Shown: positions 1 to 33,716 of the stretch, one piece after another
How positions within the stretch are numbered: the stretch's first letter is position 1
How the letters are laid out: every line of letters begins with the position of its first letter
From: Bacteroidota bacterium
Lineage (GTDB): Bacteria; Bacteroidota; Bacteroidia; UKL13-3
NCBI GenBank assembly: GCA_030680835.1
Contig: JAUXUD010000025.1
Span: 1-33,716, forward strand
Length of the DNA stretch: 33,716 bases
Direction of reading: 5' to 3'
Translations under genes and position numbers: made by a program
The notes under the pieces: model-generated
Told to the model about the DNA's origin: nothing
Database searches by the model: none
What the model saw: the letters and a program-made list of their open reading frames with translations, nothing else

Positions 1-96
1 AAACAACTCGAAATGCAGCAATTAAAATCGCTAATAAAAAGGGCCGCACTATTAAATATGACAATTGTTCCTAATAATCTCCAACATGAAACCTAA
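1..96 (+). CDS. C-terminal end of an unidentified protein (partial)
   Basis: Frame 1 is open from the first base of the window to a TAA at 94-96, giving about 31 residues that end in Leu-Gln-His-Glu-Thr. The peptide has an amphipathic run rich in Leu, Gln and Lys, which looks like real coding sequence, but it is too short to name. The gene would start outside the window. The next gene is on the opposite strand, so the two would be convergent. Confidence 0.4.
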   Translation, partial: KQLEMQQLKSLIKRAALLNMTIVPNNLQHET

Positions 97-146
97 TGAT
101 TTTCACACACATGCGGAAGATGTCATTGGTAGCTTGTCGAAGGGAC

Positions 147-512
147 CTACTCCAGTCCCCAGCAATCATACAGCGCATTGATATAAACATTCTCTTTCAT
201 GTCCATTTTATTATCAGCCATAACCACTTTCATGGCAAATGAAATCAATTTATTTCTTTCGATAGAGGTGCTTATCTTGAAAAAATGTTCGGCGGTTTCA
301 ATAAAATGACCCAATAAATCTTCTTCGGGGCAGGCGCGTAAAAAGGCTTGTTCTTTTATGATTTCTATGGGTTGATGAAAATTTTTCTCCAGGAAGTTCA
401 ATATAACTGAACTTTCTGCTTTGCGGATAGTACCGTCAACAATACTGAGCGTCATTAATATGTGAAAACCCGCTTCTGTTTTATTTAATTTGGATATAAA
501 CTGTGTTGGCAT
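147..512 (-). CDS. TerB-like small helical protein
   Basis: A 121-residue all-helical soluble protein with no signal peptide or membrane segment. The phrases around residues 20-35 (LMTLSIVDGTIRKAE) and 92-105 (AMKVVMADNKMDMKE) form the two acidic-loop repeats typical of the TerB/DjlA-type domain, in which short D/E-rich turns between helices may bind metal. This is a family resemblance only. TerB proteins are linked to tellurite resistance or envelope stress, but solitary copies in Bacteroidota have no firm role. The gene is divergent from the trans-sulfuration enzyme, with about 130 bp between the start codons. No other ter genes are nearby, so tellurite resistance should not be assumed. Confidence 0.6.
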   Translation of the reverse strand: MPTQFISKLNKTEAGFHILMTLSIVDGTIRKAESSVILNFLEKNFHQPIEIIKEQAFLRACPEEDLLGHFIETAEHFFKISTSIERNKLISFAMKVVMADNKMDMKENVYINALYDCWGLE

Positions 513-619
513 TCTGTCTTTGAATTTTGTTGGTTCAATATAATGCTAAAAATGAATTACACAAATTTATTTTCAATAAAAAATAAGGAACTTAATTATT
601 CATTTATGAAAAATGCCTT

Positions 620-627
620 TAAGTTTG
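620..627 (+). promoter_or_regulatory. Bacteroidota -7 promoter box (TAAGTTTG)
   Basis: A perfect match to the TAnnTTTG consensus, 15 nt before the ATG at 643. It lies inside the longer possible reading frame that opens at 613, which supports 643 as the true start. No clear TTTG -33 box is visible. Confidence 0.5.
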
Positions 628-642
628 CGGAAATATTTGATT

Positions 643-1782
643 ATGAAGTTTGCAACCAAAGCCATCCACGCCGGACAGGAACCTGATCCCACAACAGGAG
701 CCGTTATGACTCCCATTTACCAAACCAGCACTTACTGGCAGGAAAGTCCGGGTAAACACAAGGGTTATGCGTATGCCCGGGGCAAAAATCCAACGCGTAC
801 AGCCCTTGAGAATTGTTTGGCTGCCCTTGAAAACGGGAAACATGGTTTGTGTTTTTCGAGTGGTATGGGTGCAACCGATGCGGTAGCTAAACTGTTACGA
901 CCTGGTGATGAGGTGATAACCGGAAATGATTTATATGGCGGAACCTACCGCATGTTTACCAAAGTTTTTGCCAATTATGGCATCAAGTTTCATTTTATTG
1001 ATTTGAGTGATCCTCAAAATATCATCCCTTATATAAATAGCCATACAAAATTATTATGGGTTGAAACACCCACCAACCCAACCATGCAAATAATAGATAT
1101 TGAAGGATGTGCTAAAATTGCCAAAGCACACCATATTGTATTTGCAGTAGATAATACTTTTGCTTCCCCCTACCTGCAAAACCCGCTTGATTTGGGTGCA
1201 GATATTGTTATGCACAGTGTTACCAAATATCTGGGCGGACACAGCGATGTGGTAATGGGGGCACTGATTACGAATAATGATGACCTACACGAGCAACTTG
1301 CATTCATCCATAATTCGTGCGGGGCAACACCGGGTCCGATGGATAGCTTTTTGGTATTGCGTGGATTAAAAACACTGCATTTACGTATGAAGGCGCATTG
1401 TGAGAATGGTGCTGTAATCGCAAATTTTTTAAAGAAACATTCAAAAATTGAAAAGGTTTACTGGCCCGGTTTTACAGATCATCCCAACCATGATATCGCC
1501 AAAAAACAAATGCGCGACTTTGGAGGCATGATTTCGATTGTATTAAAAGATGCCGATATGGAAGAAACATTCAAAATTGCTTCCGCATTCAAAGTATTTA
1601 CTCTGGCAGAGAGTTTAGGAGGTGTTGAAAGTTTGATTAATCATCCTGCCACCATGACGCATGCATCGATTCCAAAAGAGGAAAGAGAGAAGGCTGGTGT
1701 AGTGGATAATTTACTCAGATTAAGTGTTGGAGTTGAAGATATTGAAGACCTGCTGGAGGATTTAAAAAGGGTACTTTCATAA
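643..1782 (+). CDS. PLP-dependent trans-sulfuration enzyme (cystathionine gamma-synthase/lyase family)
   Basis: A cytosolic pyridoxal-phosphate enzyme of the Cys/Met metabolism family, 379 residues from the chosen start, which is normal for the family. The PLP-binding lysine is Lys195 in the motif HSVTKYLGGHSD. The N-terminus has the usual KAIHAG opening and YARGKNPT at 44-51, and the C-terminal half has the typical SLGGVESL segment. The family includes cystathionine gamma-synthase (O-acyl-homoserine plus cysteine), cystathionine gamma-lyase and methionine gamma-lyase, and sequence alone does not settle which reaction occurs here. Synthase or lyase is most likely. A longer start at 613 would overlap the -7 promoter box at 620-627, so ATG 643 is preferred. 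The gene converges on the sugar transferase, with 49 bp between the two stop codons and no obvious hairpin terminator. Confidence 0.93.
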   Translation: MKFATKAIHAGQEPDPTTGAVMTPIYQTSTYWQESPGKHKGYAYARGKNPTRTALENCLAALENGKHGLCFSSGMGATDAVAKLLRPGDEVITGNDLYGGTYRMFTKVFANYGIKFHFIDLSDPQNIIPYINSHTKLLWVETPTNPTMQIIDIEGCAKIAKAHHIVFAVDNTFASPYLQNPLDLGADIVMHSVTKYLGGHSDVVMGALITNNDDLHEQLAFIHNSCGATPGPMDSFLVLRGLKTLHLRMKAHCENGAVIANFLKKHSKIEKVYWPGFTDHPNHDIAKKQMRDFGGMISIVLKDADMEETFKIASAFKVFTLAESLGGVESLINHPATMTHASIPKEEREKAGVVDNLLRLSVGVEDIEDLLEDLKRVLS

Positions 1783-1831
1783 AAGTAAGCTGATTTAGGT
1801 CTTAATTTTAGATAATGCTGATGATATTATT

Positions 1832-3028
1832 TTAAACATTTTCCTTTTGAAACAATGCCGGAATGGTTTTTAAAATAATAATGATATCATTCCAGAAGGA
1901 ATAGTTTTTGGCATATTCATTATCCAGTTCCATACGTTCTGCTTCGCTCATGGCACCGCCCTTTCCGCGTTTAGTCACCTGCCACAATCCGGTTATACCT
2001 GCAGGAGCCAAAAAGCGTTGTGCAAACTGGTCGGTGGTTAATTTTTCAGCTTCGTATAAAGGTAAGGGGCGGTTTCCCACTATACTCATGTCGCCTTTAA
2101 TTACATTAAACAATTGGGGTAATTCATCAATACTGGTATTACGCATAATTTTACCAAAACGGGTAATGCGCGGGTCGTTTTCAATTTTTATAAATTTTGA
2201 GCCGTCTTTGATTCTTTTAACTTCGGCAAAAACTTTTTCGCAAATCATATCCCCGTCCATATATAATTTTGAACGGCAGGGCACATTGGCAGATGCACAT
2301 TCGGCACATAAAAAATTCTTGTAATCCTCAACGGTTTCGGGTTCCTGACCTGCATTATACTGGTTAAGATGTTTCAGGTTTTTTAACATCGCATCGGCAC
2401 CTAATCGCATCGACCTGAACTTGTAAAAATCGAATAAGGTATACCCTGAACCCACCCTTTTTGCTGCATAAAAAACAGGTCCTTTTGATTCGAGCAGGAT
2501 AATGATTGAAAACAACAGGAAGAAAGGAGCCAGAAATAGTAAAGCCAAACAAGCAACGATTAAGTCGAAGCTTCGTTTTGCAACAGGGATGGTATATTTT
2601 GGAAATATGGCCCGCGAATCTAAAATGGATTTATGATAACGGGGTGGGTTAGCAATGAGATATTGGGTACGGGCTAAAAATTCTTCATGCTGAACCGGTC
2701 TTTCAAAAATATCTGCAAACTGTTCGTGCAGGGCAATGTTTCTGCTGGCATCGGTAATCCGGTCAACAATTAAACAAAACGGAACATTGGCAGTTTTGGG
2801 CACATTTTTACAGTTCTTACGCAAAGTAATTCCGTTTGCTCCCAATAAATCAGAATAGGTTACAATAAGTTTTACGGCTTCGTTTTTATTGGTCCACTGT
2901 ATAAACTGAAAAATATTGTCGAAGTGAAATACTTCAAAATCTTCTTTGAACAAATGGGAAAATTCCACAATTGAATCGGCGTCATTAGATATAAAAGCAA
3001 TCCGATGCTTATCAGGATTTTGTTCCAT
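1832..3028 (-). CDS. Initiating polyprenyl-phosphate sugar-phosphate transferase with N-terminal pseudo-receiver domain
   Basis: This enzyme transfers a sugar-1-phosphate from a nucleotide sugar to undecaprenyl phosphate at the inner membrane, the first step of exopolysaccharide assembly (WcaJ/Bac_transf family). A membrane helix lies at about residues 154-179. The catalytic region carries KFRSMR (203-208), NDPRITRFGK (284-293), SIDELPQL (299-306), KGDMSIVGNRP (311-321) and ITGLWQV (345-351). Residues 1-125 have the alternating strand and helix layout of a response-regulator receiver, but the phosphoacceptor position is Tyr58 and the conserved KP is RP (Arg110-Pro111), so phosphorylation is unlikely. 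An insert at 211-279 holds four cysteines (241, 244, 251, 263). Three bases separate it from the upstream receiver gene, which implies joint transcription. The transferred sugar is not known. Confidence 0.9.
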   Translation of the reverse strand: MEQNPDKHRIAFISNDADSIVEFSHLFKEDFEVFHFDNIFQFIQWTNKNEAVKLIVTYSDLLGANGITLRKNCKNVPKTANVPFCLIVDRITDASRNIALHEQFADIFERPVQHEEFLARTQYLIANPPRYHKSILDSRAIFPKYTIPVAKRSFDLIVACLALLFLAPFFLLFSIIILLESKGPVFYAAKRVGSGYTLFDFYKFRSMRLGADAMLKNLKHLNQYNAGQEPETVEDYKNFLCAECASANVPCRSKLYMDGDMICEKVFAEVKRIKDGSKFIKIENDPRITRFGKIMRNTSIDELPQLFNVIKGDMSIVGNRPLPLYEAEKLTTDQFAQRFLAPAGITGLWQVTKRGKGGAMSEAERMELDNEYAKNYSFWNDIIIILKTIPALFQKENV

Positions 3029-3031
3029 GTA

Positions 3032-3412
3032 TTATACTTTTTTAAGTCGGCGAAAAATATTGTCAATCCTTGCTTCCAGTTCTTCGGGGTTAAAGGGCTT
3101 AATCAGGTAATCGTCGGCACCGGCTTTCAGGCATTTTATTTTATCGGTAGTGCCTTCATTTCCCGACAGCATGATTAAAGGAACGTCCTTAAAAAAACCA
3201 GAGGATCTGATTTGTTTAATGAACTCCAGTCCATTAATTTCAGGCATATTTACATCCGCAATAATCACATCGGGTATTACGCCCTGCTGCATCCATTCCA
3301 GGGCTTCTTTCCCGTTCTGTTTGGCAACTACATTATAAGTTTTATTAAAATAAAAATCAAGAATTTTCAATATACTGATTTCATCGTCGAGGGCAAGCAA
3401 AGTTTTTTTCAT
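3032..3412 (-). CDS. Single-domain response regulator (receiver only)
   Basis: A 126-residue CheY-like receiver with no output domain. The acidic pair Asp9-Asp10, the phosphoacceptor Asp53 in VIIADVNMP, the switch Ser83 in MLSG and Lys105 in YLIKPF are all present, so it should be phosphorylatable. It sits between the NtrC-type regulator (45 bp upstream) and the pseudo-receiver sugar transferase (3 bp downstream) on the same strand. Receiver-only proteins usually act by protein-protein contact. Here the obvious candidate partner is the degenerate receiver of the next gene product, but that is inference. No histidine kinase is encoded in the window. Confidence 0.92.
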   Translation of the reverse strand: MKKTLLALDDEISILKILDFYFNKTYNVVAKQNGKEALEWMQQGVIPDVIIADVNMPEINGLEFIKQIRSSGFFKDVPLIMLSGNEGTTDKIKCLKAGADDYLIKPFNPEELEARIDNIFRRLKKV

Positions 3413-3457
3413 TATGATAACATTAAAGTTCGTATATAATCAGGTTCAGTTATTATT

Positions 3458-4831
3458 CTATTTTCTATAAATTTTTTGAAACGCTTCGGTCTTCATAATA
3501 CGGTATATGGTTGATTTTCCAATATCCAGTTTTTTTGCAACTGCGATAACATTATCATCATAGCGCTCAAGATATATTTTAATGATAATATTTGTATAAT
3601 CATCAAAACTCATTTCCTGGGCGAGTATATTATTAATTGACTTGTCTGAATTATAAGTAATGTCTTTTGCTTCAATATTATTTTCATCACATAAAACGCA
3701 TGCAAGTTCGATAATAGCTTTTAATTCTCTGATATTACCCGGGAAATTGTAATCGAGTAATTTTTTCTGGGCCTCACTGCTTAAAGCTATTTTCCCTGTT
3801 TTATTTTCAATGCAATATTCATCGATAAAATATTTACTTAAATGTATGATGTCATTGCCCCGGTCTCTAAGGGGAGGCAATTGTATGGGCAAACCCAGCA
3901 AACGATAATATAAGTCTTCCCTAAACCGACCTTCCTGTACCTCCTGTGCCAAATTTTTGTGTGTTGCCACAATGATTCTCACATCAATGGGAATTGTTAA
4001 ATTACCTCCAATACGGGATACTTCCCTTTCCTGCAATACCCTGAGCAACTTTGCCTGAATATTCAGGTCCAGTTCACCAATTTCATCTAAAAAAATCGTT
4101 CCCCGGGTTGCCTGCTCAAATCTTCCAATACGGCGTGCATCTGCTCCGGTAAAAGCTCCCTTTTCGTGTCCAAAAAGTTCGCTTTCTATCAGTTCGCGGG
4201 GAATGGCTGCCACATTAACCGGAACAAACGGAAATTTTTTTCTTTCGCTATGGTAATGAATTGCTTTGGCTACCAATTCTTTTCCGGTACCGGTTTCACC
4301 CGAAATACTAACTGTAATTTTACTTGCAGCAGCTTTTTCAATCAATGAAAAGGATTTCTTTAAGGCTTCGCTGTTGCCAATAATATTTTTACTGAAATCG
4401 TACTTCTTCCCCAAATCTTCCCTTAATTCGGTAATCTCAGATTTTAATTTGGTATTGTCCAGTGCGTTTCGTGCAGAATTTAAAAGTCGTGGTTTGGTAT
4501 CTTCGTTTTTTATCAGATAGTCAAAAACGCCAAGCTTAAGCAAATCCACTGCAGTGCCCACATCTTCCTGACCCGAAATTACAATCAATTGAATGGATTC
4601 ATCCACTTCTTTAATCTTTTTAATCAGGTCGGCACCGTTCATTCCCGGGAGCGAATAGTCAACGGTAACTAAATCAGGTTTCAGGTGCAGGTGGTTTAAA
4701 CAATCTTTACCGTTTTCAAATGCTTTAACTTCGTAGTCGGGGTTCAGTTGAAGCGAGTAACTTAAAAAGTTACGATACCAGGTATCATCTTCAACAACAA
4801 AAATAGTGTAGTTTGATTTTCGGTTTGCCAT
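3458..4831 (-). CDS. Sigma-54-dependent response regulator (NtrC family)
   Basis: A 457-residue transcription activator with the classic three-part layout. The receiver (about 8-125) has phosphoacceptor Asp58 in TVDYSLPG. The AAA+ domain (about 148-385) has Walker A GETGTGKE at 178-185, the sigma-54 contact loop GAFTGA at 225-230 and Walker B TIFLDE at 245-250. The Fis-type helix-turn-helix is near 425-450 ([17 protein letters not shown]). It drives RNA polymerase carrying sigma-54 when phosphorylated. It lies between GDP-fucose synthase and the receiver/sugar-transferase pair on the same strand, so it probably controls polysaccharide synthesis. I found no convincing -24/-12 sigma-54 promoter (TGGC-N8-TTGC) in the intergenic gaps here, so its targets may be elsewhere. 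Confidence 0.95.
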
Positions 4832-4893
4832 TTTATTTTGGGGGTCAATACAAAAATCGAGAAAAAGTAGCGAAATGGGAAATTATCTTTTCA

Positions 4894-5835
4894 TTAATGA
4901 ATGTTAGCTGTCGAATTTTTTAGAAAGTCATTATAAGCCAGGTAGATACCTTGTTCAAGAGAAATTTTTGGTGCCCATCCCAGGGCTTTTATCCGGCTTA
5001 TATCCATTAATTTGCGGGGTGTACCATCCGGTTTTGAGGTGTCAAAATGCAGTTCACCTTCATAATCAACAATTTTTTTAATTAAAAGAGCAAGGTCTTT
5101 TATGCTTAATTCAATTCCGCTTCCTATATTTAAAAAGGATCGGTCGTTATAAGTTTGCATTAGTAAAAAAGCGGCATCTGCCAAATCATCTACAAACAAA
5201 AACTCCCTGAAAGGTGTTCCGCTTCCCCAAACTTCTACATAGGGTGCTTTGTTTATTTTGGCCTCATGAAATTTTCTTATTAATGCCGGTAACACATGAG
5301 AATTTTGTGAATGGTAGTTATCGTTGTATCCATATAAATTTGTAGGCATTACCGAAATATAATTGCAACCATACTGATCACGGTATGCTTCCACCATTTT
5401 AATGCCTGCAATTTTGGATATGGCATAAGTTTCGTTAGTGGGTTCAAGCAAACCGGTTAATAAACTGTCTTCTTTCAGTGGTTGCGTTGCAAGCTTTGGA
5501 TAAATACAGCTTGATCCGAAAAACATGAGTTTTTTTACTCCGTTTAAATAGCTCTGGTGAATCACATTACTTTGAATCATGAGATTTTCGAAAATAAACT
5601 GAGCCCTGTATGTATTGTTTGCAATAATTCCCCCCACTTTTGCTGCAGCTAAAAACACATAATCGGGTTTTTCGGCTGAGAAAAAATCAGCAACTTTTTG
5701 CTGGTTGGTTAAATCCAGTTCTTTTGACGATTTGCCAATAAGATTGTTAAACCCTTCCTTTTCAAGTTTTCGATAAACTGCCGAACCCACCATACCCCGG
5801 TAACCGGCTATAAATATTTTATCAGATACATTCAT
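4894..5835 (-). CDS. fcl: GDP-L-fucose synthase
   Basis: An NADPH-dependent epimerase/reductase that converts GDP-4-keto-6-deoxymannose to GDP-L-fucose, a sugar donor for surface polysaccharides. It is 313 residues long, normal for the enzyme. The Rossmann motif GYRGMVG lies at 11-17. The SDR catalytic pair is Tyr138 and Lys142 in TYAISK, and Ser110-Cys111 before IYP match the active-site loop of the family. MPTNLYG and [13 protein letters not shown] are further family signatures. The partner enzyme GDP-mannose dehydratase (gmd) is not in the window. Its neighbours (sugar transferase, DedA, glycosyltransferase) point to an exopolysaccharide locus containing fucose or a related sugar. Confidence 0.95.
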
Positions 5836-5878
5836 ATTTTAATTTATATACATTAATAAATGAAATTTGGTTCAGGGC

Positions 5879-6619
5879 TTAATTATTAAGCTTTTTTTTG
5901 TAGATACCAACCATTTCATTTTTTACATGTTCGGTAAATTTTGAGTTATAAATCATTTTGTACTCACTGCCCATTTCAATAGAATCATACAATTTTACCG
6001 TTATGGGCCTTGAATGAAATATCGCAATCAATTCATCATTATAAAATATCATCAATATTCTGGGATTCAAAGTTTGTTTCACAAAATCAGGTTCATTAAT
6101 GAGGTAAGAAGTATATTTATTGTCTTCTGTTTTTTTGATAAAGCCGTATTTTTCAATAAAGCTTTCAAAATAACCCAGCCGCGCATTGCTAGATGCTTTT
6201 AACAACAAAGCACTCAAATCGGTTTCAGCAATAAAATCTTTGTCGGTGCATGCATTTTCCATGAAACCACTTACTACAATATGTGTCATTGAATCTCTTT
6301 CTTCGAGCAATTTCATCGGGTTAAATGATTGAACTACTTTTCCAATTACTTTTAAATGCTTATTGTACAAGCGGGCTTTTGTTTTCAAACGGATTCCATC
6401 AAATAAAAAGCGGGTTTGAATCCAGCAATCAACCCAGATTTTTTGCCAGTTTTTGCCATCGGTAACCGAATAAAAATCAACACCGGTGTATAGCTCCAAA
6501 ACATCCGCCCCGTCTTTTTCTTCCTTTATGCTGCAATTTCCTCCTGTGCGGTCGGCAAATAAAAAACCGGCCTGAACACAAAGGAATACAAAGAGTAACA
6601 AATATTTATTTTTTTGCAA
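5879..6619 (-). CDS. Exported protein of unknown function
   Basis: A 246-residue protein that I do not recognise. Residues 1-22 form a clear Sec signal peptide (basic MQKNK, then a hydrophobic core ending LFADR). The mature part is mixed alpha/beta, with Cys at the start (NCSIKEEKDGADVLEL), a WVDCW element near residue 65, and a Lys/Asn-rich end. No membrane segment follows the signal, so it is probably periplasmic or surface-exposed. Its start codon overlaps the end of the upstream DedA gene by 14 bases, which implies translational coupling. It lies 43 bp before GDP-fucose synthase, so a role in envelope or polysaccharide export is plausible but unproven. Confidence 0.75.
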   Translation of the reverse strand: MQKNKYLLLFVFLCVQAGFLFADRTGGNCSIKEEKDGADVLELYTGVDFYSVTDGKNWQKIWVDCWIQTRFLFDGIRLKTKARLYNKHLKVIGKVVQSFNPMKLLEERDSMTHIVVSGFMENACTDKDFIAETDLSALLLKASSNARLGYFESFIEKYGFIKKTEDNKYTSYLINEPDFVKQTLNPRILMIFYNDELIAIFHSRPITVKLYDSIEMGSEYKMIYNSKFTEHVKNEMVGIYKKKLNN

Positions 6620-7247
6620 AGCGATGTTTGATAAATTCGTAAACTATAGGCAATAATGATACCAGTATAATTAAGAAAACCACTTTTTCGAAGTTGGCCT
6701 TTATCCACGGCAGGCTCCCAAAGAAATAACCCCCCAGACTAATAGAAGTAACCCATAAGATAGCTCCGGCAATGCAGTAACTTATATATTTTCGATAGGT
6801 CATGCTCCCAACTCCGGCAACAAAAGGTGCAAATGTTCTAACAATGGGAACAAACCGCGCAATGATAATGGTGCGTGCTCCGTGTTTTTCATAAAAAGCA
6901 TGGGTTTTATCCAGATAATCTTTACGGATGGTGAAAATCCCAAATAGTTTGGCACCGGCTCCTTTTTTAGCCAGATATTTACCAATAAAGTAATTCGAAT
7001 TGTCGCCACATAATGCTGCTGCGATCAATAATAAAATAATAATTACAATATTTAACCCATTGGCTTCATTGGCTGCCAGTGCCCCGGCTGCAAACAAAAG
7101 TGAATCTCCGGGTAAAAAGGGCGTCACTACCAATCCGGTTTCCATAAAAACAATTAAAAACAAAAATCCGTAAACCAGGGTGCCATAGGCTGTTATAAAG
7201 TCCTGCAGGTGTTTGTCGAAATGCAAAATAAAGTCAATTAATTCCAT
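6606..7247 (-). CDS. DedA-family membrane protein
   Basis: A 213-residue polytopic inner-membrane protein of the DedA/SNARE-associated family, whose members are linked to undecaprenyl-phosphate or phospholipid recycling across the membrane. Family signatures are the PGDSLLFAAGAL element (about 46-57), FIGKYLAKK, ARFVPIVRTFAPFVAG (about 129-144) with its conserved Arg and Pro, and a Gly-rich SLGGYFFG. It appears to head the minus-strand run towards the sugar transferase and overlaps the following exported protein by 14 bases. Since the sugar transferase of this locus consumes undecaprenyl phosphate, a carrier-recycling role would fit, but this is inference. Confidence 0.92.
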   Translation of the reverse strand: MELIDFILHFDKHLQDFITAYGTLVYGFLFLIVFMETGLVVTPFLPGDSLLFAAGALAANEANGLNIVIIILLLIAAALCGDNSNYFIGKYLAKKGAGAKLFGIFTIRKDYLDKTHAFYEKHGARTIIIARFVPIVRTFAPFVAGVGSMTYRKYISYCIAGAILWVTSISLGGYFFGSLPWIKANFEKVVFLIILVSLLPIVYEFIKHRFAKK

Positions 7248-7295
7248 GCTTCTTATTTAAGTTGCGCAAGTTTAACAATATTCCATTGCTTTTTA

Positions 7296-7303
7296 TAATT
7301 TTG
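7296..7303 (+). promoter_or_regulatory. Bacteroidota -7 promoter box (TAATTTTG)
   Basis: A perfect TAnnTTTG match ending only 4 nt before the ATG at 7308, with a weak TTTA at 7271-7274 (21-bp gap) as a possible -33 element. Transcription would begin at or next to the start codon, so the message may be leaderless. Confidence 0.5.
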
Positions 7304-7307
7304 TGAA

Positions 7308-7433
7308 ATGTACAAGAAAGTTGGTTTCTTTATTTTGTGTGGATTGTTTCTGCTCATGCTTTTTGGAAATTCGGGTTGCAACAGCCATAAAGGAATTGCC
7401 AGGGACAAGAAATGTAATTGTCCGAAGTTTTAA
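7308..7433 (+). CDS. Tiny lipoprotein (41 aa)
   Basis: A 41-residue reading frame that starts with a basic MYKK, continues with a hydrophobic stretch (VGFFILCGLFLLMLFG), then a possible lipobox ending at Cys24 (GNSGC), and finishes with a short basic tail containing Cys36 and Cys38 and ending in CPKF. It looks like a secreted minimal lipoprotein with two cysteines left in the tail. A perfect -7 promoter box lies 4 nt upstream. Its TAA overlaps the ATG of the glycosyltransferase in the form TAATG, so the two are probably translated together. Its function is unknown. Confidence 0.65.
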   Translation: MYKKVGFFILCGLFLLMLFGNSGCNSHKGIARDKKCNCPKF

Positions 7434-8245
7434 TGAAAACCCACCCTTTAATTAGTTTAATAACTGTTTGTTATAATGCTGGTCCTTTGCTGGCAGATAC
7501 CCTTCAATCTGCAGTTGAACAAAGCTTTCAGGATTTTGAACTGATTGTAATTGACGGCGGATCAACAGATAATACGCTGGAAATAGCAAAACAGTTTCAA
7601 AGTCATTTGGGAACGCTTGTATCGGAGCCTGATAATGGCATTTATGATGCGATGAATAAGGGAGTTCAGGCGGCAAAGGGAGAGTGGCTATACTTTTTAA
7701 ACGCCGGTGATTCTTTTTATCATAATCAGGTATTGGCAGATTTGTTTTTAAATAAGGATTACACAGGAACGGACTTTATATATGCAAAAGTTCAAACTAA
7801 AAATGAACCCACCGGGATTGACTATATAAATGGGAAAAAAGTAAATCTCAAAGATTTTTACAGTCATTACCCGATTTGCCATCAGGGAACTTTTTCGCGT
7901 AAAACACTTTTTAACCAGATTGGATATTTTAATTTGAAATATCCTTTGGTGGCAGATAGTGAATGGTTTATACGGGTTTTTAAAAATCCGCAGATTCAAA
8001 CGGTTTTCATTGATCAGGTAATTGCATATTACGATATTCAAGGGGCAACCTATCACAAAAGAATGCTGGGGTACAAAGAATACATACAGGTAGGATTTAT
8101 ACATTTCCCATTTTTAATAGCCGTTAAAAATTTATTATTATATCCTGCAATCTGGCTCAAGGTTAAAATTATCCGAAGTTTTCAGCACATGGCCTGGTTC
8201 AAAAAATACCGTACCCTTAAGTTTAAAAATAAACTGGCGAATTAG
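7433..8245 (+). CDS. Family 2 glycosyltransferase
   Basis: A GT-A fold glycosyltransferase of 270 residues, probably acting on a lipid-linked or surface glycan at the inner face of the membrane. The N-terminus has LISLITVCYN and then the donor-binding VIDGGSTDNTLE. The DNGIYDAMNKG segment and the NAGDSFY motif (in the DXD-equivalent position) are typical of the WcaA/WcaE-like branch. A hydrophobic C-terminal stretch (VGFIHFPFLIAVKNLLLYPAI) may attach it to the membrane. A TTG start at 7418 is possible, but ATG 7433 overlaps the lipoprotein stop codon and begins at the usual family N-terminus. It is divergent from the DedA and fucose genes, so it probably belongs to the same polysaccharide locus. 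The stop codon forms the edge of a palindromic element. Confidence 0.92.
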   Translation: MKTHPLISLITVCYNAGPLLADTLQSAVEQSFQDFELIVIDGGSTDNTLEIAKQFQSHLGTLVSEPDNGIYDAMNKGVQAAKGEWLYFLNAGDSFYHNQVLADLFLNKDYTGTDFIYAKVQTKNEPTGIDYINGKKVNLKDFYSHYPICHQGTFSRKTLFNQIGYFNLKYPLVADSEWFIRVFKNPQIQTVFIDQVIAYYDIQGATYHKRMLGYKEYIQVGFIHFPFLIAVKNLLLYPAIWLKVKIIRSFQHMAWFKKYRTLKFKNKLAN

Positions 8246-8375
8246 AGTCTGCCTATAATGTCCTCTGGCTGCGTTATGCTCATCTCCAAAATGCTCATGT
8301 GTACCAGCACACTACGCTTTTTGGCGACTTCGTCCCGTTTTTTAACCGGACCAGAGAACATTCTAGCTCAGACTC
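8245..8375. repeat. MITE-like imperfect palindrome, 131 bp
   Basis: The ends are inverted copies of each other. The left arm at 8245-8268 (GAGTCTG ... ATGTCCTCTGG) pairs with the right arm at 8351-8375 (CCAGAGAACAT ... CAGACTC). The interior is also an imperfect hairpin around 8269-8340 (ATGCTCATCTCCAAAATGC facing GCTTTTTGGCGACTTCG). No reading frame is contained. The left end overlaps the last base of the glycosyltransferase stop codon. The structure suggests a non-autonomous mobile element or REP-like repeat. It may also act as a transcript end for the upstream gene. Confidence 0.6.
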
Positions 8376-8429
8376 CTGACAATATGGACAGACACTAATT
8401 AATGATAACTAGTATAAACATAATTAACA

Positions 8430-9527
8430 ATGAAAATTAAAGAATTAAGCGATTTTCTGGAAAGCATCGCACCGCTTTCATTGCAGGAATCTTATGATAA
8501 CTGTGGTTTGATATTGGGTTCAGGAGAAACTGAAATAAGCAAAGCGCTGATAACCCTTGATTGCACTGAAGCCATTGTGCAGGAAGCCATTGAAGAAGGC
8601 TGCAATCTGATTATTACACATCATCCGATAATTTTTACAGGGATTAAAAAGTTAAACGGAAAAAATTATGTGGAACGTACGGTGATAAAGGCAATTCAGC
8701 ATCATATTGCGGTGTATGCTATACACACAAATCTGGATAATGTGTATAATGGGGTAAATGCCAAAATAGCAGAAAGGCTGGGTTTAAGTCAGTGTGAAAT
8801 TCTTGAACCCAGGCAGGGTAATTTGTTGAAACTGGTAACTTTTGTTCCCAAATCCCATATTGAGTTGGTAAAAGCGGCAATTTTCGAGGCCGGGGCCGGA
8901 CACATTGGGAATTACAGTGAATGCAGTTTCGCAAGCTCTGGAACAGGTACTTTTAAAGCCGGATTGAACGCGAAACCCTTTGTAGGCAATAAACTGGAGC
9001 AGCATCGCGAGGAAGAGCACAGAATTGAAACAATTATGCCTTACTGGTTGAAATCCAGTATTTTAAGTGCATTGATGAAGGTACACCCTTACGAAGAAGT
9101 AGCCTATGATATGTACGAGCTGAAAAATGAAAACAAACAGGCAGGATCGGGACTTCTTGGAGTATTGCCAGAGAAACTCACCGATTCCGGGTTTTTGGCA
9201 TTAATCAAGGATAAAATGGAGTTAAAAGCGATTAAGCATACGATGTTTGAAGGCAAATATATTCAGAAAGTTGCTGTTTGCGGGGGCGCCGGAAGTTTTT
9301 TACTGAAACAGGCAATTGCTGCCGAGGCAGATGCATTTGTGAGTTCTGATTTTAAATACCATGAGTTTTTTGATGCTGAAAATAAGCTGTTAATAGCTGA
9401 TATTGGGCACTATGAGAGTGAAAAATTTACCAAATTACTTTTAAGTGAGTTAATTCTCGAAAAATTTCCTACTTTTGCACTCCTTTTATCTAAATTAAAT
9501 ACAAACCCGGTAAACTTCTATATATAA
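8430..9527 (+). CDS. Nif3-like dinuclear metal-centre protein (DUF34)
   Basis: A 365-residue member of the Nif3/YbgI family, which forms a hexameric ring with a dinuclear metal site. Metal-ligand motifs are visible: His64-His65 in IITHHPIIF, the HTNLDN segment with Asp103, and GHYESE near residue 327. The length and the middle region with VPKSHIELVKAAIFEAGAGHIGNYSECSF show the longer form, with an inserted domain of the CutA/NGG1p type. The biochemical role is still debated (proposals include GTP cyclohydrolase-like or metal-insertion activity). The next gene begins one base after its stop codon, a pairing I believe is common in Bacteroidota. Confidence 0.93.
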   Translation: MKIKELSDFLESIAPLSLQESYDNCGLILGSGETEISKALITLDCTEAIVQEAIEEGCNLIITHHPIIFTGIKKLNGKNYVERTVIKAIQHHIAVYAIHTNLDNVYNGVNAKIAERLGLSQCEILEPRQGNLLKLVTFVPKSHIELVKAAIFEAGAGHIGNYSECSFASSGTGTFKAGLNAKPFVGNKLEQHREEEHRIETIMPYWLKSSILSALMKVHPYEEVAYDMYELKNENKQAGSGLLGVLPEKLTDSGFLALIKDKMELKAIKHTMFEGKYIQKVAVCGGAGSFLLKQAIAAEADAFVSSDFKYHEFFDAENKLLIADIGHYESEKFTKLLLSELILEKFPTFALLLSKLNTNPVNFYI

Positions 9528-9528
9528 T

Positions 9529-10293
9529 ATGGCAGGCGCTTCAGAAATCAGCATCGAACAAAAATTAAAAGCTTTATACAAGCTACAATTAATTGACACA
9601 AAAATTGATAAATTAACTGCAATCCGTGGAGAACTTCCCATGGAGGTTTCGGATCTTGAAGATGATATTATTGGACACGAAACGCGTTTTACAAACTTAC
9701 TGGCAGAAGTTAAAAAACTTGAAGATGTTATTTCTTCAAATAAAACCAAAATTGCAGATGCAAAGGCATTGGCAAAAAAGTACGAAAAACAGCTTGAAAA
9801 TGTTAAGAATAACCGTGAATTCGATGCGTTAAACAAGGAAATTGAAATTCAGGGTCTGGAACAGCAAGCCATTGAAAAACGGATAAAAAACACCCAGTTT
9901 GAAATTGAGCAAAAGAAGGAATCCATTGAAGTATTGCGGAAAGATCTGGAAGGCAGAAAAATGGACTTAAACCAGAAAAAAGCCGAACTGGATACCATTG
10001 TTGCTGAAACACAAAAAGAAGAAAATGAATTGATAAAAGTGCGCACAGAAGCGGCAAAAGTAGCAGATGAAAGATTGGTTCATTCTTATGACCGTATACG
10101 CAAAAGTGTAAAAAATGGTATTGGAGTTGCAACCATCGAACGCGAAAGTTGCAGTGGCTGCTTTGCAGGCATACCTCCCCAGCGTCAGAGTGATATTAAG
10201 CAGCGCAAAAAAATAATTGTTTGTGAAAACTGCGGCCGCGTGCTTACAGATTCGTTATTGGCTGACGAAGTTTCTCAGGAATTACATTTATAA
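9529..10293 (+). CDS. Coiled-coil protein with C4 zinc ribbon
   Basis: A 254-residue cytosolic protein. Residues 1-190 are almost entirely charged heptad-like helix (long runs of Lys, Glu, Ile and Leu), forming an antiparallel coiled-coil hairpin. The C-terminus holds a zinc ribbon with CSGC near 204-207 and CENC near 228-231, followed by GRVL. This layout matches the widespread C4-type zinc-ribbon family (CT398/CdsZ-like), which is suggested to bind nucleic acid or to support secretion or flagellar chaperones in other phyla. The function here is not established. It follows the Nif3-like gene by one base and ends before a clear terminator. Confidence 0.9.
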   Translation: MAGASEISIEQKLKALYKLQLIDTKIDKLTAIRGELPMEVSDLEDDIIGHETRFTNLLAEVKKLEDVISSNKTKIADAKALAKKYEKQLENVKNNREFDALNKEIEIQGLEQQAIEKRIKNTQFEIEQKKESIEVLRKDLEGRKMDLNQKKAELDTIVAETQKEENELIKVRTEAAKVADERLVHSYDRIRKSVKNGIGVATIERESCSGCFAGIPPQRQSDIKQRKKIIVCENCGRVLTDSLLADEVSQELHL

Positions 10294-10311
10294 TAATCCT
10301 ATTTAATTGAA

Positions 10312-10345
10312 AGCCGTCCTGTTGTATTCAGGGCGGTTTTTTTTT
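10312..10345 (+). terminator. Rho-independent terminator
   Basis: A GC-rich stem CCGTCCTG / CAGGGCGG (one G-T pair) around a 7-nt loop, followed by nine T residues, 19 nt after the zinc-ribbon stop codon. It closes the Nif3/zinc-ribbon operon. Confidence 0.9.
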
Positions 10346-10416
10346 GCCGGTAAAATTTACTTATTTGTCATCCAATCTGATTTGATGTGCTCCCATTAAA
10401 TATCATTATATAGAAA

Positions 10417-11937
10417 ATGGTTAAAACCCAAAAAGCAGTGAGGTTATTCTCCGTTATGAACTTTCGTTTGCTTTGTTTAGTTACAGGCATTATGATTTTT
10501 TTGAATCCTGTTTTTGGTTCAAAATTTATATATACCCATTCATTAAATGAAGCACAGCAACATCTGGCTGCCTTACGTTTAACAAAGGCTCTTCAGATGG
10601 TAAAGTCAGAAAATATAGCCTTTCCTGATAATGTGGCCTGCGATTACCTTTTGTTATACATTGAGTTCTATAAAGCAATGATTCATCATCACGAAAACGG
10701 ACTGGCAGTATTCGAAAAACTTAAAAACAGTACGCACGAACGAATAAAAACACTGAGCGACGAAAACCCGTCTAAATTATATTTACTGGGAAGCATCCAC
10801 TTACAGGGGGCACTTGTTAAAAGTGTTTATAATGAATATGTTTCAGCTGCTTTGGAATTCAGATCGGCTTACCAGTTTTTGAACCAGAATCACAAAAAAT
10901 TTCCCGCTTATTTAAGTACCTACAAAGACCTGGGAGCATTACAGGCATTGTTGGGGACCTTTCCGGATAATTATAAATGGATCGTTAGCCTTGCAGGATT
11001 ATCCGGCAGCTTTGAAGAGGGAATTAAAATGCTTCACAATTATATTTTGCAGGCATCAAAAGAACCACTGATAGAGCAGCAACAGGCGGCTATTTTTTAT
11101 ACACTGATTCAGTTAAATTTTGGAACTGACAAGAGTCTGGCCTGGAATTTTTACGAGCATTATTCGAAAGACTATTCGGTTAATTTAATGCAGAATTATG
11201 TACGTGCTTACGTAGCAGGTAAGTGTGCACATAATGATGAAGCCATTGCCACGCTGCATGCAAAACCTGCAACTTCAGACTATGAGGTAATTCACTATAT
11301 GGATTATTTAATGGGAAATTATCTTCTGAATAAACTGGATATGGAAGGCGCAGTATGGTTGAAAAAATATATCATTTTTAATCCGACAAAATATTCTGTT
11401 AAAGAGTCGTACCAGCGCCTGGCGTGGTGTTCCTTAATGCAAAAGGATACTTTAAAATTTATGGTTTACCATAATTTAATGCAAAAAAGAGGCAGGGCTC
11501 CGGGCTCAGAAGAAAAACTTGTAAACGCGGATCTGGCAATTGGAATTTATCCGAACATCCAACTGATAAAGGCAAGATTGTTGTTTGACGGCGGGTATTA
11601 TAGCAAGGCAGATGGGATGCTGAATTCGATGAATCCTTTTGTGTTACCCGGCAAGTTTCAGCGCATGGAATATGAATACCGCATTGCAAGAATTGCCCAT
11701 GAACAGAAAAACTGGGCTAAGGCCATTAAGTATTATGGAAATACCATTGACAGAGCCAAAAAAATGGATACGTATCTGGCTCCAAACGCATGTTTACAAC
11801 TGGGATTGATCTACATGAATTTACACTATAATGAAAATGCCAAAGTATATTTACGCAAGGTTTCAACGTATAAGAATTACGATTACAAAAGTAGTATTGA
11901 ACAAAAAGCAAAGGCGGCCCTGCTACAGCTTGAATAA
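10417..11937 (+). CDS. Exported TPR-like protein of unknown function
   Basis: Up to 506 residues of helical hairpin repeats of the tetratricopeptide type, with a hydrophobic N-terminal segment (LLCLVTGIMIFLNPVFGS) that acts as a signal peptide or anchor. The start could be ATG 10417, or ATG 10456, which gives a more normal signal peptide with MNFR in front of the core. Repeat-like helices are easiest to see at the end, for example WAKAIKYYGNTIDRAKK and YNENAKVYLRKVSTYK. A conserved-looking middle part (LGALQALLGTFPDNYKWIVSLAGLSGS) suggests a family fold rather than generic TPR. It probably works as a periplasmic scaffold. It stands alone, after a terminator. Confidence 0.75.
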   Translation: MVKTQKAVRLFSVMNFRLLCLVTGIMIFLNPVFGSKFIYTHSLNEAQQHLAALRLTKALQMVKSENIAFPDNVACDYLLLYIEFYKAMIHHHENGLAVFEKLKNSTHERIKTLSDENPSKLYLLGSIHLQGALVKSVYNEYVSAALEFRSAYQFLNQNHKKFPAYLSTYKDLGALQALLGTFPDNYKWIVSLAGLSGSFEEGIKMLHNYILQASKEPLIEQQQAAIFYTLIQLNFGTDKSLAWNFYEHYSKDYSVNLMQNYVRAYVAGKCAHNDEAIATLHAKPATSDYEVIHYMDYLMGNYLLNKLDMEGAVWLKKYIIFNPTKYSVKESYQRLAWCSLMQKDTLKFMVYHNLMQKRGRAPGSEEKLVNADLAIGIYPNIQLIKARLLFDGGYYSKADGMLNSMNPFVLPGKFQRMEYEYRIARIAHEQKNWAKAIKYYGNTIDRAKKMDTYLAPNACLQLGLIYMNLHYNENAKVYLRKVSTYKNYDYKSSIEQKAKAALLQLE

Positions 11938-12033
11938 AAAAATCTGATTTGGTTTTTTTTCAAAAAAAAATGTAACTTTACCCTTTGACAAATAGCAGTT
12001 TGAAATGAATTAAAACCGGTAAAACTTAAGGAG

Positions 12034-12393
12034 ATGAAAAAAGTAATACTAATCGATGATGATCCCATCAATAATTTTGTAAATAAAAAACTCATCCAAA
12101 GATTGTTTGATGAAATTGAAATTATTGAATTTCTGGATGCGGTTTCAGCACTAAAATATCTGGATAATAACAAACCGGATTTCATTTTTTTAGACATCAA
12201 TATGCCTGAAATGAATGGCTGGGATTTCCTGAAAGCCTACGAAAAGATGACTGAACAGTCCAGTGTAATCATATTAACCACCTCAATTGATCCTGCAGAC
12301 CGGGCCCGTTCGGAAATGTATCCATTTGTAGAGGGATTTTTTGTAAAACCGCTTAATATAGGTGCTACTCAAAAGGTAATCAGCAAAGATTAA
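12034..12393 (+). CDS. Single-domain response regulator (receiver only)
   Basis: A 119-residue CheY-like receiver with no output domain. Acidic Asp8, Asp9 and Asp10 (LIDDDPINN), phosphoacceptor Asp in FIFLDINMPEMNGWD, Thr in LTTS and Lys in FFVKPLN are all present. The C-terminal helix is slightly short but the domain looks complete. AAGGAG directly abuts the ATG, too close to act as a normal ribosome site. No kinase or output protein is adjacent. It belongs to a branch common in Bacteroidota that often works with hybrid kinases encoded elsewhere. Confidence 0.9.
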   Translation: MKKVILIDDDPINNFVNKKLIQRLFDEIEIIEFLDAVSALKYLDNNKPDFIFLDINMPEMNGWDFLKAYEKMTEQSSVIILTTSIDPADRARSEMYPFVEGFFVKPLNIGATQKVISKD

Positions 12394-12450
12394 ACATTTT
12401 TGTTTGTAAAGATTAATCTTATAAGTAAATAATATATTTACGCACAGTAA

Positions 12451-12481
12451 TTTGTCAGTTGGGCATATTGCGTTATTTTCG
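12451..12481 (+). promoter_or_regulatory. Bacteroidota promoter for lysS
   Basis: TTTG at 12451-12454, a 19-bp gap, then TATTTTCG at 12474-12481. This is a full -33/-7 pair with one change (TTCG for TTTG) in the -7 box. The box ends 10 nt before ATG 12492, so the leader would be only a few bases long. It also argues against the longer start at 12459. Confidence 0.55.
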
Positions 12482-12491
12482 CAAAACTATT

Positions 12492-14066
12492 ATGGAAAAT
12501 ATTACGCATTTAAGTGAACCTGAACGCATCAGAAGGCAAAAATTAAAGGATATTCAACAATTGGGAATCGACCCGTATCCTGCAGAATCTTTTGAGGTTA
12601 CGATCAATTCAAAAGATATAAAATTAAACTATACATCTGAATCAGACGCTGATAAGTGGAAGAATTTAAGCTTTGCAGGCCGGATTATGAGCGTTCGCGA
12701 CATGGGTAAAGCCGCCTTTGCCGTGATACAGGACGATACAGGCCGCATACAGATTTACGTGAGAAGAGATGACATTTGCCCGGGTGAGGATAAAACTTTA
12801 TATGATGTTGTGTTCAAGAAATTACTCGACATAGGAGACATCATCGGGGTAAAGGGATTTGTATTCATTACCAAAACAGGAGAAATATCGGTTCATGCAA
12901 TATCCATTTCATTACTTTCAAAAGCACTGCACCCGCTTCCCGTGGTTAAGGAAAAAGAAGGAGAAACTTTTGATGCGGTTACCGACCCGGAATTCAGATA
13001 CCGTCAGCGTTATGCCGATTTAATCGTTAACCCGCATGTAAAAGAAACATTTCAAAAACGTTCGTTACTGATAAAAACCATGCGCGACTTTTTGAATGAA
13101 CACGGAGCCCTTGAAGTGGATACCCCGGTATTGCAAAACATACCCGGAGGTGCTATGGCCCGTCCGTTTGTTACCCATCACAACGCATTGGATGTTCCTT
13201 TTTATCTGAGGATAGCCAATGAACTCTATCTGAAAAGGTTAATTGTGGGAGGCTTTGATTGGGTGTATGAATTCAGCCGGAATTTTAGAAACGAAGGAAT
13301 GGACAGAACCCACAATCCTGAATTTACCATTCTTGAATTTTATGTGGCATACAAAGATTATTTCTGGATGATGGATTTTACAGAAAAAATGCTTGAGAAA
13401 GTTGCTTTAGAATTACATGGAACTACAGAAGTATTAATGGGAGAAACAATCCTGAGTTATAAAGCACCGTTTAAACGCATTACTATTTTTGATGCCATAC
13501 TTGAATATACAGGAATTGATGTAAGTGGCATGAATGAAGAGGGACTTCGCAATACATGCAATACCTTGCAGTTGCCGGTTGAACCTACCTGGGGTAAGGG
13601 TAAGCTGATAGATGAATTGTTTAGTGAAAAATGCGAAAAGTTTTTTATTCAACCTACATTTATTCTTGATTATCCGGTTGAAATGAGTCCGCTTACCAAA
13701 AAACACAGGAGCAAGGAAGGCCTGGTTGAGCGATTTGAATTGATGATAAACGGGAAAGAAATTGCCAATGCATATTCAGAATTAAATGATCCGATTGACC
13801 AAAGAGCACGTTTTGAAGAACAGGTAAGTTTAATGGAGCGCGGTGATGATGAAGCCATGTTTATTGATCACGATTTTATTCGTGCACTAGAATACGGAAT
13901 GCCCCCAACAGCAGGTATCGGAATTGGAATTGACAGATTATGTATGTTAATGACAAACCAGGCATCGATACAGGATGTTTTATTTTTTCCGCAAATGCGT
14001 CCTGAGCAAAGAAATGCGAATGAAAATTTGGAATTTAACAATGAAACAAATGCGACTAATTCATAG
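12492..14066 (+). CDS. lysS: Lysyl-tRNA synthetase, class II
   Basis: A cytosolic enzyme that charges tRNA-Lys with lysine, 524 residues from ATG 12492. The N-terminal anticodon-binding OB fold contains LSFAGRIMSVRDMGKAAF. Class II motif 2 is seen in FSRNFRNEGMDRTHNPEFT, and motif 3 in GIGIGIDRLCMLMTN, followed by VLFFPQMRPE. The bound-lysine segment NPEFTILEFY is intact. A longer frame from 12459 overlaps the promoter pair at 12451-12481, so it is not used. It stands alone between two regulator genes. Confidence 0.97.
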   Translation: MENITHLSEPERIRRQKLKDIQQLGIDPYPAESFEVTINSKDIKLNYTSESDADKWKNLSFAGRIMSVRDMGKAAFAVIQDDTGRIQIYVRRDDICPGEDKTLYDVVFKKLLDIGDIIGVKGFVFITKTGEISVHAISISLLSKALHPLPVVKEKEGETFDAVTDPEFRYRQRYADLIVNPHVKETFQKRSLLIKTMRDFLNEHGALEVDTPVLQNIPGGAMARPFVTHHNALDVPFYLRIANELYLKRLIVGGFDWVYEFSRNFRNEGMDRTHNPEFTILEFYVAYKDYFWMMDFTEKMLEKVALELHGTTEVLMGETILSYKAPFKRITIFDAILEYTGIDVSGMNEEGLRNTCNTLQLPVEPTWGKGKLIDELFSEKCEKFFIQPTFILDYPVEMSPLTKKHRSKEGLVERFELMINGKEIANAYSELNDPIDQRARFEEQVSLMERGDDEAMFIDHDFIRALEYGMPPTAGIGIGIDRLCMLMTNQASIQDVLFFPQMRPEQRNANENLEFNNETNATNS

Positions 14067-14277
14067 ATAAATATAATTTGTGCTTTAGATTGGTTCAATA
14101 TTAAATTTTTGTATATTATTAATACTTTGATTATTAATATGTTGCATTTTATTGAATTTTAAAATATAGGTATATTCAATTAGATAGTTTTTTTTGCATA
14201 TTCAAGGTGATTCAGATTTTTATCCGAACCTGTATTTAAGGGTCAGGAAATTAAATAACAAGTAGAGTTTAGCTTTT
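14067..14277. other. AT-rich intergenic region
   Basis: About 210 bp, strongly AT-rich, between lysS and the LytTR regulator. It presumably holds the terminator of one and the promoter of the other, but I see no perfect TAnnTTTG box, no GC-rich hairpin and no open reading frame in it. Confidence 0.4.
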
Positions 14278-15033
14278 ATGAATAAAGATAAAATTAGATC
14301 GGTAGTTGTTGACGATGTTGACATGATGCGGGCAACCCTGAAGAAGGTTCTTGACAATTTCCCAAACATCGAAATTATCGGAGAGGCCTCAGACTATGAA
14401 TCGGCCAGAGAAGTAATTAATCAGACCCAACCGGATTTGGTATTTTTAGACATTGATTTAAACGGACTTACCTCCATTGATTTATTGAATGAAATTACCT
14501 GCAGTCCCAAAATTATTTTTATCACATCTCATCCCGATTTTGCAATTAAGGCATTTGAATTAAATGCCGTTGATTATATTTTAAAACCCATAAGCGGCGA
14601 CCGTTTGAAGAAGGCCATTGACCGGGTGACGGAAATGACAGAAGAACAGGAGCCGGGTATTTCTTCTTTTGCTGAAGGGGATGAAGAACGTTTTAAAGCG
14701 GATCAGATTATTCTGCTAAGTTTTGACGGTAAATTAAATTTTATAAAAATAAGAGATATAAATTATATCGAGGCGTTTGGAAATTATACCAAAGTATACA
14801 TGACGGATGGTAAACTCAGCATCACCTATAACTCAATTAAAAACTGGGATAACCGTTTGCCGGAAGATATTTTTATTCAGATTCACCGCTCCACCATTGT
14901 TAATTTACTGAATGTAATTAAAATCGAGAAGTGGACCAACGATACAGGCCGCCTGTTTTTAAAAGGAATGGAAAAGCCTTTTGAGATCAGCCGCAGTTAT
15001 TTCTTTCAGATTAAGAAGAAGTATAAAGTATAG
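14278..15033 (+). CDS. LytTR-family response regulator
   Basis: A 251-residue DNA-binding response regulator. The receiver (about 6-125) has the acidic pair in VVVDDVD, phosphoacceptor Asp in LVFLDIDLNG, Thr in FITSHPD and Lys in YILKPIS. The LytTR domain (about 145-250) shows the signature DINYIEAFGNYTKVY and IQIHRSTIVNL. Such regulators in Bacteroidota are usually paired with a LytS-type membrane histidine kinase, but none is adjacent, so this one is an orphan in the window. The gene ends 7 bp before a tandem heptamer array. Confidence 0.94.
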   Translation: MNKDKIRSVVVDDVDMMRATLKKVLDNFPNIEIIGEASDYESAREVINQTQPDLVFLDIDLNGLTSIDLLNEITCSPKIIFITSHPDFAIKAFELNAVDYILKPISGDRLKKAIDRVTEMTEEQEPGISSFAEGDEERFKADQIILLSFDGKLNFIKIRDINYIEAFGNYTKVYMTDGKLSITYNSIKNWDNRLPEDIFIQIHRSTIVNLLNVIKIEKWTNDTGRLFLKGMEKPFEISRSYFFQIKKKYKV

Positions 15034-15039
15034 GGAATT

Positions 15040-15102
15040 ACGATGTACGATGTATGATGTACGATGTACGATGTACGATGTACGATGTACGATGTACGAT
15101 GT
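15040..15102. repeat. Tandem heptamer array, 9 x ACGATGT
   Basis: Nine consecutive 7-bp units from 15040 to 15102. Eight are ACGATGT and the third is ATGATGT. Each junction creates a GTAC palindrome. The array starts 7 bp after the LytTR stop codon. It has the same unit and the same copy number as the array at 18430. Confidence 0.92.
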
Positions 15103-15132
15103 AATTAAGTCGTACAATATACAAAATATTAT

Positions 15133-15214
15133 TTTCTACTTTCTATTTTCTACTTTTTTCAACTCATACCTCATACCTCATACCTCATACCTCATACCTC
15201 ATACCTCATACCTC
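15133..15214. repeat. Tandem heptamer array, TTTCTAC-type then 7 x CTCATAC
   Basis: Units TTTCTAC, TTTCTAT, TTTCTAC and TTTTTTC (15133-15160) are followed without change of register by seven CTCATAC copies at 15163-15211. The array stops within a few bases of the methyltransferase stop codon at 15217-15219. No spacer pattern is present, so it is not a CRISPR array. Confidence 0.9.
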
Positions 15215-15216
15215 TT

Positions 15217-16095
15217 TTATAACTGATGCGAGTATCTGGCTAAAATTCCGAGCGGTAATTTTATTCCGGACCGGGCTTGTAAATACAGCTCTCCGTTTTC
15301 CATATTTTTAGCATGCATAAAATTGCGTTCAACCAGGTTTTGAACCAATAGGGCACTTAAGCCCAGAGAGTATACATTGAGAATTAAAAAATGTTGCTGA
15401 GGCTCTAAAATTTGTGCAATATCACGGAGCAATTCATTGATGCTGTCTTCGAGTTGCCAGCGTTCGTTATTGGCACCTATACCATATGCAGGAGGGTCTA
15501 ATATTATACCGTGATAGGTTTTACCACGTTTTACTTCGCGTTTTACAAACTTCATGGCATCTTCTACCACCCATCTGATATTATCAAGTTTTGAAGCTTC
15601 CATATTCTCCTTGCTCCAGCTGATTACCTGCTTTACACTGTCAACATGGGTAACATCGGCACCGGCTGCTTTTGCGGCTAAACTTGCGCCTCCGGTATAT
15701 GCAAACAGGTTCAGAAAGCGGGGTTGTTCTTTTTTTACTTTTTTCAGATTCTCAAAAATATAGTCCCAGTTGGCAGCCTGCTCGGGGAAAATACCAACAT
15801 GTTTAAATGAAGTGAGTGATAAATTAAATGCCAGCTTAAAATCTTTGGTTTGATAGTTAAGCGGCCATTTGGTATTTTTTTTCTTAGGGTTCAGCCATTC
15901 ACCGGCATGACTACCCTTTTGTTTAAAAGTGATATCTGTAGCTTTCTTCCATTCCAGTTCATCCCATACTTTATCCCATAAAGCCTGGGGTTCCGGTCTT
16001 CTTAAAATAACCGGTCCAAATTGTTCCAGCTTTTCAAAATTGCCACAATCCAATAATTCGTAATCCTGCCAGTGTGCGGGCGTAAATGTTTGCAT
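15217..16095 (-). CDS. SAM-dependent RNA methyltransferase (RlmI/RlmK-like, without PUA domain)
   Basis: A 292-residue class I methyltransferase of the Methyltrans_SAM family. The SAM-binding motif I is LNLFAYTGGASLAAKAAGA (about 144-162), motif II is the acidic VTHVDSVK, and the catalytic-loop motif is ILDPPAYGIG (about 215-224). The N-terminal strand-rich part (FGPVILRRPEPQALW) matches the family, but the PUA RNA-binding domain of E. coli RlmI is missing, so the substrate cannot be named. An rRNA base is likely. A -7 promoter box ends 5 nt before the ATG. Confidence 0.88.
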   Translation of the reverse strand: MQTFTPAHWQDYELLDCGNFEKLEQFGPVILRRPEPQALWDKVWDELEWKKATDITFKQKGSHAGEWLNPKKKNTKWPLNYQTKDFKLAFNLSLTSFKHVGIFPEQAANWDYIFENLKKVKKEQPRFLNLFAYTGGASLAAKAAGADVTHVDSVKQVISWSKENMEASKLDNIRWVVEDAMKFVKREVKRGKTYHGIILDPPAYGIGANNERWQLEDSINELLRDIAQILEPQQHFLILNVYSLGLSALLVQNLVERNFMHAKNMENGELYLQARSGIKLPLGILARYSHQL

Positions 16096-16100
16096 GGGAG

Positions 16101-16108
16101 CGAAGATA
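16101..16108 (-). promoter_or_regulatory. Bacteroidota -7 promoter box (TATCTTCG)
   Basis: A TAnnTTCG variant on the minus strand, 5 nt before the methyltransferase ATG at 16095, with a TTG 16 bp further upstream (complement of 16125-16127). The transcript would start at or beside the ATG. Confidence 0.4.
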
Positions 16109-16180
16109 AGGTAATCGGTGAAAACAATGTAATCGGTAAATGGTTTATGAAATTAAGAAAAATGATTGATTTTGGATCCC

Positions 16181-16203
16181 GTAGGGGCGAATCGCATTCG
16201 CCC
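16181..16203 (+). repeat. GTAG-headed palindrome (REP-like)
   Basis: GTAG followed by a perfect 8-bp stem GGGCGAAT / ATTCGCCC around a CGC loop. It lies between the divergent methyltransferase promoter and the 3' end of RNase Z. The GTAG head plus palindrome layout is that of REP elements. Two relatives lie at 18378 and 33689. Confidence 0.65.
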
Positions 16204-16227
16204 TTTAATAATTACAACAAATACCGA

Positions 16228-17142
16228 TTATTCAATAATAAACATCCTGCCTTCTTCGGCAATTTCGGTGTTTTCAAATTCGGTTTTGGCTTCATCCAGA
16301 AGTGGCTGCAGATCGTCGTAACGCGAAGAGAAATGACCAATGATTAAGTTATTGACATTCGCTTTTTTTGCGATCATTCCTGCCTGTTTGGCGGTAGAAT
16401 GCATGGTTTGTTCGGCCCGTTCCAGCTTATCGTGCATAAAGGTAGCTTCATGGTATAAATAATCTACTCCTTCAATGGCAGGTATCAAACGTTCGTCATA
16501 AGCCGTATCTGAGCAGTAGGCATAGTTTAAAGGCTGGCCTGAAGGGAAAGTAAGTTCTTCATTGGGAGTAACTTTTCCTTCTGGTGAAATATAATCTTTA
16601 CCCATTTTTATGTTGTTAAAATGGGTAAATGGAATTTTTAATTTTAGGCAAGCTTCGGCATTGAGCTTTTTTAAAATACTTCGTTCCTCAAACAGAAAAC
16701 CAACAGTAGGAATGCGGTGATATAATGGAAATGTTTTTACTTTATAATATAAATTTTCAAAAATAGTAATTGACTGTGTTGTATCCAGTTCGTGATAATG
16801 CAACGGAAAATTAAAATCCATTTCGGAATGTTTAAAGAAAACAGCTAGTATTTCAAACAATTCTTTAGGGCCATATATATGCAGGGGATGCTCGTGCCGC
16901 ATCAGGTTCATGGAAAGCAAAAGACCGGGTAAACCCAATATATGATCGCCATGCACATGCGTAATAAAAATCTGGGATATTTTTGATTTTTTTATCTTGA
17001 ATTTTTGCAACTGCATTTGCGTACCTTCTCCACAATCGATTAAAACATGGTGGTCGCATATACTTACATATTGTCCGCTTGGATGCCTGTTGGGACCCGG
17101 AGATGCAGAACTGTTTCCTAAAATAGTTACTTCAAACGACAT
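16228..17142 (-). CDS. rnz: Ribonuclease Z
   Basis: A zinc-dependent endonuclease that trims the 3' end of tRNA precursors, 304 residues, the normal length for the short form. It has the metallo-beta-lactamase fold. The main zinc motif is THVHGDH (His62, His64, Asp66, His67), further ligands are in CSDTAYDE and in the C-terminal IIGHFSSRY, and the N-terminal opening LGNSSASPGPNRHPSGQ is typical. The gene is 5 bp downstream of the STAS gene on the same strand, an arrangement that I recall from other Bacteroidota. Confidence 0.96.
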   Translation of the reverse strand: MSFEVTILGNSSASPGPNRHPSGQYVSICDHHVLIDCGEGTQMQLQKFKIKKSKISQIFITHVHGDHILGLPGLLLSMNLMRHEHPLHIYGPKELFEILAVFFKHSEMDFNFPLHYHELDTTQSITIFENLYYKVKTFPLYHRIPTVGFLFEERSILKKLNAEACLKLKIPFTHFNNIKMGKDYISPEGKVTPNEELTFPSGQPLNYAYCSDTAYDERLIPAIEGVDYLYHEATFMHDKLERAEQTMHSTAKQAGMIAKKANVNNLIIGHFSSRYDDLQPLLDEAKTEFENTEIAEEGRMFIIE

Positions 17143-17147
17143 TACCC

Positions 17148-17519
17148 TTATTCTTCCTCACTATCACTAATCAGTTTTTCGAGTTGATCCATAAAAACAT
17201 AATCAATCGCTTCGGTATCGCTCGGAACAAAAATAATTTCTGCCTTGTCAAATAATCGCGTAAACTGGCCATGCGGATTGCTGATAATTAACAAGCCTCC
17301 CTGCTGGTTCAGGTATATTCCCAAAGTTATTAATTCCCTTACCGCTGCGGCATTACATTCCAAAACGGTTTCAAAGTTTAAGATCAGGTATTTACAAGCC
17401 TCTTTTTCCAGCACTTGCTTCACCATAGCCGTTAATTCTTCAGCCTGGTTTTGATCCAGGCTTTTTAGATTGGTTTTAAGTAAGGTATAATGTTCGGTTT
17501 TATCGAGTGAAAAATTCAT
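17148..17519 (-). CDS. STAS-domain protein (anti-sigma-factor antagonist-like)
   Basis: A 123-residue single STAS domain. The core strand and loop KYLILNFETVLECNAAAVRELI (about 43-64) corresponds to the phosphorylatable region of SpoIIAA-like antagonists. The usual Ser is replaced here by Cys or Asn (LECNAAA), so control by phosphorylation is doubtful. It has no membrane segment. It is 5 bp upstream of RNase Z and probably shares its transcript, and is divergent from the SDR gene with 38 bp between them. No partner kinase or anti-sigma factor is nearby. Confidence 0.8.
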   Translation of the reverse strand: MNFSLDKTEHYTLLKTNLKSLDQNQAEELTAMVKQVLEKEACKYLILNFETVLECNAAAVRELITLGIYLNQQGGLLIISNPHGQFTRLFDKAEIIFVPSDTEAIDYVFMDQLEKLISDSEEE

Positions 17520-17557
17520 CTTTGTTGCTTTAACTTGGTTTTCGAAAATATAAAAAA

Positions 17558-18322
17558 ATGACTAATAAAATTGCATTTATTACAGGAGCTACATCAGGCA
17601 TTGGTGAAGCCACTGCCCACAAGTTGGCTCAAAACGGATATAATCTCGTCCTAAGTGGCCGTAGAATGGAGCGTTTACAGACATTAAAGGAGCTTTTAGA
17701 ATCAAGCTATCCGATTCAAACCTGCATAGCCGCTTTTGATGTGAGGGACCGAAAATCTGTTGAACAGGGGATTTTGGGAATTCCCGAAGATTACAAAAAT
17801 ATTACGGTATTGGTAAATAATGCCGGTTTGGCCAGCGGACTTTCAACCCTCGACAACGGGAATATGGATGACTGGGAGCTGATGATTGATACCAATGTGA
17901 AAGGCTTGTTATACGTGAGTCGGTTTATTATTCCGGGTATGGTTGAACGCAAAACGGGTCATATAGTAAATATAAGCAGCATAGCAGGCAAAGAAGTATA
18001 TGCCAATGGTAATGTATACTGTGCCACCAAATTTGCCGTGGATGCATTAAATAAAGGCATGCGTATTGAACTTTCACAATACCCGATTCGGGTGACTGGA
18101 ATTTACCCTGGAGCAGTAGAAACAGAATTTTCCATTGTGCGTTTTAAGGGGGATGAAGAAAAGGCCAAAAAAGTTTATGAAGGATTTGAAAGTCTGTTGG
18201 CAGAAGATATTGCGGATGCCATTTATTACGCAATTTCAAGACCGGCACATGTTAATATTAATGAAATGATTGTGATGCCCACGGCGCAGCCAGTGCCGGG
18301 GATTATTCATAGAAGAGGGTAG
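17558..18322 (+). CDS. SDR-family NAD(P)-dependent oxidoreductase (YdfG-like)
   Basis: A 254-residue classical short-chain dehydrogenase. The cofactor-binding motif TGATSGIG lies at 10-17, NNAG near 89-92, the catalytic Ser in NISSIAG, and Tyr and Lys in YCATK. SGRRMERL after strand 2, with its arginines, favours NADP. The C-terminal part with VETEFSIVRFKGD resembles YdfG-like enzymes, which reduce 3-hydroxy acids or serine-type substrates. The substrate is not known here. It stands alone, with a repeat-filled region downstream. Confidence 0.93.
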   Translation: MTNKIAFITGATSGIGEATAHKLAQNGYNLVLSGRRMERLQTLKELLESSYPIQTCIAAFDVRDRKSVEQGILGIPEDYKNITVLVNNAGLASGLSTLDNGNMDDWELMIDTNVKGLLYVSRFIIPGMVERKTGHIVNISSIAGKEVYANGNVYCATKFAVDALNKGMRIELSQYPIRVTGIYPGAVETEFSIVRFKGDEEKAKKVYEGFESLLAEDIADAIYYAISRPAHVNINEMIVMPTAQPVPGIIHRRG

Positions 18323-18377
18323 GAGTGTATGAGGGTAGGAAGGGAAGAGGGGGAGAGGGATGGAATGGGGAAAATGG

Positions 18378-18400
18378 GTAGGGGCGGCCTGCGTCCGCCC
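18378..18400 (+). repeat. GTAG-headed palindrome (REP-like)
   Basis: GTAG at 18378-18381 followed by GGGCGGCC / GTCCGCCC (one mismatch) around TGC. It matches the element at 16181 in its head and outer stem, while the inner bases differ but mostly remain paired. Confidence 0.55.
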
Positions 18401-18429
18401 TGTTTGGTGTTACGCAATTTTTGGCATAT

Positions 18430-18492
18430 ACAATGTACGATGTACGATGTACAATGTACAATGTACAATGTACAATGTACGATGTACGATGT
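18430..18492. repeat. Tandem heptamer array, 9 x ACRATGT
   Basis: Nine 7-bp units, of which five are ACAATGT and four are ACGATGT. Length and copy number equal the array at 15040-15102. It lies between the SDR gene and the LVIVD operon, beside the REP-like palindrome. The 235-bp gap around it holds no credible gene; an 80-codon frame crossing it is low-complexity. Confidence 0.9.
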
Positions 18493-18534
18493 GGGAATTG
18501 AATTTATTGAGAATATATTAATAAAACTTTCGAT

Positions 18535-18542
18535 TACATTCG
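18535..18542 (+). promoter_or_regulatory. Bacteroidota -7 promoter box (TACATTCG)
   Basis: A TAnnTTCG variant 15 nt before ATG 18558, with TTG at 18507-18509 (25-bp gap, slightly long) as a possible -33 element. It would serve the three-gene LVIVD operon. Confidence 0.35.
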
Positions 18543-18557
18543 CTTGGCGAATTGATT

Positions 18558-19076
18558 ATGAAACAGTTTAATAAATATGTATTTATTTTAAGGGGAATTG
18601 TTATTTTTTCTATGGTTTTTATGTTTATGGGTTGCCCCAGACCAAAAACGGAGACAGCATATAAACCTTTATTTATGAAACGCAGTGAGCTTGAAAAATC
18701 AATCCGGTTTGAGGCGGCTGCGGAATTAAATAATCCGGCTAAAATTTATTATAAAGACAAATTAATTTTTATCAGCGAAAGCTATAAGGGAATCCATATC
18801 ATAAATAATGCAGATCCGAAAAACCCTGTTAAAATGGGCTTTATCAGGATTGTGGGCTGCTTGGATATGGCTATAAAAGGCAGCACCATTTATGTTGACA
18901 ATGCAACCGACCTGGTAGCGATTGAAGCCGATGACCCATTGAAACCTTTCGTTTCCAAACGTATTGTGGATGCTTTTCCTGAACCTTTTCCGCCCGATCA
19001 GTTAATGATTCCGGTTCAATACAATAAAGAAAACCGTGCCCCGGATCTGGTGTTAGTAGATTGGATAAAAAAATAA
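18558..19076 (+). CDS. LVIVD-repeat lipoprotein, short N-terminal type
   Basis: A 172-residue predicted lipoprotein from ATG 18558. A hydrophobic signal segment ends in a lipobox at FMFMGC. The mature part holds two short beta-propeller-like repeats of the LVIVD type (LIFISESYKGIHIINNADPKNP and IYVDNATDLVAIEADDPLKP). In Bacteroidota proteins that I recall, these repeats form the first part of a single protein of about 430 residues, whose second part resembles the next gene. Here they are two coupled genes. The stop overlaps the next start as TAATG. The function of the family is unknown; surface or periplasmic location is likely. Confidence 0.75.
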   Translation: MKQFNKYVFILRGIVIFSMVFMFMGCPRPKTETAYKPLFMKRSELEKSIRFEAAAELNNPAKIYYKDKLIFISESYKGIHIINNADPKNPVKMGFIRIVGCLDMAIKGSTIYVDNATDLVAIEADDPLKPFVSKRIVDAFPEPFPPDQLMIPVQYNKENRAPDLVLVDWIKK

Positions 19077-19834
19077 TGAACGCCATGCAAAAATTATTTT
19101 ATGTATTGATATGTATTGCCGGTATTTGTTCATGTGCAAAACAATCACCTACACTTAACAACAATGTAAACACAGGTACTGCAGGAAGCATTGCCCGTTT
19201 TGCAGTTGTGGGCAATACCTTGTATACGGTTTCGCTAACCCATCTCAATATTTTTGATGTATCCGATAAAAACAATCCTGTTTTGGCGGGTTCTGCCAAC
19301 CTGGGTTTTAATATTGAAACCATCTTCCCCCGAGATGACTCTACCCTTTTTGTGGGTTCCTCAAATGGCATGTATATTTTTGATATTAAAGACCGCTTGT
19401 TGCCAAATCAAAAAAGCCTGTATATGCATTTTACTGCCTGTGATCCGGTTGTAGCGAACCAAACACATGCTTTTATAACCTTGAGCAGTAACATAAGCAG
19501 ACGCCGTTGTTTCAGAAGTGTTAACCAACTTGAGGTAATTGATATTTCAAATTTAGCAGAGCCTCAGGTAATAAAAACAATACCCATGGCACAGCCACAA
19601 GGACTTGCCCTGCACAACAACAGTCTTTTTGTTTGCGATAATGGCTTAAAATGGTTTGATATTACCAACCCGGCAAATCCACTTATCAAGAAAAATTATA
19701 TCAGCATACAGCCCAATGATATACTTACGGTTGATTCTGTTTTAATTGCAATTGGCGACAATGGTTTGTCACAATATCAGATAAGCAATGATAGTCTGGT
19801 TCTTTTGAGTGTAATACCCCTTATAAAAAAATAA
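19076..19834 (+). CDS. LVIVD-repeat lipoprotein, C-terminal type
   Basis: A 252-residue predicted lipoprotein. The start is ATG 19076, which overlaps the preceding stop codon (TAATG). The signal peptide ends in a lipobox at AGICSC. The mature protein has several beta-propeller-like repeats, each with a V/I-D-I/V-S/T-N-P core: LNIFDVSDKNNPV, MYIFDIKD, LEVIDISNLAEPQ and LKWFDITNPANP. It resembles the second half of longer LVIVD proteins, with the characteristic GIETIFP/CDPVV-type segments. It probably forms a complex with the first protein. It is followed after 9 bp by a putative outer-membrane protein. Confidence 0.78.
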   Translation: MNAMQKLFYVLICIAGICSCAKQSPTLNNNVNTGTAGSIARFAVVGNTLYTVSLTHLNIFDVSDKNNPVLAGSANLGFNIETIFPRDDSTLFVGSSNGMYIFDIKDRLLPNQKSLYMHFTACDPVVANQTHAFITLSSNISRRRCFRSVNQLEVIDISNLAEPQVIKTIPMAQPQGLALHNNSLFVCDNGLKWFDITNPANPLIKKNYISIQPNDILTVDSVLIAIGDNGLSQYQISNDSLVLLSVIPLIKK

Positions 19835-19843
19835 ATCCTTAAC

Positions 19844-20539
19844 ATGAAACTATTTTCCCTCTTTGTATGCTCCTTGTTATTGTGTTTAAACGCAAGGGCA
19901 CAAAAGGCGGATTCGAATTATAGTTTTTCAATACGAATTTGTCCGCAGTATTTGTTGATTAATGGCTTTCGGGCCGATTTTGAAAAATCTTTTAAACATA
20001 CGCTGGGTGTTTATATTGCCGGCCAGTATTATAGTGGCTTAACCAATAAGAGTGGGGGAAGAAACAGTCGATTGCCAAATATCGACCAGTCAAATGATGA
20101 TATGCGCAATAATGATCAACTTGATGGATATGGCTTAAATGCAGGAGCCAGAGTATATCTGAACCGTTTAAGCCGGCTGGTTGATCATGATGAAGAACTT
20201 ATTTTTTTTACCGGAGCTGATGTGATGTACCAGAAAATAAATGTACAATTTAACGATTATGATTATTATCCGTTTTATCAAAATGGTTTGCAATATTATA
20301 GCTATGATATTTTTGAAAAACACGAAACGATAGAACAGAAAGGAATTAATTCCTTTCTGGGTTTTCAGAAACGGGAAGGCCGCTATCATTTTGAAGTGCT
20401 ATTAGGAATGGCATACAGAGATGCCACGATACCACCCGACCTTGAAAAATTTCGCAACTACAAAAGACATTCCTGGGACTATGGCTATAGCCAGTTTGGA
20501 GCCTATTGTTTAATGTCGTTCGGGATGTTTCTATTTTAG
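19844..20539 (+). CDS. Predicted outer-membrane beta-barrel protein
   Basis: A 231-residue exported protein with a signal peptide ending at NARAQ, third gene of the LVIVD operon. The mature part is rich in Tyr, Phe and Asn with alternating polar and hydrophobic strands (HTLGVYIAGQYYSGL, EELIFFTGADVMYQKINVQF, YHFEVLLGMAYRD) and ends in Phe, all usual for a small outer-membrane barrel. I do not recognise a specific family. The operon layout suggests that it works with the two lipoproteins at the outer membrane. Confidence 0.7.
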   Translation: MKLFSLFVCSLLLCLNARAQKADSNYSFSIRICPQYLLINGFRADFEKSFKHTLGVYIAGQYYSGLTNKSGGRNSRLPNIDQSNDDMRNNDQLDGYGLNAGARVYLNRLSRLVDHDEELIFFTGADVMYQKINVQFNDYDYYPFYQNGLQYYSYDIFEKHETIEQKGINSFLGFQKREGRYHFEVLLGMAYRDATIPPDLEKFRNYKRHSWDYGYSQFGAYCLMSFGMFLF

Positions 20540-20545
20540 TTATTC

Positions 20546-20738
20546 TCCTCTTTCTCGCTGTGTTTTTCCTCTGCATTTATCCTCTGTGGTAAAATTCAAT
20601 TTTTAATACGAGGTATAATATCCCTGAATAGGAAAAGTTTAAATGGTTTCTCTTACCATGCTTTTGTTATAACTGAAATATCACATTTTTACCACAGAGA
20701 AACAACAGGAGTTAATAACACTGAGTTACACAGAGAAG
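20546..20738. repeat. Large imperfect inverted repeat filling a convergent gap
   Basis: A perfect 13-bp pair, CTCTGTGGTAAAA at 20582-20594 and its complement at 20687-20699, forms the core of longer similar arms (CTTTCTCGCTGTG... and ...ACACAGAGAAG). The arms reach almost to the stop codons of both flanking genes. It may form the shared transcript end, or it may be a dispersed repeat of the CCACAGAG type. Confidence 0.55.
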
Positions 20739-20740
20739 AA

Positions 20741-21827
20741 CTAATGCTGCGAATTCTCCATCAAATAAGCTTTGATAAATTCATCGAGATCACCATCCAT
20801 TACTTTTTGGATATCGGAGGTTTCTACACCGGTTCGCAGGTCTTTAATTAGTTTGTAAGGCTGGAATACATAATTTCGAATCTGGCTGCCCCATTCAATG
20901 CGTTTTTTGCCGGCTTCAATCAGGCTTTTTGCTTCGTTTTGTTTGCGTAATTCCAACTCATACAACTGCGAGCGCAACAACTGGTAAGCCCTTTCCTTAT
21001 TGGCAGATTGAGAGCGATCAACCTGGCAAACAATTACGATGCCCGATGGCTTATGCGTTAGCTGTACTTTGGTTTCAACCTTGTTTACATTTTGGCCACC
21101 CGCGCCACCCGAACGCGAGGTTTGAATTTCGATATCTGCATCTTTAATATCAATTACAATGCTGTCATCAACCAATGGATAACAATATACCGATGCAAAC
21201 GAAGTATGCCTTCGTGCTGCACTGTCGAAAGGAGAAATTCTTACCAAACGGTGTACGCCGTTTTCACCTTTCAAAAAGCCATATGCAAAATCTCCGTCAA
21301 TTTCTATGGAGCATGATTTGATGCCGGCACCATCGCCCGGGGTTTCATCAACCAATGTAGTTTTCATTCCATGTTTTTCGGCATACATCAGGTACATGCG
21401 CATCAGCATTTCGGCCCAATCCTGACTTTCAGTTCCACCTGCACCCGAATTGATATTGAGTACACAATTCATCTGGTCCTCCTCATGGCTCAGCATGTTT
21501 TTGAATTCCAGTTCTTCAACTACTTTCAAGGCATTTCTATAGGCACTTTCTACCTCTTCTTCGCTGCCTTCTCCTGCCTGGTAAAATTCGTATAAAACAG
21601 ATAAATCCTCAACGGTATTGTTGATTTTTGCAAAACCTTCTGTCCATATTTTTTTGAGCCGGATGGTTTTTAGTAATTTTTCAGCTTCTTTGGGATTGTC
21701 CCAAAAATTGGGTGCCAAAGTCTTGGCTTCTTCGTCTTTTATAAGTAACAGTTTTGTCCCGATGTCAAAGATACCTCCTCAGGTCTTCAACCCTTAACTT
21801 CAAATCTTTCAGTTGTTCGTTTGTCAT
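20741..21827 (-). CDS. prfB: Peptide chain release factor 2 (programmed +1 frameshift)
   Basis: RF2 recognises UGA and UAA stop codons and releases the finished protein at the ribosome. It is made here from two reading frames. Codons 1-20 run from ATG 21827 to a TGA at 21767-21765, and after a +1 shift the frame continues from GAC at 21766, for a total of about 361 residues, the normal RF2 length. The shift site reads AGG AGG TAT CTT TGA C, the classic arrangement of a Shine-Dalgarno-like AGGAGG, a 3-nt spacer, slippery CTT and stop TGA followed by C. The peptide release motif GGQ is in [11 protein letters not shown], and the stop-recognition tripeptide SPF is in RISPFDS. An annotation that begins at 21718 would miss the N-terminal part. 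Confidence 0.95.
21764..21779 (-). promoter_or_regulatory. RF2 autoregulatory frameshift site
   Basis: On the minus strand this reads AGGAGG (21779-21774), TAT (21773-21771), CTT (21770-21768), TGA (21767-21765) and then C. Low RF2 slows termination at the TGA and favours the +1 shift, which restores RF2. This is the known mechanism for prfB. Confidence 0.93.
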
Positions 21828-21852
21828 AATGCGGGCGAATATAGTAAATTTG
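21820..21852 (+). promoter_or_regulatory. Bacteroidota promoter for the XRE regulator
   Basis: TTTG at 21820-21823, a 21-bp gap, then TAAATTTG at 21845-21852. Both boxes match the consensus. The start of transcription would be near 21858, about 55 nt before the ATG. It overlaps the divergent prfB start region. Confidence 0.55.
21836..21843 (-). promoter_or_regulatory. Possible -7 box for prfB (TATATTCG)
   Basis: A TAnnTTCG variant on the minus strand, 8 nt before the prfB ATG at 21827. No good -33 box lies at the normal distance, so it is a weak call. Confidence 0.3.
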
Positions 21853-21912
21853 CAAAGTTTCTTTTGGTTTAATAAATATAATTCTCTGCCATCATTTAAA
21901 TAAATACATTTG

Positions 21913-22293
21913 ATGAAACCAACAGTTTACGATACAAAAGTAGGAATTACAATTCATGCAATTCGAAAGTTAAGAGGTATTAAACAATACGTATTATCTA
22001 ATGCGCTTCATATTGATCAAAGTACAATTAGCCGCATTGAGAATGGCGAAACTGCTGTTACGGCAGGACAATTATACATTGCTGCTAAAGTAATGGGAAC
22101 AACTACATTTCAAATTCTTGCTATTGTTAAAGCGGAATTAAATATGATGGAATCTAATAAATTAACATCTTTATCAGAATTGATTTTGAACTTTGTTAAT
22201 TTATACAAAAATCCGGGGGTGGGGGGGCAAAAAAATTTCGCTGAAATGGAATTCGAAAATGTCATCAAATTGTTTTTAAAGCAGCAGGCTTAA
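21913..22293 (+). CDS. XRE-family transcriptional regulator
   Basis: A 126-residue DNA-binding protein. The helix-turn-helix of the XRE/Cro-CI type occupies about residues 8-65, with RGIKQYVLSNALHIDQSTIS as the recognition unit and IENGETAVTAGQL after it. The C-terminal part (about 75-126) is helical with no known effector domain. ATG 21913 is preferred to TTG 21910. Codons 101-107 pass through a G5-T-G7-C-A7 run (22215-22235), so a slipped base would change its C-terminus. It opens the AT-rich block that also holds two T9SS cargo genes, and may regulate them; this is inference. Confidence 0.85.
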   Translation: MKPTVYDTKVGITIHAIRKLRGIKQYVLSNALHIDQSTISRIENGETAVTAGQLYIAAKVMGTTTFQILAIVKAELNMMESNKLTSLSELILNFVNLYKNPGVGGQKNFAEMEFENVIKLFLKQQA

Positions 22294-22309
22294 CAAAAAC
22301 ATTTTAGAA

Positions 22310-22327
22310 ATATGCATATGTGCATAT
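22310..22327. promoter_or_regulatory. 18-bp palindrome, possible operator
   Basis: ATATGCA and TGCATAT are perfect 7-bp arms around TATG. It lies 16 bp after the XRE gene and 80 bp before the first cargo gene. XRE regulators often bind such sites, but no second copy is evident, so the assignment is speculative. A hairpin at the end of the XRE transcript is the alternative. Confidence 0.25.
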
Positions 22328-22406
22328 TAATTTTCTTGTCTCTTATAAATCTGTTTTTTTAGTTTGAATTGTAAAATAATTACCCTACAAACTTAAATTT
22401 ATCAAC

Positions 22407-22766
22407 ATGAAACAGTTAAAAAAATTACAAGACTATGTTACAAAATTTATTTCTTTAAATCTTTTTCTCCTTGCTGTAACATTAACCGGCTTTATTGCAA
22501 ATTCGAATGCACAGTCTAATCCTTGTGGCTGTACTCCAGTTTCAACAGTAAAATGGCTAATTCTCGTTACTGAATGTCCCCCTCCACCTTGTGCTCCAGC
22601 ATTTGATGATACAGAATGTGGATATACAGATCCTAATGGAAATTGGGTAGCATGTTCTATACAAAGTAGTGTTATAATAGAATACCTTGAAGTAACTTGT
22701 GGAAGCAATACAGCTATCATGTTTAGAAGTGCAAGATTTTCCGGAAGTAAATACGCTTCACCATAA
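22407..22766 (+). CDS. N-terminal part of an interrupted secreted T9SS cargo protein
   Basis: A 119-residue frame with a signal peptide (basic MKQLKK, hydrophobic FISLNLFLLAVTLTGFIA, cleavage near NAQS). The mature part is rich in Cys and Pro (PCGC, ECPPPPC, TECGY), as in secreted proteins held by disulfides. It ends at TAA 22764-22766. The same frame continues past this stop, without another, into the next entry, which carries the T9SS sorting domain. The two together would make one protein of about 364 codons. A nonsense mutation, a base-calling error or stop-codon readthrough could each explain it. Confidence 0.6.
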   Translation: MKQLKKLQDYVTKFISLNLFLLAVTLTGFIANSNAQSNPCGCTPVSTVKWLILVTECPPPPCAPAFDDTECGYTDPNGNWVACSIQSSVIIEYLEVTCGSNTAIMFRSARFSGSKYASP

Positions 22767-22811
22767 GGTTATACTAACCAGGCAGCCGATTATTTACGTG
22801 CTCAACAAAAA

Positions 22812-23501
22812 GTGCTTCAATCGGTAGGAGGTGGAAGTAATTTGAGTTTTGTTTACCCGACAGGTTGCCAAACAATTGCTGAAGTGGTTTATCCTGATCC
22901 ATCACCGTGTTATTGGTTCGTACCTGAAGGACCTAATCAAGGGCAAATATCTTCAATGATAAATTTTGGTAATCCTTCACCCGTTCTTGAATTACTGCCT
23001 TGTGAAGGTCAGAATTGTTGCCAACTTGATTACACATATAGCCCAACAACGGGTAGATATACACTTGTTAATTTTAATCCAATTCAGGTTTGTCCAGGCC
23101 CGCCTCCTACTATTATCACTAAAGACATTACATGTTTAGATATAAATGGCAACCCGGTTACTTACACTGGTACAGTTACATTTCCTCATGGTTGTGAGTC
23201 TTATTGTAGTTCCGCCTTGAATACTTTGTTTAAAACATCTGATATAAAAGAATTTAAACCCTTGCCAGATTTTATTGATTTTAAACTATTTCCTGTCCCT
23301 GCTCATGATTTTATTACATTTTCTACAACCAAATACATTAGCAAACTTGAAATTTATGATGTTTCAGGCAAAAAAATTATACAACAGTCAATATTTGATA
23401 GCAATAATATTGACATCACTAATCTTGCCGAAGGTGTACATTTTATAAGAATATATTTTAACGATACTTCTGTACGCAGTGTCAAAATTTTGAAACATTA
23501 A
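22812..23501 (+). CDS. C-terminal part of the interrupted T9SS cargo protein, with type A sorting domain
   Basis: A 229-residue frame from GTG 22812, in the same frame as the preceding entry and open back to its TAA at 22766. It lacks a signal peptide, so it cannot be exported alone. Cys-rich sequence (PCEGQNCCQLDY, HGCESYC) continues the style of the first half. The last 75 residues, from about DFKLFPVPAHDFI through LEIYDVSGKKI to VRSVKILKH, are a T9SS type A C-terminal sorting domain, which directs cargo through the outer membrane and is then removed. The GTG start is likely an artefact of splitting. Confidence 0.6.
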   Translation: MLQSVGGGSNLSFVYPTGCQTIAEVVYPDPSPCYWFVPEGPNQGQISSMINFGNPSPVLELLPCEGQNCCQLDYTYSPTTGRYTLVNFNPIQVCPGPPPTIITKDITCLDINGNPVTYTGTVTFPHGCESYCSSALNTLFKTSDIKEFKPLPDFIDFKLFPVPAHDFITFSTTKYISKLEIYDVSGKKIIQQSIFDSNNIDITNLAEGVHFIRIYFNDTSVRSVKILKH

Positions 23502-23527
23502 ATTTTACATTTATAATAAATATTTGT

Positions 23528-23570
23528 AAACGCCATAAATAGGATTAAATTATATTTATGGCGTTTATTT
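23528..23570 (+). terminator. Stem-loop terminator after the interrupted cargo gene
   Basis: A perfect 14-bp stem, AAACGCCATAAATA at 23528-23541 and its complement at 23553-23566, with an 11-nt loop and a short T-rich tail (ATTTTG). It lies 26 nt after the stop codon. Confidence 0.75.
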
Positions 23571-23692
23571 TGAAATTAAATAATGAACAAAAATTAAATA
23601 GTTTAAATGTGCTTTTTTTATTGTTTTTTTATACTTATTTTTCAACACCAAAAGGGAGGGATAGTTAATCCTTCTTTATTGATTTAGTTTAT

Positions 23693-26600
23693 ATGGTTTT
23701 ACGTAAAAAACTGCTTTTGATTTTTATCATTTTTGGATTAAGATGTTTTGCAGTTCAGGCACCATTAAATGATAAAGGAATTAACATTAAATCAGCAAAT
23801 TTTCCTGGTTTACCGGCTAATTATGGGTTTATAGAAAATAAAGGACAAATCGTTGATCAATATTATCATCCAAATAAAAATGTATTGTATTTATTAAAAA
23901 CCAAAGAGTTAAAGGTACTTCTAAATAAAAATGGATTTAGCTATGAAGTGGTAAAAAAAACAGTTTTAACTGAAATTGAAACCGGCGCGGTAATTCAAAA
24001 AAACTCTCTTCCTTTTTTTGGAGATTCACCAAGGAAGTTAAATTATACTATTAATTTGCATAGAATTGATATTTTATTTGAAAATATTCAAACAAATGCA
24101 ACTATTATTACAGACGCACCATTAAATGATGTTATAAATTATTATACACCAGGAGTCCCTGAAACAGGTGTTTTAAATATTCATCGGTTTAAAAAAATCC
24201 GCTATCAGAATGTTTATAAAAATATTGATGTTGAGTTTGTGATAAATAATGATAAATTCAAATATAATTTTGTCATTCACCCGGGAGGAAACATCAACGA
24301 TATCAAATTTAAGTTTGTAGGAGCAAATAACACTTCATTAACCTCTGATGGAAATATATTGATAGAAACTTCTTGCGGAAATGTCACTGAAAATATTCCA
24401 CTTAGTTATCAATTAGAGGAAAATGGAAGGCAAAGAAATGTAAAAGCCGGTTTTAAAAAATTATCTTTAAATATATATGGAATTAATGCCGGGATTATTG
24501 ATCCATCTCATACATTGATTATTGATCCCACTCCATGGGCTACTTATTTTGGTGGAGACCAGGATGACTATGTGAATGGTATTACAAATGATGTGAGTGG
24601 GAATTTATATGTATCAGGTGATACTTATTCCAGTTCTAATATAGCTACCTCAGGCGCTTATCAAAACACCTTAAATGGGAATACAGATAAATTTATTACA
24701 AAGTTTAGTTCTTCTGGAACATTATTATGGGCTACTTACTACGGGGGAAATAAAGATGAAACAGGAGGCTTCACAGGAAGCCACATTAGCATAGATTTGA
24801 ATAGGAATGTAATAGTTACCGGGAGCACATATTCTGATTCAGGTATTGCTACTTTTGGAGCTTTTCAAACAACATTAAGCGTTTATGGTACATATAATGC
24901 TTTTATCTTAAAATTAGATTCTAACGGGATACGTCAATGGGCTACATATTATGGTGGAGCGGATGGGGGTAGCTCTGGAACTTGTGTGACAACTGATAAT
25001 TCTGGAAATATTTTTGTTGCAGGAGTTACTTATTCATATGATAGTACTATTGCCACTGTTGGAGCATTTCAAACAATATCAGGTGGCACTGCAGATGCCT
25101 TTGTTGTAAAATTTAATTCGAACGGTATGCGTCAATGGTGTACTTTTTATGGAGGTTACGGTGCAGAATATGGGAGCGGAATTGCTATTGATCAAGATGG
25201 AAATGTGATTGTTACAGGTAATACATCATCAATTAATAATATAGCTTCGTTAAATGCTATGCAAACCAATTATGGTGGAGGAGATTATGATGGATTTATA
25301 TTAAAATTAAGCAATAGTGGTCAGCGTCAATGGTCAACTTATTTTGGAGCTAATGGTTTCGATTACGCATATTCAGTTTCTTGTGATTTAATGGGAAATA
25401 TTTTAATCGCAGGATCTACTGATTCATATGATAGTATTGCAACTGTTGGTGCTTATCAATCAACTTATGGTGGAGGTACTCGAGATGCATTTATTTTAAA
25501 ATTAAGCCCTGCAGGCATAAAACAATGGAGTACCTTTTATGGTGGAACAGGTCAAGAATGCGGGTACGCAATAAATACTGATGCAGGTGGAAATATTTAT
25601 GTTGGTGGGTTTACCAGTTCATTGGATAGCAGCATGGTAACAACAGACGCTTACCAAACAATACATGGTGGGGGTGGGGCTGATGCACTTATTTTAAAAT
25701 TTAATTCTTCAGGAATACGGCAATGGGGTAGCTATTTTGGTGGTGATGAATCAGATTATGTTTCTGTTATCTCTGTGGGTTCATCAGGAAATATCATGAT
25801 TGGTGGTGGTACTACTTCAACATCAGGAATATCCACAACAAGTGCCTATCAAACAACAATTGGAGGGCTTAAAGATGGTTTTATTGCTTCCATTTATATT
25901 CCGGTTTCTCCGGTTTCAAATAATTCCATCTCAGCCAATCAATATATATGTATTGGCACTCTTCCTGCATCTCTTGCAGGCTCTTTGCCTGTTGGTGGGG
26001 ATGGAAGTTTTATCTACAGTTGGCTTTGTTCTACTATCGGACCGAATATTGGCTATAATCCTGCTTCGGGGGTTAATAACGCTAAAAACTATTCTCCACC
26101 AATATCTGTTTCAAATAGATGGTATAAAAGAATAGTAATATCCGGAGGAATTATTGATACTTCAAATATTATTGCCATAATTGCAGGAAGCAAAGTTAAA
26201 GCGGGATTTACCGTTAATAAACAGATTCAATGTATAAAAGAGAATCAATTTATTTTTACAGATACTACAAGTGGCAGCCTTTCCCATTTATGGAACTTTG
26301 GTAATGGAGATACATCAACTTTAATCAATCCAAAAATCACTTATAATTTTAATATAGCAAACAGTTATTGGGTAAAACTTATTTCATCATTAAATGGAGC
26401 ATGTGGCGATTCTGCATTTCAAAGGGTATTTCTTAATAATAACCCAAATACGGGTATAATTACTGGCGATTCAATAATAAAAAGGTTAAGTACCATTACC
26501 TATTCAGTGCCTGCAACCATTGGTTCTAGCTACCAATGGATTTTTACTAATGGTACTGGAACAAGCACTACTAATAGTATTGTAATTAAATGGAATACTA

Positions 26601-26959
26601 TTGGCACAATAAATTTAAAAGTAATTGAAACATCTGGTGGGGGATGCAAAGGCGATACAATTTATAAAAATATTACTATTAATCCAGCTATTGGTATAGT
26701 AGATTTTGATGACTCAAATAATTTAATTATTTACCCGAATCCAACCACCGGTTTGATTAACCTTTCTTTTAATTATTCTGGCCCAACCCAAATAAGCGTG
26801 TTTGATGCATTAGGCAAATTGGTTTATCAAACAAGCAAAATTTCTGAACAAAACTATATAAAGTTAGATTTATCAATACTTAAATATGGCATTTATTGGA
26901 TTAATATAATTAATGAAGATGGCACTTTTTTTAATAGTAAAATCCAATTAATTAAATAA
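23693..26959 (+). CDS. Giant secreted SBBP beta-propeller / PKD protein with T9SS sorting domain
   Basis: A 1088-residue protein. The signal peptide is at 1-22. Residues about 40-280 form the N-terminal domain usual in front of SBBP repeats (DUF7948-like, with YGFIENKGQIVDQ and LIIDPTPW). From about 281 to 740 there are seven propeller repeats, each beginning W-x-T-Y/F-Y/F-G-G (for example PWATYFGGDQDDY, QWATYYGGADGG, QWSTFYGGTGQE) and containing a GNIYVGG-type strand. A PKD-like domain lies near 835-920 (FTDTTSGSLSHLWNFGNGDTST), a second immunoglobulin-like segment follows, and a type A T9SS sorting domain ends the protein (NLIIYPNPTTGLINLSF to KIQLIK). It is probably an extracellular or cell-surface adhesin-like protein. 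It is AT-rich compared with neighbouring housekeeping genes. Confidence 0.93.
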   Translation: MVLRKKLLLIFIIFGLRCFAVQAPLNDKGINIKSANFPGLPANYGFIENKGQIVDQYYHPNKNVLYLLKTKELKVLLNKNGFSYEVVKKTVLTEIETGAVIQKNSLPFFGDSPRKLNYTINLHRIDILFENIQTNATIITDAPLNDVINYYTPGVPETGVLNIHRFKKIRYQNVYKNIDVEFVINNDKFKYNFVIHPGGNINDIKFKFVGANNTSLTSDGNILIETSCGNVTENIPLSYQLEENGRQRNVKAGFKKLSLNIYGINAGIIDPSHTLIIDPTPWATYFGGDQDDYVNGITNDVSGNLYVSGDTYSSSNIATSGAYQNTLNGNTDKFITKFSSSGTLLWATYYGGNKDETGGFTGSHISIDLNRNVIVTGSTYSDSGIATFGAFQTTLSVYGTYNAFILKLDSNGIRQWATYYGGADGGSSGTCVTTDNSGNIFVAGVTYSYDSTIATVGAFQTISGGTADAFVVKFNSNGMRQWCTFYGGYGAEYGSGIAIDQDGNVIVTGNTSSINNIASLNAMQTNYGGGDYDGFILKLSNSGQRQWSTYFGANGFDYAYSVSCDLMGNILIAGSTDSYDSIATVGAYQSTYGGGTRDAFILKLSPAGIKQWSTFYGGTGQECGYAINTDAGGNIYVGGFTSSLDSSMVTTDAYQTIHGGGGADALILKFNSSGIRQWGSYFGGDESDYVSVISVGSSGNIMIGGGTTSTSGISTTSAYQTTIGGLKDGFIASIYIPVSPVSNNSISANQYICIGTLPASLAGSLPVGGDGSFIYSWLCSTIGPNIGYNPASGVNNAKNYSPPISVSNRWYKRIVISGGIIDTSNIIAIIAGSKVKAGFTVNKQIQCIKENQFIFTDTTSGSLSHLWNFGNGDTSTLINPKITYNFNIANSYWVKLISSLNGACGDSAFQRVFLNNNPNTGIITGDSIIKRLSTITYSVPATIGSSYQWIFTNGTGTSTTNSIVIKWNTIGTINLKVIETSGGGCKGDTIYKNITINPAIGIVDFDDSNNLIIYPNPTTGLINLSFNYSGPTQISVFDALGKLVYQTSKISEQNYIKLDLSILKYGIYWINIINEDGTFFNSKIQLIK

Positions 26960-27043
26960 AATTGGTAAAGTTATTCTTCATTTAGGTTTATCTGTAACTC
27001 TGTTCGAATTTCTGAATTCAATTATTTTCAATCTTTATTTTTA

Positions 27044-27051
27044 TATATTTG
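27044..27051 (+). promoter_or_regulatory. Bacteroidota -7 promoter box (TATATTTG)
   Basis: A perfect TAnnTTTG match 21 nt before ATG 27073 of xseA, without a clear -33 element. It overlaps the longer TTG-start frame at 27049, which favours the ATG. Confidence 0.45.
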
Positions 27052-27072
27052 AAAGGCATTCAAAAATTAGCT

Positions 27073-28416
27073 ATGCCCGAGATTATCCAGGATAAAAAAA
27101 TATTTTCATTGCTTGAGGTAACCCAGAGCATCCAGAAAACAATTGCTGAACGCTATACGAGTTCGTTTTGGGTGAAGGCGGAAATGAATAAGTTGAACCA
27201 TTATTCACATTCGGGTCATTGTTACCCCGAGCTGGTTGAAAAGAAAGGCGGAAAAGTAATTGCCCAAATGAAATCGAATCTCTGGAAAAGTGATTACCTG
27301 GCCATTAATGAAAGGTTTTTAAAGGTATTGAAGGAACCTTTGAAAGATGGGATCAAGATACTTTTTTGTGCCACCATACATGCCGATCCGGTTTATGGCT
27401 TGAACCTGAGGATTATTGATATTGACCCAAGTTTTTCGCTGGGTGAACTGGAACGTGAAAAACAGGAAACGATAGACCGGCTTATAAAGGAAAATATCTT
27501 TAACCTAAATAAAATAGTACACTTGCCTTTACTACCCCAGCGCATTGCCATTATTTCGGTTGAAACCAGCAAAGGTTATGCTGATTTTATAAAAGTGATT
27601 GACACCAATGCATGGGGATATAAATTTTTTCACATGCTCTTTCCTGCACTGTTGCAAGGCGATAAATCTATTGGCGCTATCATGAACCAATTGCGAAATA
27701 TCAAAAAGGTTTTGCGTCATTTTGATGTGGTAGCCATCATTCGCGGTGGGGGTGGAGATGTGGGTTTATCGAGCTTTAACCATTATCAGCTGGCAAGAGA
27801 GATAGCCTTGTTTCCAATACCTGTAATTACCGGAATCGGACATGCATCAAATGAAACGGTTGCCGAAATGGTGGCTTTTCAAAACGCCATTACACCTACA
27901 GAACTGGCGGATTTTTTATTGCAGAAATTTCATAATTTTTCAGTTCCAGTTCAAAATGCAGAGAAAGTTATTATCGGTAATACACAGCAAATTTTAAAGG
28001 ATGAAAAAGCGGAGTTAATTAATACAATGCGATATTTTCGTTCGGTATCGGTTAACATGCTTGCTAAAAATAAACATATTATACAAACGCATTCAATTAG
28101 TTTGATAAGCAATTGCAGGTATCGGATCAACCATGAAAAAAATTCTCAAAACAATATGTCTCTGAATTTTAAAAGAGCAAGTCAGGCAGGTTTAGCTATT
28201 CCAAAAATTGAAATAAGTAATATCGAAAAATCGGTAAATTTGTTGGATCCTGTTCATGTATTGAAGCGAGGTTATTCAATTACGATGCATAAAGGGAAAG
28301 CTATAAGATCGATTGCTGAAGTTAATATTGGGGAAACCCTTGTAAGCACTTTGGCCGACGGTGAACTGATAAGTGAAATAAAAAGCAAACAGGAAAATAA
28401 GGACTATGAAGGATAA
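27073..28416 (+). CDS. xseA: Exodeoxyribonuclease VII large subunit
   Basis: The catalytic subunit of exonuclease VII, which degrades single-stranded DNA from both ends, in the cytosol. It is 447 residues from ATG 27073. The N-terminal OB fold begins with SLLEVTQSIQKTI and has FWVKAEMNKLN. The catalytic domain contains IAIISVETSKGYADF, IIRGGGGDVGLSSFNHYQLAREIA and ITGIGHASNETVAEMVAF, family hallmarks, with a helical stretch after it and a C-terminal domain with VLKRGYSI. Its last 11 bases overlap the start of xseB, so the two subunits are translationally coupled. Confidence 0.95.
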   Translation: MPEIIQDKKIFSLLEVTQSIQKTIAERYTSSFWVKAEMNKLNHYSHSGHCYPELVEKKGGKVIAQMKSNLWKSDYLAINERFLKVLKEPLKDGIKILFCATIHADPVYGLNLRIIDIDPSFSLGELEREKQETIDRLIKENIFNLNKIVHLPLLPQRIAIISVETSKGYADFIKVIDTNAWGYKFFHMLFPALLQGDKSIGAIMNQLRNIKKVLRHFDVVAIIRGGGGDVGLSSFNHYQLAREIALFPIPVITGIGHASNETVAEMVAFQNAITPTELADFLLQKFHNFSVPVQNAEKVIIGNTQQILKDEKAELINTMRYFRSVSVNMLAKNKHIIQTHSISLISNCRYRINHEKNSQNNMSLNFKRASQAGLAIPKIEISNIEKSVNLLDPVHVLKRGYSITMHKGKAIRSIAEVNIGETLVSTLADGELISEIKSKQENKDYEG

Positions 28417-28621
28417 AATAAATTACACCGGGGCATTTGAGGAATTACAGCAAATAGTTGCTGAAATAGAAGCCGGTGAAATTAGTGTGGATGTGCTTTC
28501 CACCAAAGTAAAAAGAGCGGCCGAATTAATTAAAATATGCAAGGCAAAAATTCGCAGTACTGAAGAAGATGTAAATGCTATACTGAAGGAACTGGAATCG
28601 GAAAATGATAATGAGTCCTGA
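28406..28621 (+). CDS. xseB: Exodeoxyribonuclease VII small subunit
   Basis: A 71-residue helical hairpin that binds the long coiled coil of the large subunit. The start shows YTGAFEELQQIVAEIEAGEISVD, the typical family opening, followed by KVKRAAELIKICKAKI. It overlaps xseA by 11 bases. Its stop is only 2 bases from the stop of the convergent typA gene. Confidence 0.93.
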   Translation: MKDKINYTGAFEELQQIVAEIEAGEISVDVLSTKVKRAAELIKICKAKIRSTEEDVNAILKELESENDNES

Positions 28622-28623
28622 TG

Positions 28624-30438
28624 CTAAGCCATAGCATTCGCAGAGTTCTTGTTGCGTTTGCGTTCGTTTTCATCTAAGAATACTTTACGTAAACGCAGGG
28701 AATGCGGCGTAATTTCTACATACTCATCACCCTGAATATACTCCATACATTCTTCCAGCGAAAAGTTAACCTTTGGTGCAATACGGGTTTTATCATCGGT
28801 ACCCGAAGCACGCATATTGGTTAATTTTTTCTCTTTGGTAATGTTTACCACAATATCATCCTGGCGGTTATTTTCACCAATAATCTGACCCATATAAACG
28901 GCATCGCCCGACTCAACAAAAAAGTTTCCGCGGTCCTGTAATTTATCAATCGAATACGCAATGGCTGTGCCTTGCTCGCCCGAAATCAGTACCCCGTTTC
29001 CTCTATGCGGAATGGCGCCTTTCCAGGGTTCAAACGCTTTAAAACGATGCGCCATAATGGCCTCACCTGCTGTTGCCGTTAATATATTATTACGCAATCC
29101 GATAATACCGCGCGATGGAATTTCAAACTCCAGATGAAGCATATCTCCTTTGGGTTCCATTACCAGTAAATCGCCCTTGCGCTGACTCACATATTCAATT
29201 ACCTTACCCGAATATTCCTCGGGAACGTTTACCGTTAAGATCTCAATCGGTTCGCATTTTACGCCATTAATTTCTTTTACGATAACCTGAGGCTGGCCAA
29301 CCTGCATTTCATAACCTTCGCGACGCATGGTTTCTATTAAAATAGATAAATGCAGGATTCCACGTCCGAACACCAGGTATGAATCTGCTGCGCCGGTTTC
29401 TTCAACGCGCAATGCCAGATTCTTTTCCAGTTCCTTAAACAAACGATCACGCAAGTGGCGGGAGGTTACAAATTTTCCTTCTTTACCAAAAAACGGGGAG
29501 TTGTTTATGCAAAACAACATGTTCATGGTAGGCTCATCAATATTAATCGGAACCAAACCTTCGGGGTTTTCAAAATCGGCAATGGTATCTCCGATTTCAA
29601 ATCCCTCAATGCCCATTACCGCAGCAATGTCACCCGCAAAGGCTTCTGCCACTTTCATTTTGCCCAACCCTTCAAATGTATAAAGTTCTTTGATTCTTGA
29701 TTTTTGTATCGAACCATCACGCTTTACCAAACTAATAGGTTGGTTTACTTTTACGGTACCACGTAAAATACGACCTATAGCAATACGGCCGGTAAATGAA
29801 GAATAATCCAGAGAAGTAATCTGCATCTGAAGATTTCCCACTTCCACATGCGGGGCAGGAATTTCTTTTAAAATATCATCCAGCAATTCGGTAAAATCAG
29901 TAGTTGGATTCTGCCAGTCGCGTCCCATCCAGCCCATTTTGGAGCTGCCATAAATAGTATGGAAATTCAATTGTTCTTCGGTCGCATCTAAATTGTAAAA
30001 CAAGTCAAATACGGCATCATGCACTTCATCAGGACGACAGTTGGGTTTATCAACTTTATTAATTACAACAATGGGTTTTTTACCTAAAGCCAATGCTTTT
30101 TGCAATACGAAACGGGTTTGTGGCATCGGACCTTCAAAGGCATCCACCAATAATAAAACGCCATCCGCCATGTTTAAAACTCGCTCCACTTCACCTCCAA
30201 AATCGGCGTGACCGGGAGTATCAATAATATTTATTTTTGTACCTTTATAATTTACCGAAATATTTTTGGCCAGAATGGTAATACCGCGTTCGCGCTCCAG
30301 GTCGTTACTATCCAAAATTAAATCTCCGGTTTGTTGATTGTCGCGGAAAAGTTGCGTTTGGTGTATAATCTTATCTACTAAGGTTGTTTTACCGTGGTCA
30401 ACGTGTGCTATTATAGCTATGTTTCTGATATTCTGCAT
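28624..30438 (-). CDS. typA: Translational GTPase TypA/BipA
   Basis: A ribosome-associated GTPase of the EF-G family that helps ribosome assembly and stress or low-temperature growth. It is 604 residues, the usual length. The G1 loop AHVDHGKTT lies at 11-19, G3 DTPGHADF at 73-80, G4 NKVD at 127-130, and RGITI, the G2 element, at 51-55. The C-terminal part with [17 protein letters not shown] and [15 protein letters not shown] is specific for BipA. A -7 promoter box lies 20 nt upstream on the minus strand, back to back with the promoter of the metal operon. Confidence 0.97.
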
Positions 30439-30458
30439 TTCTGATTAAAAAAGGACTG

Positions 30459-30492
30459 CAAAAGTAAGCTAAATAGTTGGTTATAAAAACAA
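30459..30492 (-). promoter_or_regulatory. Bacteroidota promoter for typA
   Basis: On the minus strand, TTG (complement of 30490-30492), a 23-bp gap, then TACTTTTG (complement of 30459-30466), a perfect -7 box. The -7 box is 20 nt before the ATG at 30438. Confidence 0.55.
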
Positions 30493-30496
30493 TTGC

Positions 30497-30529
30497 TTGA
30501 TAATTTGAAGATTAAATCATTTATCTTTG
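30497..30529 (+). promoter_or_regulatory. Bacteroidota promoter for the metal operon
   Basis: TTG at 30497-30499, a 22-bp gap, and TATCTTTG at 30522-30529, a perfect -7 box. Transcription would begin close to 30534-30536, only bases before the TTG start at 30537. Confidence 0.55.
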
Positions 30530-30536
30530 CCATGCT

Positions 30537-30932
30537 TTGAAAAGGATAATCCTCATTTTTGTATTGCTGGCGCACGTTTTTTCAACGGTTGGTGTTTTCG
30601 CACATACACATTTTTGTAATGATTATTTAACGGATTTAACATTTTTCAGCAATCATGATGAACCTGCATGTTGCGATTGTACCAATTTTAATAATAGTTT
30701 ATGCTGTGAAGATATAATGGTAAAATCTGTTAATAAAACAGAATCTACTGTGAGACCTTTACCCAATTTTGACTTAAAAAGTAAATCAGCAGGCACTTAT
30801 TTTAATTTATATTCAATTAATAAATCTGCTGCTGTACATCAAATAAATTTCAGCACTTCCATTTTTTTTAATCCCCAGGCAGCTTCTATTGAGCAAAAAA
30901 AAGCTTTGGATGTGACCTTGTTGCGTTTATAG
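30537..30932 (+). CDS. HYC_CC_PP-like exported cysteine-rich protein
   Basis: A 131-residue protein with a signal peptide (MKRIILIFVLLAHVFSTVGVFA). It is followed by the pattern that names the HYC_CC_PP family: a His-Phe-Cys (THFC), an early Cys pair (ACCDC) and a second one (LCCED); the final Pro pair is not evident here. Similar proteins in Bacteroidota sit beside metal-related TonB receptors, as here. The start is TTG 30537, because no ATG exists before residue 60. The preceding ATG at 30532 reads ATG CTT TGA, whose stop overlaps the TTG. It is probably periplasmic and binds metal through Cys/His; its function is not established. Confidence 0.65.
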   Translation: MKRIILIFVLLAHVFSTVGVFAHTHFCNDYLTDLTFFSNHDEPACCDCTNFNNSLCCEDIMVKSVNKTESTVRPLPNFDLKSKSAGTYFNLYSINKSAAVHQINFSTSIFFNPQAASIEQKKALDVTLLRL

Positions 30933-31042
30933 CAATTAATCTTTCTGTTTCGTTTTTATTTCATGCAATTGATATTTCTTTTTGAAGTATTCAGTTTTTC
31001 ATGAACGCAATTTTTATTTAACAAATCAATAATTTTTAAAAT

Positions 31043-31399
31043 ATGAATCTCAAAAATATTATGTGCGCAATGGCATTCATAATGATTGCTTCCACCGCAT
31101 TTTCGCAAAAAGCAAAAGTTCAAACGGTAATATTTAAAGTGTATGGCAATTGTACACAGTGTAAAGAAAGAATCGAATTATCCCTGGATGTGAAGGGCGT
31201 TAAAAAGGCAGACTGGAATATAGATACCAAACAAATGGAAGTAGTTTATGTTCCTGCAAAAATTACTATAGAACAGATACATGCACTTATTGCAAAATCC
31301 GGACACGATACGGAACTTGCAAAAGCTGCAGATTCGGTTTACACCACATTACCTGATTGCTGTTTATACAGGGAGCATCCCAATACACATAAAGACTGA
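31043..31399 (+). CDS. Periplasmic heavy-metal-associated (HMA) domain protein
   Basis: A 118-residue protein with a signal peptide ending at TAFSQ. The HMA (ferredoxin-like) domain spans about 25-95 and carries the metal-binding motif GNCTQC, equivalent to the GMTCxxC of copper chaperones, with a CC and further His near the C-terminus (PDCCLYREHPNTH). It is an exported relative of CopZ/MerP-type metal carriers. Copper is the most likely ligand by family, but mercury or other thiophilic metals are possible. Its TGA overlaps the receptor ATG (TGATG), so the two are coupled. Confidence 0.87.
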   Translation: MNLKNIMCAMAFIMIASTAFSQKAKVQTVIFKVYGNCTQCKERIELSLDVKGVKKADWNIDTKQMEVVYVPAKITIEQIHALIAKSGHDTELAKAADSVYTTLPDCCLYREHPNTHKD

Positions 31400-33651
31400 T
31401 GAGCAGACTGATTATTGCATTTTTATTTTGTTTCGGTTTTGTAGATTTACTTTGGGCTCAGAATGAAAAAATACTTAAGGGTGTGGTTGTTGAAACCAAT
31501 CCAAAAGGATTAATAGAACCGATACAGGGGGCATTGGTTTTTTGGCTGGGTTCAGGAAATATAGTTGTTACAGACAGTGTGGGGGTATTTAAAATTAAGC
31601 TTGAATCCGATAAACAAAGGCTGGTGGTGCTGGCCATGGGTTATAAACCGGATACGATTCTGGTGGCGGGAAAAAGTAATGTGAAGGTTTTATTGCTCAA
31701 CAAAAATCATTTGAAAGAACTAATTGTTTCTCATGAACGGAAGAGTTCTGAAATCAGTTTTATTGACCCCTGGAAAACAACCATTATGAATGAGAAGGAA
31801 TTGTTTAAAGCTGCCTGCTGTAATTTGTCGGAAAGCTTTGAAACCAATCCTTCGGTTGATGTATCCTATGCAGATGCATTAACCGGTACCAAACAAATTC
31901 AGCTTTTGGGTTTGGCCGGGCAGTATACACAAATAAGTCAGGAAGGCATGCCGGGCATCAGGGGTATTGCAACCAACTTCGGACTGGCATATACGCCGGG
32001 CTCCTGGGTTAACGCGATTCAGGTAAGCAAAGGTGTGGGTTCAGTTGTAAATGGTTTTGAAAGCATTTCGGGTTTGATAAATGTTGAACTGCATAAACCC
32101 AATGCAAAGGACAAATTATTTTTGAATGCGTACGCAAGTGAAGGAGGCAGGTATGAAGCCAACCTGGTATTGCGTCAGCAACTGAATGATAAATTCTCAC
32201 AGGCTTTATTTTTGCATGGCAGTATTTTAACACAGGAAATTGATAGAAATAAAGACGGATTTATGGACAATCCATTGGGTCATCAATTTAATGTTTTGTA
32301 TCGTTTTGCATTTGATAACAAAAAAGGATGGATTACTCAAGGAGGTGTGCAGGGTTTGATTGATAACAAAACAGGTGGGCAAATGGGTTTCAGAACGGGA
32401 TTTAATGATACATTAACTCAACAATTATATGGAACTCAAATTAACGCGCAAAGAACTAATGTCTTTTTAAAATCAAGTTATGTATTTCCTCAGCAGCGGT
32501 ATAAAAGCATTGGACTTCAGGTATCGGGATCAAACCAAAAATACGATAATTATTTTGGCAAGAATTTATACAAGGCAACACAACAAAGCACCTATACCAA
32601 TCTTATTTTTCAATCTATTATTGGTAACAGTAATCATAAGTATAGAACAGGCCTGAGCCAGCAGATGGACTGGGTGGATGAGTCGCTGTTTAATATAACC
32701 GCATATTCGTTTAAACGACAGGAAATAGTGAGTGGTGCGTTTATTGAATATACTTTTTCCTATAAGTATAATTTCAATATCGTGGCTGGTTTGCGTTGCG
32801 ACTATCACAACTTTTTTGGGTGGCAAACAACTCCTCGTTTACATATGAGATATGCTCCTTCAATGCAAACCGTTATTCGAGCTTCTATAGGAAGTGGCTG
32901 GCGAACTGCAAATGTAATTGCCGAAAATTTAGGAACCCTGACAAGCTCACGCATTTGGAATTTTCAACAAACCTTTACAAAAAATACGGTTTATGGGTTC
33001 AAGCCCGAAAAAGCATGGAATGCCGGTTTGAACCTAACACATGACTTCACACTAAATTATAGAAAGGGTACCCTGGGCATTGATTATTATTATACCCAAT
33101 TTGAAAATCAGGTTATAGCCGATCGGGATGCGAATGCACAACAGGTTTTGTTTTATAATTTAAATGGGAACTCGTATTCAAACAGTATACAGATTCAGTT
33201 GGATTATCAACCCATAAGAAGGTTTGATGTAAAGATTGCGTATCGTTGGTATGAAGTGAAAATGCAATATCTGCAAGGCATGTTACAGGTTCCTTTAAAT
33301 GCAAAACAAAGGGCATTTATAAACTTGTCGTATCTCACAAAAAACAAATGGGCTTTCGATTTAACCACGCAATGGCTGGGTGAAAAACGCTTGCCCATTA
33401 CTTTATCCAATCCTGAAACCTATCGCTTGCCTGAATATTCCAAACCCTATTTTCTTGTGAATACCCAAATTACAAAATCATTAAAAAAGAAATGGGATAT
33501 TTATTTGGGTATTGAAAATCTGCTGGATTTTAAACAGACAAATCCTATCATCGATGCCCAGCATCCTTTTGGAAATTATTTTGATGCCAGCATGATCTGG
33601 GGACCGGTATTTGGCAGGATGACATATGGTGGGATTCGGTTTAAAATGTAA
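31399..33651 (+). CDS. TonB-dependent outer-membrane receptor, probably metal-related
   Basis: A 750-residue outer-membrane transporter. A signal peptide ends near LLWAQ (21), followed by a CarboxypepD-regulatory-like domain (about 25-105, with LKGVVVETNPKGLIEPIQGALVFW), the plug (about 115-230) and a beta-barrel to the end. The plug contains a Cys pair in KAACCNLSESFETN and the conserved-looking DALTGTKQIQLLGL and PGSWVNAIQVSKGVGSVVNG segments. It follows the HMA protein with overlapping stop and start and the HYC_CC_PP-like gene further up, which together suggest uptake or handling of a metal or metal complex. The substrate is not shown by sequence. Confidence 0.9.
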   Translation: MSRLIIAFLFCFGFVDLLWAQNEKILKGVVVETNPKGLIEPIQGALVFWLGSGNIVVTDSVGVFKIKLESDKQRLVVLAMGYKPDTILVAGKSNVKVLLLNKNHLKELIVSHERKSSEISFIDPWKTTIMNEKELFKAACCNLSESFETNPSVDVSYADALTGTKQIQLLGLAGQYTQISQEGMPGIRGIATNFGLAYTPGSWVNAIQVSKGVGSVVNGFESISGLINVELHKPNAKDKLFLNAYASEGGRYEANLVLRQQLNDKFSQALFLHGSILTQEIDRNKDGFMDNPLGHQFNVLYRFAFDNKKGWITQGGVQGLIDNKTGGQMGFRTGFNDTLTQQLYGTQINAQRTNVFLKSSYVFPQQRYKSIGLQVSGSNQKYDNYFGKNLYKATQQSTYTNLIFQSIIGNSNHKYRTGLSQQMDWVDESLFNITAYSFKRQEIVSGAFIEYTFSYKYNFNIVAGLRCDYHNFFGWQTTPRLHMRYAPSMQTVIRASIGSGWRTANVIAENLGTLTSSRIWNFQQTFTKNTVYGFKPEKAWNAGLNLTHDFTLNYRKGTLGIDYYYTQFENQVIADRDANAQQVLFYNLNGNSYSNSIQIQLDYQPIRRFDVKIAYRWYEVKMQYLQGMLQVPLNAKQRAFINLSYLTKNKWAFDLTTQWLGEKRLPITLSNPETYRLPEYSKPYFLVNTQITKSLKKKWDIYLGIENLLDFKQTNPIIDAQHPFGNYFDASMIWGPVFGRMTYGGIRFKM

Positions 33652-33688
33652 TGATTTATCATCCCAAAAAACGATGCCCGTCGTCGTC

Positions 33689-33716
33689 GTAGGGACAGGT
33701 CGCGACCTGTCCCTAC
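33689..33716. repeat. Perfect 28-bp palindrome, GTAG-headed (REP-like)
   Basis: The two 14-bp arms (33689-33702 and 33703-33716) are exact reverse complements. It starts with GTAGGGAC and ends with GTCCCTAC. It lies about 38 bp after the receptor stop codon and runs to the last base of the window, so the repeat may extend further. It probably also ends the operon transcript. Confidence 0.7.

Follow-up and report, generated by a model that had tools for sequence, protein, structure and literature searches.

An AGGAGG frameshift site in prfB of a Bacteroidota bacterium and possible co-change of the hexamer with the 16S rRNA tail in Bacteroidia

Why should the prfB frameshift site of a bacterium whose ribosomes are expected to hide the anti-Shine-Dalgarno (ASD) tail of 16S rRNA carry a full Shine-Dalgarno (SD) hexamer? 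The question arose from a 33,716-nt stretch of a Bacteroidota genome (contig JAUXUD010000025.1 of assembly GCA_030680835.1), which we refer to as the window. An initial annotation of the window, made from its letters alone, had pointed to AGGAGG just ahead of CTT TGA C and offered two explanations: either the tail becomes accessible in elongating ribosomes, or the element works differently. The paradox is a correct one, yet it has already been published for F. johnsoniae, and both explanations, each sound as an option, are likewise in print. The F. johnsoniae prfB site reads AGGAGGUAUCUUUGAC, which McNutt et al. (2021; PMC8710568) call a "perfect" SD-like sequence. In that paper, ribosomes are described as pausing for long at this site, the conflict with an occluded ASD is noted, and the long pause is proposed to let the ASD leave the 30S platform. 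The same paper counts prfB frameshifts in 523 of 726 Bacteroidia and credits SD pairing with promoting the slip in E. coli. Of 12,753 genomes, Prince et al. (2025; PMC12421855) report the motif in 8,164; its consensus approaches AGGGGG, and TAA stands in 1.4% of frameshift sites. The window site is therefore an ordinary, well-conserved RF2 frameshift of known kind. What is possibly new is a joint change of hexamer and 16S tail at prfB.

The frameshift site and its ribosomal setting

All sequence elements of an RF2 frameshift are present at the standard spacing in the window's prfB, on the minus strand, which the initial annotation had left unmentioned (Table 1). The stop TGA is codon 21 of the zero-frame leader, whose 3′ end reads AGG AGG TAT CTT TGA C. 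The product of the +1 frame is a full RF2: it matches the TIGR00020 profile with 467.2 bits against a cut-off of 370, and both the PCRF and the RF-1 domains are present. The complete string AGGAGG-N3-CTTTGAC occurs once in the window, where about 0.0005 occurrences are expected from base composition. We rejected the idea that the hexamer itself is rare there, since 11 copies were found (6.3 expected; 6 of 100 shuffles reach 11). The window does offer hardly any other well-spaced SD, as had been remarked: when the 17 bases ahead of the first start codon were tested in 30 mechanical ORFs, an SD core of even 4 bases was present in just one. The prfB ATG itself has no 4-base SD core in the 17 bases upstream. 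Of the 32 mechanical ORFs whose stop codons were counted, 21 end in TAA, 10 in TAG and a single one in TGA, a distribution in keeping with little demand for RF2-specific termination.

Table 1. Features of the prfB frameshift site, in window coordinates.
Feature	Position	Strand	Detail
prfB zero-frame leader (ORF0), 20 codons + TGA	21765..21827	minus	ORF0 codons 21827-21768
prfB ORF0 start ATG	21827-21825	minus	
Internal SD-like hexamer AGGAGG	21774..21779	minus	codons AGG AGG (Arg-Arg)
Spacer TAT, hexamer to CTT	21771..21773	minus	3 nt
Slippery CTT, stop TGA and next base C	21764..21770	minus	CTT 21770-21768; TGA 21767-21765; C 21764
+1 frame, RF2 body	20741..21766	minus	341 aa; begins at the G of TGA

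Two neighboring features of the window deserve mention in their own right. A Cro/C1-type HTH regulator (PF01381) at 21910-22293 contains a run, GGGGGTGGGGGGG, at 22215-22227 that could be slippage-prone. Two neighboring ORFs at 22407-23501 share a reading frame and look like a single secreted protein gene split by a stop; a Por secretion sorting domain is encoded in the second.

The prfB site of E. coli MG1655 is built in the same way, with an SD-like hexamer, the 3-nt spacer TAT, CTT TGA C and RF2 in the +1 frame. The hexamers differ, AGGGGG in MG1655 and AGGAGG in the window, and their duplexes with the 16S tail have energies of -10.7 and -12.9 kcal/mol, respectively, so that the window's hexamer is the stronger one, as had been claimed, if modestly. 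E. coli also commonly uses SD sequences in initiation, unlike the window's class (PMC8710568). The site of F. johnsoniae is the closer likeness, with an identical AGGAGGUAUCUUUGAC, the same class and the same occluded-ASD paradox as described in PMC8710568; it belongs to a different lineage, and the window is known from sequence alone.

No 16S gene was found in the window's own assembly. Of 64 genomes searched in its family, the 16S tail could be read in 13 and is CCUCC in 12 of them. The bS21 protein encoded in the window genome has Tyr54, the residue described as stacking on the 16S tail in F. johnsoniae (PMC9976891). An extended SD, AAAGGAAAGGAGGTGCACAATT (motif as AAAGGAGGTG), lies upstream of the rpsU ATG in the same genome, and such an extended SD, a feature of many Flavobacteriales, has been described for bS21 autoregulation (PMC9976891). 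Given these two features, the occluded-ribosome setting presumed by the initial annotation applies here: the window genome is a member of the Bacteroidia with an occlusion-type bS21, and the paradox is real in it. The gene itself, with its extended SD AAAGGAAAGGAGGTG and Tyr54, lies at approximately 1474-1700 on the minus strand of another contig of the assembly (locus L035, contig C103 of genome G000).

Conservation of the hexamer across Bacteroidia

We compared the site at two depths. The close set comprises 30 loci, i.e., the window and 29 relatives that were the best matches among 60 genomes. The frameshift is present in all 30, with AGGAGG in 29 and AGGGGG in one. This bears on the trivial reading of the site as a sequencing or assembly frameshift, or as a pseudogene. 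The assembly behind the window is a draft in 104 contigs, which gives such an error some room, but the shift and the stop are common to 29/29 relatives, AGGAGG to 28 of them, and the +1 frame yields a full RF2. We rejected this reading, whose probability we consider negligible.

The class sample of 148 genomes provided 145 prfB starts, once two partial genes and a genome with no RF2 match had been set aside. The frameshift is present in 118 of the 145 and absent from 27. The hexamer at the 118 frameshifted sites is AGGAGG in 74, AGGGGG in 23, GGGAGG in five and another sequence in 16. The initial annotation had made much depend on the conservation of AGGAGG, and it is indeed the prevailing hexamer in both samples. 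The slippery sequence and stop are CTTTGAC at 116 of the sites and CTTTAAC at two. The median duplex energy with the 16S tail at the frameshifted sites is -11.5 kcal/mol, but pairing is weaker than -7 kcal/mol at 13 of the 118, and weaker than -5 kcal/mol at nine (e.g., AAACAA, AAGCAA, AACCAG, AATCAC). When the frameshift is missing, the hexamer is generally missing too: 26 of the 27 frameshift-less genes have no AGG[A/G]GG in the homologous stretch. The exception (locus L124, genome G051) retains AGGGGG TTC CTT, with TCC at the stop position, and is possibly a relic of a frameshift site.

A set of 80 named loci, overlapping the class sample, contains 67 with the frameshift and 12 without; one locus (L281) was dropped. 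Weakly pairing or non-pairing hexamers are found at frameshifted sites of named Flavobacteriales as well, AGGCAC twice and AGGCAA twice. In a tally of 207 genomes, 168 have the frameshift, 113 of them with AGGAGG. The first codon of the hexamer is AGG at 147 of these 168 sites and AGA at none; the second is AGG at 120 and AGA at four. Codon usage in the RF2 bodies of loci L005-L034 and L066-L089 shows the opposite preference, with 149 AGA codons vs. 78 AGG codons. As the hexamer keeps AGG while the rest of the gene prefers AGA, it is the nucleotides, rather than the amino acids, that are under constraint. For orientation only, at least 246 of 392 genomes across the phylum match a wide pattern that presumes Leu-Arg.

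Two variants of the site were noted along the way. At loci L206 and L209, TAA replaces TGA (CTTTAAC) and there is almost no SD pairing. At locus L365 (genome G554), prfB retains AGGAGATATCTT and one T of CTTTGA is missing, leaving an open reading frame; either the frameshift was lost naturally and recently, or a sequencing error removed the base.

Changed 16S tails and the prfB hexamer

If the hexamer acts through pairing, genomes with an altered ASD are of particular interest. Tails changed at the first ASD base were covered by a search of 396 genomes of the class, and other tail changes were looked for in the 148-genome class sample and in the family sample. The class search matched 14 genomes, 13 of which were taken as 16S. 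The match in the remaining genome (G396) was rejected as 16S on its sequence, having no match to a longer pattern. With G020, a genome of the window's own family, the altered-tail set comprises 14 genomes: two of family f21 with UCUCA, and nine of family f9, G588, G638 and G020 with UCUCC.

The three altered-tail genomes that keep the frameshift are the informative ones. G020 has the tail ATCTCC in place of ACCTCC, on a 10-kb contig with 16S, tRNA-Ile and tRNA-Ala, and this change was noticed before its prfB was read. The prfB hexamer of G020 is AGGAGA, i.e., complementary to its UCUCC tail. G588 has two tail copies, which lie at contig starts and read UCUCC and UCUCU; its hexamer is also AGGAGA. 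G638 has three UCUCC copies and keeps the frameshift with an SD-less GGTAAG. The other 11 genomes, of two families, have no prfB frameshift at all, so that the frameshift is missing from 11/14 altered-tail genomes vs. 5/57 genomes with a normal tail. Absence of the prfB frameshift has been described for the Weeksellaceae analyzed by McNutt et al. (PMC8710568), in which the ASD is UCUCA. Family f9, with UCUCC and no frameshift in G044, G470, G495, G515, G534, G624, G652, G688 and G741, is a second such case.

AGGAGA is found in 2 of the 14 altered-tail genomes, which belong to different families. It is in none of the 52 frameshifted genomes among the 57 with a normal tail and a prfB that was read. 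Nor is it found at any of the 118 class-sample or 67 named sites, which are overlapping sets. The association of AGGAGA with tail type gives a one-sided Fisher's exact p of 0.002, a figure that ignores ancestry and rests on the three altered-tail genomes with a frameshift. AGGAGA also occurs in G021 and G033 of genus g4, but no 16S tail was matched in that genus (G021, G033, or G554 with its remnant site), so it stands outside the co-change count. In a tree of 73 RF2 sequences, G021 and G033 group with G020 (support 0.535), and these together with G029, which has AGGAGG, form a group with support of 0.989. G588 clusters with G638 (0.993), and these two may share one tail change. Based on these placements, AGGAGA arose on two or more occasions, always in a group that shows a changed tail.

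Duplex energies computed in the G020 context give the likely cost of a mismatch. Against the changed tail, AGGAGA has -10.9 kcal/mol and AGGAGG has -10.3 kcal/mol; against the normal tail, the values are -8.6 and -12.9 kcal/mol, a cost of about 4 kcal/mol for AGGAGA. The normal tail thus disfavors AGGAGA, and the changed tail allows it and slightly favors it, by about 0.6 kcal/mol. Because this gain is so small, the co-change could be one of relaxed constraint. The pattern of tails and hexamers is what a pairing constraint predicts, and it may reflect relaxation of that constraint rather than active compensation. Judging from these genomes, we lean towards the view that the prfB hexamer and the 16S ASD evolve together in Bacteroidia, such that after a change of the tail the frameshift is lost, the SD is dropped, or the hexamer becomes AGGAGA. 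No report of this co-change was found in the literature searched, which did not extend to the texts of Naeem et al. and Jha et al.

A natural covariation of SD and ASD is known from rpsU in Chryseobacteria, where the SD is an extended one (Jha et al., 2021, as cited in PMC8710568). Like prfB here, rpsU has kept SD-ASD pairing that covaries within Bacteroidia; it differs in being an initiation site with the ASD UCUCA, whereas the prfB co-change concerns an elongation site and UCUCC. A search of the 32 nt upstream of the rpsU ATG found no GGAGG in G020, G021, G033, G554, G029 or G030, in the four genomes of g14 or in the five of f9 that were read; this reading left out G056. In genus g14 (loci L341-L344), where prfB has no frameshift, an inverted repeat (CTCC..TTTCGGAAA..GGAG) was seen by eye just upstream of the rpsU start, and is possibly another rpsU control element.

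Pairing during elongation and its alternatives

The window site is, very probably, a standard autoregulatory +1 programmed frameshift of RF2 in which pairing of AGGAGG with the 16S ASD aids the slip. When RF2 is scarce, the ribosome would stall, its A site occupied by UGA and its peptidyl-tRNA-Leu on CUU. The AGGAGG that lies three bases before CUU would pair with the ASD tail and strain the mRNA, which would help the tRNA to slip from CUU to UUU, so that full RF2 is made. With RF2 in abundance, UGA would be read as a stop. Ribosomes of this class normally keep the tail bound to bS21, bS18 and bS6, so pairing probably depends on the long pause at UGA, during which the tail could leave its pocket, as proposed by McNutt et al. 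(2021; PMC8710568). For the window organism, the pairing, the slippage and the freeing of the tail while the ribosome waits are inferences; what the sequences show is the anatomy and conservation of the site, an occlusion-type bS21 and, in a few relatives, a hexamer that has changed along with the tail.

The second of the two initial explanations also occurs in the class, as the 13 weakly pairing or non-pairing sites of the class sample, those of the named Flavobacteriales and the SD-less site of G638 indicate that a frameshift can persist without pairing. These sites count against a role for pairing, and G638, as one of only three altered-tail genomes with a frameshift, is at odds with compensation. 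The slip at CTT TGA C in Bacteroidia might then be independent of the SD, with the tail occluded and AGGAGG either an inherited relic or active only in special states, such as bS21-poor ribosomes. The low frameshifting efficiency in F. johnsoniae cited by Prince et al. (PMC12421855) would agree with this. A relic would be expected to drift, however. Most of the class sample has instead preserved the nucleotides of the hexamer, against the codon preference of RF2. It also follows the 16S tail in the few cases where this can be asked. An SD-independent slip therefore seems improbable to us. There is, all the same, a direct mechanistic study of F. johnsoniae, by Naeem et al. in 2024, that reportedly found an efficiency of ~7%, higher with damaged bS21, and a prfB site without its SD is said to have worked equally well. 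Going by that account, pairing may contribute little in laboratory growth.

A different doubt concerns the co-change itself. AGGAGA in the altered-tail lineages might be a chance synonymous change that is silent on pairing. The RF2 bodies counted do use AGA more than AGG, the gain in energy is slight, and the cases are few. AGGAGA is, however, missing from every normal-tail, class-sample and named site counted, and it occurs in two separate families where the changed tail is seen. We regard drift as unlikely. Small as the sample and the energy gain are, the co-change favors real mRNA-rRNA pairing during elongation. The evidence leans to the first of the initial explanations, in which the tail is freed in elongating ribosomes, as the hexamer tracks the 16S tail in two families.

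What these comparisons add to the published paradox is comparative evidence that the hexamer acts through pairing. The lineages with altered tails are natural mutants in which one can test directly whether elongation makes a hidden ASD available, the hypothesis put forward by McNutt et al. (2021; PMC8710568). G020, G588, G638 and family f9 are the genomes in which to ask it. If true, the co-evolution of hexamer and tail would amount to natural genetic evidence for pairing between the prfB mRNA and elongating ribosomes whose tail is otherwise occluded.
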